DNA of 51,408 nt from a virus. Shown one piece after another: positions 1 to 51,408 of this stretch. The notes below the pieces were generated by a model. That model had not been told where the DNA came from. It saw only the letters and a program-made list of their open reading frames with translations, and ran no database searches. The position numbers and the translations under genes are program-made. Where the stretch lies: positions 1 through 51,408 of IMG/VR virus record IMGVR_UViG_3300042923_000961; one strand, written 5' to 3'. Position 1 is the stretch's first letter, and every line of letters begins with the position of its first letter.

Positions 1-17
1 AACGGATTTCCGTTTTC

Positions 18-81
18 ACTCGTAAATTCCTCCTTTTGGTAGTGGTTACCCAAAGTATTGACAGGAATTTACGAGTTTTTT
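18..81 (+). terminator. Long-loop hairpin followed by a T-run at the window edge
   Basis: The 14 bases at 18-31 are perfectly complementary to 63-76, and the right arm runs into a T-run at 76-81. The 31-nt loop is longer than in a normal intrinsic terminator, and a second small hairpin (AACGGA-TT-TCCGTT) lies at 1-14. It could be a terminator, an attenuator or the end of a mobile element; the gene it belongs to is outside the window. Confidence 0.4.
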
Positions 82-82
82 C

Positions 83-244
83 ATGCCCCGAAACTATTTA
101 CATTTCACAGAAAATGACCATGAATCTAATTTCGAAACAAGACAATCAATAAAAACCCGTATCTATAATCTGCGTGGTACTTATATCGGATGCCTTCAAT
201 TTCTAAGTTCTTTTTATGAATCATATGTTTCTAGCAAAAGCTAA
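83..244 (+). CDS. Hypothetical 53-aa ORF in the old prophage remnant
   Basis: A short open frame begins at the ATG at 83, right after the hairpin T-run, and ends in a double stop before the terminator at 273-297. I see no domain, no good ribosome binding site and no family resemblance. Its position between a hairpin and a clear terminator is the only support; it may be a gene fragment rather than a working gene. Confidence 0.2.
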   Translation: MPRNYLHFTENDHESNFETRQSIKTRIYNLRGTYIGCLQFLSSFYESYVSSKS

Positions 245-272
245 TAAATGAATCATGTTATATAGTTTTCCT

Positions 273-297
273 CCCCGGCCAACGCCGGGGCTTTTTT
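273..297 (+). terminator. Intrinsic terminator
   Basis: A perfect 7-bp GC stem (CCCCGGC / GCCGGGG) with a CAAC loop is followed by CTTTTTT. This is a textbook rightward terminator and it ends whatever is transcribed from the left edge. The 187 bases that follow (298-484) hold no gene I can support. Confidence 0.85.
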
Positions 298-484
298 ATG
301 AAAAATGGAGCCCATGCATTCGCAGTCTTTATAATGAAAAAGTTTTTCACGCGTTACCGGTTGTTTGCTCTAAGGCTATAAGCCTTTTGCTACCGACCAG
401 CGTCTCAAGGCGCTGGCCTTCACTTTGTTCAGGCTATATTGCCTTTGCCTCTTTTGCTTACCCATAAATGGGTATTCGTACTAC

Positions 485-1147
485 TCAGTGACCTCTGAAG
501 GGGTCCTCATATTCCCGGACGCTTAATTTATCCTTTACTTTCTCGGAAAGTGTTAAGTTGTCGTCCATCGTAAAATGCAGGACTAGGAAGTTCTTTTCTT
601 TTGCGTGATCAATGATCTCTACTTTCAGCCAGTGTTTCGGATGACCAGGGTTACAGTTGAAGAAGTATTTTTGCACCATCAACTGAACAGCGTCCCATAA
701 CCTGGTCGACAAATGATTTTGGCATAAGAGCCGCTTCATACAAATTCCCGCTGCAGTCAACCCTTGCACTTTATCTTGCGACTTCTCATTATCGCCACCA
801 AACACATAATAAGTGTTGTTTCCAATCTCGACCTTTGGATCGTCAGATCGAGTGTATTTATAAGCAATTCCTTTGGCGACTAGAATTTGAAACAGTGGAT
901 TCAGGACGTTTTGTTTCAAAGCGCCCATGGTCTTGCTGCCAAGGATGAAGTTCTCCCCGTCAAAAGTATCTAGGGACCAAGTCAGAAACGAGTCGATCAT
1001 AGCAAATGTTTTGCCAGCACGTATTGAACCTTTGGCAATAATACCTTCATAGTCTGCATACGGACTTACACCGGGTAACCACCATGTTAACAGCTTAATC
1101 TGCTGATCAGAGAACGGTTTGAATTGGAACCCTTTATTCTTCTTCAT
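485..1147 (-). pseudogene. Terminase large subunit fragment (SPP1-type), frameshifted and truncated
   Basis: The frame starts at an ATG at 1147 (MKKNKGFQFKPF) and shows the Walker A motif GSIRAGKT typical of SPP1/PBSX-type packaging ATPases. Further on, EAALMPKSFVDQ is readable only in a neighbouring frame, and the original frame returns at FFNCNPGHPKHW, so two compensating frameshifts have garbled the stretch containing the Walker B region. The protein stops after about 220 residues, before the nuclease domain; an intact enzyme has roughly 420. The resident prophage encodes a different large terminase with Walker A GGRGSKKS, so this comes from a separate, decayed phage. Confidence 0.8.
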
Positions 1148-1268
1148 TGTTCCACACTTCCGATGCCTTGCCCTTGAGTGCATCAACATAAGACGAAATG
1201 TCTGGTTTATCCGGTGTGCTGTCCCTGCGCTTGATATCTGACTTAATGTCATCTTTTACTTAGTATTT
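1134..1268 (-). pseudogene. Terminase small subunit C-terminal fragment
   Basis: About 44 codons are open from 1268 to the TAA at 1134-1136, in a different frame from the large-subunit fragment and overlapping its start. The sequence (DDIKSDIKRR..., ending in an acidic EVWNNEEE) looks like the C-terminal tail of phage small terminases, which normally overlap the large-subunit start in this way. The DNA-binding N-terminus is missing behind a stop at 1269-1271. The gene order matches the large-terminase relic next to it. Confidence 0.55.
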
Positions 1269-1328
1269 TATATAGATGCATTTCAAGCTATTGTAACAAA
1301 ATAATTCATTACTTTTAGTAATTCCTTT

Positions 1329-1389
1329 CAGCACCAACGGTCACCGTATTTAGACTCTCGATATAAGAGCTGTTATCAATTCCCCGACA
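1329..1389. other. Noncoding element shared with the resident prophage terS region
   Basis: The stretch begins CAGCACCAACGGT and ends TCCCCGAC. It aligns along its length, with a few substitutions and small gaps, to 30896-30962 of the resident prophage. Both copies lie upstream, in the packaging direction, of a small-terminase gene or relic. No shared reading frame explains the conservation. It may be a packaging site or a structured RNA. The remainder of 1269-1553 contains nothing I recognise. Confidence 0.5.
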
Positions 1390-1553
1390 TATGTTACATT
1401 ACACCTACCTCCTAGTTATTGTTTGTTACAAAAGAAAAAGAGCCCAAAGGACTCTTATTTTTAATACATCCGATTTATTGCCTATTTGCTGGCAAAAGGC
1501 TTGAGAAAGCTCCAGCCTTACCGCCAGTACCCATACAATACATCCTCAAGTAA

Positions 1554-1583
1554 AGAGCACCTTGCACCCGGGTGCTCTTTTAT
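1554..1583 (+). terminator. Hairpin followed by TTTATT
   Basis: AGAGCACC at 1554-1561 pairs with GGTGCTCT at 1571-1578 around a 9-nt loop, followed by TTTATT. It reads as a moderately good rightward terminator inside the old prophage remnant. Confidence 0.5.
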
Positions 1584-1633
1584 TGCACTCAAACGATTCC
1601 TAATAAAATAAGATCTCTATCCGTTTTACCACC

Positions 1634-1785
1634 TCACCATTTCATCTCCCTAACTTCCTTCCAACTATCGTGCAGCCGTGCGTTCATATCATGCCTCTGC
1701 AACGGCTCATAGAGATGAACCTTTTGATCCCCTGCCAATAGAAAAGCAATATCCGTTTTCTTTGTGACATGCCGCTCCCTCCTAA
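1634..1785 (-). pseudogene. Unrecognised phage gene fragment
   Basis: The C-terminal part of this frame (DIAFLLAGDQKVHLYEPLQ...) looks like real protein. A start-like ATG with AGGAGGGAGCGGC upstream lies one frame away, which suggests a small deletion near the beginning. I do not recognise the family. It sits in the degraded remnant upstream of the terminase relics, so it may once have belonged to that phage's late or regulatory region. Confidence 0.3.
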
Positions 1786-1796
1786 AAAAAGGGGGC

Positions 1797-1960
1797 TTAT
1801 ACCGCTCCTGGTCCTTCTCCGTCATCATCATCTTTGGGATTATCAGTACGATCAAGTCTTTTTTTCATGTCTTCTTTGACCTTCTATTTGTACCAAGGTT
1901 CAGCCAATGAAGCTAGTCGTTTACGATACTCGTCCAGATCGTTAATCAGCCGTCCATCAG
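1797..1960 (-). pseudogene. Unrecognised phage gene fragment with internal stop
   Basis: One frame reads NISDGRLINDLDEYRKRLASL, is broken by a TAG, then continues as KVKEDMKKRLDRT with a very acidic Asp-rich end and a TAA at 1797-1799. Its protein-like composition on both sides of the stop suggests a decayed gene. I cannot assign a family. Confidence 0.3.
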
Positions 1961-1989
1961 AGATGTTCAATTATGACGCGATTTTTAAG

Positions 1990-2100
1990 ACGAAATAGAC
2001 TTACTTAAGATGAATATTTATACTCATGTTGTGAAAAAAAGTCAAAGTTGAAGAAGCTGGAATGTATGGAGACTACATGAAAAAGCAAAAAGAAAATTAA
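1990..2100 (+). pseudogene. Tyrosine integrase C-terminal relic, frameshifted
   Basis: The frame contains MNIYTHV, the segment holding the catalytic tyrosine of phage integrases (the intact resident gene has TANIYTHV). It then shifts frame and ends KVEEAGMYGDYMKKQ and a TAA, a typical integrase tail. It lies 26 bp from the left rpsI copy, in the same orientation and at nearly the same distance as the live integrase from the right copy. This is what an earlier prophage inserted at the same gene would leave behind. Confidence 0.75.
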
Positions 2101-2130
2101 ATGTAGCCACAAGCCCATTTTCAGGCATAA

Positions 2131-2163
2131 AAAACACCCCTTCCGATTGCTCGGTAAGGGGCG
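2131..2163 (-). terminator. rpsI-type terminator, displaced copy
   Basis: Read leftward, a CCCCTTnCCGAGCAATCGGAAGGGG hairpin runs into a T-run. It is the same terminator as at 51293-51325 and was displaced together with the rpsI tail. Confidence 0.75.
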
Positions 2164-2178
2164 TAAAACGTTGATAAA

Positions 2179-2244
2179 TCAGCGTTTTGAGAACTGTGGA
2201 GCGCGACGGGCGCCTTTGAGTCCGTATTTTTTACGTTCTTTCAT
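2179..2244 (-). pseudogene. Truncated rpsI 3' end (ribosomal protein S9 tail)
   Basis: The 21 codons encode MKERKKYGLKGARRAPQFSK plus Arg and a stop, identical in protein to the right-hand copy. Upstream, only Tyr-Glu precede before an in-frame TAG, so no S9 body is attached. It is the non-expressed tail left at the far end of the prophage. Confidence 0.9.
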
Positions 2245-2344
2245 TTCATACTAATCAACAGATATCACTTACTATTCAACGCCAATATGAAGCTATTTAT
2301 CTCCAAATTTACAATCATGAATAATCATCAGTAATCAGCTGAAC

Positions 2345-2366
2345 ATCTTCAAAACATCTTCAAAAA
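2345..2366. promoter_or_regulatory. Integrase arm-type direct repeats, left end
   Basis: ATCTTCAAAAC (2345-2355) is followed immediately by ATCTTCAAAAA (2356-2366), two tandem 11-bp units about 100 bp inside the left prophage end. Three copies of the same unit sit next to the integrase stop at the other end. Short direct repeats flanking the core are the usual binding sites of the integrase N-terminal domain. The other bases of 2246-2479 show nothing I can name. Confidence 0.65.
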
Positions 2367-2479
2367 TTGTTTAGCAAATCATCCGGCTAAGATGACAAGG
2401 GGCACCTGCAGTCTCTGCAATTTGATAGCTTTTTCTTTTACTTTTCTTCCCATCAGCTACCTGTTTCTTCTATATTATA

Positions 2480-2686
2480 TTATGCTGTTTTAATTCGTTG
2501 ACTGGCAAAAATGCGATCCAGCGAAAATGTCCTGACTTGCTGACGGGAATAGCAGTATGCTTTGATATATGTTTCACCAGCATCAATCACATGGATATGA
2601 ATCTCAGAAAATTTTCCATCTTTCGCTAAAATATGATCTTCCAAACATCTTCGCACTTCATGCCTAAATCTGACTGTACAATTCAT
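2480..2686 (-). CDS. Small WYL-domain-like protein or fragment
   Basis: The 68-residue product ends IKAYCYSRQQVRTFSLDRI, which resembles the last strands of WYL domains (YC-x-R...R-x-F-x-x-x-RI), ligand-binding modules common in bacterial and phage regulators. There is no HTH and no clear ribosome site before the ATG. The frame stays open upstream for about 22 codons without another obvious start. It could be a stand-alone WYL-like protein or the tail of a truncated regulator. It is the first gene inside the left end, a usual place for lysogenic-conversion genes. Confidence 0.4.
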   Translation of the reverse strand: MNCTVRFRHEVRRCLEDHILAKDGKFSEIHIHVIDAGETYIKAYCYSRQQVRTFSLDRIFASQRIKTA

Positions 2687-2804
2687 TTGAACGGGGAGGT
2701 GTATAGGCTTGACGATTAGAGATACGCAAACAAATAGAAAACTTACCCCAATTACCTTTTTTTAGATTTGGGATAAGCTTTCTATTTTGAAATCATATAT
2801 TGTA

Positions 2805-3338
2805 TTAATCAAAAACGATTTTCTTAATTGTAAATCCTCCAGAACGGGATTCTGTAATGGCGGAAGAAGCTTTCCCATTCCATCCTCCAATACGTTGACT
2901 GCCTGTAGGGACCATACCATTTGCTTTCAAAGATTCAATATAGACTCCATTATTTTTTTTCAATAGTTCATATATTTTATCTGCAGTATATCTATTGTTT
3001 AAACCATCGAAGAATGATGCAAATCCTAATACTGTTCCAAGTGCTGGATTATAGCGACCTACAGCAATAGAAATTGCATAATCTCCAATTTGATCTTTTT
3101 CACTTCCGATCGTTGTGAGCTTTCGGGCATACTCTTTAGCTTTTGTTCTATTCATAAAAACAGTGGTGAATTTATATCCACTTTCTGTAGAATAAATAAA
3201 CATCCCCTTAGGATTAGACGGCCCATAATAATTCGTATCTATTTGCCGCGCATAAGATGTTGAAGGAATCACAGGTAGTGAAGCAAAGACAAGACAAATA
3301 CTAGAAAGTAAAATTAAAATAGTTTTTCTGAATATCAT
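2805..3338 (-). CDS. Secreted protein of unknown function
   Basis: The 177-residue product starts with a Sec signal peptide: charged MIFRK, a hydrophobic stretch to about residue 22, then a probable cleavage after SYA near residue 30. The mature part is about 147 residues with no cysteine, a Gly/Ala-rich segment (NPALGTVLGFASFFDG) and a basic C-terminus. An AAGGAGG-like site precedes the ATG. I do not recognise the family. With the small membrane protein upstream in the same orientation it resembles a secreted effector/immunity pair; this is inference from layout only. Confidence 0.65.
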   Translation of the reverse strand: MIFRKTILILLSSICLVFASLPVIPSTSYARQIDTNYYGPSNPKGMFIYSTESGYKFTTVFMNRTKAKEYARKLTTIGSEKDQIGDYAISIAVGRYNPALGTVLGFASFFDGLNNRYTADKIYELLKKNNGVYIESLKANGMVPTGSQRIGGWNGKASSAITESRSGGFTIKKIVFD

Positions 3339-3405
3339 TTTTTTCCTCCTTATTTGGTAACATTAATATTCTTATTAAATTATAACTCTAGATACTATTT
3401 ATAAT

Positions 3406-3455
3406 CCCGCATAAATTATGCGTGGTCCCGCATATTTAATGCGGGACCACGCATA
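3406..3455. repeat. Perfect 17-bp inverted repeat with alternative pairing
   Basis: Arms 3417-3433 and 3439-3455 (core ATGCGTGGTCCCGCAT and its complement) are perfectly complementary around a 5-nt loop. A third segment CCCGCAT at 3406-3412 can pair either with the adjacent ATGCG or with the ATGCGGG of the right arm, so two mutually exclusive hairpins are possible. There is no T-run, so this is not a plain terminator. It lies between the secreted-protein gene and its small membrane partner. Confidence 0.7.
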
Positions 3456-3478
3456 TCACGCACGAATTATTAGAATTG

Positions 3479-3679
3479 TCACTTTGTTCGCTTCCTGGTA
3501 ATAAATTCATATAACTTATTGTTCAAAGGCTTACCAATTCTAAAACTATTACTTATGAACAGAACAACAAGAAATATAGCAAATTGTACGTAACTATATG
3601 GCATAAGATACATAAAAAAAATCATTAAAAAAACTAAAAAAACAAATGAAGTTACAGAAATTTTTTTTTTGATTTTCAT
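3479..3679 (-). CDS. Small two-helix membrane protein
   Basis: The 66-residue product has a basic start (MKIKKK), two hydrophobic segments at about 8-28 and 31-48, and a basic tail (FITRKRTK), giving a likely hairpin topology in the membrane. It is encoded just upstream of the secreted-protein gene, separated by the inverted repeat. Size and position suit an immunity-type partner, but no family is recognisable. The 278 bases upstream hold no gene. Confidence 0.5.
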   Translation of the reverse strand: MKIKKKISVTSFVFLVFLMIFFMYLMPYSYVQFAIFLVVLFISNSFRIGKPLNNKLYEFITRKRTK

Positions 3680-3925
3680 TATTTTTGTGTCCTACCTTTT
3701 GTCGTTTATTTATAGTAAGCCTGCGCATTTACAGTATCTCTTATGAAAGTCTAACAAATTTATTTATCATGCTGGCTCAGATGTAAAAGATCTTTTCGTG
3801 ATATGTGCGAACAGGTGTTGGAAAGTTAATTAGCATAGGTAACATTCTTCTAAGTATACTTATGTAATATTTTTTTCTGATGACCTATAATTTCAAATGG
3901 AAGCCGTTAATATTTTTATCAAACA

Positions 3926-3952
3926 CCAAAAACCTCTTGTAACCCAAGAGGT
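3926..3952 (-). terminator. Terminator of the toxin-antitoxin pair
   Basis: Leftward, ACCTCTTG-GGTTA-CAAGAGGT is followed by TTTTTGG. The perfect 8-bp stem comes directly after the antitoxin stop codon. Confidence 0.85.
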
Positions 3953-3957
3953 CTTTA

Positions 3958-4980
3958 TTAGCTTATACTTAGGTCTTTTGCATATTCATATGAGATAGTC
4001 TGGCATTGCTTCGTTTCTTTCCAAGCTTCTTCTTTATGAGACATCTCTGACACTTCAGCAGCGTTGTGATCATTAAGTAAACTATAGACAGTATTTAAAG
4101 TACTCAATTCTTCTTCAGATAGAACATTGCTATTTAATTCTTCTGTAGCCTCAAATTTTTCAGCAGGATAATCTCCCCCAAAGTTAAAGTATGATCTAAC
4201 TATCCCACTTTCTTCTCTTGTTAATAATGTAAATAATAGTTCATAGTCATCAGGAACAGGTCCCATTGGAATATGCACGTACTTCAATCCCGTAATTGAT
4301 ACTGTAAACTTTTTAAAATGCAAAAAATCCGAATAAAATAGATATTTATTTAATTTAACTTTATATAATTTTTCATCTCTAAGAGCAAAATACTTAACAA
4401 TTTCCTTAAGTTTTTCGAGGGAAAACATTCTGAAACCAGTATCTTTGTTTGGAGTTAATTCAAAATGCTCTTCTATCTTTTTGTTTAATATCTCATCTCT
4501 TTGAGAAGATAAAATACTTTGAACATTATCTTTAATTTTTTTATATTCTCCATTTGTTATATTACTTTTATTTCCCTCTAAAATTTTTAACATATTAACT
4601 GGATCACTAAGAAGTTTTAAAGTAGTACTATGACCAGGGCTAGGAAGTACCCCGCTTTCATATTTTGAAATTGTAGCATGACTCCAACCAAGCAATTTCG
4701 CAGTCTGTCTCTGACTGAGACCATATTTTTTTCTAACTTCTGCTATTTGATCGGGGAATAATAAACCTTTTCTTTTTCGATATTCATTGTAAGCTAATTC
4801 AAAGTTTTCATCGGGATTATCAGGATCATACATCAATTCATTACACTGAGGACATTTATAATAGTGTGCAACAATTTCAACATTTTCGCCTTTAACTTTA
4901 AACGTCTTCTTTTTCGAAATTCTTTCAGTCTTCACTTCTTCTAGGCACTCAGTACAAAACACTCTCTTAAATATTTTCAT
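3958..4980 (-). CDS. MqsA-like antitoxin with C-terminal Panacea domain
   Basis: Three parts are visible in 340 residues. First, an MqsA-type zinc-binding N-terminus with CTEC and CPQC pairs (about 9-12 and 43-46). Second, an HTH at about 75-120 (GLSQRQTAKLLGWSHATISKYESG). Third, a C-terminal Panacea (DUF4065/SocA-like) domain at about 185-330 with the characteristic KLNKYLFYSDFLHFK...GPVPDDYE. Panacea proteins act as antitoxins to many unrelated toxins, and MqsA-type HTH proteins usually repress their own operon. The gene follows the MqsR-like toxin after 30 bp and ends at a strong terminator, so the pair forms its own operon. Confidence 0.85.
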   Translation of the reverse strand: MKIFKRVFCTECLEEVKTERISKKKTFKVKGENVEIVAHYYKCPQCNELMYDPDNPDENFELAYNEYRKRKGLLFPDQIAEVRKKYGLSQRQTAKLLGWSHATISKYESGVLPSPGHSTTLKLLSDPVNMLKILEGNKSNITNGEYKKIKDNVQSILSSQRDEILNKKIEEHFELTPNKDTGFRMFSLEKLKEIVKYFALRDEKLYKVKLNKYLFYSDFLHFKKFTVSITGLKYVHIPMGPVPDDYELLFTLLTREESGIVRSYFNFGGDYPAEKFEATEELNSNVLSEEELSTLNTVYSLLNDHNAAEVSEMSHKEEAWKETKQCQTISYEYAKDLSIS

Positions 4981-5010
4981 TATTATCTCTCCTGGTATCC
5001 ATAATCAAAG

Positions 5011-5382
5011 TTATGCATACGGATATATCAAATCTCTTTCTGCGCGGTGAAAGGAAATACAGACACACTCATTATTATTTCCCGTTGGAATAATCTGAAT
5101 TTTAATATAAATTTCAATACCGCATACAAACTTTCCAAATTCCCAAATCGCACCTTTACGACTTCCGCTCCTACTAATATTACTGTTGGGCCCGTCACAG
5201 TAGTTTTTATATGTTAACCCCAAAATTTCATGAAAGCAATTAGTGGGGCTATACCCAAGTTCAGCTAATGTATTCTCATTTTTATCGCGCGGTTTAAGTT
5301 GAATGTGACCATTATCATCGTTTATCGCATCTTTAATTTTCAGTAATGCTGTATTGATTTGTACTTTATTCGCCTTGGGCAA
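5011..5382 (-). CDS. MqsR-like toxin, probable mRNA interferase
   Basis: The 123-residue product keeps the order of features of MqsR RNases: an N-terminal helix, a conserved LGL-type turn (ILGLTYKNY), a segment before GAIWEFGKFVCGIEIYIKIQI matching the IWQDVY...GQVYLKITV region of MqsR, and a final strand VCISFHRAE like the MqsR LIVSFKE. MqsR cleaves mRNA when free of MqsA. The toxin-first gene order and the MqsA-like zinc finger of the next gene agree. The similarity is by eye and distant; a RelE-superfamily toxin of another type is the main alternative. Confidence 0.65.
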   Translation of the reverse strand: MPKANKVQINTALLKIKDAINDDNGHIQLKPRDKNENTLAELGYSPTNCFHEILGLTYKNYCDGPNSNISRSGSRKGAIWEFGKFVCGIEIYIKIQIIPTGNNNECVCISFHRAERDLIYPYA

Positions 5383-5529
5383 CGTGGCTCACATCCTGAG
5401 AAGCAGTTGATATCTTACAACCTTATTTTACTTCTCCCATGGCCAATGTCAATATTTTTGTTATTAATTAATAACACTTTATGCATTTTGCCCTTTTTTG
5501 TTACACACTATTCATTTATGGTGAAAAGT

Positions 5530-5566
5530 TTAAAAAATATGTACACCCGGTCATCCGGGCGGTGAA
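5530..5566 (-). terminator. Late-operon terminator after the holin gene
   Basis: Reading leftward, CACCGCCCGG-ATGA-CCGGGTG is followed after a few bases by a run of six T. It closes the long leftward late transcript just past the holin stop at 5575. Confidence 0.6.
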
Positions 5567-5574
5567 TCATTATG

Positions 5575-5979
5575 TTATTTATGTGCAGTTGGTGACTGAA
5601 CTGCATTGCTACCTGGTACCGTCTGCTGCACTTCCTGAGCGACTTCTTTAACATCGGCATCGGCAGCACTTTCACCAGTCGCAATGAGTTGAGCGACCTG
5701 TTCTTTAGTAACTTTAAATCCTTGTTTCTGTGCAAATGCCGCAATTATTGAAGAACTCTTATCGACCGTCTCCGGAGAAGTTAGCACTTCTTCGGCCGCG
5801 TTCTTTACGTCTTGCACTAGCTTTTCAAGCGCGGGCTTACTTTGTACAAAAGCTTCAGCCTTTTTGATTTTTGTCAGGTCAATGTGATGCTTAATATAAA
5901 TAATAAAAAAGCCACCGGCTACGGTGACAACTGCTTTTACTGTATCTGTAAGTCCACTTGAAATGATTGATTGAAACAT
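5575..5979 (-). CDS. LLH-family phage holin
   Basis: The 134-residue product has one N-terminal membrane helix (about 10-30, VKAVVTVAGGFFIIYI) followed by an amphipathic, Ala/Glu/Lys-rich helical region with the KALEKLV-like pattern (PALEKLVQDVKNAAEEVL) typical of LLH-type holins. These assemble in the cytoplasmic membrane and time lysis. It lies 13 bp after the endolysin gene and is the last late gene before the terminator. Confidence 0.8.
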   Translation of the reverse strand: MFQSIISSGLTDTVKAVVTVAGGFFIIYIKHHIDLTKIKKAEAFVQSKPALEKLVQDVKNAAEEVLTSPETVDKSSSIIAAFAQKQGFKVTKEQVAQLIATGESAADADVKEVAQEVQQTVPGSNAVQSPTAHK

Positions 5980-5992
5980 GTAAATCTCTCCC

Positions 5993-7159
5993 TTATTTTA
6001 ATTTAAGCTTCTGACCAGGATGGATCAGATCGCTATGCAAATGATTTATCTTTTTAAGATTAGTGACGGTTGTATGATGTGTCTTTGCAATCTTCCACAA
6101 ATTGTCTCCACGATGAACCGTGTAGTGCTTTGAGGACTTTTTCACCGCTTTTTTACCTACTGGCTTTTTGACAGCCTTCTTCGTAACTTGCTTGACGACT
6201 TTTGCAGGAGCCGGCTTGGTTCCACTCTTAAGTTTTGCCAACAGTGCAATATTCTGCGCTGCCGTTCCCCGGTAATTGTTGATGCCGTAAGACTTCGCCA
6301 GTTTTTCCCGAGCGGAATAACCCCATGCCTTTTTGTGCTGTTTGAGCCAATTAACCAGACTTACGCTGCCGATCTTTTTTACTTTTTTCGGTGCAGTAGC
6401 GTTCGGGGCTACATACCGACTTGCGTATTTGCCGGCAAAGTCCTGAGACACATCAAAGCTACCGCTGATGCCAATAAAATGGTAAGAGGATGACCACTGC
6501 CAAGCCCCGCGGCCATTACTCCAAACCGGCTCATTAAAGTTTGAAGAGTACCTCGCGAGCCATGGTTGTGAGATTGATAGTTTGTCTGGATACAGATGAC
6601 CATTATAGAAAGCAGATCCGCTGTAAAGATCTACTGTCGGATAGCCTAGTTGGTGCATCTCAGTGACAAAGGCATTAGCTGCGTTCGTCAACATCGATTT
6701 TGAGGCAGTCGGTAGCTCGATATCCACAGTCACGATACCATCACGCAGTTTATCAAAGCCGACGACCTGCAGCTGTTTGTTAAACCAATCAGCTTCTGTT
6801 TTAGCTTCGCCTACTGACTTAAATCGAGCAAAATGGTATGCACTGACTGCCAGCCCTGCCGCTTTGGCATTAGCGATATTGACGGACGCCGCTGGGTCGA
6901 TGTAGTTTGTACCATCTGACACTTTTACGACAACACCATTTACACCGGCAGCCTTAATCGTCTGGTAAAAGCTGAGCGGAAGACCACCCTGCGCATTGTG
7001 GTGTGATACGTCGATAAAATCGACTTTTGGCGTAGCTGCCTGTGCCCGAAATGGTGCACAAAAAGAGAGCACCAACGCTATGGTCAGTGCCCCGGAAATA
7101 AAACCGTTTAGTAACCTTTTCAAAGTACATCGCCTCTTCTTATTATGATATTTTTCCAT
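5993..7159 (-). CDS. Exported endolysin: GH25 muramidase, cell-wall repeat, LysM
   Basis: A Sec signal peptide (about 13-41, ending in AQA) precedes a GH25 N-acetylmuramidase domain at about 44-250, with catalytic-type FIDVSHH, TVDIELP and GAWQWSS. At about 265-315 there is a wall-binding unit ([21 protein letters not shown]), then a basic linker and a C-terminal LysM at about 345-388 ([13 protein letters not shown]...HPGQKLKLK). A TTG at 7123 with AAGAGGCGA upstream would give a neater signal peptide (MKRLLNGF...) than the ATG at 7159. Export by Sec means the holins may trigger rather than release the enzyme. Confidence 0.93.
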
Positions 7160-7204
7160 TTTTCTTTTTTCGCCTCCTTTCTCTGTTATGTAAATTAAAA
7201 ACGC

Positions 7205-7453
7205 CTACCGGTGCGGCAAGCGTTGCTCAATTCCATCAAGTTTTGTCACAATTATGTCGTACTTCTCACTGAACTCACTCAGGACCTTTGTTTGATCATT
7301 TATCAAATCATTAAGCCTCTGTTCTCTGTTTTGAGATGCTTTCTCTCGTTCATGAGCTTCTTTTCTATATGCATAAAGTAACCAAACAAAAATAAGCGCC
7401 CATGGCCCTTGTGTAATAAAATACTGCACTGTATCAGCTTCCAATTCTGTCAC
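7205..7453 (-). CDS. BhlA/UviB-like holin
   Basis: The 82-residue product has one membrane helix near the N-terminus (about 13-30, GPWALIFVWLLYAY) followed by a charged coiled-coil-like region (RKEAHEREKA...). This is the layout of BhlA/UviB small holin-like proteins, which sit next to the endolysin in PBSX-type phages. Together with the LLH holin gene it gives the phage two holin-class proteins flanking one endolysin. Confidence 0.75.
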   Translation of the reverse strand: MTELEADTVQYFITQGPWALIFVWLLYAYRKEAHEREKASQNREQRLNDLINDQTKVLSEFSEKYDIIVTKLDGIEQRLPHR

Positions 7454-7490
7454 TCCTTACATGATTGGTCATCCTCTCGCCCCTTTTGAC

Positions 7491-7524
7491 AAAATAAAAA
7501 AGACACCGATCGGCTCGACGTCTT
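7491..7524 (-). terminator. Terminator between tail and lysis genes
   Basis: Leftward, AAGAC...TCGA...TCGG...GTCTT is followed by TTTTTATTTT. It could separate or attenuate transcription between the tail-fibre genes and the lysis cassette. Confidence 0.6.
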
Positions 7525-7544
7525 CCCTCCTTTATTGAAATGTT

Positions 7545-7568
7545 AAATTCGCAAGCGTTTGCGAATTT
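7545..7568. repeat. 10-bp hairpin after the XkdX-like gene
   Basis: AAATTCGCAA and its exact complement flank a GCGT loop, starting 2 bp past the stop codon of the XkdX-like gene. There is no clean T-run on either side. It may protect the 3' end of the tail message or act as a weak terminator. Confidence 0.5.
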
Positions 7569-7570
7569 GA

Positions 7571-7708
7571 TTACTGCTGATTAAACTGCGGTGTTGCTAA
7601 AATCGTGTCCGCTTGATCTTGCGTGATATATCCTTTCGTTACACAATTTTGCACGTTAGTTTCGGTAAACTTTTTCATTACCCATTGATTTAAGATGAAA
7701 TTATACAT
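7571..7708 (-). CDS. XkdX-family small tail protein
   Basis: A 45-residue frame starts at the ATG at 7708 behind an AGGTGTAAC site. Its pattern (WVMKKFTETN...VTKGYITQDQADTI) is the short motif of XkdX proteins, found downstream of tail-fibre genes in PBSX-like and lactobacillal phages. It begins 4 bp after the preceding small gene, in the same operon. Its exact role in the tail is unknown. Confidence 0.7.
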   Translation of the reverse strand: MYNFILNQWVMKKFTETNVQNCVTKGYITQDQADTILATPQFNQQ

Positions 7709-7711
7709 TCG

Positions 7712-7996
7712 TTACACCTCCATTAATGCAGAAATAGCCGCCTCAGTAGCTGATAAACGATCTTCTAGTGATGGTGGTTGCGGCACTAATTCTGGAATAA
7801 ATTCAACGAAGATTTCCTCGAATGTTGTACCATTTATATCACCGATATGGAATTGTCTACCCTGTGATTGTTGTTCAAAGAATTGATTATAGACATCGTC
7901 ATATATTGGAACATCCGTCTCTAAAACTTGGTTGATATCAGAGTCTTTAAATCCGAAAGATCCACTTTGTTCAATTGATAAATATTTTTGGCCCAT
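7712..7996 (-). CDS. Small tail-associated protein (XkdW-like position)
   Basis: The 94-residue product has no catalytic motif. Its acidic middle and C-terminal helix (LEDRLSATEAAISALMEV) match the pattern of the small proteins lying between tail fibre and XkdX in many Gram-positive phages. It starts 14 bp after the tail fibre gene, so co-translation is likely. A role in fibre folding or attachment is an inference from position. Confidence 0.55.
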   Translation of the reverse strand: MGQKYLSIEQSGSFGFKDSDINQVLETDVPIYDDVYNQFFEQQSQGRQFHIGDINGTTFEEIFVEFIPELVPQPPSLEDRLSATEAAISALMEV

Positions 7997-8009
7997 TAAT
8001 AGCCCTCCC

Positions 8010-9131
8010 TTATACGCCTATTGCTATCCATGAAATATTACGAGCTATGCCAAAGCTGTGGAGAAAACTAATTTTTGATGTACTGTCAATATTTGTTTCT
8101 ACACCAAATGGTCCAGATGCGGCACCATTAATTCCACCAAATGCTACCCATATGTTTGTAGGAAATGTAATAGGTAAATTTATCTGAGTAACTGTTCCAG
8201 AAGGAACGTTTACTGCAACGCCCCATTGTAGTATAAGTCCTGAAGATAATCTTTGATATCCATTGGTAGAAAGCACTTGTCCAATAGAACCAGTAATCAA
8301 ACCACCATTAATAGATAATTCTGGAGTTGTAGCATTAGGTTGGGTTCCCACTTTGCTAATTGTTCCTGAATCCACACTAATCCCGTATGTGATCCCAGAT
8401 CCAGTTCTCCAGTTTCTTGATGATACAAATCCACCTCCGCTAGTTAATGCCCCGCGATAATTAATCGCCTGGCAATCTTCAATTAAGGCAACCCCCACTC
8501 CGTTATAGACATTGATTGCATATGATGTACTTCCTGTAGTTTTACCTGTAAAGTTGCAAGATACAATTCGTAAAAAAGTACAGTTATCACAATCAATACC
8601 ATCATTTGTTAGCGCGCTTGTATCAATTTTAATCGTATCCATACGGAAAGCGGCTGTATAGTTGATGTACATCGATCCAGTAATAATACTCGCTGTGTTC
8701 CCTGCACCTTGTAAATGAATTGCCCCGTTACCTACACCAATAAAATCGATGGACTCATTATATGTTCCAGCAGCTAAATTAATCGTTACTGCATGTAAGA
8801 TTACGTTAGGTAAAACATCAAACGCGTGTTGAAGCGTTCTAAATGCTGTCTCACTTGTTAAGCCATCATTGCTATCACTACCGGTTGTGCTCACGTAGTA
8901 GGTAATGTCTGCCGTTGTTTTAGAGGATTTAAACCCAAGTAGCGCACCAATATCGCTCTGAGTGTAACCGTTCTGCTGCAACTCTTGTATTGCTTCACTG
9001 ACCGTATGGAAGAGCCAATCAAAATGTCCCGCAGCAGGACTACTTCCAGCCACAAAACCGTTGTCCTTTAATGATTGAGGTGGCTCAACCCCTTCTTTAT
9101 TCCACTCTGGTGTTGGTTTCATAAAAGGCAT
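8010..9131 (-). CDS. Tail fibre / receptor-binding protein with beta-helix
   Basis: The first ~75 residues (MPFMKPTPEWNKEG...GHFDWLFHTV...) are the baseplate-attachment type N-terminus. Residues about 85-260 have the repetitive T/N/G-rich strands of a right-handed pectin-lyase-like beta-helix, opening with YYVSTTGSDSNDGLT. The C-terminus from about 290 (YQRLSSGLILQWG...PSGTV...INLPITFP...) is a gp53-like fibre tip domain ending WIAIGV. Such proteins contact the host surface. It is the only large fibre gene in the window and the best candidate for host-range determination. Confidence 0.85.
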   Translation of the reverse strand: MPFMKPTPEWNKEGVEPPQSLKDNGFVAGSSPAAGHFDWLFHTVSEAIQELQQNGYTQSDIGALLGFKSSKTTADITYYVSTTGSDSNDGLTSETAFRTLQHAFDVLPNVILHAVTINLAAGTYNESIDFIGVGNGAIHLQGAGNTASIITGSMYINYTAAFRMDTIKIDTSALTNDGIDCDNCTFLRIVSCNFTGKTTGSTSYAINVYNGVGVALIEDCQAINYRGALTSGGGFVSSRNWRTGSGITYGISVDSGTISKVGTQPNATTPELSINGGLITGSIGQVLSTNGYQRLSSGLILQWGVAVNVPSGTVTQINLPITFPTNIWVAFGGINGAASGPFGVETNIDSTSKISFLHSFGIARNISWIAIGV

Positions 9132-9144
9132 CTATTTCATCTCC

Positions 9145-9789
9145 TTAAATTGGCAGTTCATTTCCTTCGTTATCGTCATATAGTTCTCCGAGTAGTCCAC
9201 CCGACTGATCGACCACATCATAGGTCGTGCTGAATCCATAGTTAATGTTCAGATCAGGTGAACCGTAAACATTCGCAAATCGGAACGTTCCTGATAGATT
9301 TACTCGCGCTACTCGAATACCCGCACCGACGATCTTTTGAACGATTTGTACAAATTGATTGCCCGTCAGACCAATCTCACTAAGCTGAGTTAAAGGCGCC
9401 TTTTCAATCGATATGGCCGCTGGCTCTCCATCACCTGTTTCGACAAGGCTTCTGATTGAAACGTCTTTCTTTTCACAGCCTAATGTGAGTGCGATCGCAT
9501 CGATCATCTTGTCGTACGTACCATCTGATTGGTTCTGAACGATCTTCGCTATAATTAGAGTCCGATAGATTACATCACTTGTTTGACCTCTGGTTTGCGA
9601 AAAGTCCGCCCCTATCAAATCAAGTGTTGTTCCCTTAGCGTTATTCAAGTCTCTCCACTGTTCAACCGTGTTCAATGTGTCTGACAGACTATCTACCTCA
9701 TTAGAAACAATAGTTATCAACTTACCAATGTTTGAAGATGGATCCTTAATATATCGATCGGTAATCTTCGAAATCCAGTCCGAAATCAT
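9145..9789 (-). CDS. Baseplate protein, gpI/XkdU-type
   Basis: The 214-residue product follows baseplate J directly (4-bp overlap), the place of P2 gpI and PBSX XkdU. The N-terminal half (VEQWRDLNNAKGTTLDLIGADFSQTRGQTSDVIYRTLI) has the pattern of these wedge proteins. The C-terminus is shorter and less typical. It probably joins the wedge to the tail fibre encoded next. Confidence 0.7.
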   Translation of the reverse strand: MISDWISKITDRYIKDPSSNIGKLITIVSNEVDSLSDTLNTVEQWRDLNNAKGTTLDLIGADFSQTRGQTSDVIYRTLIIAKIVQNQSDGTYDKMIDAIALTLGCEKKDVSIRSLVETGDGEPAAISIEKAPLTQLSEIGLTGNQFVQIVQKIVGAGIRVARVNLSGTFRFANVYGSPDLNINYGFSTTYDVVDQSGGLLGELYDDNEGNELPI

Positions 9790-10964
9790 ACATGGGTCAC
9801 CTCAATCAACGCCACACTTGTCTGTGCCGCTTCGTTTGGATCAATATCAACATTTGATGATCCTAGAGAAGAACCATTGCGACCAACGGTGATTGTTACG
9901 TCATCGATCCCGGCTACCGCATAGACACAAGAGAATAAACGTGAATAGATGACGTCCTCTCCCATGAGTAATCCTGAATGGAATGTGCCTTCTGTGTCGG
10001 TACCCCCAATGTAATCCAATAGGGTCAGCCGAATCTGATCGTCGCCATCAATTTCAAAAGATGAATTCGTCTTAATAGAAATTTGCACTGCAATATCCGT
10101 CTCAGTCGCAAAATCAAACTTGATCGTATGCATGGTACCGCTACTGTCAACAACATCTACCGACTGACCGCCAACAGTTTCAATACCCGCGGCTACCGAA
10201 TTAAGCAGTGTGTCCGCCACGTTCGCTGTAGTTCCTCCAAGCACATAAGCATGCACAGACTTTGGAGGATTTCCAGCTCCGTCCGCCTCTATTGTGTTAT
10301 TGACAATCACGTTTGCCGACCGAACACCCGAAGTCTCAAGAAGCTTCGCCACAATCGATGGAAAGGTTGCGTTCCCTGTACTGTCACTACCGGCGACCAG
10401 TCTTTGCCGGAATTCGTTATCAGTTTCTTGATCCCGACCACCAGTTGCTGCTTCGGGATTTGAAACTGAGAAAACATTTGAATCAGGATTCGCTTGCACC
10501 GTGATGGATCCGGCCGTCACATTTGTATCGACACCCGTATCGGTCGAGACAGCATCAATGGTACCGTTCCCGTTTGCATCTAGCGTTAATTCAGCAATCG
10601 TTTCAAACTGAATCCCGCTCGCTGTTGAAAAAACGGTACCTTCCTCAATCACATAGTTCGGTTTACCGGAAATGGCCATTGTGGCATAGCTGCTTGCCGC
10701 TGGTATTCGGCTAGTCCCCATGAGTGTACTCAGTCGGTCTAACTGTATCCCCTCGGACTTAGTGACAAAACCGGCATTATAAACACTCTCAGCAAGTTCC
10801 CAAGCTATGGATAAGAACCATGCAAATAGGATAATCAAGATACCGAGAAAGGATTTTTGTGAAACATTGACGTCTGCACCCCATAGCTCCCGAGCCTTGC
10901 CCTGCATATCGCTAACTAAGTCGGCATAGCTTTTTTTCTGAAACCCATTTTGATCAAGCATCAA
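9786..10964 (-). CDS. Baseplate J-like wedge protein (XkdT-type)
   Basis: The 392-residue product has the baseplate J family layout: an N-terminal helical part (ELAESVYNAGFVTKSEGIQLDRLSTLMG), a central strand-rich region with VEEGTVF-like EEGTVFSTASG, the signature GGRDQETDNEFRQRL at about 190, and a C-terminal region with VTVGRNG. These proteins form the wedge of contractile tails and link hub to fibres. It lies between the gp25-like and gpI-like genes, the canonical order. Confidence 0.92.
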   Translation of the reverse strand: MMLDQNGFQKKSYADLVSDMQGKARELWGADVNVSQKSFLGILIILFAWFLSIAWELAESVYNAGFVTKSEGIQLDRLSTLMGTSRIPAASSYATMAISGKPNYVIEEGTVFSTASGIQFETIAELTLDANGNGTIDAVSTDTGVDTNVTAGSITVQANPDSNVFSVSNPEAATGGRDQETDNEFRQRLVAGSDSTGNATFPSIVAKLLETSGVRSANVIVNNTIEADGAGNPPKSVHAYVLGGTTANVADTLLNSVAAGIETVGGQSVDVVDSSGTMHTIKFDFATETDIAVQISIKTNSSFEIDGDDQIRLTLLDYIGGTDTEGTFHSGLLMGEDVIYSRLFSCVYAVAGIDDVTITVGRNGSSLGSSNVDIDPNEAAQTSVALIEVTHV

Positions 10965-10972
10965 TCCACCCC

Positions 10973-11347
10973 CTAACTTTCGACACCGACGTTATCTAGG
11001 CTCACAGTCTCGCCGGCGTCCGCCTTGGTCATGGACAATGAAATCGATCGTGTCCTTGCACTTCGATCATCCAAAAAGGATATATTGTCCACGGTTGCAA
11101 CGCGCTCTTCTTGTGCGACCGCTTCAACGATGTCATCATGCGCCGCGTCCTGATCCGCTTGTTTTCCAAGTAGATTATCTCGAGACAACCCAAACTCTGT
11201 GTCCATAAAAAACTCGCACTGTCGGGTTTTGAGTATTGACTCAACCGACTGAGCGAGTTCTTCATCGCCATCAACCATCTGTATCTCACCGTTTTTCATC
11301 ACGAGATCGCCGTTTGCATCTATAAGCGGTGATTTCAATAAAAACAC
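10973..11347 (-). CDS. gp25/XkdS-like baseplate wedge protein
   Basis: At 124 residues the size fits gpW/gp25-type wedge proteins. The key features are a GEIQMVDGDEELAQSVESILKTR segment and FFMDTEFGLSRDNLLG, the usual E-F-G turn region of this family. It overlaps the spike gene by 13 bp and precedes baseplate J by 8 bp, so the three are co-translated. The role is in the baseplate sheath-initiation complex. Confidence 0.82.
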   Translation of the reverse strand: MFLLKSPLIDANGDLVMKNGEIQMVDGDEELAQSVESILKTRQCEFFMDTEFGLSRDNLLGKQADQDAAHDDIVEAVAQEERVATVDNISFLDDRSARTRSISLSMTKADAGETVSLDNVGVES

Positions 11348-11679
11348 CCCACAATCACAGCATCAGTTAAATCATGAGTCCTTGTCGAATCTGGATCGAA
11401 CTTCTCCGATCCGTTCATTTCATCCAGCGCGCGATCCGCAAAATTAAGCAGGACCACATCCCCAACATTTAGATCACCTACATGTTTTAATACATTGGCG
11501 TCCTCGATCAGTGGCCACTCATCTAAGTTACCGTCGTTGTCTGCGGACATAAAAAGAGGCTCAACATCAGCTGTGTGAGCCCCTGAATCATATTTCTTTA
11601 CAACAGCCGGTGCCGCAACATGCAACGACAGTTTAATATTGCGAATAAGCGCGTCTGTATACTTCGTCCCATTTGACAT
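11335..11679 (-). CDS. Baseplate spike protein, Gp138-N/XkdR-like
   Basis: The 114-residue product shows the OB-fold-like pattern of Gp138 N-terminal domains: V...Y...AHTADVEPLF, then LNVGDVVLLNFADRALDEM and a final RTHDLTDAVIVG. The conserved R-x-H-D-L-x-D-A-x near the C-terminus is diagnostic. Members form the membrane-puncturing spike. The protein is short, an N-terminal domain with almost no extra tip. It abuts the hub gene (1-bp overlap). Confidence 0.75.
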   Translation of the reverse strand: MSNGTKYTDALIRNIKLSLHVAAPAVVKKYDSGAHTADVEPLFMSADNDGNLDEWPLIEDANVLKHVGDLNVGDVVLLNFADRALDEMNGSEKFDPDSTRTHDLTDAVIVGCFY

Positions 11680-12689
11680 CAGATCACCTGCACTTCTGTA
11701 AGAAAATCAGTACCATCTGAGTAGTGCTTACCGCTTTTGGTTCGAAATTTACCGTTGGCAGTCTGGCTCTTTACCGTAATAATGCTCGCCGTTGTGATTC
11801 GATGCTGCAGTAAGCATTTGACCGTGTAACCTTTACCGTCCGTGTCATCGTCAAAAGGCTGAGGAGATTCGATTAACCCAGTATCACTATTGAGTGTAAA
11901 ATGCTCATCGTCGCCTTCCTCAATTGATCGGATTACCATTTTCCCGCGGCGATAATACATTTGTGCTTTGCAATCGTTCACGACTTCCTCCAGATTATTT
12001 TCGATCAACCCGGTAACGCGATAGCCTTTTTTATAAACCTTGTCGTAAGGGATTGAGCATGCTGCTAACTTTACTCCAAGGTCTTTGCACAGACGCTTAA
12101 TGATCGTAGAACCATGTATCCCTTTAGCAAAGGTGATGACATTCGTACGTTTCTTGTATTTGGCTTCTTTGACGGTCTTATAACTGGTCGTAGCCACATA
12201 CTTTTTCAGCTTCGTAGTGGTCTTGATCTTGCCCTTGACAATCTTGTTGGTCGTAACTTTGTGTGTCTTAATGACTTTGATGGGCTTGGCTAGCTTCACA
12301 CGCTTTTTGACATAATACTTTTTCGCCGGATCCGCCTGAGCAAGCGTCACTTTTTTATGGCTAAAATCCTCGCCTTCTAAAAAAGTGATCGTCGTGATCT
12401 TATCGACGCCATCTTTCTTGGTCAGCACCGTTGAGATTCGTCCACTGGCAATCACACCATAATCACCCCGATAGCCAGCTTGTACTGTGCAGATATCACC
12501 TTGATGAAGCCGATCGATCGTTGCTTTTGACAGATTATAGATGTCTACGGTGGATGTGTTCGGCTTGGCGTCGTCATCAAATGGGCACTCAAAATGGATC
12601 TCAAGCTCGCTACCGTCAAACGTTGTCGAGTAATCACCACTCACATGGATCTTCGTTATCCGGCCGTATAGTTGTGCGTTAGTCGCCAC
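11679..12689 (-). CDS. Baseplate hub protein, XkdQ / late-control D-like
   Basis: I take the GTG at 12689 (VATNAQLYGRITKI) as start because GGAG lies 9 bp upstream; an ATG at 12698 sits directly against the same site. The frame continues further upstream but there it only overlaps the acidic tail of the preceding gene. The ~336-residue product has a hub-type beta-rich N-terminus, an unusually long Lys/Thr-rich insertion (about 125-190), and a later part with ITGLIENNLEEVVND-type D-protein pattern. It forms the central hub on which the spike sits. Confidence 0.75.
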   Translation of the reverse strand: MATNAQLYGRITKIHVSGDYSTTFDGSELEIHFECPFDDDAKPNTSTVDIYNLSKATIDRLHQGDICTVQAGYRGDYGVIASGRISTVLTKKDGVDKITTITFLEGEDFSHKKVTLAQADPAKKYYVKKRVKLAKPIKVIKTHKVTTNKIVKGKIKTTTKLKKYVATTSYKTVKEAKYKKRTNVITFAKGIHGSTIIKRLCKDLGVKLAACSIPYDKVYKKGYRVTGLIENNLEEVVNDCKAQMYYRRGKMVIRSIEEGDDEHFTLNSDTGLIESPQPFDDDTDGKGYTVKCLLQHRITTASIITVKSQTANGKFRTKSGKHYSDGTDFLTEVQVI

Positions 12690-13092
12690 CGCTATCATCT
12701 CCACTGTCCAAGTCAAAGCCATCTGTGTCCTGATCGTTATCCGTAGGACCACTGTCGTCCTCATCATCGTCTGGCAAGTCATCAAGGCACAAGAACACGA
12801 TTACGCCAAAATTATCCCATGTGATACGCTGTGCTTGTCCAGATTCGTCCAGTGGGATCAAGTCCTCTGCCGGCATGCTCTCAGGATCAATGATCTCGTT
12901 AAACAGCGGCATATTGAGCACAAGCTTCTCACCGGCGACAAGTACATTTCCCATGGCATCGTAAAGGGTCGCGGTGAAAAAATCATGAGACTCGTTATAA
13001 TCAATGTCGATAAAAAAGCTGTCACTTTCGGAATCCCACTCAAACCGAAACGGCAGCTGCGTCTTATCTATTGGAATGTAGTCATGCTTCAT
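12679..13092 (-). CDS. Baseplate plug protein
   Basis: The 137-residue product begins IPIDKTQLPFRFEWDSESDSFFIDIDYNES and continues with LYDAMGNVLVAGEKLVLN, the pattern of phage baseplate plug proteins of short contractile tails. The last ~30 residues are an acidic Asp/Ser-rich tail. Its stop overlaps the start of the hub gene by 11 bp. The plug sits in the hub centre and closes the tail channel. Confidence 0.75.
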   Translation of the reverse strand: MKHDYIPIDKTQLPFRFEWDSESDSFFIDIDYNESHDFFTATLYDAMGNVLVAGEKLVLNMPLFNEIIDPESMPAEDLIPLDESGQAQRITWDNFGVIVFLCLDDLPDDDEDDSGPTDNDQDTDGFDLDSGDDSGGD

Positions 13093-13659
13093 CTATGCCA
13101 CCCTCAAACGAACACCAACCGGAATTTTACGTGCCGGATACTTATTCCAACTTTCTAGTTGCGAAATACTCGTACCATATTGTCGAGATAGTGCCCAGTA
13201 GGTCATACCCTTTTTAACTTTTATATACTTAGCAGACGACTTCTTGTTGACCGTTTTTTTCTTCTTACCGACCGTTTTCTTGGCTGTTTTTGCCTTAGCA
13301 CTTGTACTCGACCATTTTTCTTTTACGATTTTTATAAACTGCAGCTGTATGCTCAAAGATGATCCGTTAGCCAAATCACCTGTTCGACTGTCATCAATGC
13401 TTATAATGATTACTTTCTTGGCAACAGTTCGTCCGGTGTATGTGAGCAGAGTTCCTTTTCTCATGCAGTCACGCAGATACTGTAGATCGGGCTTATAGTG
13501 CGTCTTAATGATTTTACCGGTAAGTGACAATGTCTGTGGTTGTTGTTGCACATGGTCTGAGATAGGTTCACCTTTATCTACTGGATAAGCTGTCGCAGTT
13601 ACCGAATTGCTCAATTGTTCTGTATCAATATACAGATTAACTTTTCCGAGCTTAGACAT
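13093..13659 (-). CDS. LysM-containing tail protein, XkdP-like
   Basis: The 188-residue product has a beta-rich N-terminal domain, a basic linker at about 120-145 (TAKKTVGKKKKTVNKKS), and a C-terminal LysM at about 145-188 (YIKVKKGMTYWALSRQYGTSISQLESW...VGVRLRVA). PBSX XkdP and related tail proteins share this layout and connect tape measure and baseplate. It overlaps the tape-measure stop by 1 bp. Confidence 0.8.
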   Translation of the reverse strand: MSKLGKVNLYIDTEQLSNSVTATAYPVDKGEPISDHVQQQPQTLSLTGKIIKTHYKPDLQYLRDCMRKGTLLTYTGRTVAKKVIIISIDDSRTGDLANGSSLSIQLQFIKIVKEKWSSTSAKAKTAKKTVGKKKKTVNKKSSAKYIKVKKGMTYWALSRQYGTSISQLESWNKYPARKIPVGVRLRVA

Positions 13660-16600
13660 TAGCTAATCACCCCCGGATCAACAAAGGTAGTGAGATTTTT
13701 AAAGACCTTCTCAATCTCATCTCGCACCTGACGACCAATATTGTCTGCAACATTGGCATCGCCACCGTCAACCTTGATATTGATGGTAACAGGCGCACTA
13801 ATCGTTATCGGTCGATTGCTGACTACGCCTATACTTCCATTTCCGCCATTGTCAGGATCATCTTTTTTCTTACGTGGTCCAAAAACTTTTTCTGCCCATG
13901 ATCCAGCGCCTGGTGTACCTTTTGCATAGCCAACGTACTTACCACCCTTAGCCATTGAAGCAATACCCGGAACTTTGCTGATGCTACCATACCGAGACTC
14001 GATATAACGCACTGAAGATGCTACCTGGTCGATTGGATTCATCCAGCTTGTATGACCCTTAACCGCATGAGCAAGAAAGGTCGATTTAATCATCTGCATA
14101 AGACCTGCAGAAGGATGGCCAGCCTTCGCATTGCTATCCCAATTGTTCACAGCGTTTGGATTTCCGCCTGATTCGCGTTGAGCGATCGTTGCTAAGCCTT
14201 TCGCCCATGATGCACCTTTAACGCCTGCTAATTTCATGCCGGCAGCGATCCACTGCTTGACGTCACCTGATACCTTGACGCCCTTGAAGCTAGCAAGATC
14301 GGACGAGTGAGCAAGATTTGATATGCCGCTGCTGATCAAGTTCTTAACTGCCGGCATCGCAGTCTTCTTTGTGAATTGGGTAAGATCGCCTAGATCACCA
14401 ACGGAAACACCTGCTTTTTTCATCAAATGATTTGCTGCAGAAGATGCTCCATTCTTGATCCAGCTAAACCCTTTACCAAGGAAGTCCCCAATCGAATTCC
14501 AGAATCCGTTTGTACCTTTGGCATAAGCTTTTGCGCCAAGCATGCGTTCTGTGTCGCTGCCGTTCAGAACTTGGGTTCCAGCCGGCATATTCTGATAGAG
14601 AGTTGGAACAGCAGGTGATAGGCCCGCAGCTCCTTGAGGAGTGAACCAAAACTCCGGTTTACCACCATCGCCAAGAATGGCATTACCTCCTGGATGTCCC
14701 CCTAACGCTGTTCCTGTTGCATAGGCATGAGCCCCACTCTTATAAACGCCTGCACTGCTTGTGTCGGCAGTCGTCTTCTTTCCTTGTTGTCCAAAGGTTG
14801 CTCCTGAAGATTTACCAGTAAATAATTTAACAAGACTGTTCCAAAATCCTGAGATATTCTTCCACATTTTATCCCAGAAACCTAGAACTTTTCCTGTTTC
14901 CCAATCGACTTGATCTACATGCCCCTTAGCTTGTTTCTTGGCATAAGAGACGACTTTCTGCTGCATCTCTTTAGCGCTGTTAATAGACTTATCACGCTGT
15001 CTTTGAGCCGCCTTAATTAACTTAGTTGCCTGATCCGCGCTTATGGAATGTGTATCATCACGCTCATGAACGATTGCTTGCACCACTTTGTCGTATTTAC
15101 GGTTCGCTGATGCAATCGCAGATTTCTCAGACTTTCGGGCATTATGGACAACGTCCGCAGCCTGTTGGGCTGATAGTTTTCCAGAATCAGCTTTCAATCT
15201 CTCAAAAATGGAACGCTGTTCTTTTGCACCTTTGGACATGTTCATGATTGCATAATCATTCATCTGCGCTTGTAGTGCGTTGATTTCTTCCTTCTCACGA
15301 GCGGTCAGGCGCCGGTGTTCTTTCCGCGCCTTGTCAAGAATATCGGTAATTCGGTTCTGGGCTCTGCTTACCGTTTTCGTCTGATTTTTATAGCTGTTCT
15401 GCATGTTCCATAAGATCGTGTTCTGCTCACTAGCTGAGATTCCCTTAGTAGATCTCATAAATGATGTGAGCGTATCTTTGTCCTGATAATAATGACTTTT
15501 CATAGTTTCAGTTATGGAAGTTGCCATATCGCTATAAGTTGTTTTTAGCGCGCTTGCAGTTGACTTGCTGATCTTCTTACCAGATGCCTCGAGCGACATC
15601 AGCTGTTCGGTGGCTTTGCTGTTAAGGTCCTCATATGCTTTTATCGATCCTGATAATTCATAATCATTGCCGCCTTTGAACATGCCCTGGATTTTTCCAC
15701 CTGCCCACTTTCCTACAGCAGATCCAGCGAGTGATCCAGCAGCCGCACCAATACCACCACCAATTGCGGTACCAACACCTGGCATGATTAGAGTACCTAA
15801 GGCTGCTCCTCCTGCAGCACCGCCCCAGGTTCCACCCATGGAACCAAGAACATCACCAATATGTGACCCGGCAGTTCCCTTAGTCATGCCGAGAAGACCA
15901 GTTAGTGATGCAAGAATTCCAAGGCCTGCAACACCTCGACCAAGCCATTTCGCACCAGTTCCTGCAGTACGCAAAAGACGTCCACCACGTGAAGCATTCT
16001 GAGCAACATCTTCGACAGTTTCAGCAGCAGTAGAGGCACTACCACGCTTAAATAAACGTTTAATGAAGCCGCCTTTTTTCCCTTTTGCAGAGGCGCTACC
16101 TGTTCCACCAATATCAACGGATGATCCAACCCCGCCAACATTTCCTTCTGCTCGGGAAAGATTTTCAGCAGCAACTGTGTTCTTTTCCATTTCGCGGCGT
16201 TGTGCTGCAAGTGATAAAGTTGAATCTGCTGTCCGACCAGTCATTCTACCAATGACAGAGTTGAGCATTCCGTAACCTTTTGCGACTGCACCAACGCCCC
16301 GAATAAACAGACCGAATCCAGCTGCCAAACCAATTAACGCTCCCGTACCAACTGCTGTGTAGGTAATAAATGCCTGTTGTTTTGAAGATAGATGATTAAA
16401 CCAGTCAACAACCTTTTGTCCTTTATTAACGAACCAGTCAAGTATTGGAACAAGATGATTACCCATGCTGATACCCGCAGTTTCGGCCGATCCTCTCAGC
16501 TGTTCAACATCACCTTTGAGGTTCTTCATCTTTTGCGCTGCAACATCTGCGGCTTTGATCTTGTCCATCGCTCTGGCCATAGCATCGACGCCCTTGGCAC

Positions 16601-18218
16601 CTTCTTGGAAGAGGAATCCTGCACCACGGTAACCGTCTGTGCCGAACATCGTTTTAAGAGAATCGCTGACCTGCTCAGAGGTCATTCCCTTCAAGTGCTT
16701 GGATAACAATTGTGCTATATCGTCAATCTTCTTTAGATCGCCATGTTGATCGTAGAATGCGGAGTGCAAAGCTCCCGATTGCATGGTTAAGTCTTTGAAC
16801 GCTTTCTCCTGTTTCTTAGTCCCTTCTTTGGCACCGGACATTTTCACAGACAACGCAGTAAGCTGATCCATCAACTTCCCTTGATCGGTAGACAAAGGCT
16901 TAATCCCATGCGCCTGTAACAGTTTCATTGCTTGCGAGGCATCGAAAGTCAGCAATCCTAAACGCTCAAATTCACTTGCAGCTTTCTCAGTTTGTGGATG
17001 CAAGTTTAAGAGCATCGTTTTAAGCGACGTGCCAGCATCGCTTCCCTTTATCCCGTGCTGGGCGTAAACAGCCAAGGCTGTCGCTGTGTCTTTAAAAGAT
17101 AGACCTGCAATTGATGCCGCCCCGGATACCATAGATAGAGAGTATTTTAATTCGCTGACATCTGTGGCACTCGCATTGGCCGCACCTGCTAGAATATCAG
17201 CAGCTTTAGCAACGCTTAAATGATCTTTTCGGAATGCATTCAAGGCTGTCGAAGCGACTTCTGCCGCATCCTTCAAATTCAATTCCCCAGCCGTTGCTAA
17301 ACTAAGTGATCCGGATAGGGCACCATGCATAATGTCTGATACACTAACACCGGCCTTAATCAGTTCTTCTTCTGCTTGTGCTGCTTCCAAAGCGGAATAT
17401 TTTGTCTTGGCGCCTTGGACAATTGCTAAATGTTCTAGAGATTTGCTGTATTTTTCAACGTCTTTCGGATCCATAACGGATTTTGTGCTAGACATCTGCT
17501 GTTGAAAGTCCATGGCCTTTTTACCAGCATAGGCAAGCCCTCCGCCGACGGCCAATGAAGCGTAGCCGAAGGTATTGGTCAGTCCCTCACCGGCATCACG
17601 CATATTACTGCCGATATTTCTATACTTTTTCGCTGACTTTTTGAAAACATTATTTTCCGCGGAATTTAACTTATTAAAACTTCGCGTTGTCTTCGCAAGA
17701 TCACCCTGCAGATCACCGAGGGCGGCAGATTCCTCATTGATTCGGACACGCATTCGGTGGAGCGCATTGCCGCTTTGTACGGCTTGCCCCCTCATCTCAG
17801 CATATTGATCCTTTAATGCAGAAACTTTTTTCTTCTGCAAATCAACTACATCAGAAAGTCCGGATGCTCTTTTTCTAAGAGAATCTGTTTCCCTTCCCAT
17901 GTCGGAAAGACCAGCCGTAGATGCTCTGAGCGCTGATTTCTGCAACTCAAGCTGACGTTCCAACTGTTTAACACGTTCTGCGGCTGACGCCGTTTGATTG
18001 GCGTTCTGGCGCATAGACTCAGTGTTTTGATCAGCCTTACGTGAGGATTCCTGATACTGTGCGCCCATATAGCTAGCGGATTGTCCAGCACGTTGTGTTG
18101 CACGTTCCATTTCAGCTGAGGCACGCTTGGTGTCGTCTATCCGTCGATTTGCTTGTTCCAGTGCTGAATAATTAACGACAAATTCTACTCTATTGGTTAA
18201 TTTCCTAACGACGCCCAT
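13659..18218 (-). CDS. Tail tape measure protein with lytic transglycosylase domain
   Basis: At 1519 residues this is the largest gene and sets tail length. The N-terminal 200 residues are coiled-coil. A TP901-type core follows (about 240-600). A hydrophobic stretch lies near 630 and a Gly-rich stretch with several hydrophobic segments lies at about 770-860. A second coiled-coil follows at about 890-1100. Near the C-terminus, ATIAQRESGGNPNAVN...AGLMQMIKSTF is an SLT-type lytic transglycosylase, with the Glu of RESGG as likely acid. The enzyme would open peptidoglycan during DNA entry. Confidence 0.93.
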   Translation of the reverse strand: MGVVRKLTNRVEFVVNYSALEQANRRIDDTKRASAEMERATQRAGQSASYMGAQYQESSRKADQNTESMRQNANQTASAAERVKQLERQLELQKSALRASTAGLSDMGRETDSLRKRASGLSDVVDLQKKKVSALKDQYAEMRGQAVQSGNALHRMRVRINEESAALGDLQGDLAKTTRSFNKLNSAENNVFKKSAKKYRNIGSNMRDAGEGLTNTFGYASLAVGGGLAYAGKKAMDFQQQMSSTKSVMDPKDVEKYSKSLEHLAIVQGAKTKYSALEAAQAEEELIKAGVSVSDIMHGALSGSLSLATAGELNLKDAAEVASTALNAFRKDHLSVAKAADILAGAANASATDVSELKYSLSMVSGAASIAGLSFKDTATALAVYAQHGIKGSDAGTSLKTMLLNLHPQTEKAASEFERLGLLTFDASQAMKLLQAHGIKPLSTDQGKLMDQLTALSVKMSGAKEGTKKQEKAFKDLTMQSGALHSAFYDQHGDLKKIDDIAQLLSKHLKGMTSEQVSDSLKTMFGTDGYRGAGFLFQEGAKGVDAMARAMDKIKAADVAAQKMKNLKGDVEQLRGSAETAGISMGNHLVPILDWFVNKGQKVVDWFNHLSSKQQAFITYTAVGTGALIGLAAGFGLFIRGVGAVAKGYGMLNSVIGRMTGRTADSTLSLAAQRREMEKNTVAAENLSRAEGNVGGVGSSVDIGGTGSASAKGKKGGFIKRLFKRGSASTAAETVEDVAQNASRGGRLLRTAGTGAKWLGRGVAGLGILASLTGLLGMTKGTAGSHIGDVLGSMGGTWGGAAGGAALGTLIMPGVGTAIGGGIGAAAGSLAGSAVGKWAGGKIQGMFKGGNDYELSGSIKAYEDLNSKATEQLMSLEASGKKISKSTASALKTTYSDMATSITETMKSHYYQDKDTLTSFMRSTKGISASEQNTILWNMQNSYKNQTKTVSRAQNRITDILDKARKEHRRLTAREKEEINALQAQMNDYAIMNMSKGAKEQRSIFERLKADSGKLSAQQAADVVHNARKSEKSAIASANRKYDKVVQAIVHERDDTHSISADQATKLIKAAQRQRDKSINSAKEMQQKVVSYAKKQAKGHVDQVDWETGKVLGFWDKMWKNISGFWNSLVKLFTGKSSGATFGQQGKKTTADTSSAGVYKSGAHAYATGTALGGHPGGNAILGDGGKPEFWFTPQGAAGLSPAVPTLYQNMPAGTQVLNGSDTERMLGAKAYAKGTNGFWNSIGDFLGKGFSWIKNGASSAANHLMKKAGVSVGDLGDLTQFTKKTAMPAVKNLISSGISNLAHSSDLASFKGVKVSGDVKQWIAAGMKLAGVKGASWAKGLATIAQRESGGNPNAVNNWDSNAKAGHPSAGLMQMIKSTFLAHAVKGHTSWMNPIDQVASSVRYIESRYGSISKVPGIASMAKGGKYVGYAKGTPGAGSWAEKVFGPRKKKDDPDNGGNGSIGVVSNRPITISAPVTINIKVDGGDANVADNIGRQVRDEIEKVFKNLTTFVDPGVIS

Positions 18219-18409
18219 CAGTCCTCACCTCGCATCAATTTGAGTTTCATTGCAGCCACTTCGTTAAGTACAGCAAGCCGATGCGCATCGGCAAGCATTA
18301 CTTCCTCTTCTGTACAAATACCCGCGATTACAGGTTGCCAAATTGAAAAATCACGTTCGACTTCTTTAACAATTCGAACTGGTGCAGGCTTAGTGCAGCA
18401 GTTCTCCAA
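18218..18409 (-). CDS. Tail assembly chaperone, second frame
   Basis: The 63-codon frame overlaps the end of the first chaperone gene in the +1 (equivalently -2) frame and ends exactly where the tape measure begins. A TTG at 18409 could start it, but no ribosome site precedes that codon. The usual arrangement here is translation by frameshift from the upstream gene to make a longer fusion, as for lambda G-GT. The sequence is helix-rich with an acidic patch (CTEEEVMLADAHRLAVLNEV). Confidence 0.65.
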   Translation of the reverse strand: MENCCTKPAPVRIVKEVERDFSIWQPVIAGICTEEEVMLADAHRLAVLNEVAAMKLKLMRGED

Positions 18410-18707
18410 GAAATCGGTCGGCCGCGGCCATCACCCGGTTATAACCTTCGTTTTCATCCCAGTAATCCCAATTTGTTATAGGTTCAACAATGACATGTTT
18501 CATGAGCGCTTCATTGTAGTCTTTGGTCACTACCACACCTGCAACATTCTTGGCACTGTCAATCAAGTCCTGAGCCTTGCGAATACCAGGGAATTGAAAA
18601 GTATAAGTTCCAATAACCTTCCCGTCATCATCTTTAAGTTCAAATTTTTCTTGCTTGCCTTTTTTTGAAAGATGTTCAACCTTAACATTTGTTTTTGTTT
18701 CTACCAT
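18390..18707 (-). CDS. Tail assembly chaperone, first frame (XkdN-type)
   Basis: The 105-residue product starts VETKTNVKVEHLSKKGKQEKFELKD and has the short strand-helix pattern of phage tail assembly chaperones. It lies between the tail tube and tape measure genes, the universal position. The overlap of 20 bp with the next frame is the natural site for a programmed frameshift. In-frame it stops with LLH just inside the second frame. Confidence 0.75.
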   Translation of the reverse strand: MVETKTNVKVEHLSKKGKQEKFELKDDDGKVIGTYTFQFPGIRKAQDLIDSAKNVAGVVVTKDYNEALMKHVIVEPITNWDYWDENEGYNRVMAAADRFLGELLH

Positions 18708-18768
18708 TGTGAGTCACGCTCCAATTTAATTTTTAAATAAAATAAAAAGACGGGTTGTCCCGCCTTCA

Positions 18769-19188
18769 TCATGCAACATTGTCTTGATAATCCAGAACTG
18801 AGAAAGTGAAAGCACGCGTCGGAACTGATGTGCCAAGCGTACCATCTGCCTTCTTCGTCACCATTGCGTTTTCGCCACCAACTGTTTCAGTGCTGCCATC
18901 AGGTAAAGGTATTTTAATTTTCAATGGCTTAATCACACTTGAATTCGCCTCGGCGACAAACAGTGGAAGCGCCGGAGAAGTGAGCAACAAGTTAATCGTG
19001 ATCGTTCCTCTCGTATCATTACTCTTGGCGAAAGAACCGTTTCCCTGCGCATCAACAACCGCTGTGACCTGGTCATTGGTTTGCTGAAACGATACCATGT
19101 CGCCTTCTGCAAAATCAGTAATGACGGTATCGCCTCGAATAACGGTTACTTGGGACGCATCATATTGTTTTCCTGCATCTACTGCCAT
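18769..19188 (-). CDS. Tail tube protein (DUF3277-type)
   Basis: The 139-residue product is beta-rich and shows the pattern of tail tube proteins of contractile phages (VTVIRGDTVITDFAEGDMVSFQQTNDQV...NDTRGTITINLLLTSPAL...ENAMVTKKADGT). It follows the sheath gene by 13 bp. Tube proteins polymerise inside the sheath. The DUF3277 name is an assignment by pattern and position. Confidence 0.82.
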   Translation of the reverse strand: MAVDAGKQYDASQVTVIRGDTVITDFAEGDMVSFQQTNDQVTAVVDAQGNGSFAKSNDTRGTITINLLLTSPALPLFVAEANSSVIKPLKIKIPLPDGSTETVGGENAMVTKKADGTLGTSVPTRAFTFSVLDYQDNVA

Positions 19189-19201
19189 GGCTTAACCCTC
19201 C

Positions 19202-20227
19202 TTATGCGGCAATTTCGCCGTGAATTGTAGTCTGATGAATGGCTGACTGACGGGTATACGAGAACGATGTACCCGAATAGGTCCAGCTATCGATCGTTGC
19301 ACGGTCAATACTTGTGATTGGTACCGTATTTACCGAGAATGCCGGCAGATTCGTGGTCGGGTCTGTATCGACGATCCCGTTCGTATAGGCCGTATTCAGC
19401 ACGCCTTCGACGCGTGAAGCAATGAGCGCGATGCCTGCCGCCGTATAAGGAAGCTTACCTGATGTTTGCAGCAAGTCTTGAACAGAGGTCTCGATGTTTG
19501 CCTTCACCCAATCGTCGCCATGCAGCGCGTCGATGTACTCGCCGCCAGCGGTCTTACCTTCAGTCGTCTGTGGAATGCCTGCTTTGAGCACATAAGCATT
19601 TCCACCAGCCGTATGGATGGCTTGAACCTGCGCCGGCGTCAAATCATCGGGTGTGATCCCTGACAGGTTCCCGCGGAACTTCCATGTGATCGAACCAACA
19701 GTGAGCGATCCAGCATTTCCAATCACTGCCGCGTCTAAGTTTTCGCCAGCAACTGCATGCACATAAACCGCCGTGCGCTTATATCCGACAAATGTATCGG
19801 ATATGGGACCGTATGGAGTAATTCCGCTTGCATCAGCCACCTGCAGGAACAGGAACTTGTAAGATTTCGCTTCGATATACTGAGCAGCAGCCAAAATGTC
19901 TGCTGCTACCCCGCCCGCAACGACAGCAAAATGCCAATCCTTTGCGAAGCAATTATCGAGGGCATCGCTCACGCTGCCTGCTGTATACGTCTGCACAGCA
20001 ACTGGTGTCCCCGCATTTGCCTGTGCGAAAAAGTCACGTGCTTTGCCGTGCACATCCGTTCCCTCTGCGTAATCTGCAGTGAGCGCTGTGAGATTTGCAT
20101 ATTCCTTATAGGTTGGTGTACCCTCGGCAACAACAGGCGCAAGAATAAGCAGCAATCCGAAGCCAACAACCGACGCCGGATTTGCCACGTCAATGTTAAC
20201 AATTACGTCTGATAATGTTTCTGGCAT
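19202..20227 (-). CDS. Tail sheath protein (DUF3383)
   Basis: The 341-residue product opens MPETLSDVIVNIDVANPASVVGFG, as in DUF3383 sheath-like proteins, and has the family's middle part (YKRTAVYVHAV...AAVIGNAGSLTVGSITWKFRGNLSGITPDDLT) and the C-terminal INTAYTNGIVDTDP-like segment. It is the contractile outer tube. Its presence fixes the morphology as myovirus-like. Confidence 0.9.
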   Translation of the reverse strand: MPETLSDVIVNIDVANPASVVGFGLLLILAPVVAEGTPTYKEYANLTALTADYAEGTDVHGKARDFFAQANAGTPVAVQTYTAGSVSDALDNCFAKDWHFAVVAGGVAADILAAAQYIEAKSYKFLFLQVADASGITPYGPISDTFVGYKRTAVYVHAVAGENLDAAVIGNAGSLTVGSITWKFRGNLSGITPDDLTPAQVQAIHTAGGNAYVLKAGIPQTTEGKTAGGEYIDALHGDDWVKANIETSVQDLLQTSGKLPYTAAGIALIASRVEGVLNTAYTNGIVDTDPTTNLPAFSVNTVPITSIDRATIDSWTYSGTSFSYTRQSAIHQTTIHGEIAA

Positions 20228-20244
20228 TATAAATCCTCCTAATC

Positions 20245-20718
20245 TTAATTAATTGGTGCCTGTTCAATCTGCGGCAACTCCTCGACAAATGGATCAACTG
20301 CACGTAACTGGATATCAAAACCCACATTGCGCTCGTAATCGATCGTGATGAAGTTGTCCCGATTGGTGAAACCCTGGATACTGACGAGCACCAGCCCGCC
20401 ATTTTCCAATAAAAAACTCCGACCGGCATTCGATCGGAGGTATTGCTGTGCTCGTTCTGCTAGATTGAGCGCTTGAATCGCTGATTGTGACTTAAAAGTC
20501 AGACTGACAACCATTTCAAACTGTTCTGCTGGTTGTGGTTGCACCTGATTACCAACAATCAGTTTTGGCGTTGTTATCGTGTACGTTGCAAACGGATAAG
20601 CAGGTTGATCACCTGCTGAATCCGCCTGAATCAGCGTAATGCCAAGCGAGCGCATCGCTTGTACCAATGTCTTGGTAACGGTTGAGTAATCAAAGTACAT
20701 TGGATCAGCCAAATGCAC
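20245..20718 (-). CDS. Neck / tail terminator protein (LIC_12616-type)
   Basis: The 157-residue product has a family-like opening (ALVQAMRSLG-type helix, then PAYPFATYTITTPKL) and the strand pattern FEMVVSLTFKSQSAIQALNLAERAQQYL...RNVGFDIQLRAVD. Proteins of this type cap the tail and join it to the head connector. It overlaps the preceding connector gene by 14 bp and lies directly before the sheath gene. Confidence 0.75.
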   Translation of the reverse strand: MHLADPMYFDYSTVTKTLVQAMRSLGITLIQADSAGDQPAYPFATYTITTPKLIVGNQVQPQPAEQFEMVVSLTFKSQSAIQALNLAERAQQYLRSNAGRSFLLENGGLVLVSIQGFTNRDNFITIDYERNVGFDIQLRAVDPFVEELPQIEQAPIN

Positions 20719-21058
20719 TCACCCACTTCAATTCGTACTGTGTGAAGTCTGCATAATCTTCATACGGTGTTTTGCCTTCGACACTGTACTTCTGACCGGA
20801 GCGGACAATAACTGTCTTTGCCGGTATGTCTGGCTTGTCGATCAACAGCTGCCGATCAGACTCTTTTAGACGACCACCACTTTGATAGATCTCGTTTTGT
20901 GAGAACGGAATAAGTGCACCTGTGATCGGTACTTCCACCGGATCACTGCCTGGCACCCATTCCCCGCTGTCGTCATAATGTCCCGGTGTTCCTTGCTGAA
21001 GCATTGTGAGAGGAACGCTATACTCGGCCAACATATCGCTGAAATCAAACATCGGCAT
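20705..21058 (-). CDS. Head-tail connector / head-closure protein
   Basis: The 117-residue product has the small beta-barrel type pattern seen in head-closure proteins (PVEVPITGALIPFSQNEI...QLLIDKPDIPAKTVIVRSGQKYSVEGKTPY). The gene lies between the HK97-gp10-like gene and the neck terminator gene with overlaps on both sides. Position and size carry most of the weight. Confidence 0.65.
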   Translation of the reverse strand: MPMFDFSDMLAEYSVPLTMLQQGTPGHYDDSGEWVPGSDPVEVPITGALIPFSQNEIYQSGGRLKESDRQLLIDKPDIPAKTVIVRSGQKYSVEGKTPYEDYADFTQYELKWVSAFG

Positions 21059-21671
21059 TGTCTCTCACCACTTTCCAAGTCACTGCTGCTCGTAAATGCC
21101 CGGTATCCATCAATGGATTGGTGCTGTGTTTCTGCCGGTCAGCAACCGTAATCGGTGACAATTTCGGATCACGGAGATTGCGCATCTTTTTCTGGACATC
21201 ACCAACAATTAAAGCACCTAGCCGTGAATATGCTTGCTTGGCTGTTATCTCAAGCGAGCAGACTAATTCAATCTGCCGCTCAAAGAAGTCTGTCCATTTT
21301 TCGTTCTGCTCATCGAACGTGGAACGCAAAAAAGACCGCTCGGGGACTGTCACTTGTTTTGCAAGCATATAGCAGAATTCAATTTGATCCTTCCCCTTGT
21401 TCCGGCAAAGGTAAGCAGTTCCCTCTTTCGTTTTCAAATAGAATAGATCGAGTGACTTCGGATCAACACCCTTGTACTTCGGTGCAAGTGGAATGACCAT
21501 GTAATTCTTCTTGGCTTTGATCGTCATGCCGAACTCCTGTACGCTAGCGATCATTGCTTCCGTGTAATCCCCGCCATCACCAAAGATACCTATTTCAATC
21601 GCTAGATGATCTAACTCATGAAACTCGTGCATGATGCGGTCGTACCCGCTGCTATCATCCTCTATTGGCAT
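21045..21671 (-). CDS. HK97 gp10-like / virion morphogenesis protein
   Basis: The 208-residue product begins with HLAIEIGIFGDGGDYTEAMIASVQEFGMTIKAK, typical of gpG/HK97 gp10-type tail completion proteins, and has VPERSFLRSTFDE and NPLMDTGHLRAAVTWKV near the end, both characteristic. It sits between two connector genes with a 1-bp overlap upstream. Role: neck or tail completion. Confidence 0.78.
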   Translation of the reverse strand: MPIEDDSSGYDRIMHEFHELDHLAIEIGIFGDGGDYTEAMIASVQEFGMTIKAKKNYMVIPLAPKYKGVDPKSLDLFYLKTKEGTAYLCRNKGKDQIEFCYMLAKQVTVPERSFLRSTFDEQNEKWTDFFERQIELVCSLEITAKQAYSRLGALIVGDVQKKMRNLRDPKLSPITVADRQKHSTNPLMDTGHLRAAVTWKVVRDNADV

Positions 21672-22033
21672 CAGATCACCACCAAATTAAGACCGCCTGA
21701 ACCGTCAATGCGTTTGAGCAGTCGCTTGTACTCCTGACCATAAGGTGTAGCATCTAATCCCTTATTCGTATCCAGCTGACTGTTGGAAAAAGATCGCTGC
21801 ATCGGTCCCACACGCTCGCTCTGCGCTCTTCTGACGTTCAAAGATGCAAAGTGCGCCGCAAGATATCGATTCAAGCGCTCGATGTACTGCGACGGAACAT
21901 GACGTTCTGTTACTTCTTGATAAGCGTCATCGATGCTTACCTGTAAATCATTATCCGATAAGGATGAGAGGTGCTTGGCAATCGAGCGGACGCGTGCAAG
22001 AGTAGTTTTGCTTGTCGGGTCTGTATCAGCCAT
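21671..22033 (-). CDS. Head-tail adaptor (DUF4054-type)
   Basis: The 120-residue, mainly helical product (VRSIAKHLSSLSDNDLQVSIDDAYQEV...RLNRYLAAHFASLNVRRAQSERVG...QLDTNKGLDATPYGQEYKRLL) has the typical helix-AAHFASL-turn and Y-G-Q-x-Y/F pattern of gp6/DUF4054 connector proteins. These form a dodecameric ring under the portal. Confidence 0.82.
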   Translation of the reverse strand: MADTDPTSKTTLARVRSIAKHLSSLSDNDLQVSIDDAYQEVTERHVPSQYIERLNRYLAAHFASLNVRRAQSERVGPMQRSFSNSQLDTNKGLDATPYGQEYKRLLKRIDGSGGLNLVVI

Positions 22034-22046
22034 AGGGCTTCACCCC

Positions 22047-22403
22047 TTATTCGTCCGGATTGACGATTTTGTCTTCCGGAGGATTCTTAATGCTCTCAAC
22101 CTGTTCAGCAATGGCATCAAGCACCGTCTTCCGTTTGCTCTTGCCATTTTCAGCTGTTTTAAACTTGTCCAGCAAGCCAAGGTCAAAGGTGTCATTGACT
22201 AGATCAACAGCTGCATTAACATCAACCGCAGTGATATCAGTCTTGCTGACGACTTCAATTTCTTTGCCAATCAGCACCTTGTTCAACGGATGCTTTGCCG
22301 CTTCGGCATAAGCCTTGGATTCTTCAACAGATAAATCATTGACGCCCGGAAGCAACCGAGCGCCAATGTGACGAACATAATTCCCTTTGTTTTGTACGAG
22401 CAT
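22047..22403 (-). CDS. Hypothetical head protein downstream of the capsid gene
   Basis: Start taken at the ATG at 22403, which overlaps the capsid stop as TGATG (translational coupling); the open frame upstream only shadows the capsid gene. The 118-residue product (MLVQNKGNYVRHIGARLLPGVNDLS...) resembles small proteins that follow the capsid gene in DUF2184 phages, with a hydrophilic Lys/Glu-rich end. A head-decoration or connector role is likely but not shown. Confidence 0.6.
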   Translation of the reverse strand: MLVQNKGNYVRHIGARLLPGVNDLSVEESKAYAEAAKHPLNKVLIGKEIEVVSKTDITAVDVNAAVDLVNDTFDLGLLDKFKTAENGKSKRKTVLDAIAEQVESIKNPPEDKIVNPDE

Positions 22404-23308
22404 CAGATTCCATCTCCTCTTGCTACACCCATTGGATAGCGGATAATCACACCAGCAAGACGCTCTTCGCATGGGACTTTCCAGCGTGGGTACTTCCATT
22501 CCGGATCCAGCCGTGTAAGGTCCATGCTGATGAGTAACTGCATCACTTCAGGAGAGCAGTCCATGACGAGCATCGAGTCTGTACCTGAGGTCCCAACACC
22601 TTTTAAATCAGGCACACGGTGGATCATCGAGAACCAGTTATACCCGTTCAGTACCTGCAGGATCGAACGAGAATCATAGTCGCTGTAACGACGGTTCAAC
22701 TCTTCATACTGATCAGCAGGAACACACAGGCAAAGGCTGCCAGAGTTTGCATGACCAGGAAGTACGGTAATCAATTTACGCAGCTTACGAACGTCCTCAA
22801 TAATTTCTTCTGAGGTCTTGTCCACCCACTTGGTTGATGTCGCCCCTGCGTTTTGATCAACTGCTTTTGTCTGAATACCAGTAGCATTCACAGCTCCTTT
22901 GATGTTGTACTTGCTGTCCCCGAGCCATGCGATCTTGTTTTCTTTTTCAGCTATCGCACGACGTGCAACTGCAGCACGTGCCGTATCAATTGGAGTGTTT
23001 GCCATTTGAGCCGCTCTCAGTTCTTGTACGGAATATCCATAGCCAATCGCAATCGTGTAGATGTCAACGTGCTCGCGCTTCAGATCAATGTCTACGAGTG
23101 GCAGATCATCGGCACCGTTCGCCATAATCTTGGCAACGCCTGTACGTGTCATAACGTTGTAAGCGTAGGTTTCTGCGCCTGCCGGTACGTCTGACTTAAT
23201 GTCAAAGCACTGGCGAGCAGTCAGTTCTTCATATTTTGGTTCGTATAGCACATTATCGAGCTGCTCAAGATCAAGCGCTCTTAAATTTGCTCTGTATGGT
23301 GCTGGCAT
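22403..23308 (-). CDS. Major capsid protein (DUF2184)
   Basis: The 301-residue product has the HK97-fold DUF2184 pattern: an N-terminal arm, VPAGAETYAYNVMTRTGVAKI, IYTIAIGYGYSVQELRAAQMANTPIDTARA, KIAWLGDSKYNIKGAVNATG, and a C-terminal WKYPRWKVPCEERLAGVIIRYP. It assembles the icosahedral shell. It follows the cement and scaffold genes in the expected order. No processing of its N-terminus is evident from the sequence alone. Confidence 0.9.
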   Translation of the reverse strand: MPAPYRANLRALDLEQLDNVLYEPKYEELTARQCFDIKSDVPAGAETYAYNVMTRTGVAKIMANGADDLPLVDIDLKREHVDIYTIAIGYGYSVQELRAAQMANTPIDTARAAVARRAIAEKENKIAWLGDSKYNIKGAVNATGIQTKAVDQNAGATSTKWVDKTSEEIIEDVRKLRKLITVLPGHANSGSLCLCVPADQYEELNRRYSDYDSRSILQVLNGYNWFSMIHRVPDLKGVGTSGTDSMLVMDCSPEVMQLLISMDLTRLDPEWKYPRWKVPCEERLAGVIIRYPMGVARGDGI

Positions 23309-23327
23309 TTTTCATTCCCCCTTCGTT

Positions 23328-23816
23328 TTACGGTAAGTTAATTTCTAGTTGTGCTAGATTACCAGCTTGTGCGGTCGTTCTGAATACGCCGACGGTGTCA
23401 GATACAGTTGCTGTCGCGCTGCCTTTCTGACGGAAGTCTCCGGTTTCGTTGTCCACGACTGCTTGCTTGCCACGGATAACATCTTCGAGTACCTCAACCC
23501 AAATAATTCCCCGGCGTAGGACGGTTACAGGTTGTCCTGTTGGATAGGCTGTGCCGGTAATTTCACCAGTGGATACATCATCCACTCGATACTCGCCGGC
23601 AAAATGGTTTGCGACGGCCACACCAACGAAGGCAGAGCCGGCAGCCCCGTCATATTTCAGTACCTTGTCCGGATCATCCGGTGATTGTTTCAACGCAAGG
23701 CCCCATGGAATATCTGCGCCGGCACCGAAGGTTTCGGCATGCTCATCATGGTAGCTTGCGAGTTTACCTTTGCCGGTTTCCGGAGTCATGTACTGCTCAT
23801 AAGAATTAATAGGCAT
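23328..23816 (-). CDS. Structural cement / head decoration protein
   Basis: The 162-residue beta-rich product has the family-like segments IPWGLALKQSPDDPDKV, AFVGVAVANHF and TGQPVTVLRRGIIWVEV, seen in Gp24-type cement proteins that sit next to DUF2184 capsids. It stabilises the capsid exterior. It lies between scaffold and capsid genes. Confidence 0.8.
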   Translation of the reverse strand: MPINSYEQYMTPETGKGKLASYHDEHAETFGAGADIPWGLALKQSPDDPDKVLKYDGAAGSAFVGVAVANHFAGEYRVDDVSTGEITGTAYPTGQPVTVLRRGIIWVEVLEDVIRGKQAVVDNETGDFRQKGSATATVSDTVGVFRTTAQAGNLAQLEINLP

Positions 23817-23830
23817 TGTTTAATCCCTCC

Positions 23831-24364
23831 TTATTTGTTTTTGTTCATGTTCTTCATGTTCATGCGGTCAGCACGCTTCTGCTCAATAGCCTTTTTATTG
23901 CCGGCAGCACCCTGCAGGTTCTTCAGATTGTTTGCGCCATCAGAATGGAAGCCCTCAGCCTCAATTTGGCCAACCATGGCATCGTAGAACGCATTGACAT
24001 AGTCATCAGACTTGCCGTCACCTTTGAAATCTTCCTTGGCTGTCTGAATAACCGCTTCTTTAATGTCACGGTCCGTCTTTCCCTTGAAGTCGAACGAATC
24101 GCCGAGAATCTGCGTTGCACTGGTTACGAGCTCAAGACGTTCCTCAACCTTTTCGTCCAGCTTGTCGGATACAGCTTTGGCTTCCTCGAGTTCCTGTTTC
24201 TTCTGCTCGAGTTCTGTTTCCAAAGCATCATATTTTCCCTGCAGCTTGTCATGCTCCGCTACCTTTGTGGCTGCGGTATCGAGTTTAGCCTGTTGGGCTT
24301 CGAGATATGATTTGACTGCTGTATCTACCTCGTACTCTTGATTGTCAATCTTGTACTTTGCCAT
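23831..24364 (-). CDS. Capsid scaffold protein
   Basis: Start taken at the ATG at 24364, preceded by AAGGGAGGAACAAAGCAC. The 177-residue product is strongly helical and charged, with a long coiled-coil at about 20-80 (AKLDTAATKVAEHDKLQGKY...LEEAKAV) and a basic end (MNMKNMNKNK) suited to capsid binding. The same frame remains open upstream and continues the DUF2213 reading (RGRAGPTVAIRGDA...), so scaffold may also be made as the C-terminal part of a protease-scaffold fusion after a frameshift. Confidence 0.8.
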   Translation of the reverse strand: MAKYKIDNQEYEVDTAVKSYLEAQQAKLDTAATKVAEHDKLQGKYDALETELEQKKQELEEAKAVSDKLDEKVEERLELVTSATQILGDSFDFKGKTDRDIKEAVIQTAKEDFKGDGKSDDYVNAFYDAMVGQIEAEGFHSDGANNLKNLQGAAGNKKAIEQKRADRMNMKNMNKNK

Positions 24365-24938
24365 GTGCTTTGTTCCTCCCTTGTTTGGATCTGCTGAATC
24401 TACCATGTAGGCAGATTCTTGTGCGGCGTCGCCTCTGATTGCGACTGTCGGTCCCGCACGACCGCGATACCACGGCAACGTGATTGATCTCAACGTTTCT
24501 TTGCACCGCATCATAATGCTCGCCGTTATATTCACCCTGCGTCATAGCCACATCAGACATAAAACCAATGGACAGCTCACGTTTGCCGTTCTTGATCTTT
24601 TGAATCAAGTCCTTATCCGTGATTGTCATGGACACGGTCAGCTTGTTCCCGAATACCTGAGCATCCGTGTGCGTCATGCCCTTCGAGTACGTCTGATAGT
24701 TCGCCAGCGTCACAAGTTCATGCGGATGGTCATCCGTCACTGGCTTTCCAATCGCCGAGCGAACCGTACGATCAGAAAAGATTTCATCCGGAAGCTTAGC
24801 CTCCATCTGAATCCCGCCATCGCTCCGCATGTACGGAAAAACGCCAGGTCGGGTAATCGGTGCTTTGACCGTTAGAAACCCTTCTGGCGTTTCGGAGAAA
24901 TCCTCTATGAGTGCTTTGTCGTACCGTTGCTTTTTCAC
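24345..24938 (-). CDS. Prohead protease (DUF2213), apparent frameshift near its end
   Basis: The DUF2213 signature is clear: YMRSDGGIQMEAKLPDEIFSD, GKPVTDDHPHELVTLANY, and LSIGFMSDV. At about residue 160 the frame reads VAVVSRSCGT and then becomes an Arg-rich tail. The expected VSRGRAGP is found in the neighbouring frame, which leads into the scaffold. Loss of one CG dinucleotide in the run around 24472, or a -2 ribosomal shift, would restore the fusion. The protein is a maturation protease by family; the shift is what I see. Confidence 0.8.
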   Translation of the reverse strand: MKKQRYDKALIEDFSETPEGFLTVKAPITRPGVFPYMRSDGGIQMEAKLPDEIFSDRTVRSAIGKPVTDDHPHELVTLANYQTYSKGMTHTDAQVFGNKLTVSMTITDKDLIQKIKNGKRELSIGFMSDVAMTQGEYNGEHYDAVQRNVEINHVAVVSRSCGTDSRNQRRRRTRICLHGRFSRSKQGRNKAHGKVQD

Positions 24939-25000
24939 ATATGATCACCACCTTTCGGGATAAATTAATCCATAACGCAGGACTAGGCGAGATAAACGAA

Positions 25001-25303
25001 TCACCCCCTTGTGGAATTGTTAATTACAACGGTATCTGTTAGATTATCTGCCAATTCCTTGAACTTTTTATCGATTTCTTCTCTTACTTTCTTTCCTATT
25101 CCATCAAGATTAACTTCCACAGCAATGTTTCGTAATTGGTTGGATTCATTAACACCTTTACGGTATTCCTGTTCCATTAGCAAAGCGATCTCTTGAAGCT
25201 GATCTGCCGTCAGCGACTTGAGCGTTTCCGAACCAATCAGACTTGCGTAATGCCTCTGTAGGTCTTTAGGATAAATGGCATCCATGGGCTTCATTTCAAT
25301 CAC
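25001..25303 (-). CDS. Hypothetical helical protein in the head gene cluster
   Basis: The 100-residue product is hydrophilic and helical (LTADQLQEIALLMEQEYRKGVNES, GIGKKVREEIDKKFKELADNL). I do not recognise it. The ATG at 25303 overlaps the upstream gene by 8 bp, so it belongs to the same operon between minor head protein and protease genes. Confidence 0.55.
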   Translation of the reverse strand: MIEMKPMDAIYPKDLQRHYASLIGSETLKSLTADQLQEIALLMEQEYRKGVNESNQLRNIAVEVNLDGIGKKVREEIDKKFKELADNLTDTVVINNSTRG

Positions 25304-25592
25304 TTACCTTTTTATAAGTTTCCTCAAAGACGCCTCGACTCAACATCTGTTCTTTTTGACCAAAAAGACGGATTATATAATCTTTGTCCTTCAGTTCCTG
25401 CTCGCCGTGCTGACCATTAATAAAAAATTTTGCCCTTACACTTGGATAGAGATCGGGGTGATTCACGAATTCATCAACTCTGAATTGTTTTGCCTCGATG
25501 ATATCTGAAGTCCTAACATATCTGTGCTTTGAAACATCACTTTTTCTCGTATCCACTTTTCGTTCTGTAATTCTTGCACTTGGTTTGTCCAT
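25296..25592 (-). CDS. Hypothetical protein in the head gene cluster
   Basis: The 98-residue product has a central segment (RTSDIIEAKQFRVDEFVNHPDLYPSV...KDKDYIIRLFGQKE) resembling small phage proteins with a PGDYG-like regulatory fold. The assignment is weak. It begins 9 bp after the minor head gene and overlaps the next gene. Confidence 0.5.
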   Translation of the reverse strand: MDKPSARITERKVDTRKSDVSKHRYVRTSDIIEAKQFRVDEFVNHPDLYPSVRAKFFINGQHGEQELKDKDYIIRLFGQKEQMLSRGVFEETYKKVSD

Positions 25593-25601
25593 TTGTGCCT
25601 C

Positions 25602-26378
25602 CTAATCATCAAATACTGGATATGCTACACATCGGCATCGAAATGGTTCTCCTGGCAATCCTTCGCTTGGTGGGTTGTCATATGAGAATATATGGCCGTT
25701 CAAGTCTCTGTGCTTTGGACGAACCCGATTGTCTCCAGCGTCCACCCATTCAAACTTCTTAACGCCAACCTCTCGATGCCTTTTGCCAGTCATTTGTCCG
25801 AAGATTGTCCCTGTCTGGTCCACAGCAATAAACTGCGCTCGATTCCGCGTCATACCTACACGATCGACAAGACCTTGGCGAATGTCACCAATACTCTGAC
25901 CTTTCTTTACACCCTGATAGATGATCGATTCGATCTTAGGAAAAAACTCATCCCTGATCGTGCTGATGTATGAAACATTTTCGGCAACACTGCTCCGCAT
26001 GAACTCAGCAAGCCATGGTTCTGACTGCGTCGGATCAATGCTATGAATCGCTCCCTGTGCTTTCGTATTTGCCTTGCTCTGCTCATTAACTGTCTTCACA
26101 AACCGCTCGGCTGTGCGTTGCACGTCGCTATTTGAAAAAATCCCAAGAGAAAGCCCCTTAATGAGTTCAACTGCTTGCCGAATCACATCAAGGGGTTCAT
26201 CTTGCCTGTATTCAGTTGCATCCTGCCGCGCTTTGTACTGCTTAATCTGTGACTTAATCTGATCATCAAAGATTTGCAATGTCAGCTTGCCGAGTTGGTC
26301 CACCATATTCAGGAGTTGACGTATATAAAAGCGTTCAGCGCTCCAAGGGTACCGAGTTTTAGGAATTCGCTTTACCAT
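25602..26378 (-). CDS. Minor head protein (Mu F / SPP1 gp7-type)
   Basis: The 258-residue product carries the family's C-terminal signature: RNRAQFIAVDQTGTIFGQMTG...GVKKFEWVDAGDNRVRPKHRDLNGHIF and an ending with GEPFRCRCVAYP. These proteins sit with the portal and assist genome ejection. It overlaps the portal gene by 20 bp. Confidence 0.88.
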   Translation of the reverse strand: MVKRIPKTRYPWSAERFYIRQLLNMVDQLGKLTLQIFDDQIKSQIKQYKARQDATEYRQDEPLDVIRQAVELIKGLSLGIFSNSDVQRTAERFVKTVNEQSKANTKAQGAIHSIDPTQSEPWLAEFMRSSVAENVSYISTIRDEFFPKIESIIYQGVKKGQSIGDIRQGLVDRVGMTRNRAQFIAVDQTGTIFGQMTGKRHREVGVKKFEWVDAGDNRVRPKHRDLNGHIFSYDNPPSEGLPGEPFRCRCVAYPVFDD

Positions 26379-27762
26379 GATTTTGCGCCTCCTGATGTGC
26401 TCGGTAAATCTCTTTGGCCATAGCTTCTATTTCTTCTTTACTGTATCCATCAAGTGAAGCGGCATTGGGAACACTGCTAACACCAGTGCTGCCAAACCGT
26501 GCCGCCTTGATCTCATCTGGATCAGCAACGCCATTAACCAGGTAAATCTGATCAGCCTGTGCATTGGCCAAACGAATCTTGCTGTCAGTCTCGGAATCTA
26601 CATGCCATAAAGGATTGAATTTGATCTGATAGTCTACCTTTTCCGGATCCGTATGGCCAAACTCTTCCGACTGCAAGATGAGATTAATAAGATGTTCCAA
26701 ATGCGGCCGCAGCTGGTTCTCCTGCATCGCTGAGATACGAGCATAATAGTTCATTACATCGTACTGAGCGCCGGCAATCGTTCCCGCTTGTTGTCCTTTA
26801 ATAACACTCTTTGGCATCCGTACAGCTCCCGCAAGATAATCCCATACGTAATCGAGCAAGAAGTTAACTCCTGTTACCGGAGTTGCCTTCTTTTCGAGCT
26901 CTTCATCTTTGCCGATAATAGCAAGTGCTTCTGTTCGAAAAGCGAAATCCATTAACATGCCAAGCTCTGCTTTATCGGACTTGCTCAGGTCGTCCGCGTC
27001 CATAGATTTATAGACCTTAAAGACATAATCATAAAGGATCTGCCCAACAGACCACAGCGAAGTATCGAGCACCTTAATCACATCGTATAGCGGCTCGAGG
27101 ATTGACTGCCCTTTGCCCTCAAGCTCGTCCTCTTCAAGCAATCGTGTCTGATCGTGGATAAGCCGTGACGAGTGAATCTTGTTGTCTACCTCGGCGATTG
27201 AGGTCCCGCTCAATATCTGCTGGCCGATCGGCGTCAGTCGATTGATCTGAAAGAACTCTACAGTACCGTAATCCCTGCTAAACGGATCACGGTTCATGAC
27301 GAAATTATTTACCTTGTAGCTGCTGAACGGGTTCAGGTAGTCAATGCTCTTGATCTTCAGCGGATCCAATGGATCGCTCAAATTGAAAGTAACTGATTGA
27401 GTAACCCCAAGTGCGATAAATCCGTCACCACGTAACCGCTCATACTGCCGGCATTTGTAAAAGGCTTGCTTCGCGTTCAAATCGCGCAGCTTTTTCATCA
27501 GCTGATCGTGCAGCGCATTGTCTTTTAGCTCAATGTCCCATCCGTTCTGCGTCATATCCTCAGCTGGTATGTCAACGATGTTCTGTACGATGGCATTGGT
27601 CGCGTAAAGATCGGACAGATCTTGTTGTGTCATCTTATGACGTATCTGCGGCCGCTGCCTCGTGATTTTGTCGGTTCCATAGCCTTTCTTCTGACCGGTC
27701 ATAAAATCTTCTCTGAAACCGTCCGTGCGCACTGTATCAATTGTTTTCTGCATGTCTCTCAC
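26359..27762 (-). CDS. Portal protein (DUF1073)
   Basis: The 467-residue product has the DUF1073 portal pattern: RPQIRHKMTQQDLSDLYATNAIVQNIVDIPAEDMTQNGW near the N-terminus, a central SRLIHDQTRLLEEDELEGKGQSILEPLYDVIK, and a VRMPKSVIKGQQAGTIAGAQYDVMNYYARI crown/stem region. The portal ring is the DNA entry channel. It follows the large terminase by overlap. Some DUF1073 proteins carry a fused anti-CBASS Acb1 domain; I see no such HxT/HxS extension here. Confidence 0.88.
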   Translation of the reverse strand: MRDMQKTIDTVRTDGFREDFMTGQKKGYGTDKITRQRPQIRHKMTQQDLSDLYATNAIVQNIVDIPAEDMTQNGWDIELKDNALHDQLMKKLRDLNAKQAFYKCRQYERLRGDGFIALGVTQSVTFNLSDPLDPLKIKSIDYLNPFSSYKVNNFVMNRDPFSRDYGTVEFFQINRLTPIGQQILSGTSIAEVDNKIHSSRLIHDQTRLLEEDELEGKGQSILEPLYDVIKVLDTSLWSVGQILYDYVFKVYKSMDADDLSKSDKAELGMLMDFAFRTEALAIIGKDEELEKKATPVTGVNFLLDYVWDYLAGAVRMPKSVIKGQQAGTIAGAQYDVMNYYARISAMQENQLRPHLEHLINLILQSEEFGHTDPEKVDYQIKFNPLWHVDSETDSKIRLANAQADQIYLVNGVADPDEIKAARFGSTGVSSVPNAASLDGYSKEEIEAMAKEIYRAHQEAQNHGKANS

Positions 27763-29033
27763 CTCCTGCCGTAAAGCTTCTTATATCGATCAAGTGGACT
27801 AGCAACATTTCTGATATCTTCCATAGCGTACCGCATGGCGTCCATCAAGTGGTTGTATTCATCAACCGGCTTGTTGATTGCCTTACCATTGCTCTTGTCC
27901 TTATCCCAAACATAGTTGCCAAGCTCCGTCAGCACGTTCGTACACTTAGGATGGACAATCAAGTGATAGCCTTGGATCTTCTGAATGCCGTTCAGAATGG
28001 AATCCTTGCCCTTTTGAGCTTCCTTAATCCGATGAATGCCAAACCGCCGAATCTCTTCAATACTCTTAGGCTCAGCAGCATCAGCCACGATCTTTTCCTT
28101 GGCATAGCCCTTGTATTTAATACGGTCCGCAATGTCCTTGTTGACCATTCCTTGCTCATAGAATTCATCAAAGACATAGATTGTTTCCGCTCGCAGATCA
28201 ACAAGCATTGCAATAAATGCCGTAGGGTCGTTGGTATATCCGAAGTCAAGACCAAACGCTGACTTGATGCCAAGTCTTCGGGTAACCTCTGCTGGATCGA
28301 ATTCCTGCTCTTCGTAATTGTCGTAGATTGCACCTTCTGCAATACCCCATTCTCCGAGGCCTTCAATCTTGTACCTGCGTGGGTCTTTGACCTTCATCTT
28401 TTCAAAGAGATCGATGTCGTCCTGACCAAGAAACTCATTGCATCGGTAGTCGGTCGTCTTAGCCATCACATCAGAATCGGGAACATCAAAAAAACGCCGC
28501 TTCAGCCAGTGTTTTTCATTCCACGGGTTGAAAGTCAGCGTTATTTGTTTGAAGTATCCTGGTGGCAAATTACCACGAATACTCATATCCACTTTGTTAA
28601 AGGCATCTTCATCCTCGACCTGGTAGGCTTCCTCGAACCATGCCCAGCACAAGAACCCTGTTTCGACCGTAATTGAGGTTACAGACATTGGCTTGTCCAT
28701 GCCTCGAAACATGATCTTCTGTCCGGTCGGCTTATATCGCAGTTCCAATGGAGATAGGCTTGCTTGCCAGTATGCTTCAACGTGCAGTCGGTTGATTGCC
28801 CATTTAAGCTGTGCATAGGTTGAATCCTTATGGTCCTTAAAAACCTTACGGACAATCAATGCATTGGCTAGTGGATACTCCATAATGCGTTCGATGAAAT
28901 TGATTGCAGTCGTTACAGATTTTTTAGAACCACGACCGCCCTTGCATACGCGGTACCGGCCTTTGAAATTCCAATAGTCTTTATATCCACCGCCGACAAC
29001 GTCTTTTAAGCTGATCTCAATCATTGAGATCAT
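27759..29033 (-). CDS. Terminase large subunit (PBSX-type)
   Basis: The 424-residue product has Walker A-like KGGRGSKKS at about 31-39, Walker B-like CWAWFEEAY near 130, the coupling-type LTFNPWNEKHWLKR, and an RNase H-like nuclease part opening GLDFGYTNDPTAFIAM. It packages DNA into proheads. The Walker A type differs from the decayed terminase at 485-1147. It overlaps the small subunit gene by 17 bp; ATG at 29024 is an alternative start. Confidence 0.93.
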   Translation of the reverse strand: MISMIEISLKDVVGGGYKDYWNFKGRYRVCKGGRGSKKSVTTAINFIERIMEYPLANALIVRKVFKDHKDSTYAQLKWAINRLHVEAYWQASLSPLELRYKPTGQKIMFRGMDKPMSVTSITVETGFLCWAWFEEAYQVEDEDAFNKVDMSIRGNLPPGYFKQITLTFNPWNEKHWLKRRFFDVPDSDVMAKTTDYRCNEFLGQDDIDLFEKMKVKDPRRYKIEGLGEWGIAEGAIYDNYEEQEFDPAEVTRRLGIKSAFGLDFGYTNDPTAFIAMLVDLRAETIYVFDEFYEQGMVNKDIADRIKYKGYAKEKIVADAAEPKSIEEIRRFGIHRIKEAQKGKDSILNGIQKIQGYHLIVHPKCTNVLTELGNYVWDKDKSNGKAINKPVDEYNHLMDAMRYAMEDIRNVASPLDRYKKLYGRR

Positions 29034-29673
29034 TCACGATCTTAACTGACTGTGCTCCGGTGATTTCAACTTTATCAGTAGGACGATAACCACCACGATC
29101 AAGAATGTCATGAAGGATATTCATCCGCATGGTCTCGATCTTTTCCCATGCTGCTGGCTTGATCAAGAACTTTGTAAGGCGATCGATTTCTTTATTCGCA
29201 TTTGATCTCTTTAGGGAAACAGGTTTTTGCTCCTTCAAAGCTTCATCCATTTTCTCCTTCAGTTCCATGAGCAAGGCTTGATTATCATGTTTCTTTGCCT
29301 CCCGCATTTGCCCCTCAATCTCAGCCACCTTACTGTTTGCTTCATCGATTGCAGGCTGCATGTCGATCAATGACTTCTGAATGTCATCTATCTCCTGCAT
29401 CGCTTGATTATGCTTTTCAATTTTCTTATCGACTTCATCCAGCTGCTGCCACAACTTCGCATATGCGATATTGCTGTCATGTTCAAAACGCTCTCGTAGC
29501 TTCGCCATTGCTTCGTCAATTTTTTTCGCGACCTTAGCATTTCTTAGCAACTTTGCACCGGTCACAGCTGCTGTTTTTTCACTGTAACCGGCCTTAATGA
29601 CCGCTTGCGTGGCATTAAATGACGTCAAGTACTCTCTTACAAATGCGTCTTGTCTAGGATTGAGATCGTTCAT
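29017..29673 (-). CDS. Terminase small subunit
   Basis: The 218-residue product opens with LNPRQDAFVREYLTSFNATQAVIKAGYSEKTAAVTGAKLLRNAKV, the standard small-terminase HTH. A long coiled-coil (about 70-160) follows and would support the oligomeric ring. The C-terminal part contacts the large subunit. It recognises the packaging site and starts packaging. Confidence 0.92.
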   Translation of the reverse strand: MNDLNPRQDAFVREYLTSFNATQAVIKAGYSEKTAAVTGAKLLRNAKVAKKIDEAMAKLRERFEHDSNIAYAKLWQQLDEVDKKIEKHNQAMQEIDDIQKSLIDMQPAIDEANSKVAEIEGQMREAKKHDNQALLMELKEKMDEALKEQKPVSLKRSNANKEIDRLTKFLIKPAAWEKIETMRMNILHDILDRGGYRPTDKVEITGAQSVKIVNDLND

Positions 29674-29705
29674 TCTACATCACCTCTACCTCCATTTTTT
29701 CATAA

Positions 29706-29731
29706 TAAAAGATCGGCAGTATTTGCCGACC
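29706..29731 (-). terminator. Terminator between the morons and terS
   Basis: Leftward, GGTCGGCA-AATAC-TGCCGATC (one G-U pair) is followed by TTTTATT. It ends the transcript of the gene at 29742-30167 before the packaging genes, so terS must be expressed from read-through or its own promoter. Confidence 0.75.
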
Positions 29732-29741
29732 TCTTATATGT

Positions 29742-30167
29742 TCATTTTTTGATTAAAAATTTATAAATAGTTTCAATTGCTTCTCTGTATTCGCTTGGCC
29801 AACTTGTTTGAGCGTCCGAATCATCAATACTATCAAATTCCAATTTAGGACCATCTTGAGGCTCGACGATTAATCTGGCTTTCAACATGTATCTATCAGG
29901 AGTTTTAAAATCAATTTTCTTTATATTCAATTCATAAGACTCAATATCTATTCTTACATCATCTGCAAAATGAAGAACAAATATCTTTGTATCTGAAAAC
30001 ACGATGACTTCAGAATCTTTACTGTTGAAAAAGTTCTTAGGATAGAAAATTTTCATTTCATCTTTCAAGTAATTTTCAATCGACTGCAACAATTCTTCAT
30101 GATGTTTTGGATCAGCTCTAAATGAATTTATATACATATCAAAAAATCTTTTATAAGTAATTGCCAT
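29742..30167 (-). CDS. Hypothetical moron protein
   Basis: Start taken at the ATG at 30167 behind GGAGATGATTGCC; the open frame upstream covers only the promoter region. The 141-residue product (MAITYKRFFDMYINSF...) has no signal or membrane segment and an alpha/beta look. I do not recognise it. It has its own promoter (extended -10 at 30188-30196) and terminator, lower GC than the neighbouring packaging genes, and a promoter region homologous to that of the next gene upstream: a moron. Confidence 0.6.
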   Translation of the reverse strand: MAITYKRFFDMYINSFRADPKHHEELLQSIENYLKDEMKIFYPKNFFNSKDSEVIVFSDTKIFVLHFADDVRIDIESYELNIKKIDFKTPDRYMLKARLIVEPQDGPKLEFDSIDDSDAQTSWPSEYREAIETIYKFLIKK

Positions 30168-30184
30168 GGCAATCATCTCCATTC

Positions 30185-30236
30185 TGCATAATACCACTCC
30201 ATTCAACAAAATAGAACAATATTCCTGCTTATTCTT
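30185..30236 (-). promoter_or_regulatory. Moron promoter module, copy 1
   Basis: Read leftward the module starts GCAGGAATATTGTTCT and ends in the extended -10 TGGTATTAT (30188-30196), about 20 bp before the start at 30167. It aligns over about 55 bp to copy 2 at 30478-30524, far beyond the -10. A -35 is not clear, as often with TGn promoters. Confidence 0.6.
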
Positions 30237-30239
30237 AAA

Positions 30240-30264
30240 ATAAAAACACCCCCGAAGGAGTGCT
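30240..30264 (-). terminator. Terminator of the 60-aa moron gene
   Basis: Leftward, AGCACTCC-TTCG-GGGGTGTT is followed by TTTATTTT. The stable UUCG-type loop and T-run directly follow the stop of the gene at 30277-30459. Confidence 0.8.
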
Positions 30265-30276
30265 GATAGCCAATCT

Positions 30277-30459
30277 TTATTCAATAGGCAACTTTTGAAT
30301 GTTTAAAAATGCTACACTCTCATAGTTAAAATTTCTACAAAGATTAGCTGCCATTATATGTAATTCATCTTTCCCGATTGAAGAATAAGTACTCGTGTAA
30401 TTATTATAAATATACGAGCTACCATCTTTGAGATAACCAATGTATGATACTAAGAACAT
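30277..30459 (-). CDS. Small hypothetical moron protein, 60 aa
   Basis: Start taken at the ATG at 30459 with GGGGACGATAAAG upstream; the longer open frame overlaps the divergent gene and is probably not used. The product begins MFLVSYIGYLKDGSSYIYNNY and shows no known domain. It is flanked by its own promoter module (copy 2) and terminator. It diverges from the Cas2-like gene, with about 120 bp between the two starts. Confidence 0.6.
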   Translation of the reverse strand: MFLVSYIGYLKDGSSYIYNNYTSTYSSIGKDELHIMAANLCRNFNYESVAFLNIQKLPIE

Positions 30460-30477
30460 CTTTATCGTCCCCAATTC

Positions 30478-30524
30478 TGCAGAATACCAATCTATTCCAC
30501 AAAACAGGACAATTTTCCTGCTAT
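30478..30524 (-). promoter_or_regulatory. Moron promoter module, copy 2
   Basis: Leftward GCAGGAAAATTGTCCTG is followed by the extended -10 TGGTATTCT (30481-30489). It is clearly homologous to copy 1 at 30185-30236. It drives the 60-aa gene at 30459. Confidence 0.6.
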
Positions 30525-30582
30525 TTATACAGGATAATGTGTGTGAATGAAGAATTATATGTTTGAAGGAGGTGAATTCACC

Positions 30583-30852
30583 ATGTCTAAAATTATAACG
30601 TATGATCTCGACTCGCCAGGTCAAGATTATAGTAAACTTATTGATGCAATTAAATCTTATTCAGATTGGGCAAAAATAAGTGAGTCTTGCTGGGTAATAT
30701 CCTCAGCAGATTCTTGTGTAACCATTAGAGACAATCTAAAGAATTACATTGACACCAATGACAAATTATTTGTCGCTACATTAAACGGAGAAGCTGCTTG
30801 GTCAGGAAGCATTTCTAGTACCGATGATGTAAAGCGGGTAATACAAAATTAA
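30583..30852 (+). CDS. Cas2-like ferredoxin-fold small protein (moron)
   Basis: Start taken at the ATG at 30583 behind GAAGGAGGTGAATTCACC. The 89-residue product reads MSKIITYDLDSPGQDYSKLIDAIKSY..., then SCWVISSADSCVTIRDNLKNYIDTNDKLFVATLNGEAAW. This is the pattern of Cas2/VapD-type ferredoxin folds: a first strand with YDL, a GxDYxKLxxAI helix and a DKLFV last strand. There is no cas1 or repeat array. It is the only rightward gene between packaging genes and the late regulator and has its own terminator, so it is an independently expressed moron. Confidence 0.65.
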   Translation: MSKIITYDLDSPGQDYSKLIDAIKSYSDWAKISESCWVISSADSCVTIRDNLKNYIDTNDKLFVATLNGEAAWSGSISSTDDVKRVIQN

Positions 30853-30863
30853 TTCTCGCTTTT

Positions 30864-30892
30864 CCCTGTGAGTAAATCATAGGGATTTTTTA
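30864..30892 (+). terminator. Terminator of the Cas2-like gene
   Basis: CCCTGTGA-GTAAA-TCATAGGG (with one mismatch) is followed by ATTTTTTATT, 11 bp after the stop codon. Confidence 0.75.
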
Positions 30893-30895
30893 TTA

Positions 30896-30962
30896 CAGCA
30901 CCAACGGTGCGCCATATTCAGGATCTTGATCGGAGGCTGTTCTCAACTCCCCGACCTGCCTT
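30896..30962. other. Noncoding element conserved with the old prophage remnant
   Basis: The stretch begins CAGCACCAACGGT and ends TCCCCGAC, aligning along its length to 1329-1389. It contains GCACC-GTT-GGTGC, a perfect short hairpin that is imperfect in the older copy. No shared protein frame explains the conservation. Its place between the ArpU-like gene and terS fits a packaging site (cos or pac) or a structured regulatory RNA. Confidence 0.5.
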
Positions 30963-31021
30963 CCATGGTAATAGAATATCACAGATTTTCAAGTCGAATG
31001 TGTTTTCATTGTGTACTCTTT

Positions 31022-31441
31022 TCATTCCGCACGAACAGCACGTGACGCTTTTCGGTATATCCTGTTGCTCACTCGTGCGCCAATCCTTCTAATCCAGTCG
31101 TAGCTGTACCCAAGTTCATGCGATATTTCTAGTAGCGACTTACCCTGCATCTGCAAAACCGCAACCTTGTAGTCAACGCCATCAAGTTCGCTGATCTTGG
31201 TCTCAAGCCGCTTCTTGCAATATTCCTTATCGTCCAGAACATTAAAAAGCGGGCGCAGAACATCATCGATTTTATATATTTCCTCAAGGGCACGATCAAA
31301 CTTAATTATTGCACGTACACCCATCTTCCAGTAATATTTTCGTTCGATTTCTAGCTGATGAATCCGCAGATAGAGACAGTCAATCTCACCGCACAGATCA
31401 TGATACATTTTGAGCGGCAGAAGTTCCGTAGCTGTTGTCAT
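31022..31441 (-). CDS. ArpU/sigma-like late transcription regulator
   Basis: The 139-residue product has an N-terminal helical part and a C-terminal HTH at about 105-130 (GKSLLEISHELGYSYDWIRRIGARVSNRI), like region 4 of sigma factors and ArpU/RinA-type activators. These switch on packaging and morphogenesis genes. It lies just upstream of the packaging region, its usual place. Confidence 0.72.
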   Translation of the reverse strand: MTTATELLPLKMYHDLCGEIDCLYLRIHQLEIERKYYWKMGVRAIIKFDRALEEIYKIDDVLRPLFNVLDDKEYCKKRLETKISELDGVDYKVAVLQMQGKSLLEISHELGYSYDWIRRIGARVSNRIYRKASRAVRAE

Positions 31442-31443
31442 CC

Positions 31444-31578
31444 TTATCGCCCCTTCCTGCGCAGCGCACCATGGCGACGTTCATAAATTGGTTGATCGAT
31501 GCCCATCAACTCTCGTAATTCACGTTTTGATATATAACGTTCCTTCTTAATCTTCTTTGGCTTATCATTCGATTTCAT
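31444..31578 (-). CDS. Small basic protein, 44 aa
   Basis: A short frame starts at the ATG at 31578 behind a strong AAGGAGG site and ends 2 bp before the late regulator start, implying coupling. The product (MKSNDKPKKIKKERYISKRELRELMGID...) is very basic. The segment ISKRELRELMGI resembles the first helix of an HTH. No family assigned. Confidence 0.6.
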   Translation of the reverse strand: MKSNDKPKKIKKERYISKRELRELMGIDQPIYERRHGALRRKGR

Positions 31579-31601
31579 AGCGCGCCTCCTTGTTTGGCAA
31601 A

Positions 31602-31647
31602 TAAAAAAGGACACCAATCAAGCGCGTTAACGCTCAATCAGTGTCCT
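31602..31647 (-). terminator. Strong terminator before the late-regulator pair
   Basis: Leftward, AGGACACTGATTGAGCG and its near complement flank a short loop, then TCCTTTTTTATT follows. The long stem ends transcription of the membrane-protein gene at 31674. Confidence 0.8.
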
Positions 31648-31673
31648 CAGGCTTTCCTATCTTGGACAGCAGA

Positions 31674-32441
31674 CTATTCTATATTAAACTCATTTTCGAA
31701 TAATTCTTCTCGTTTAATAGCTTTATTTCTCGTACACATTGAAGACTTTGGATTATTTCCTACTAAAATATAGTCTTTATTAATTGGATATAGAATAAAC
31801 CATGTTTCGTTTTTAAGTATAAATGTAACGTTTTGATTTTTATTGAGTCCTGAAAATTTTAAGGATGGGTATACAATTAAAGGTACTATTAGTGAAAATA
31901 ATAAAGATCCAATAATTTTACCTATTAGAATAATATTTTTACTTTCATCTAGCTTATCAAGTTGATGAGAAAGATCACTTAACATAAACAAAAAGCTCCC
32001 TATCAACGCTAAGATAAAGCAAGTGAAAATCAAATACTTCATTTGGTACTCTGTCATTTTTCTAGAGTGAATAATTAATTTAGCTGATATTTTTTTTAAA
32101 TCATCATAAATCATTTGATACAAGTATATTATTGAGGCAGTTAGCAATAAAATGAATGAAACCACCTCATAAAGAGCATGATTATAGAATAGATGTTCCA
32201 CCATAAAAAGCGAGATTCCAAACAATATTACAAAAACATATACAGATATAACAAGATACTTGAAAAAATTTATTAGAACCATTTTTTCTTTAATGTATAA
32301 TTTTTTCTCAAGTGTTGTAGCAGAGAATATAGATACAGGTCGTAATTTATATAAAAAAATTACAACAGAAGATGAAATGATAAATATTGTCGAGTTAGAA
32401 ATTCCAATTATCTTTAAAACACTAAAAAAAGATTCTTCCAT
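31674..32441 (-). CDS. Multi-pass membrane protein of unknown function
   Basis: The 255-residue product has about six hydrophobic segments (about 10-30, 58-80, 88-110, 135-155, 170-195) and a soluble C-terminus of about 50 residues with an NETWFILYPINKDYILVGN stretch. Codon use is much richer in A/T than in the adjacent replication and packaging genes. I recognise no family. A terminator follows it. As an AT-rich late-region insert it may be a moron acting at the membrane, for example in superinfection exclusion; that is inference. Confidence 0.6.
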   Translation of the reverse strand: MEESFFSVLKIIGISNSTIFIISSSVVIFLYKLRPVSIFSATTLEKKLYIKEKMVLINFFKYLVISVYVFVILFGISLFMVEHLFYNHALYEVVSFILLLTASIIYLYQMIYDDLKKISAKLIIHSRKMTEYQMKYLIFTCFILALIGSFLFMLSDLSHQLDKLDESKNIILIGKIIGSLLFSLIVPLIVYPSLKFSGLNKNQNVTFILKNETWFILYPINKDYILVGNNPKSSMCTRNKAIKREELFENEFNIE

Positions 32442-32458
32442 TTACCAATCACCAACTT

Positions 32459-32662
32459 TTAAAATAATTCATTATCATCATACTTTATTTTAGCAACTTT
32501 TCCCTTCGCTGTCTCGATTATTGTGAATCCGTGCTCAACCGCTTCGGTTACTTTCGCTTTACCTTGCACACCGTCTAGGATCACAATTAGAACTTTTCCT
32601 TGCTCCATCTTCTGAGTAACGCTCAGGTCTTGCAGATCTATCTTCATTTCTTTTAATCTCAC
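32459..32662 (-). CDS. XtrA/YqaO-like small phage protein
   Basis: Start taken at the GTG at 32662 behind AGGAGGGATTACC; ATG at 32647 is possible. The 67-residue product ends GFTIIETAKGKVAKIKYDDNELF, like the C-terminus of XtrA/YqaO proteins of PBSX-like elements (IVT..GKV.R..F...E.F). These lie upstream of late regulators. Their function is not known. Confidence 0.55.
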   Translation of the reverse strand: MRLKEMKIDLQDLSVTQKMEQGKVLIVILDGVQGKAKVTEAVEHGFTIIETAKGKVAKIKYDDNELF

Positions 32663-32674
32663 GGTAATCCCTCC

Positions 32675-32728
32675 TGATATGGTAAAATGAGGTATCGGTT
32701 GATCGGGAGGGATCCCGATTTTTTATTA
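32675..32728 (+). promoter_or_regulatory. Rightward extended -10 promoter with terminator in the leader
   Basis: The TGGTAAAAT extended -10 at 32680-32688 is followed by GATCGGGA-GGGA-TCCCGAT and TTTTTTATT (about 32700-32727). The TTG start of the small membrane gene comes 13 bp later. A short transcript ended before the gene is likely unless the hairpin is bypassed, as in attenuation. Confidence 0.5.
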
Positions 32729-32740
32729 GGAGATGATACT

Positions 32741-32947
32741 TTGAGTGGTAAATCATTCTCTTGGTCGTTTTCCATCACATTATTTCTGTTGCTTATTTTT
32801 CATGCGCTTTGGCTCAAGATACTACTCATCTGTATAAGTGTCATCGTGTGTGCCTTAAAATTTTGGAAAACATATTATAAGAAAATCGCCATTGCTCAAG
32901 TGACGCTCTATTTATTTATTGTCTGTCTTGCCGCTATTGCGATTTAG
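32741..32947 (+). CDS. Small two-helix membrane protein
   Basis: Start taken at the TTG at 32741, 7 bp after AGGAGA. The 68-residue product begins with SGKSFSWSFS and has two or three hydrophobic segments with a KFWKTYYKK loop between. It runs against the surrounding leftward genes and nearly abuts the end of the next one (convergent). No family is recognised. The upstream terminator suggests tight regulation. Confidence 0.5.
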   Translation: MSGKSFSWSFSITLFLLLIFHALWLKILLICISVIVCALKFWKTYYKKIAIAQVTLYLFIVCLAAIAI

Positions 32948-32950
32948 GAG

Positions 32951-33274
32951 TCAACTGTTCAGCAATTCATGATTGATCTGCATCTTTACTCTCGCCTGTG
33001 CCTTTTTCCATTTTTCCGGTATCTCTTTTCCCTTCTGGTAAAGTCCATAATGGTACGGGCAGAAATCAATTTCACGGCCAACATTCTTAGCACAGTCCTC
33101 GCACATTGGTATATCGCAAGTTTCATAATCAGGACCATTATTTGCGCACAGCTGTTTATAGTCCCTCATGAAAATTTGTTGATTGGAATAGCCGATAATG
33201 TAATCACAGTACCTTGTCGCTGCTTTCTTCCCACATATGGCACATGGATTTTTAAATAAATCAGCATCGTTCAC
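32951..33274 (-). CDS. Cysteine-rich zinc-finger-like phage protein
   Basis: Start taken at the GTG at 33274 behind GGGAGGCGGAAAC. The 107-residue product has cysteine pairs CAICG and CEDC plus further Cys/His (RYCDY, ETCDIPMC, FCPYHY), so one or two zinc sites are likely. The pattern resembles small phage zinc-finger proteins of unknown role. It follows the small DUF6877-like gene. Confidence 0.6.
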   Translation of the reverse strand: MNDADLFKNPCAICGKKAATRYCDYIIGYSNQQIFMRDYKQLCANNGPDYETCDIPMCEDCAKNVGREIDFCPYHYGLYQKGKEIPEKWKKAQARVKMQINHELLNS

Positions 33275-33331
33275 GTTTCCGCCTCCCGATCTTTTATGCA
33301 TTCAATTAGGCATAACGATTGGATCATGCAC

Positions 33332-33511
33332 TCATTCAACCTTGTTCTTATCCATAATAAAAAGCTTTGCGTATCTCAACTGTTGCTTAATATACGGATC
33401 GTCTTCTTGTCCGCCACCAGCTAGCCAATCACCAATTCGACTGTTAATGTCAGCAAGGGCTGCTGTAGGCAGCCGAGGTGCGATGGAAGCGAGTTCCTCC
33501 ATAGGTTTCAT
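33332..33511 (-). CDS. Small phage protein, DUF6877-like
   Basis: A 59-residue frame starts at the ATG at 33511, which overlaps the stop of the upstream gene as ATGA. The product (MKPMEELASIAPRLPTAALA...) continues with DINSRIGDWLAGGGQEDDPYIKQQ, matching the small DUF6877 proteins of lactobacillal and bacillal phages. Function unknown; the operon position is conserved next to DUF3102 genes. Confidence 0.6.
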   Translation of the reverse strand: MKPMEELASIAPRLPTAALADINSRIGDWLAGGGQEDDPYIKQQLRYAKLFIMDKNKVE

Positions 33512-34419
33512 AGTCGCTCACCCATCTTCTCGAGCAAGCCGCTAACAGCGCTTGAATATTTTTTCTTCATATCTGCATCCGGTATGTCGTTTAAAGAAGT
33601 AAGCAGATCTCTAAATCCAGAAACCAGATGATCAAAGCATACTTGGAACTTCATAGCCTCTTTACCGCCAGGAGCAGATGCCTTTCGAAGTTCTGCTATT
33701 TCTGCAACAATTTCATCTGGGATTTTCTCAACGACCTTTGTTACCGGCACGTCGATTGGCTTTTCCTTCAGCTGTTTCTGCAGGTTTTTGTTCTGTTCAT
33801 TAAGTTCTTTTTGACGTTGTTCGCTGGCATCCAGTTTATCCTGAAGACTCTTGATTGCTTCATCATCACCAGTTACCTGCGCTGTTTTGAGCTGTTCTTT
33901 CAACTTGTAGGAAATCTCCAGCTGCTTGCTGAGCAGGCCACTTGTTGTCTTTAATTCTTTCTGACCCAGTTCTGCTTTTGCTGAAATCTTATCAAGCCGT
34001 ATCTGTAGTTCCTCCTTCTCCTTGATGGCTTTTTGCAGTTCTCGCGTAGACATTTCCTCAACATTGTTCTCCTGGACGAACGTTTCTCGTTCATCCTCGG
34101 GGACACTTAGCAATGCAACGGCTTGGGTATAGCTCAAATTCGCAAGCGATTGCGATTTTAAACTTGTCCCAAAAAGAGCCAGCTGATCATCTCCGTATTG
34201 CTGGAATACCTTCATCAGATTGTTGGCTGTGCGCTGTGAATAATCGACGCTCTCTTCTAACCACTTTCCCCACTCTCCATGCGGAAGCAATGACTTCGCT
34301 TCCGACAGGCGCCGTCCGATCTCAATGCTGTTTACGATCAGCAGCTTTCGCGTTTGCTCCTTGATGCTGTTTATTTCCGCTGCGATCATTACTGGTGTGC
34401 GTGTGGCCACTTCGTTCAT
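33508..34419 (-). CDS. DUF3102 protein with long coiled-coil
   Basis: The 303-residue product has a DUF3102 N-terminus (IGRRLSEAKSLLPHGEWGKWLEESVDYSQRTANNLMKVFQQYG), similar to the DNA-binding part of some ParB-like and plasmid proteins. A coiled-coil follows at about 130-225 (KEELQIRLDKI...QDKLDASEQRQKELNEQN), and a helical C-terminus ends the protein. It probably binds DNA. It lies next to PcfJ and PcfK genes, as in several phages. Confidence 0.75.
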   Translation of the reverse strand: MNEVATRTPVMIAAEINSIKEQTRKLLIVNSIEIGRRLSEAKSLLPHGEWGKWLEESVDYSQRTANNLMKVFQQYGDDQLALFGTSLKSQSLANLSYTQAVALLSVPEDERETFVQENNVEEMSTRELQKAIKEKEELQIRLDKISAKAELGQKELKTTSGLLSKQLEISYKLKEQLKTAQVTGDDEAIKSLQDKLDASEQRQKELNEQNKNLQKQLKEKPIDVPVTKVVEKIPDEIVAEIAELRKASAPGGKEAMKFQVCFDHLVSGFRDLLTSLNDIPDADMKKKYSSAVSGLLEKMGERL

Positions 34420-35927
34420 ACCGCTATCACCTTTCTATCCGCTTTTTTCTTTAGTTTTGCTTGTGAAAACCGTTTCAGAAACTCCTCAACTTCCTTAGGT
34501 GGTTGCGTGTCATTATGCGCATACGCTTGACGAATCTGATTGTCTTTGACTTCAACCGTTACGTACGGAACATTTGGCGATGATTTCTTTCTGACGAACA
34601 AAATATTTGTCTTACCATCCGCATATTTTTCCGTATATGTTCCTACGCAATGATGTAGCTTTTCACCTTCATTAATTAGTTCTTTTGCACTCAAAGCTGG
34701 GCGGATCAACAATTTTCCTGATTCGAAAATGTACTTTTTATTAAGCAACCGAACTCGTTTACGAATCTTTTGCTCGATCAGCGCATCCTTTTTTAATTTC
34801 ACTTGTTTCATAAGGTTATTGTGTTGTCGGTGTAAATGCGGAGGGAAGTGAATGTATTCGTCATTCAAATCCATTCCCAACTCTCTGCCGAATTTGTAAT
34901 AATCATCAAGCATTAGAATGACATCTCTTTCAGAACGGAATCGCTTGTCCTTCTCCACTTGTTTCTTGACGTAGTTCAGTGTCTTCCGAAGTGTGAACGG
35001 CCGAGAAACCCTTCCCATATCGCGTGGATCTATATATTTGTTGGAAATTTCTATGGCCTCATTAATGCTGAACTTCGATCCATCTTTGACACCCATTTGA
35101 AGGTATTTCAAAGCCAGTAGATCTACTTTTTCTTTTGATTTGCAAACCGTTTTGACCATTTGTTTAGGGAGTTTAAGCACCTTATCAATACTCTTTCCCC
35201 GCCAATTGATCGCCGAATATGTGCTATTTCCATATAGCTTTGCCTCTATAGCTTCACTAAATCCAAGCTTGGTCAGGTACTCAACTGATGGATAAGCAGA
35301 AGCTAGGGAGAAGAATTTAACATGATCATTGTCGTAGTAATTTTCCCATTTACTGTATTGATACGGTGTATCCTTAACCGCGTTTTGAATACTTTCAAGA
35401 GACCGATAGCATCTAATATGGCTCATTGCAGTGCTTTCCAGTGAATAAACAGATCTATTTTTAATCCAGTTCTGACGATAGTCTGAGTACTCGTACATCT
35501 CTCCTTTATTGCCTGGATCAAACAGGTAAAGGGATCTCGGATAATATTTTGTTTCAACGCTCCGATAGTCTCTGGAATAATCTCGGTAGACAAAATATCC
35601 TCTAGCCACCATTGCGTTAGGACTGACTAGTGATTTTTCGTAAAAGACAAAATAGCCTCTGTCTTGAAGATATTTGTGCCCTCGTCCGCTGGCTCTCACT
35701 TGGCAATGTGATCCACATTGTCGACACTCGACAAATGATCCGTGACGTAATATCTCTTCATTTCGAAAATCCTGTTTGCAATGCGTGCAATATCCATATT
35801 GAAAATGTCCACGACGATATGTGAAAATATATCTGCTGCTCAGGAACACGACATCATCAACGAATTTTTTCATTTCCAAAGTAATCTTTGTGTTAAAATG
35901 TTTTCGAACCTTCTCAAATTCACCCAA
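34416..35927 (-). CDS. PcfJ-like protein
   Basis: The 503-residue product has N-terminal Cys pairs (CTHCKQDF, CRQCGSHC), a central helical part, and the PcfJ C-terminal domain at about 385-470 (LSAKELINEGEKLHHCVGTYTEKYADGKTNILFVRKK), with a conserved HHCVG motif. PcfJ was named from conjugative plasmid pCF10. In phages its role is unknown. It overlaps DUF3102 by 4 bp and follows PcfK. Confidence 0.85.
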   Translation of the reverse strand: MGEFEKVRKHFNTKITLEMKKFVDDVVFLSSRYIFTYRRGHFQYGYCTHCKQDFRNEEILRHGSFVECRQCGSHCQVRASGRGHKYLQDRGYFVFYEKSLVSPNAMVARGYFVYRDYSRDYRSVETKYYPRSLYLFDPGNKGEMYEYSDYRQNWIKNRSVYSLESTAMSHIRCYRSLESIQNAVKDTPYQYSKWENYYDNDHVKFFSLASAYPSVEYLTKLGFSEAIEAKLYGNSTYSAINWRGKSIDKVLKLPKQMVKTVCKSKEKVDLLALKYLQMGVKDGSKFSINEAIEISNKYIDPRDMGRVSRPFTLRKTLNYVKKQVEKDKRFRSERDVILMLDDYYKFGRELGMDLNDEYIHFPPHLHRQHNNLMKQVKLKKDALIEQKIRKRVRLLNKKYIFESGKLLIRPALSAKELINEGEKLHHCVGTYTEKYADGKTNILFVRKKSSPNVPYVTVEVKDNQIRQAYAHNDTQPPKEVEEFLKRFSQAKLKKKADRKVIAV

Positions 35928-35942
35928 TGTCAGCAGCTCCTC

Positions 35943-36305
35943 TCACATGAAGTCCTCAAGCTTCACGTCGAATGGATCCGCTTGGTGTTTCTGCTCTTTT
36001 TTGATTGGTTCTTGGACTGCCGGCTCTTGCACAGCCGGCTTTCCTTCTATTCCGAAGTACTTCAACACAATTTCAAACCCTTGTTCGTCCGTTAAAACGG
36101 CTACCCCGTCCACTTTTTTAAGAGACGCTTCATGCTGCATTACTTTGAGGCTTCCAATGATCGTCTTATCTTTGTGTACTACCTTATCCGCATCATCAGG
36201 ATGGTTTTCCAGATGACGTAGCAAAAATTGTCCGATCACTTGCACGTATGGATTCTTTTCCTTCTCCATTTCTACTTTGATCTTGTCGATCGCTTTATTC
36301 GGCAT
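35943..36305 (-). CDS. PcfK-like protein
   Basis: The 120-residue product has the PcfK-type pattern (IGQFLLRHLENHPDDADKVVHKDKTIIGSLKVMQHEA...LTDEQGFEIVLKYFGI), a Pro/Gln-rich linker and an acidic tail (DPFDVKLEDFM). It overlaps the preceding gene by 11 bp and leads into PcfJ after 15 bp. PcfK/PcfJ pairs occur in conjugative plasmids and phages and may act together. Confidence 0.8.
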   Translation of the reverse strand: MPNKAIDKIKVEMEKEKNPYVQVIGQFLLRHLENHPDDADKVVHKDKTIIGSLKVMQHEASLKKVDGVAVLTDEQGFEIVLKYFGIEGKPAVQEPAVQEPIKKEQKHQADPFDVKLEDFM

Positions 36306-36891
36306 TTTCTAATCCTCCATCAATTCTGAATCCAACGATTGCACGTTCCAAATGTTTTCGATTGGCCAAACGTTTCTTAGCAGTCGGCGTTGTCAGCCAT
36401 GAAATGTAGTCTGGTCGGCAATTCAACTTATCTGCACATTCAACTGCTGTTCCTGTACAAATCAGCCTGTCGCCTTTGTAAATGGCATATCTCGTCGCCT
36501 TTATCTTTTTCAATTTTTCTTTTACTTCCTTGATTCGTTTCGCGCCAACGAACAGATGGTTCTTGATGTAATTAATGCCCTTGCCCCGGTCGAGCGCCAT
36601 GGCAATCTCCACATCGCTTGCTTTAGATTTTCTCCCATTAGATGCCACGCGCTCACTATTAAACTGCCTTTTGAGATAATTCAACCATTCTTCAAGTTGT
36701 TTGATTTTCTCAGTTTCCTTAGTTTCACCCATTGTCGAATCAATCGACTTGCCTAATTCCCGGAGTTGTAGATCGATCAACTTCAATTGTTCAAAATCTT
36801 CTTTCCCCATTCGGTCTTTCGATCTAATTACTGCACTTTCATCGAGTAGCTTGCCGATCTGCACCAACTGCTTATGATATTTTGATGGCAT
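36295..36891 (-). CDS. Hypothetical protein with phage HTH-like parts
   Basis: Start taken at the ATG at 36891 after GGAGGGATTGATC. The 198-residue product has an N-terminal coiled-coil (LKLIDLQLRELGKSID), a central ASDVEIAMALDRGKGINYIKNHL HTH-like part, and a C-terminal segment YAIYKGDRLICTGTAVECADKL found in many phage regulators as a small module. It may bind DNA. The function is not known. Confidence 0.55.
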   Translation of the reverse strand: MPSKYHKQLVQIGKLLDESAVIRSKDRMGKEDFEQLKLIDLQLRELGKSIDSTMGETKETEKIKQLEEWLNYLKRQFNSERVASNGRKSKASDVEIAMALDRGKGINYIKNHLFVGAKRIKEVKEKLKKIKATRYAIYKGDRLICTGTAVECADKLNCRPDYISWLTTPTAKKRLANRKHLERAIVGFRIDGGLENAE

Positions 36892-36893
36892 GA

Positions 36894-37067
36894 TCAATCC
36901 CTCCATTTCCATTCGCCTTTTTTCTTTGCAATCAATAGTGTCTGATGCGTATACGGCAAGCTTTCTTTCACCTGTTCGTCATTCAATCCAGGCTCAAAGA
37001 TTGTGATCACAGGGTACATTTTGCGTTCAGAATCTATCCGCCTGTGTATGGTCACTCGCCGCTTCAT
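36894..37067 (-). CDS. Small hypothetical phage protein, 57 aa
   Basis: The frame starts at the ATG at 37067, 7 bp after the preceding stop. The product (MKRRVTIHRRIDSERKMYPV...) continues as VITIFEPGLNDEQVKESLPYTHQTLLIAKKKG and has no known domain. It ends 3 bp before the next start, so it is part of the operon. Confidence 0.5.
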   Translation of the reverse strand: MKRRVTIHRRIDSERKMYPVITIFEPGLNDEQVKESLPYTHQTLLIAKKKGEWKWRD

Positions 37068-37073
37068 CAGGCG

Positions 37074-37526
37074 TCACTTCCTTTTGCGTTTCTTGAGCTT
37101 GTCCAATGTTGTCCACCCGAGATCTTTGTCATAGGTTACTAGGCTTAATGGCCAAGGATAGCGGTTCATAAACAGTTTTTTCTTCATCCGGAATACTGCC
37201 GTTTCGATACCTTTCACGTCGATGATTTCGATTGTTCCATCATTTCGGTATACCTTGAAGTCCGCAACATATTCAATGCGGCTATATTTTTCGCCATAAG
37301 GCGTGATCCCGGCTTCCTGGAGCATAAATCTTGGCTGTCGCTCAAATCGCTTGATCTCACCCGCCTTCTTCAACCATTTCAGCTGCACGTAATAACGGGA
37401 TCCAATCTCTGAATCAAACCGGATTCCGTCAACAATCGTCTTTTTGGCATTGAATTTCTGTTTCTTTGTCTGCTTTTTTAGCATTTCCTGATACTCGTCA
37501 GAGGTCATTGTTTCAGTGAGATTCAC
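37074..37526 (-). CDS. DUF1064 endonuclease (Holliday-junction resolvase-like)
   Basis: Start taken at the GTG at 37526 after AAGAAGGCGAAG; ATG at 37508 is also possible. The roughly 150-residue product has the DUF1064 core: KFNAKKTIVDGIRFDSEIGSRYYVQLKWLKKAGEIKRFERQP, YVADFKVYRNDGTIEIIDVKG with the D...(I)DVKG nuclease motif, then RMKKKLFMNRYP. DUF1064 proteins have the PD-(D/E)xK fold and resolve branched DNA. The gene overlaps the zinc-ribbon gene by 14 bp. Confidence 0.82.
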   Translation of the reverse strand: MNLTETMTSDEYQEMLKKQTKKQKFNAKKTIVDGIRFDSEIGSRYYVQLKWLKKAGEIKRFERQPRFMLQEAGITPYGEKYSRIEYVADFKVYRNDGTIEIIDVKGIETAVFRMKKKLFMNRYPWPLSLVTYDKDLGWTTLDKLKKRKRK

Positions 37527-37680
37527 GCCGCTTCGCCTTCTTTCTTCGCTTTCCCTTAGGCTTGTTTTCTTTCTCGCAATCCTCACACTTTCGCGGATAT
37601 CCAGTTTCTTCGCCATCGATCAAGCTGCCGCATTGCTCACAATAAAAACCGCTCAGCATCAGTTCTGCAATTTCACCCAT
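37513..37680 (-). CDS. Small zinc-ribbon-like protein
   Basis: Start taken at the ATG at 37680 behind GAGGAGGAACAGC. The 55-residue product has two cysteine pairs (FYCEQCGSLI and KCEDCE) and a very basic end (KGKRRKKAKRRESH). It looks like a zinc ribbon with a nucleic-acid-binding tail. Family unknown. The stop overlaps the resolvase-like gene start. Confidence 0.6.
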   Translation of the reverse strand: MGEIAELMLSGFYCEQCGSLIDGEETGYPRKCEDCEKENKPKGKRRKKAKRRESH

Positions 37681-37691
37681 GCTGTTCCTCC

Positions 37692-37919
37692 TCACACCAA
37701 GCTGAACACGACGAATCCTGGCTTTTGTTCATAATCCGTTACATATCCGACCTGTTTTGTGATCTCATAGCCTGTATATTTTCCTTCTGTCCATTCCTTC
37801 AGCACCAAAGTGTCACCTTCGCGGTAGTGCCGATCGTCAAATCTAATCTCAAACGTCTTTCTTCCCTCAGCAACCGCCTTGAAGTACTCAGGAAGGATCT
37901 TAATCTTGTGGACGACCAT
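37692..37919 (-). CDS. DUF3850/ASCH-like protein
   Basis: Start taken at the ATG at 37919 behind GGGAGGCGTGGCGCG. The 75-residue product has the DUF3850 pattern: HKIKILPEYFKAVAEGRKTFEIRFDDRHYREGDTLVLKEW and a final KQVGYVTDYEQKPGFVVFSL. It is an ASCH-type (PUA-related) domain, probably binding RNA or modified nucleotides. Common in phage early operons; exact role unknown. Confidence 0.78.
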   Translation of the reverse strand: MVVHKIKILPEYFKAVAEGRKTFEIRFDDRHYREGDTLVLKEWTEGKYTGYEITKQVGYVTDYEQKPGFVVFSLV

Positions 37920-38028
37920 CGCGCCACGCCTCCCTTTTCCAATCTGCTCGTCCGCCGACAAGCGCGCAAGTGATTGCAGCTATTCCGAAGGGCAACAGAA
38001 TCACTGACGCTGCCATTGCCGCGATCAC
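37900..38028 (-). CDS. Small membrane protein, 42 aa
   Basis: Frame from the GTG at 38028, overlapping the previous stop as GTGA, to the TAA at 37900. One hydrophobic segment (MAASVILLPFGIAAITCALVGG) and a charged tail. It overlaps the DUF3850 gene by 20 bp in another frame. Coupled expression with its upstream membrane gene is likely; function unknown. Confidence 0.45.
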   Translation of the reverse strand: MIAAMAASVILLPFGIAAITCALVGGRADWKREAWRDGRPQD

Positions 38029-38177
38029 GATACCTCACCTGGTCCGATCAAGGTAAGGGCAAGTACAAATATTGCTGTGAATGTAAGTGCCGGAAAAGCG
38101 AGACTATTGTGCTTGCGTCGACTACCGTAAACGCCGATGCCGGCAAGGATGATTAATACAATGCGTATTGCTAACAT
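38025..38177 (-). CDS. Small membrane protein, 50 aa
   Basis: Frame from the ATG at 38177, behind GGAGGTGCACCT, to the TGA at 38025. Two hydrophobic segments (AIRIVLIILAGIGVYG and FPALTFTAIFVLALTLIG) are separated by SRRKHNS, giving a membrane hairpin. It is coupled to the next small membrane gene. Family unknown. Confidence 0.5.
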   Translation of the reverse strand: MLAIRIVLIILAGIGVYGSRRKHNSLAFPALTFTAIFVLALTLIGPGEVS

Positions 38178-38188
38178 AGGTGCACCTC

Positions 38189-39037
38189 CTAGATACTGTT
38201 TAAGAATTCTTCAAGCTCTTTAGCGCGCCGCTTGACCTCTTCCGGATCTTCCGGTGGTTTGTCTTGTTCCTGCTTGTTCATCCACTCAGGTTCAACTTCA
38301 TGACGCTGTGGATTAGACGCCCGCTGGGTTTGCTGTCGTTGTGCTTGAAATTGTTTCTGCTCTTGCTCCACATCAGCCAAGGTTTTAATGCCCTTAGTTG
38401 CCCAATTGTTTAAGATCCCTACAGCATATCCATAAGACTTTCCAAACTCTGCCGACATACGGAACGCTTTGCAGATTACGGCATCTTCTAAACCGTCTTG
38501 TTCTAGGTAGACGGTGATGTTCTGGCATTGCATGGCATTGGGTTGTTTCCCAAAGCACTGAAAATATTCATCAAACCAGTGCTGACGACTAACTGCAGTT
38601 TTTTGTTTCGTTTCGTTTTGTTTAGTTTCACTAACAACTAATGCGGAAGCATTGTCGGAAGGTTTGTCGGAAAGGTTGTCGGAAGCATTGCCGGAAAGAT
38701 TGTCGGCATCTGTTGCCGACAGCAATGATTTCTCGGAAACTTTGTAGGCAATCATTGCCGACAAATCATATAATTGATAGACTGCTGACTTACTTCCCTT
38801 CCTTGACCTAAAGTCGATGAATCCCTTCATTTTTAAATCGTTTCGTGCGTTCGTTATCGTTCTTTCGGAAAGGCCCGTCTTAATGCATAACACCGATACA
38901 GCCACCGCAAATTCTCTAAGCCATCCAGCCTTATTGTTTACGTTCGCCAGTGCGTGCCATAAAGCAATTGCTGATGTACTAAGCTGACTTGTTTCGAGCC
39001 GATCATAGAATGCATTAATTAACCGAATGTAGTTCAA
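38189..39037 (-). CDS. DnaD-like replication initiator
   Basis: The 282-residue product has a winged-helix N-terminus (TGLSERTITNARNDLKMKGFIDFRSRKG) and a DnaB_2/DnaD C-terminal domain at about 150-225 with the signature YAVGILNNWATKGIKTLADV. Between them lies a repetitive NLSG-NASD-NLSD-KPSD-NASA stretch (about 110-132) encoded by 12-bp repeats, probably the origin. It opens the origin and loads helicase with host help. No phage helicase loader is visible next to it. Confidence 0.82.
   Translation of the reverse strand: MNYIRLINAFYDRLETSQLSTSAIALWHALANVNNKAGWLREFAVAVSVLCIKTGLSERTITNARNDLKMKGFIDFRSRKGSKSAVYQLYDLSAMIAYKVSEKSLLSATDADNLSGNASDNLSDKPSDNASALVVSETKQNETKQKTAVSRQHWFDEYFQCFGKQPNAMQCQNITVYLEQDGLEDAVICKAFRMSAEFGKSYGYAVGILNNWATKGIKTLADVEQEQKQFQAQRQQTQRASNPQRHEVEPEWMNKQEQDKPPEDPEEVKRRAKELEEFLNSI
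38640..38722. repeat. Iteron array inside the initiator gene, candidate origin
   Basis: TTGTCGGAA or one-base variants recur at 38652, 38664, 38676, 38688 and 38700 with exact 12-bp spacing, plus a weaker copy at 38640. An inverted TTGCCGACA follows at 38713, another inverted copy lies near 38755. Same-face spacing of short repeats in a DnaD-type initiator gene is typical of a phage origin. Confidence 0.7.
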
Positions 39038-39065
39038 GGCCTCACCTCCTCATCTAGCACTTGCA

Positions 39066-39542
39066 TTAAAACGGCAGATCGTCCTCTGCGATATTAATAG
39101 GCTTGCTGTCATTTGCGAACGGATCCTCAAAGCTTGGGGCGCCCTGAGCTTGGCTTGTACCGGTGCTACTGCTCCCGCTACTATAATTGCCTTGACTGGT
39201 TGATTGACCGCTAGAATGCGTCCCTTTCGGCTCTAAAAACTGCACACTATCAGCAATAACTTCTGTCACATACACACGCTTGCCTTCGTTGTTCTCATAA
39301 CTGCGCGTCTGAATTCGCCCTTCCACACCAGCCAGACTTCCCTTGCTCAGGAAGTTAGCTGCGTTCTCAGCCTGACGACGCCAGACGACAACGGGAATAA
39401 AGTCTGCTTCTCGCTCGTCCTGTTGGTTCTTAAATGGCCTATTCACCGCGATCGTAAAGCTAGTGAAGGCAACACCGTTCGGGGTGTATCTTAAATCCGG
39501 ATCTTTCGTCAGCCTTCCGACCAAAACCACTCGATTGATCAT
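39066..39542 (-). CDS. ssb: Single-stranded DNA-binding protein
   Basis: The 158-residue product has the SSB OB-fold ([39 protein letters not shown]...[37 protein letters not shown]), a Ser/Gly/Gln-rich linker and the DLPF tip that recruits partner proteins. It protects single strands in replication and recombination. It lies 29 bp downstream of the initiator and next to the MBL-fold gene. Confidence 0.95.
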
Positions 39543-39555
39543 GCATGTTCTCCTC

Positions 39556-40257
39556 TCATGCGATATAAACTGGTTTACCGGTTAACTCCATGATTTCTTT
39601 CTTAAACTGCTCTGCATTGCTGTTGTTGTCACTTAGATGCAAAAGCCATATCTCTTGCACCACTGATAGATCATTTGCGTGTAGAAACTCTTTGACGTGT
39701 TCTAAGCTAAAGTGTGATCGGAGCAATCGTCGCTTCATCACTCCTGGTACTCGTCCTGCTTTGATATTCTCATTTAAAATTTCTAAGCTGTAATTCGCTT
39801 CCACCATGATGTGCGTTAAACTTTGAAACTTGTATTTGATGTAATAGGTATCAGTGGCAAATAGTAGCTTCTCACCGATTTGATTGGTTATTAGATAGCC
39901 CAGAGGCTCGCTCACATCGTGCTCCACGTCAAAAGGTAAGATTGTCCACGTTCCTAACTGAAATTGCTCACGCGCCCGAATGCGCTTTATGTGATGCCCG
40001 CTGAGCCGTAGCGCTTGAAAAGTTCCTTCGCTCGCATAAAGATCAACCGCTCCTTTCATCACATCTTTTGCTGACTTACTATGATCGCCGTGCTCGTGTG
40101 TGATTAAGCAACCGGCAACATCGCTCATATGAAAATCAAAACCTTTTTGAATCTCTCGATAGGGTATGCCGCACTCTAGAAGTAATAGGGTTTGTCCATC
40201 CGTAATTCGATAGGCATTCCCCTTGCTTCCAGACGCTAGGGCTTCTATGTCGATCAT
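39556..40257 (-). CDS. MBL-fold hydrolase (YycJ/WalJ-like)
   Basis: The 233-residue product has the metallo-beta-lactamase motif [10 protein letters not shown] at about 53-62 (HxHxDH), further metal ligands in [10 protein letters not shown] and FATDTYYI, and [14 protein letters not shown] near the end. It resembles YycJ-type nucleases. It lies between RecT and SSB, where phages commonly carry a recombination nuclease, so a DNase role with RecT is plausible. No exonuclease of lambda or YqaJ type is present. Confidence 0.82.
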
Positions 40258-41177
40258 CAGTATCCAGGTCCAGCAGCTGCAGCTTCGAAATCGTCAACAG
40301 GATTGCTCTGTGATTCTTGCTTTTGTTCATCAGTAGGCTTATCTTGCTGTGTCTTTTCGTTTTTCTGTGGTGTCATATCAACATCGATAACCTCACCGTT
40401 TGCATGCTCCTGTATTTCTGCTTCTGCCTCAGCTTCAGCGATACGATCGTCGGAACCATTGAAGTGAGTAAGAACAAGGCTACTGTCATCTGATGCATTC
40501 ATGAATCGTTTGCATGCACGGTTGATGACCGTTTTCTTTGCCATTTCCTGCCGATACTGCTCGTGAGTGCTGCCTTCTTTTTCTTCGGTTTGCCCCTTTC
40601 CCCACATCTGAGATTTGCTCCATGCTTTGCGGATTTCGTCGATCGTCATCAGTTCCGTAAAAGCTTCATCACCGGGCATTACAATGACGCAATAAGCACC
40701 GATGATCTTATCTTTGTTGATGTTCCCAAATTGTTGCTTGTGTTTGAGATTAACAATCTTGCCGTTTTCCATCTCGTAAGTGACCTCGTCGCCCTCATAA
40801 ATCACGTTGGCATTGATCTCTTTAGCCTCGGTTACTCGCTTCGTGACGGCCATCGTTCCGAAATATGAACGTTGGAAGGTTAATTGATTTCCATAGGCAA
40901 TAAAATATCCTTGCTTCTTTTCTGGATTGAGCCCTTGAACAACCATATCCAGAAGGCTGTTCGCTATGCTGTCTCTTGAGCAAGCTTCAAGTACTGGCTT
41001 TTCCCCATAACTTTTACTTGTCTTGGTAGTTTGGAGGATTAGCCACGCGCTTTTCATGGCGTTCTCAGGAGAATAATGAGGAGGAAACATTAATTCCCCA
41101 CGCTCCTGAAATTCACGGACTTTGTTTGCAACAATATCGACAGTATCTTTTTTGACGATTGCTAATTCGTTACTCAT
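40257..41177 (-). CDS. recT: RecT-family single-strand annealing protein
   Basis: The 306-residue product has the RecT core at about 25-215: NAMKSAWLILQTTKTSKSYGEKPVLEACSRDSIANSLLDMVVQGLNPEKKQGYFIAYGNQLTFQRSYFGTMAVTKRV, and the acidic, Gln-rich tail ending DDFEAAAAGPGY. It anneals complementary strands in phage recombination. It overlaps the 61-residue gene upstream by 4 bp. Confidence 0.93.
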   Translation of the reverse strand: MSNELAIVKKDTVDIVANKVREFQERGELMFPPHYSPENAMKSAWLILQTTKTSKSYGEKPVLEACSRDSIANSLLDMVVQGLNPEKKQGYFIAYGNQLTFQRSYFGTMAVTKRVTEAKEINANVIYEGDEVTYEMENGKIVNLKHKQQFGNINKDKIIGAYCVIVMPGDEAFTELMTIDEIRKAWSKSQMWGKGQTEEKEGSTHEQYRQEMAKKTVINRACKRFMNASDDSSLVLTHFNGSDDRIAEAEAEAEIQEHANGEVIDVDMTPQKNEKTQQDKPTDEQKQESQSNPVDDFEAAAAGPGY

Positions 41178-41359
41178 TGATTTACCTCCTCATATTCTTT
41201 GACGATGACATGCCGTTCGTCTGTTTTTTTATGAACATCAACTCTTCCAGAATGAGTAGGCATTCTATCAAAATACATTTTTGCTTCATCTGCACTGTTA
41301 GCTTCAACGAGTGCTTCTCTGACAATTTCCTGAGTTTCATGTACTGTATAAAGCCCCAT
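41174..41359 (-). CDS. Small hypothetical phage protein, 61 aa
   Basis: The product (MGLYTVHETQEIVREALVEANSADEAKMYFDRM...) has an alpha/beta look, with a final VDVHKKTDERHVIVKEYEE. No domain recognised. It overlaps both neighbours (ATPase stop and RecT start), so it is translated within the recombination operon. Confidence 0.55.
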   Translation of the reverse strand: MGLYTVHETQEIVREALVEANSADEAKMYFDRMPTHSGRVDVHKKTDERHVIVKEYEEVNQ

Positions 41360-43356
41360 CAGATTACCTCCTGTAATGGCTCTTTGGTTTTTTCAATTCT
41401 CAATTTCTGATCCTTCTCACTCACAATCAAACTGATCACTTGAGCATCGATATCGATCATCTTGGTGATAGATTCGCGGTTATCGACAAATATTGGTGCT
41501 GATAAACCGTAGAAATTACTCAATGTATTGATGATATCGAGCCCCACTTTGATCCTAGATGCGTTATTCATCGAGTTGTACGGAACGCCTTTATAGGTTG
41601 TCTCGCATACTTCCTGCAGCCCGCCGTTGATCTGTTCCGCAAACAGCTTAAAACGTGCAATCTTGAATTTGCTGTTGATGCGCTCCTCTAGGAGATTGAC
41701 CTTCAACCGGATGAATTCATCCGTCAAGTTCAATTCCTTCTCAGATTGCTCAAACTCTTTGGCTAACCGCTTTTCTTCTGCCTCTAGATCAGCAATTCGC
41801 TTGTCAATCCGGCGTACCTGATCGAACTTGAGTAGCGCTGTTTCTGCGGTTGCCAACTCGCCTTTCAACTCGCGCTTCTTTTCGTTCTCCGTCATAACCG
41901 CATCGTCCGTGGATGCCTGCAGATCTTTTATTTCTAGTTCAATCGCTTTGATCTGATTTTGTGTTGTTTGGAAATCCGGATCATCCATGATGCTCCTAAC
42001 TCCGCCATTCAGGTCGTCGATTTCTTTCTGAAAAGCGTCGAGATCTGGTTGAACTGCTTTGGCACGAGCGGCAGCTTTTTCTGCCTCGGATGCAAGCTTG
42101 TCTTCCTCTGCCTTCAAATCGTCTAATTGTTGTTTAACCGCTAACCCTTGACGCTTGTTCTCTTCAAGATCCTGTGCCTTACGGAGATTAAAATGCTTTT
42201 CCGCATGTTCTTTCGCGGCATCAATTTTATCTGCCGGCAAATCTTGTCCGCACATTGAGCAGATTGTTTCGCCAGTAAATTCGAACGTCCGATCGTCTAA
42301 CATGAACCAATCACGTCGTAGATCCTCAAGCTGCAGCGAAAGTTTCTGCATTTTTCGTTTATTCGATGCAATCTGCTCTTCAATATCTTTCGAACGTCTC
42401 AAATCCTTATCAGAATGGGTTTTAAGGTCATAATATTGATCGCGTTTCGCCGCGATCGTTTTATGCACATCCGCTTGGAAGTTGTTACGCATTTCAAGCT
42501 GCAAACCTTCGATCTTGCGGATCTCGTTCCGCTTAGCGTCAATTTCTCCACCTGAACGGATCGCACTGATCTTGTCGTCAACCTGGTTTATTTGCTCCTG
42601 CAAGTCAGCTGCTTTATTCTTCAGATCCGTTTCACTCTGCCCGCCCAGTTCCGGCTTTGTTCTTGTAGCTTCATCAATTCGGATCGGAATACGATCAAGT
42701 TCTTGATTGATCTCTTTCCGTTTAGCTGCAAGAATCTTTCGATAGTCCTCAATGCTATGATCGCCGAGAATCTCAGGAAGCTCTTTTAAATGAATGTCGC
42801 AAGCAATCACATCTTCGTCCGTGAAATCACCACACACATTCAACAAAACTTTCCGTCGCTGTTTCCAATTCAGCTGTTCGTTAAAATACGTTGGCGAAGT
42901 AATCAATTTAAAAAGATTCTCTTTGCCATTCACAAGCTCTGAAACTGTATCGTCATACTCCTTCTTTTTAGAAGGAACTCCGTTTATGAAGTAATCAGTT
43001 GTGTTTCCACTGAACTCTTCCGTGGCGCTCCCGCGTTTCTTCGTGTATTTTTCGTAGTAGACCTTTTTTAACTCAAGAGGACGTTCATCAACCACCAAAG
43101 AGACAGTGACGATATGATCTACATGATGCTCAACAGTTCCTTTTTCATCTAATATTTTTTTAATCTCAAAATCTTTTTTGTCCAGACTGTCTTTATCAAA
43201 TAAGACCCAATTGAATGCATCGAATAATGTGGTTTTTCCGGTTTCGTTGTCACCGAATATTTCCACATTTGCACCATTTGGTTCAAACGTGAATGATCGA
43301 ATGCCTTTGAAATTACTCAACTCAAGCTTTTTCAAAGTGATCTGTTTCATTTCCAC
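41359..43356 (-). CDS. SbcC/Rad50-like AAA ATPase with zinc-hook motif
   Basis: The 665-residue product has Walker A GDNETGKTTLFDAFNW at about 35, long coiled-coils on both sides of a CSMCG motif near 365 (the CxxC of a Rad50-type hook), and a C-terminal lobe with YKGVPYNSMNNASRIKVGLDIINTL and PIFVDNRESITKM (signature and Walker B-like). These ATPases work with a nuclease partner; no Mre11/SbcD gene is visible. It heads the RecT operon. Confidence 0.85.
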   Translation of the reverse strand: MEMKQITLKKLELSNFKGIRSFTFEPNGANVEIFGDNETGKTTLFDAFNWVLFDKDSLDKKDFEIKKILDEKGTVEHHVDHIVTVSLVVDERPLELKKVYYEKYTKKRGSATEEFSGNTTDYFINGVPSKKKEYDDTVSELVNGKENLFKLITSPTYFNEQLNWKQRRKVLLNVCGDFTDEDVIACDIHLKELPEILGDHSIEDYRKILAAKRKEINQELDRIPIRIDEATRTKPELGGQSETDLKNKAADLQEQINQVDDKISAIRSGGEIDAKRNEIRKIEGLQLEMRNNFQADVHKTIAAKRDQYYDLKTHSDKDLRRSKDIEEQIASNKRKMQKLSLQLEDLRRDWFMLDDRTFEFTGETICSMCGQDLPADKIDAAKEHAEKHFNLRKAQDLEENKRQGLAVKQQLDDLKAEEDKLASEAEKAAARAKAVQPDLDAFQKEIDDLNGGVRSIMDDPDFQTTQNQIKAIELEIKDLQASTDDAVMTENEKKRELKGELATAETALLKFDQVRRIDKRIADLEAEEKRLAKEFEQSEKELNLTDEFIRLKVNLLEERINSKFKIARFKLFAEQINGGLQEVCETTYKGVPYNSMNNASRIKVGLDIINTLSNFYGLSAPIFVDNRESITKMIDIDAQVISLIVSEKDQKLRIEKTKEPLQEVI

Positions 43357-43422
43357 ACCTCCATTTGATTTTTCCGATCATCCCCTGATAAAATAGAGGG
43401 GATGAATATCAACATAATCGAC

Positions 43423-43626
43423 TTACTGAAGGACGCCCTGCCCGGCGTTCTTTTTGTATTCCTTGCGAAGTTCATTAAACTGGTGTAACTGGTCCGCCGT
43501 ATCGAACCGAAATGCCGGTGGCTTCAATAGATCATCAGGAAGATGTATTCTTCCGCCTGCTTCAGACAATGCCTGCAGTGTTGGCTTATCAAAGGTCTGT
43601 TCCGTACACATAACGTCGATGCTCAT
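43423..43626 (-). CDS. Small hypothetical early protein, 67 aa
   Basis: The product (MSIDVMCTEQTFDKPTLQALSEAGGRIHLPDDLLKPPAF...) is followed by a 24-bp hairpin (ATCCCCT...AGGGGAT, 43380-43403) without a T-run. I do not recognise it. It overlaps the HTH gene upstream by 4 bp. Confidence 0.5.
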   Translation of the reverse strand: MSIDVMCTEQTFDKPTLQALSEAGGRIHLPDDLLKPPAFRFDTADQLHQFNELRKEYKKNAGQGVLQ

Positions 43627-43853
43627 TCGTTTTCCTCCTCTCTTTTAACCATCAGAAGATCTCCAGGTTGACAATTGAATTTCAAACACAAGTTAAGCAG
43701 CGTACGATACTGAATTCCTTGCGATTTTTCGTAATAAAGGTCAGTGAGTGTAGTCCTAGATATCCCCGTTTCTTTGCTCAATTCAGAGATTTTAGTTGGC
43801 TTTTTAGCCATTAACACTCGTAAACCTTCAGATGAAATGAAGTAGCCATTCAA
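43623..43853 (-). CDS. Small HTH protein, Cro/C1-type
   Basis: The 76-residue product has a complete HTH (ISELSKETGISRTTLTDLYYEKSQGIQYRTLLNLCLKFNCQPGDLL), of the compact YozG/Cro type. The N-terminal part before MAKKPTK may not be translated; ATG at 43811 would give a 62-residue version. It is probably a secondary regulator of the early operon, not the lysogeny switch itself. Confidence 0.75.
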   Translation of the reverse strand: MNGYFISSEGLRVLMAKKPTKISELSKETGISRTTLTDLYYEKSQGIQYRTLLNLCLKFNCQPGDLLMVKREEENE

Positions 43854-43871
43854 TTAATTGCTCACTCCCTC

Positions 43872-44096
43872 TCAAATTTTGATTCCTCTTTCTTTAAGTG
43901 CATCGATCCAAAACTGCTTAACTTCATCGGTACAATGCGCCATAGCGTCTTCCCATGTCGGCCATCGCCCATTTTGGCTATAAAACCAATACTGCCAATA
44001 AAGGCTTTGCTGGTTATGTGGTTGCTTTGGATCATGGTCAACGGCGCATTTCTGACAGACATTAGGATCCGGTGGAAGTAACATCACGTTTCTCAC
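43872..44096 (-). CDS. Small hypothetical early protein with Cys pair
   Basis: The 74-residue product has CQKCAVDHDPKQPHNQ and an aromatic-rich end (QYWFYSQNGRWPTWEDAMAHCTDEVKQFWIDALKERG). No family recognised. A second frame in the same place (to 43862) is a shadow. It starts 6 bp after the next upstream gene. Confidence 0.55.
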   Translation of the reverse strand: MRNVMLLPPDPNVCQKCAVDHDPKQPHNQQSLYWQYWFYSQNGRWPTWEDAMAHCTDEVKQFWIDALKERGIKI

Positions 44097-44102
44097 CCCT
44101 TT

Positions 44103-44276
44103 TCAAGATTCCCAGTAGTATTCAGCAGCTTCTTCAGGCGTTTTGTATCTGAACTGATGCGTCATTTCGAGAATCAGCTTCGTTATGTCGATTTCGTCAT
44201 AGCCAAGATTTCGCATCGCGGCCATCGTATATCCCATGCAAGATTCCTTGCTCCAATTGCTTGCACCCTCAGGCAT
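44103..44276 (-). CDS. Small hypothetical early protein, 57 aa
   Basis: Frame from the ATG at 44276, overlapping the previous stop, to the TGA at 44103. The acidic product (MPEGASNWSKESCMGYTMAA...) has a helical look ending KTPEEAAEYYWES. Function unknown; coupled small early gene. Confidence 0.5.
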   Translation of the reverse strand: MPEGASNWSKESCMGYTMAAMRNLGYDEIDITKLILEMTHQFRYKTPEEAAEYYWES

Positions 44277-44418
44277 TCACCTGTGCTCCTCTCTTCAAGA
44301 TCACTTTCATTTCGGCTAGTTCAGCGGTTGCCCAACGACCAACGCCAACATATCCGTTTCGATCACAAACCTCTTTGATGTGTTCAAGTTCCGCAATCCG
44401 TTCCTTAACCTCGTTCAA
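44269..44418 (-). CDS. Small hypothetical early protein, 49 aa
   Basis: A TTG at 44418 with GAGGTGAAG 6 bp upstream starts a 49-residue helical product (NEVKERIAELEHIKEVCDRN, then GYVGVGRWATAELAEMKVIL). It overlaps neighbours at both ends by a few bases. Function unknown. Confidence 0.45.
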   Translation of the reverse strand: MNEVKERIAELEHIKEVCDRNGYVGVGRWATAELAEMKVILKRGAQVNA

Positions 44419-44543
44419 CTTGTCTTCACCTCATTTTCTTTTTTTAGCTGTTCATAGGTTTCAACAAATCGCTCAAAGCGTTCCGGGGACAACCTTTTTT
44501 TCATCGTTTCCATGAGCTTGGACATTTTCTGACTCTCGGTCAT
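44415..44543 (-). CDS. Small hypothetical early protein, 42 aa
   Basis: Frame from the ATG at 44543, overlapping the XRE gene stop, to the TGA at 44415. The product (MTESQKMSKLMETMKKRLSP...) is a charged helix. Its stop overlaps the TTG start of the next gene. Function unknown. Confidence 0.45.
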   Translation of the reverse strand: MTESQKMSKLMETMKKRLSPERFERFVETYEQLKKENEVKTS

Positions 44544-45154
44544 CCATAAACCCTCGCTTTCTCAATTCCGATCAACTTGTCCACTGTACTTACTGCAACT
44601 TGATCACCCATTGCCTCACTCATCCATGCATTTTGTATTTCTGCCCACGGAACTTTCCAATTTATTTCAATTGATATCAGCACACACTCAGATGCTTGAT
44701 GAGTATCATCTATTTGCCCTGCGCACTCTTTAATTTCGTTGATTAATCTCTCACTCAACTTTTTTCCAGGGCGCATATCCTTGCTTATCTCAAGAAGTCT
44801 CTGCGCTGATTTGATGCCTTTCTGAGCTTGATCAATGTAATTGACAAACTGCTGTTCAAGTTTTTGGATTAGCCGTGGATCGGTAGGTATTCGAGATACT
44901 CCGAATATGTGCAGTACCGCCTGTCTTGCTAATCGGTCACCGCACGCTTCGCACCAAGCTATGGCCTCATCCAAGCTGATAGTGCTTGTCCCATCTTCAA
45001 TACTCGCAATTCGTGTTCGCTGCGTTCCAATAGCCTCTGCAAGCCCAGTTTTCGTTCGCATGTTCTCCTTGACAGAATATTCTCTGGCCGCTCTCAGCAC
45101 GTCTCGTAAAGAAGATGGCCGATATACTAGAGCAGGCCGTTCCATGTTCGCCAC
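44540..45154 (-). CDS. XRE-family HTH protein with helical C-terminus
   Basis: The 204-residue product has an HTH at about 35-75 (KTGLAEAIGTQRTRIASIEDGTSTISLDEAIAWCEACG) followed by a helical part of over 100 residues with no catalytic signature. GTG start behind GGAGG. XRE-type phage proteins with such tails occur in bacillal early operons; this one may regulate early genes. It is unrelated in sequence to the CI-like repressor. Confidence 0.7.
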   Translation of the reverse strand: MANMERPALVYRPSSLRDVLRAAREYSVKENMRTKTGLAEAIGTQRTRIASIEDGTSTISLDEAIAWCEACGDRLARQAVLHIFGVSRIPTDPRLIQKLEQQFVNYIDQAQKGIKSAQRLLEISKDMRPGKKLSERLINEIKECAGQIDDTHQASECVLISIEINWKVPWAEIQNAWMSEAMGDQVAVSTVDKLIGIEKARVYG

Positions 45155-45214
45155 TTCGTTCGCCTCCGTATGAAAATAGGATTGGAATAATATAGAAATA
45201 TGGATTACTAGATT

Positions 45215-45526
45215 TCAAATGCGCCGGACCATGATTTGCCGAACACGCTCAGTGTTCTCTTCCATAAACTTGAACACCGCGTCCCTCGGAAATCGGCTTT
45301 TAATCAGCGTGCTCCGTGGAAAACCAGGAAGGCTTGTGATCCGATCAACCGTTGGAAGGCTTACTTGAAGCTGTTCAGCAATATGCTTCCTAGTCAGCAT
45401 CATTGGCAAATCGTACTTATCGCGACCTTCTCGAACGCCTTGCTCATAAGCCTTACGACAAAGCGTTTGAATGTACTCGATCATGTCATCATTGAAATCG
45501 TCTGGCGTGAGTGCTACACGAGCCAC
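45215..45526 (-). CDS. DNA-binding early protein with HTH
   Basis: The 103-residue product has an HTH in its C-terminal half (MLTRKHIAEQLQVSLPTVDRITSLPGFPRS), like excisionase/MerR-type or YqaH-region small phage regulators, and an acidic helical N-terminus. It could be an excisionase or a regulator; position far from the integrase makes an excisionase role less sure. Confidence 0.6.
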   Translation of the reverse strand: MARVALTPDDFNDDMIEYIQTLCRKAYEQGVREGRDKYDLPMMLTRKHIAEQLQVSLPTVDRITSLPGFPRSTLIKSRFPRDAVFKFMEENTERVRQIMVRRI

Positions 45527-45540
45527 GCGATCGCCTCCTT

Positions 45541-45669
45541 TCAGTTTTGCTTGAGTGTGGCAATAGCTTGAATGACTTCTTTGACTTCTTCACAGAAGCC
45601 GCTTTGCTCTATGATCACGTTGGCTTGTTCTGCTAGATTCGCAATCAGCTCCTTTTCAGAATCTGTCAT
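45541..45669 (-). CDS. Small hypothetical early protein, 42 aa
   Basis: Frame from the ATG at 45669, behind AGGAGGCGGATC, to the TGA at 45541. The helical product (MTDSEKELIANLAEQANVII...) has one Cys and no domain. The next gene begins 15 bp on. Confidence 0.5.
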   Translation of the reverse strand: MTDSEKELIANLAEQANVIIEQSGFCEEVKEVIQAIATLKQN

Positions 45670-45696
45670 TTTTGATCCGCCTCCTTTCTTCCTCTG

Positions 45697-45722
45697 CTAG
45701 AATGGAAATGTCTGGGGAGACA
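45697..45722 (+). promoter_or_regulatory. Rightward extended -10 with a dyad, copy A
   Basis: TGCTAGAAT (-10 at 45698-45703) is followed by TGTCT-GGGG-AGACA at 45709-45722. The same arrangement, clearly homologous down to the start codon, precedes the gene at 46041. The dyad lies at or just after the transcript start. Confidence 0.55.
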
Positions 45723-45746
45723 AAATTCATTAAGCGAGGTAATGAA

Positions 45747-45953
45747 ATGTACAATGAAATTGCTATGAAAAAGCTTGTCTCAAAAATCGAAAACATTAGT
45801 TCTTATCCGTTTGTAATTAATCTCAGTGAGATCAATTACGAACCTATTGAAGACATTGTGAACTGTTTTAAAACCCTTCTTGACGTCAACAGCATCGACG
45901 GTTACATAGATGATCAGTTACTGGTCATCAACAGGTTGATCATTGAAGATTAA
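45747..45953 (+). CDS. Small hypothetical rightward protein, 68 aa
   Basis: Start taken at the ATG at 45747 behind GCGAGGTAATGA; an earlier in-frame ATG at 45672 lies before the promoter. The product (MYNEIAMKKLVSKIENISS...) continues with NYEPIEDIVNCFKTLLDVNSIDGYIDDQLLVI and has no known domain. It is one of two rightward genes inside the leftward early region. Confidence 0.55.
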   Translation: MYNEIAMKKLVSKIENISSYPFVINLSEINYEPIEDIVNCFKTLLDVNSIDGYIDDQLLVINRLIIED

Positions 45954-45984
45954 GAAATTGATTCCTTTTTTTGTTGCCTCTTTT

Positions 45985-46012
45985 GGTAGAATTAAGATGT
46001 CCTGCCAGACAA
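45985..46012 (+). promoter_or_regulatory. Rightward extended -10 with a dyad, copy B
   Basis: TGGTAGAAT (-10 at 45987-45992) is followed by TGTC...GACA (45998-46011). It is homologous to copy A. It drives the gene at 46041. Confidence 0.55.
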
Positions 46013-46040
46013 CTTTTTCCATGAAAAGAGGTGATAAATT

Positions 46041-46235
46041 ATGAAAAAGATTTATGCAAACCTACTCGGTACTTGGACTGACATTACCGAAGAAGGTAAA
46101 CTACACGGTAGAAATCCGCTAGTATATATTGATGAGGAAGTACAAGACATGTTTAAATACGACTACATCAACGTCCTATATAAGGAGAAAAACTACCGGA
46201 TACATCCTTCTTTGATTCAGGTTGTTACTGAATAG
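46041..46235 (+). CDS. Small hypothetical rightward protein, 64 aa
   Basis: ATG at 46041 behind AAAAGAGGTGATAAATT. The product (MKKIYANLLGTWTDITEEGK...) continues with RNPLVYIDEEVQDMFKYDYINVLYKEKNYRI; it is beta-rich and resembles no family I know. It overlaps tail-to-tail with the leftward gene at 46225-46401 by 11 bp. Confidence 0.6.
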   Translation: MKKIYANLLGTWTDITEEGKLHGRNPLVYIDEEVQDMFKYDYINVLYKEKNYRIHPSLIQVVTE

Positions 46236-46401
46236 CTAGATCTGTTTCAATATTTTTTAGTGCGGTATCGGTTTTTTCAAATTTTGAGGCGTTGATTTGA
46301 GAATGGAACTCTCGATCAACGCTAATTTTTAAACGTTCCCATTCATATAGCTTTATTCCATCAAGTAAGTCTAAAATTTGTTGGAGCTTGTTTTGATTCA
46401 C
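46225..46401 (-). CDS. Small hypothetical protein after the Cro-like gene
   Basis: A frame from the GTG at 46401, with AGGAGGTGGCAAG upstream, to the TAA at 46225 encodes 58 helical residues (NQNKLQQILDLLDGIKLYEW...). It overlaps the Cro-like stop (4 bp), so it is coupled to it in the first leftward transcript. Function unknown. Confidence 0.6.
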   Translation of the reverse strand: MNQNKLQQILDLLDGIKLYEWERLKISVDREFHSQINASKFEKTDTALKNIETDLAIQ

Positions 46402-46643
46402 CTTGCCACCTCCTGTTCTTTGTTATTGTTTGTTTGAGTTTCTTGGACTTTGAGATTCAAAAAAAGATCATTGACATCACACTCAAGAATACTTGCAAGC
46501 TTGAACGCTGTGGTCAGATTTGGATTTGAAATGCCGTTTTCCCAGTTGCTGACCGTTGTTTTTTCACAAGGGATTAATTTTGAAAGTTCTTCTTGCGTCC
46601 AATTCTTGTTTTTTCTTGCTTGGATAAGATGAGTGTTTTTCAT
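46398..46643 (-). CDS. Cro-like HTH regulator
   Basis: The 81-residue product has a full XRE HTH (LIQARKNKNWTQEELSKLIPCEKTTVSNWENGISNPNLTTAFKLASILECDVNDLF) and a Gln/Asn-rich end. It is the first gene of the leftward early operon, divergent from the repressor, and its promoter is covered by repressor operators. This is the Cro position in a two-gene switch. Confidence 0.85.
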   Translation of the reverse strand: MKNTHLIQARKNKNWTQEELSKLIPCEKTTVSNWENGISNPNLTTAFKLASILECDVNDLFLNLKVQETQTNNNKEQEVAR

Positions 46644-46659
46644 TTTATCGCCTCCTTAT

Positions 46660-46716
46660 TATCCAAGTATCTTGTATTTATGTTTTCAGTATATATCCAA
46701 GTTTCTTGTATGTCAA
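46660..46716 (-). promoter_or_regulatory. Leftward early promoter with two operators
   Basis: Leftward, TTGACA (46711-46716), a 17-bp spacer and TATACT (46688-46693) form a near-consensus sigma-A promoter. Operator CAAG-TTT-CTTG (46698-46708) lies inside the spacer and CAAG-TAT-CTTG (46664-46674) just after the likely start. Repressor bound here would block RNA polymerase. Confidence 0.85.
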
Positions 46717-46747
46717 TGATTATGTATGATTATTTTGGACTAAAATC

Positions 46748-46778
46748 CAATTTACTTGAATATGTAGTACAATAAAAT
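46748..46778 (+). promoter_or_regulatory. Repressor promoter with third operator
   Basis: TTTACT (46751-46756), 16 bp, then TAAAAT (46773-46778) form a probable rightward promoter for the repressor gene. The third operator-like dyad, CAAT-TTA-CTTG (46748-46758), overlaps the -35. This suggests autoregulation at higher repressor or Cro levels. Confidence 0.6.
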
Positions 46779-46829
46779 TGTACAAATTAGTAATATGTAT
46801 TTTCCTATTTAAGAAAAGGCGTGGTTAGC

Positions 46830-47222
46830 GTGTTGAAGAATAGATTAAAAATTGCTAGGAAAAACCGTGGATTTACTCAGGACGATCTAGCTAAGAAAGT
46901 TAATACGCAAAAAACCACTATATCCAATTACGAAACTGGATATAGCACTCCTTCTAATGAAATGTTGATTGATTTAGCGAAAGCATTAGGTGTATCTACT
47001 GATTATCTTCTCGGCATTTCAGATGTTCCGGAATTAAATCGAAACAGTGAATTAGAAACACCTATTAAAGAATCAGATGATGACATCAAAAAGTTAATGG
47101 AAGATCCAGACTTCATGGTTGCCTACAAAGAATATCCCGGAAGTCCTGAGGAAGCAAAAGAGGATTTGATTGGTTTTCTTAAACTGATTAAGGAACGGGA
47201 CGAAAGAAAAAAGAAGAAATAA
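46830..47222 (+). CDS. CI-like lysogeny repressor, short form
   Basis: Start taken at the GTG at 46830, about 10 bp after AAAAGG; GTG at 46821 and TTG at 46833 are alternatives. The roughly 130-residue product has an N-terminal XRE HTH (LKIARKNRGFTQDDLAKKVNTQKTTISNYETGYSTPSNEMLIDLAKALGVSTDYLLG) and an acidic/basic helical tail without the S24 (LexA-type) peptidase domain. It cannot cleave itself by that route; the ImmA-type gene downstream is the probable inactivator, as in ICEBs1 ImmR/ImmA. Confidence 0.85.
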   Translation: MLKNRLKIARKNRGFTQDDLAKKVNTQKTTISNYETGYSTPSNEMLIDLAKALGVSTDYLLGISDVPELNRNSELETPIKESDDDIKKLMEDPDFMVAYKEYPGSPEEAKEDLIGFLKLIKERDERKKKK

Positions 47223-47283
47223 AAATTTTTATCATCATAATAGGTATTTTGTATCACGAATGAACGTTCTAGGGGGAATAGAC

Positions 47284-48027
47284 ATGGGTATGGCAATTGG
47301 AGTACCAGGCTTTTTGTTGATGGTAGCAGGAATAATTTGTGCAATTGTTTTTGGGATAATCTTGATAGTCAATGTATCAAAAAAAAAGCCAGCAAAAACG
47401 ATGACGATTGCAACTTCTATATCGGGTGGTGTGTTTATCTTAGGAATTATTCTTTTTTCGATTGGAGTCGCAAACACACCAACTGATAATCATAATGCAT
47501 CTAAAAATTCTTCAACCGCTGTGGCAACAGATGCAACCTCGTCCGAGTCTGACTCTTCAACGTCGTCTTCTTCATCAGAACCAGATATTCTTAATGAAAC
47601 TACTTTAAATTTCTCAGATACTTCAGGACAGCAAACAACAAAAATAGATAGCGCACGCATTGAAGACGTCTCAAGCTTTGGATTAACCGACGATAACGGA
47701 AATGATATTAAATATGCACTATTAATTCATATGAGTGTTGCTAACAAAGCTCCTGAAGAAGCATCAGTCTATCCTGCGCAAGGCCATATAGTATTGTCTG
47801 ACGGAACACAAATTAATGGTGCAGAAGGTCTAGAGTCTGATATTACTGATGCCTTTCAAGGCGGGGATGTTGCGAATGGTGCAACAGTAAAAGGATTTGT
47901 GACTTTTCCTTTAAGTGATTCACAAGCTAATTCTTTTAATTCAGGAAACCTTAAATTTGAAGTATTGTGTGGAGACGAAAATTCAACAGATAAATATTAC
48001 AGTGTCCCGATTAAATTCAATAATTAA
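47284..48027 (+). CDS. Membrane-anchored DUF4352-like surface protein
   Basis: Start taken at the ATG at 47284 behind AGGGGGAATAGAC. The 247-residue product has two membrane helices at about 5-30 and 40-62, a Ser/Thr-rich linker (about 70-105), and an external beta-rich domain (about 110-247; DSARIEDVSSFG...ALLIHMSVANKAPEEASVYP...GFVTFPLSD), like DUF4352/Ig-like domains. In the lysogen it would be on the cell surface. Lysogenic conversion or superinfection exclusion are reasonable guesses. Confidence 0.65.
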   Translation: MGMAIGVPGFLLMVAGIICAIVFGIILIVNVSKKKPAKTMTIATSISGGVFILGIILFSIGVANTPTDNHNASKNSSTAVATDATSSESDSSTSSSSSEPDILNETTLNFSDTSGQQTTKIDSARIEDVSSFGLTDDNGNDIKYALLIHMSVANKAPEEASVYPAQGHIVLSDGTQINGAEGLESDITDAFQGGDVANGATVKGFVTFPLSDSQANSFNSGNLKFEVLCGDENSTDKYYSVPIKFNN

Positions 48028-48088
48028 ATAACCATAGATTTTGCCCTTCCGATCAGCGATGACGGTGGGTGTACATAGGGGTGGGGAA

Positions 48089-48514
48089 ATGGTTCAGATC
48101 GCAAACGTTATCGCGTCTGGAAATTATATAAATGATGGAAATCAAAACTTCTTTTTTAATATTATCAATAGATTAGCCTTTAATCAGCTTCCTTATAATC
48201 TCAAGTTTAAGCTCACCATTGGAGTAATAGATATTGATCCTAAAATGACATATGAGTTAAATATCAATATTCATGGCGGGTCAGGAGAAAAAGAGTTATT
48301 AAAAGCAACAATTCCTGTGGGTCCATTAAAAAACGATGTCAATATCATTGGTACTGGGAGCGTGTTTGTTTCATCAACTGCAGATGTCAAATTTGAGCAA
48401 ACAGGAGTTTATGCAATTGATGCAATAATATACAACAAAGAAGATGTAACCGAGAAATCAGCTTTGTCATCCTATCTCCTCTGCGATGTTGAAGGGAATG
48501 AAATTAATGGGTGA
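48089..48514 (+). CDS. DUF6941-like protein
   Basis: Start taken at the ATG at 48089 behind AGGGGTGGGGAA. The 141-residue beta-rich product (MVQIANVIASGNYINDGNQN, LKFKLTIGVIDIDPKMTYELNINI...) looks like DUF6941, a small family found in varied mobile elements. No signal peptide. It follows the DUF4352-like gene and overlaps the next one by 17 bp. Function unknown. Confidence 0.6.
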   Translation: MVQIANVIASGNYINDGNQNFFFNIINRLAFNQLPYNLKFKLTIGVIDIDPKMTYELNINIHGGSGEKELLKATIPVGPLKNDVNIIGTGSVFVSSTADVKFEQTGVYAIDAIIYNKEDVTEKSALSSYLLCDVEGNEING

Positions 48515-48983
48515 TCTGTTAGATATCAACAGTGGGGAAAACATAATGCCCAGTAAATTTAATCCTGATGCTTATACTCCTGATTTGCCATATAATAAAG
48601 GCAGTAAAGTTATTGAAAGGAGTGCCCAAACTCCAATGGCTGAAAACACAAACAATGTTACCCAAAAGGATCTAGATTCACTTAAGGCGAATTTAGAGCA
48701 AAAGATTGATTTTAATCAGCAGTTACTTACTCAAAAAATCGAGTCAAGTCAGCAACTAACCAACCAACGGTTTGATTCTTTAGACAAAAACCTTGACCAA
48801 CGATTTGAGAATCAATTTTTGAAAGTGGAAAAATTACTCAATAACAAATATGAAGAACAAAGAAAAGAGCAAGAAGCTGATCGAAAGCAACGCGCAAAAG
48901 ACAAAGCCGATACAACGAAATGGTTTATTGGCACAATTGTTTTTGGCATTGTTGGATTTGCATTGACTATAATTTTTCACTGA
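48498..48983 (+). CDS. Coiled-coil, tail-anchored membrane protein
   Basis: ATG at 48498 behind GAAGGG. The 161-residue product has a coiled-coil at about 60-130 (KDLDSLKANLEQKIDFNQQL...RFDSLDKNLDQRFE...) with heptads, a basic stretch, and one C-terminal membrane helix (WFIGTIVFGIVGFALTIIF). It overlaps the DUF6941-like gene by 17 bp, suggesting coupled function. Unknown family. Confidence 0.6.
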   Translation: MKLMGDLLDINSGENIMPSKFNPDAYTPDLPYNKGSKVIERSAQTPMAENTNNVTQKDLDSLKANLEQKIDFNQQLLTQKIESSQQLTNQRFDSLDKNLDQRFENQFLKVEKLLNNKYEEQRKEQEADRKQRAKDKADTTKWFIGTIVFGIVGFALTIIFH

Positions 48984-49060
48984 GCTCTCCCCTAACTTGG
49001 GCTGAGCTTAAATTTCAACCGTTAAACCGAACATACGTTTCTGAAAATGGAGTGTTCTTT

Positions 49061-49675
49061 ATGTATTACAAAACCGACCTTGAAGATTACGTTGAATCTC
49101 TCTATCACTTTTTAGATTTATATCAATTGGATGGAGAATTGATGAATGACATTGCAATGAAACTCAACATAGAGCTTATTCACTCGCAATTTAGTAGCCA
49201 AGCTGTTCGGATGAACGGACGCTTAACAATAAATCTAAATCTCAAACTTGAGCGATATGAAGATCAATGGGAGACATTTGGCCATGAGTTATGCCATGTA
49301 CTCAATGATGTCGGAAATCAATCTGCTCTGCCCACACAGCTACGTCAACTTCGCGAAAGGAAAGCAAGAAACTTTGCATTACACTTCTGTATCCCTACGT
49401 TCATGCTTGATAAATTAAGTTGGCCAGATGGTAACGCAATACCGTATGTAGCAGAGAAATTTCATGTAACTATTCCTTTTGCAACCGAACGTCTTGATCA
49501 ATACCGAAATCGTGTCATGCAGAGTCAAATTGATGATTACGCAGCTGCAGTTAGTGAGCCATCCGTCTCTTACCACATAGACAATTGTTCGTCTGAAACA
49601 CGCCGCATCATTGAACAATTAAGAATACAACTGAACCGAAAGGGTGAACATCTTGAAATCAAGAGTTTATTATGA
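49061..49675 (+). CDS. ImmA/IrrE-type metallopeptidase
   Basis: Start taken at the ATG at 49061. The 204-residue product has the zinc motif GHELCHVL (HExxH) at about 70-77, and after it RERKARNFALHFCIPTFMLDKL with the family ARNFA...P motif. ImmA peptidases cleave their HTH repressor after damage or signalling. The lack of a protease domain in the CI-like repressor fits. Four genes separate them, which is more than usual. Confidence 0.88.
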   Translation: MYYKTDLEDYVESLYHFLDLYQLDGELMNDIAMKLNIELIHSQFSSQAVRMNGRLTINLNLKLERYEDQWETFGHELCHVLNDVGNQSALPTQLRQLRERKARNFALHFCIPTFMLDKLSWPDGNAIPYVAEKFHVTIPFATERLDQYRNRVMQSQIDDYAAAVSEPSVSYHIDNCSSETRRIIEQLRIQLNRKGEHLEIKSLL

Positions 49676-50006
49676 CAGCGATGTTGAAGGAAATCTATAT
49701 CCGCTCTGGTACGCGATCGAAGGAAGTATTGATTGGGATCTTCCTAGTGTCTACTTACCTATCAACGCACCGTTCGAACGAATTGACAGCATCCAGTTTG
49801 ATGATGAGCTCATAGGGTGCTCTGTGTTCGCTCAGGAACTCATTGTGAATCAGAACAAGCCCAATCAATTAGGAATCAACCTTGAGGCTGTCAGAGAGAG
49901 AATCAGCGAAAATATTGAGCCGTATAAGGTTGAACGGCTGATTATTCAAGTAACGGACATCGAAGATCTGATGCAAATAGGTAGGGAATTATTCGAATGG
50001 GGTTGA
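49653..50006 (+). CDS. Hypothetical protein before the integrase
   Basis: TTG at 49653 with AAAGGGTGAACATC upstream is a likely start (GTG at 49644 is also possible). The ~117-residue product (KSRVYYDSDVEGNLYPLWYA...) has an alpha/beta look with IDSIQFDDELIGCSVFAQELIVNQ. It overlaps the ImmA-type gene by 23 bp. Unknown family. Confidence 0.55.
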   Translation: MKSRVYYDSDVEGNLYPLWYAIEGSIDWDLPSVYLPINAPFERIDSIQFDDELIGCSVFAQELIVNQNKPNQLGINLEAVRERISENIEPYKVERLIIQVTDIEDLMQIGRELFEWG

Positions 50007-50077
50007 GTGTTCGCTACAACGTTCCACTATTAGCGACAAGCTTTCACGCCTATAGTTCACGATGAGGAGGTATGAAT

Positions 50078-51241
50078 ATGGCCAGCATTCTTTCGTATAA
50101 CACTAAATCAGGAACAAGGTATATGATTCAGATATATTCTATGGTTGATCCTAACACAGGAAAGAAAAAGAAAACGACTTACCGAGGCTTTAAGTCTGAA
50201 CGCGAAGCAGAACGTGCATCTCGCTATCTAGAGCATAAATTAGACAAAGGTATTCTAGCTCATGAGAATAATATTTTTGAAGATGTTTACTTAGAGTGGC
50301 GAGATCGACACAATAGACTTTTGAAACCTAGTACTCGATATAAAACCGATACAATATTCTCCAAACAGATTTTGCCGCACTTTCGCAAACTAAGAATCAG
50401 TGACATTGACAGCGACTATTGCCAACAGATCGTCGATATATGGAGAGAAACACTTAGCGCTTCCACCACAAAAGACTATAAAGGACACGCATCACGAGTA
50501 TTTAAATATGCTATGCAAAAAGAATATATCTTCAGGAACCCGATGCAATTTGCTATCGTAACGCCTGATGAGGAAGAATTTATCGATGACGATGAAGATG
50601 AGTTTGAAAATTTTTGGGACCGTGATCAATTTAATTATTTTTGCTCTTATGCCATTGATGAAATGGATTTTCAAGATTTTGTCATGTTTCATACACTAGG
50701 GACAACTGGTCTTAGAAAAGGTGAAATGCTTGCTTTGAAATGGTCGGACATTGATTTTGAAGAAAAATATATCCGCATTCGGAGAACTCTATTCTTCTTA
50801 AATAAAAAGAATATTAATCAAAAGGCAAAGACCAAAGCTTCTAGAAGAGATGTCCCTTTAACCGAAGAGGCGTGGGCTGTTTTAAATAAGTGGCGAACAA
50901 TACAAAAAGAAAAATATCTTGCCGAAGGAATCAAAAACAAGTTGAATTTGGTCCTTACTAGAGGAGATTTTCAGCCAGTAAGGTTAGCAACACCTAACGA
51001 ACGTCTTCATAAGTTTCTAAAAAGTCATGAAGAACTCCCCCAAATTACAGTCCATGGTTTTAGACATACTTATGCTTCTAATTTATCTGCTGCTGGTGTG
51101 ACAATTGAAGAAGCACAAAAATTTTTAGGACATAAGCGAATGGAAACCACGGCAAACATCTATACACATGTATCAAAAAAGAAAAAGAGCGCTGCTTTCA
51201 AAAAGTACGAAAATTACATGAAAAAAGCCGAAAATCTATGA
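50078..51241 (+). CDS. int: Tyrosine integrase
   Basis: Start taken at the ATG at 50078, 6 bp after GAGGAGGT; ATG at 50072 overlaps that site. The 387-residue product has an arm-binding N-terminus (GTRYMIQIYSMVDPNTGKKKKTTYRGF), a SAM-like core-binding part (VYLEWRDRHNRLLKPSTRYK) and the catalytic domain with GLRKGEM (Arg), HGFRHTYAS (His-Arg) and NIYTHV (Tyr). It inserts the phage into the rpsI 3' end 50 bp downstream. Arm-type repeats follow its stop codon. Confidence 0.95.
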   Translation: MASILSYNTKSGTRYMIQIYSMVDPNTGKKKKTTYRGFKSEREAERASRYLEHKLDKGILAHENNIFEDVYLEWRDRHNRLLKPSTRYKTDTIFSKQILPHFRKLRISDIDSDYCQQIVDIWRETLSASTTKDYKGHASRVFKYAMQKEYIFRNPMQFAIVTPDEEEFIDDDEDEFENFWDRDQFNYFCSYAIDEMDFQDFVMFHTLGTTGLRKGEMLALKWSDIDFEEKYIRIRRTLFFLNKKNINQKAKTKASRRDVPLTEEAWAVLNKWRTIQKEKYLAEGIKNKLNLVLTRGDFQPVRLATPNERLHKFLKSHEELPQITVHGFRHTYASNLSAAGVTIEEAQKFLGHKRMETTANIYTHVSKKKKSAAFKKYENYMKKAENL

Positions 51242-51244
51242 TAA

Positions 51245-51277
51245 ATCTTCAAAACGTCTTCAAAACGTCTTCACAAC
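51245..51277. promoter_or_regulatory. Integrase arm-type direct repeats, right end
   Basis: Three tandem 11-bp units, ATCTTCAAAAC, GTCTTCAAAAC and GTCTTCACAAC, fill 51245-51277 between the integrase stop and the attachment repeat. The same unit occurs twice near the left end. Confidence 0.7.
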
Positions 51278-51292
51278 ATTATTTTTAGACAT

Positions 51293-51327
51293 AAAAACGC
51301 CCCTTCCGATTGCTCGGAAAGGGGCGT
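51293..51327 (-). terminator. rpsI terminator
   Basis: Leftward, CGCCCCTTTCCGAG-CAA-TCGGAAGGGGCG (nearly perfect) is followed by TTTTTAT. It ends the rpsI transcript, and also limits read-through into the prophage. Confidence 0.85.
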
Positions 51328-51341
51328 GAAACGTTGATAAA

Positions 51342-51408
51342 TCAGCGTTTTGAGAACTGTGGAGCGCGACGAGCGCCTTTGAGTCCGTATTTTTTACGTT
51401 CTTTCATT
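51342..51408 (-). CDS. rpsI: 30S ribosomal protein S9, C-terminal end (partial)
   Basis: The last 21 codons of S9 are visible and the gene runs off the window on its 5' side. The tail ending KARRAPQFSKR-like (here GARRAPQFSKR) is diagnostic for S9; its basic C-terminus reaches the ribosomal P-site tRNA. The essential host gene remains intact because the phage carries this same tail. Confidence 0.93.
   Translation of the reverse strand, partial: MKERKKYGLKGARRAPQFSKR

Follow-up and report, generated by a model that had tools for sequence, protein, structure and literature searches.

The window analysed here, a stretch of 51,408 bases, is an IMG/VR virus record in which a resident prophage sits between two rpsI-tail repeats, with the end of another integrase gene outside the left one. 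This raises the question of whether the 3' end of rpsI has been used by two phages in succession, as the original prediction had proposed. We consider it probable (about 0.8) that an older rpsI phage integrated and decayed to a scar, and that the present phage then entered the same core. This history is supported by the remnant of a foreign integrase lying in register with the site and by intermediate states observed in related genomes.

The resident prophage and the integrase relic outside its left repeat

The resident phage is bounded by direct repeats of the rpsI end (116 bp, 97% identity; Table 1), and its integrase gene adjoins the intact target gene. The integrase gene faces rpsI, which enters the record leftward at its right end, has its stop at 51342 and runs off the record. 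Arm-binding, SAM-like and catalytic domains are all present in the integrase, and similar arm repeats are found at both phage ends. The resident thus carries a putative rpsI-targeting tyrosine integrase, for which catalysis at the rpsI end is predicted. All resident genes checked (integrase, terminase, portal and tail tape measure) are open. Its large terminase subunit (TerL) belongs to Terminase_3, with the best PDB match to 2wbn, which we take to be the SPP1 terminase nuclease. Searches of the window for tRNAs and Rfam elements gave no hits.

The host of the prophage is very probably Sporolactobacillus, as judged from sequence, because Sporolactobacillus laevolacticus DSM 442 carries a match to the rpsI tail and terminator of the window and a prophage in another Sporolactobacillus genome encodes an integrase with 56% identity to the resident one. 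In IMG/VR, scans for exact patterns of the rpsI tail, the terminator and the integrase end gave no matches, and integrase searches of IMG/VR gave no close relative. Pfam detects MqsA-like, HTH and Panacea (SocA-like antitoxin) domains in a protein encoded at 3958-4980 (-), towards the left end of the resident, and a 123-aa open reading frame at 5011-5382 (-) precedes its gene. The two are possibly a toxin-antitoxin pair carried as cargo, the role of the toxin being a guess.

Table 1. Features of the window that bear on the history of the rpsI site
Feature	Position	Strand
Dispersed IS-like segment cutting the TerL gene	359..533	not assigned
Terminase large subunit (TerL), N-terminal half only, D6E type	~1150-531	-
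Terminase small subunit (TerS), C-terminal end only	1137..1259	-
Small early phage gene, broken by internal stop/frameshift	1634..1970	-
Integrase C-terminal relic (MNIYTHVVKK, frameshift, KKVKVEEAGMYGDYMKKQKEN, stop 2098-2100)	2010..2100	+
Single arm-type repeat ATGTAGCCAC of the putative older phage	2101..2110	+
Left attachment repeat: terminator (2130-2163), last 22 codons and stop of rpsI (2179-2245)	2130..2245	-
Left arm repeats of the resident, ATCTTCAAAAC type	2337..2372	+
Resident tyrosine integrase, 389 aa	50072..51241	+
Right arm repeats of the resident: 11-bp unit (GTCTTCA) x3	51242..51277	+
Right attachment repeat: terminator and rpsI 3' end	51293..51408	-

Outside the left repeat lie the frameshifted last ~29 codons of a tyrosine integrase, with MNIYTHVVKK (2010-2039) and KKVKVEEAGMYGDYMKKQK (2035-2091) in adjoining frames ahead of a TAA stop (tblastn, E=4e-5). 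Nucleotides 2009-2096 aligned to the live integrase gene of the Sporolactobacillus genome G012 with a score of 82, whereas none of 300 dinucleotide shuffles of window 1-2129 scored above 34. The integrase end with a frameshifted tail that had been predicted from the letters alone was thus confirmed, and so were its orientation, which is that of the live integrase, and its nearly equal distance from rpsI. Integrase end, arm repeat, terminator and rpsI 3' end follow in identical order at the relic and at the live end (51241-51408). Read directly, the distance from the integrase stop to the rpsI stop codon is 78 bp at the relic, 89 bp in the G012 prophage and 100 bp at the resident, and these exact 11-bp steps reflect the 11-bp arm repeat, present once at the relic, twice in the G012 prophage and three times at the resident.

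The relic is of a lineage distinct from the resident integrase. Over integrase end and arms, it is 83.5% identical to a scar in genome G003 (103 bp) and 80.0% identical to the live rpsI-type integrase of G012, but only 64.2% identical to the resident integrase end (81 bp). Its arm repeat resembles the two copies of ATGTAGTCA in the G003 scar and not the TCTTCA type of the resident. Because the identities to G003 and G012 exceed that to the resident and the arm repeat differs, the relic comes from a different phage of the same attachment family. It is what remains of the C-terminus of another rpsI-type integrase, and it lies in register with rpsI.

Broken phage genes left of the relic

Three gene fragments on the minus strand, for an early protein, TerS and TerL, follow the relic in the order expected leftward from the integrase of a prophage. 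The early gene has relatives in Sporolactobacillus genomes, including the rpsI prophage of G012. The TerS end is 85% identical over 39 aa to a sequence in G009 (G009:C41), and its intact relative is named TerS. The TerL fragment matches Pfam Terminase_6N and is a relative of PDB 5oe8/5oea; the IS-like segment by which its gene is cut is 99% identical to a stretch of G001:C4 and 91% identical to copies in G008 and G014. Assignment of these remnants to the resident phage was rejected, since the terminases are unlike (35% identity of the two TerL proteins over 48 residues).

The fragments had been attributed to decayed packaging genes of a different, SPP1-type phage. The decay and the difference from the resident both held, whereas the type needs correction: the best relatives of the TerL fragment are of D6E type, so that the label fits only through the SPP1 Gp6-like portal that follows TerL in the intact relative of the window fragment. 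No portal remnant was found in the left part of the window. We infer that the packaging fragments and the integrase relic belonged to one older prophage, but the closest intact TerL relative lies in a prophage with another integrase, which ends at an apparent tRNA 3' end (by eye). The left fragments may thus come from a second remnant unrelated to the integrase relic.

Neither a further rpsI tail nor another far end of the older prophage was found in window 1-2129. The first 132 bases of the window are a dispersed sequence: at least four other Sporolactobacillus genomes have it at unrelated locations (82-93% identity), and its copies are intergenic where their position was looked at. Between the broken early gene and the terminase, at 1429-1585, there are short segments similar to stretches of G001 and G005.

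rpsI scars in Sporolactobacillus and other genera

The rpsI locus was examined in all 15 Sporolactobacillus genomes, and a scar consisting of an integrase tail beside rpsI was present in 5/15 species. G001, G005 and G014 have a single scar without a prophage. G003 has two stacked scars, with a truncated rpsI end (8939-9007) following the outer one. On contig G003:C7 (L082), the stacked scars span 8870-9007 and 9700-10013, and the truncated rpsI copy has another terminator type. G012 carries an rpsI prophage with a scar of about 21 codons outside its left repeat, as in the window; this scar joins a flank common to the relative G009 almost directly, with no further rpsI tail beyond it. No integrase scar was found at rpsI in G002 (over 689 bp downstream of the gene), G004, G006-G011 and G015, and G013 has at most an arm-repeat remnant (nhmmer E=0.04; E=2.6e-4 in a second search).

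From relic through arm repeat and terminator to rpsI end, the window forms one continuous alignment with the scars of G003, G005, G014 and G001, and in these genomes it extends into a complete rpsI. The four scars are this same site as it stands when no prophage is resident. The G014 scar and the G012 integrase share 91% identity, compared with 79.6% between the host genes of the two genomes, and the scar has no counterpart in the sister G002, with host genes 95% identical to those of G014. Since the scar DNA is more alike between species than the host genes, the scars point to separate, repeated arrivals of phages. A single inherited ancestral scar was rejected on the same grounds and because the scars differ between sisters.

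All seven scars, those of the genus and that of the window, keep only the last 15-53 of 389 codons approximately, a range for which the alignments of G001 and of the outer G003 scar are weak. Several of these short scars look young, some being about 90% identical to a live integrase. Unmatched arm repeats separate the integrase scar from the terminator in G014 (L095; TATGGTCA and TGTAGTCAC) and in G005 (L084; TATGGTCA and TATCGTCAC). One repeat core is common to both ends in the intact elements whose two ends were read, and the mixed repeats of G014 and G005 suggest that the integrase ends of two phages have recombined.

More than one rpsI-like match was obtained in 11/299 genomes of the order, and most of the extra matches look like copies of the attachment site. 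Integrases of the same kind adjoin rpsI in at least six of these 11 genomes, and a broken integrase does so in G230. In G046, an integrase scar of 30 codons adjoins rpsI, and a further rpsI tail with a second broken integrase follows ~1.4 kb away; these layered scars are located at G046:C6:54534-57777 (L153/L157). On G225:C1, three rpsI ends at 52514, 64292 and 74085 (L148, L167 and L159) are spaced 10-12 kb apart, as for two tandem elements. The outer element may have no integrase gene, as the 1.5 kb beyond the middle end yielded none. Among elements of other genera with the left end present, only G046 showed an integrase relic outside attL (E<1e-3, up to 1.5 kb of outer flank), a threshold that could miss very short relics. 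Such a relic is therefore not general among rpsI elements.

Several published systems resemble the window. In Streptococcus thermophilus, prophage TP-778 has a complete integrase on one side and the truncated integrase of a remnant on the other, and it was excised by recombination between the two integrase genes (PMC3952083). This anatomy, in which one end of the resident holds a complete integrase and the opposite flank the truncated one of an older remnant, is near-identical to that of the window, although host and phage are others and such an excision was seen for TP-778, while the window is known from sequence. Accretion of ICEs and IMEs with decayed elements (CIMEs) proceeds by integration, decay and entry of a new element into the attR end that holds the target gene (PMC5704250). 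The same three steps at a shared site are proposed here, and the window has what marks accretion, namely part of another integrase on the outer side of the repeat and in register with it. In contrast to that model, phages and not conjugative elements are involved, and the record does not show a far att site for the older element. The 3' end of rpsI is also the target of streptococcal ICEs, IMEs, PICI-like elements and prophages (PMC4701971, PMC5704250, PMC7487436) and of Listeria phage vB_LmoS_188, which shares the attP plan of integrase, arm repeats, terminator and rpsI tail but has an integrase only 35% identical. As accretion and the TP-778 anatomy have already been published, the window is a further instance of a known phenomenon. 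The re-use of the site is of the ordinary kind, but it is unusually frequent at rpsI in Sporolactobacillus.

History of the site and its alternatives

In the history that we prefer, the rpsI 3' end would be an attachment site used repeatedly by a family of tyrosine integrases in Sporolactobacillus. Each phage would bring along a copy of the rpsI end and terminator, which would keep rpsI intact. An older phage, distinct in integrase and arm-repeat type, would have inserted with the integrase adjoining rpsI, and its prophage would have decayed through deletions, a frameshift and the IS-like insertion to the integrase tail, a single arm repeat, the terminator and pieces of early and packaging genes. 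Since rpsI and the attachment core remained usable, the present 49-kb phage could then have entered the same core, parting the older scar from rpsI; the integrase of this phage is only distantly related to the older one, and its arm repeats are of another type. We infer the order of these events and the recombination itself; the states that they require, namely no scar, a single scar, stacked scars and a prophage with an outer scar, were all found when the 15 genomes were compared for empty, single and double sites, as the original prediction had recommended. It had also taken the lack of a third rpsI tail as contrary evidence. This lack alone would not refute the history, because G012 shows that the tail can be lost; extra tails survive in G003 and G046.

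It is unlikely that the scar alone entered by DNA uptake before the resident phage, as rpsI, attR and integrase tail from the lysogen of another strain, by homologous recombination within rpsI on one side and illegitimate joining on the other. The window relic adjoins other phage genes in prophage order, and a short uptake would not bring these, even if this route would suit the shortness of every scar, the almost direct junction of the G012 scar with the flank shared by G009 and the young-looking scars without the rest of a prophage. The reverse order, in which the present phage came first and a second phage then entered its left attachment site and decayed, is quite improbable. Either order yields an identical final structure, so that structure alone does not fix it, but the scar-only genomes G001, G005 and G014 demonstrate that the scar-first state is real, and it is the older element that has decayed, while the resident genes examined are open. 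A rearranged copy of the resident's own integrase end, which would share gene, orientation and position relative to rpsI with the relic, is refuted by the alignment to complete integrases (64% over 81 bp to the resident versus 83.5% over 103 bp to the G003 scar), the different arm repeat and the unlike terminase genes.

Beyond the succession of two phages, it is conceivable, if doubtful, that scars renew themselves: homologous recombination of an old scar lying outside a new prophage, or of the rpsI tails, with the integrase end of the new phage would delete that prophage and rewrite the scar. A renewed scar would keep the old short 5' end and gain a young 3' end, and the process might, with equal doubt, be a recurring cure for rpsI prophages. 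Such renewal would explain the uniformly short yet young scars and the unmatched arm repeats in G014 and G005, where the arm-repeat evidence amounts to a few bases in two genomes.

The attachment site in a ribosomal gene can thus be used, left as a scar and used again, with traces that persist as a countable record, and phages repeatedly swap the terminator and the last codons of an essential gene. The frequency of scars at rpsI is the interesting part of the finding. Past lysogeny at a site can be counted in practice from such scars, and whether they help to cure later prophages is a testable question.
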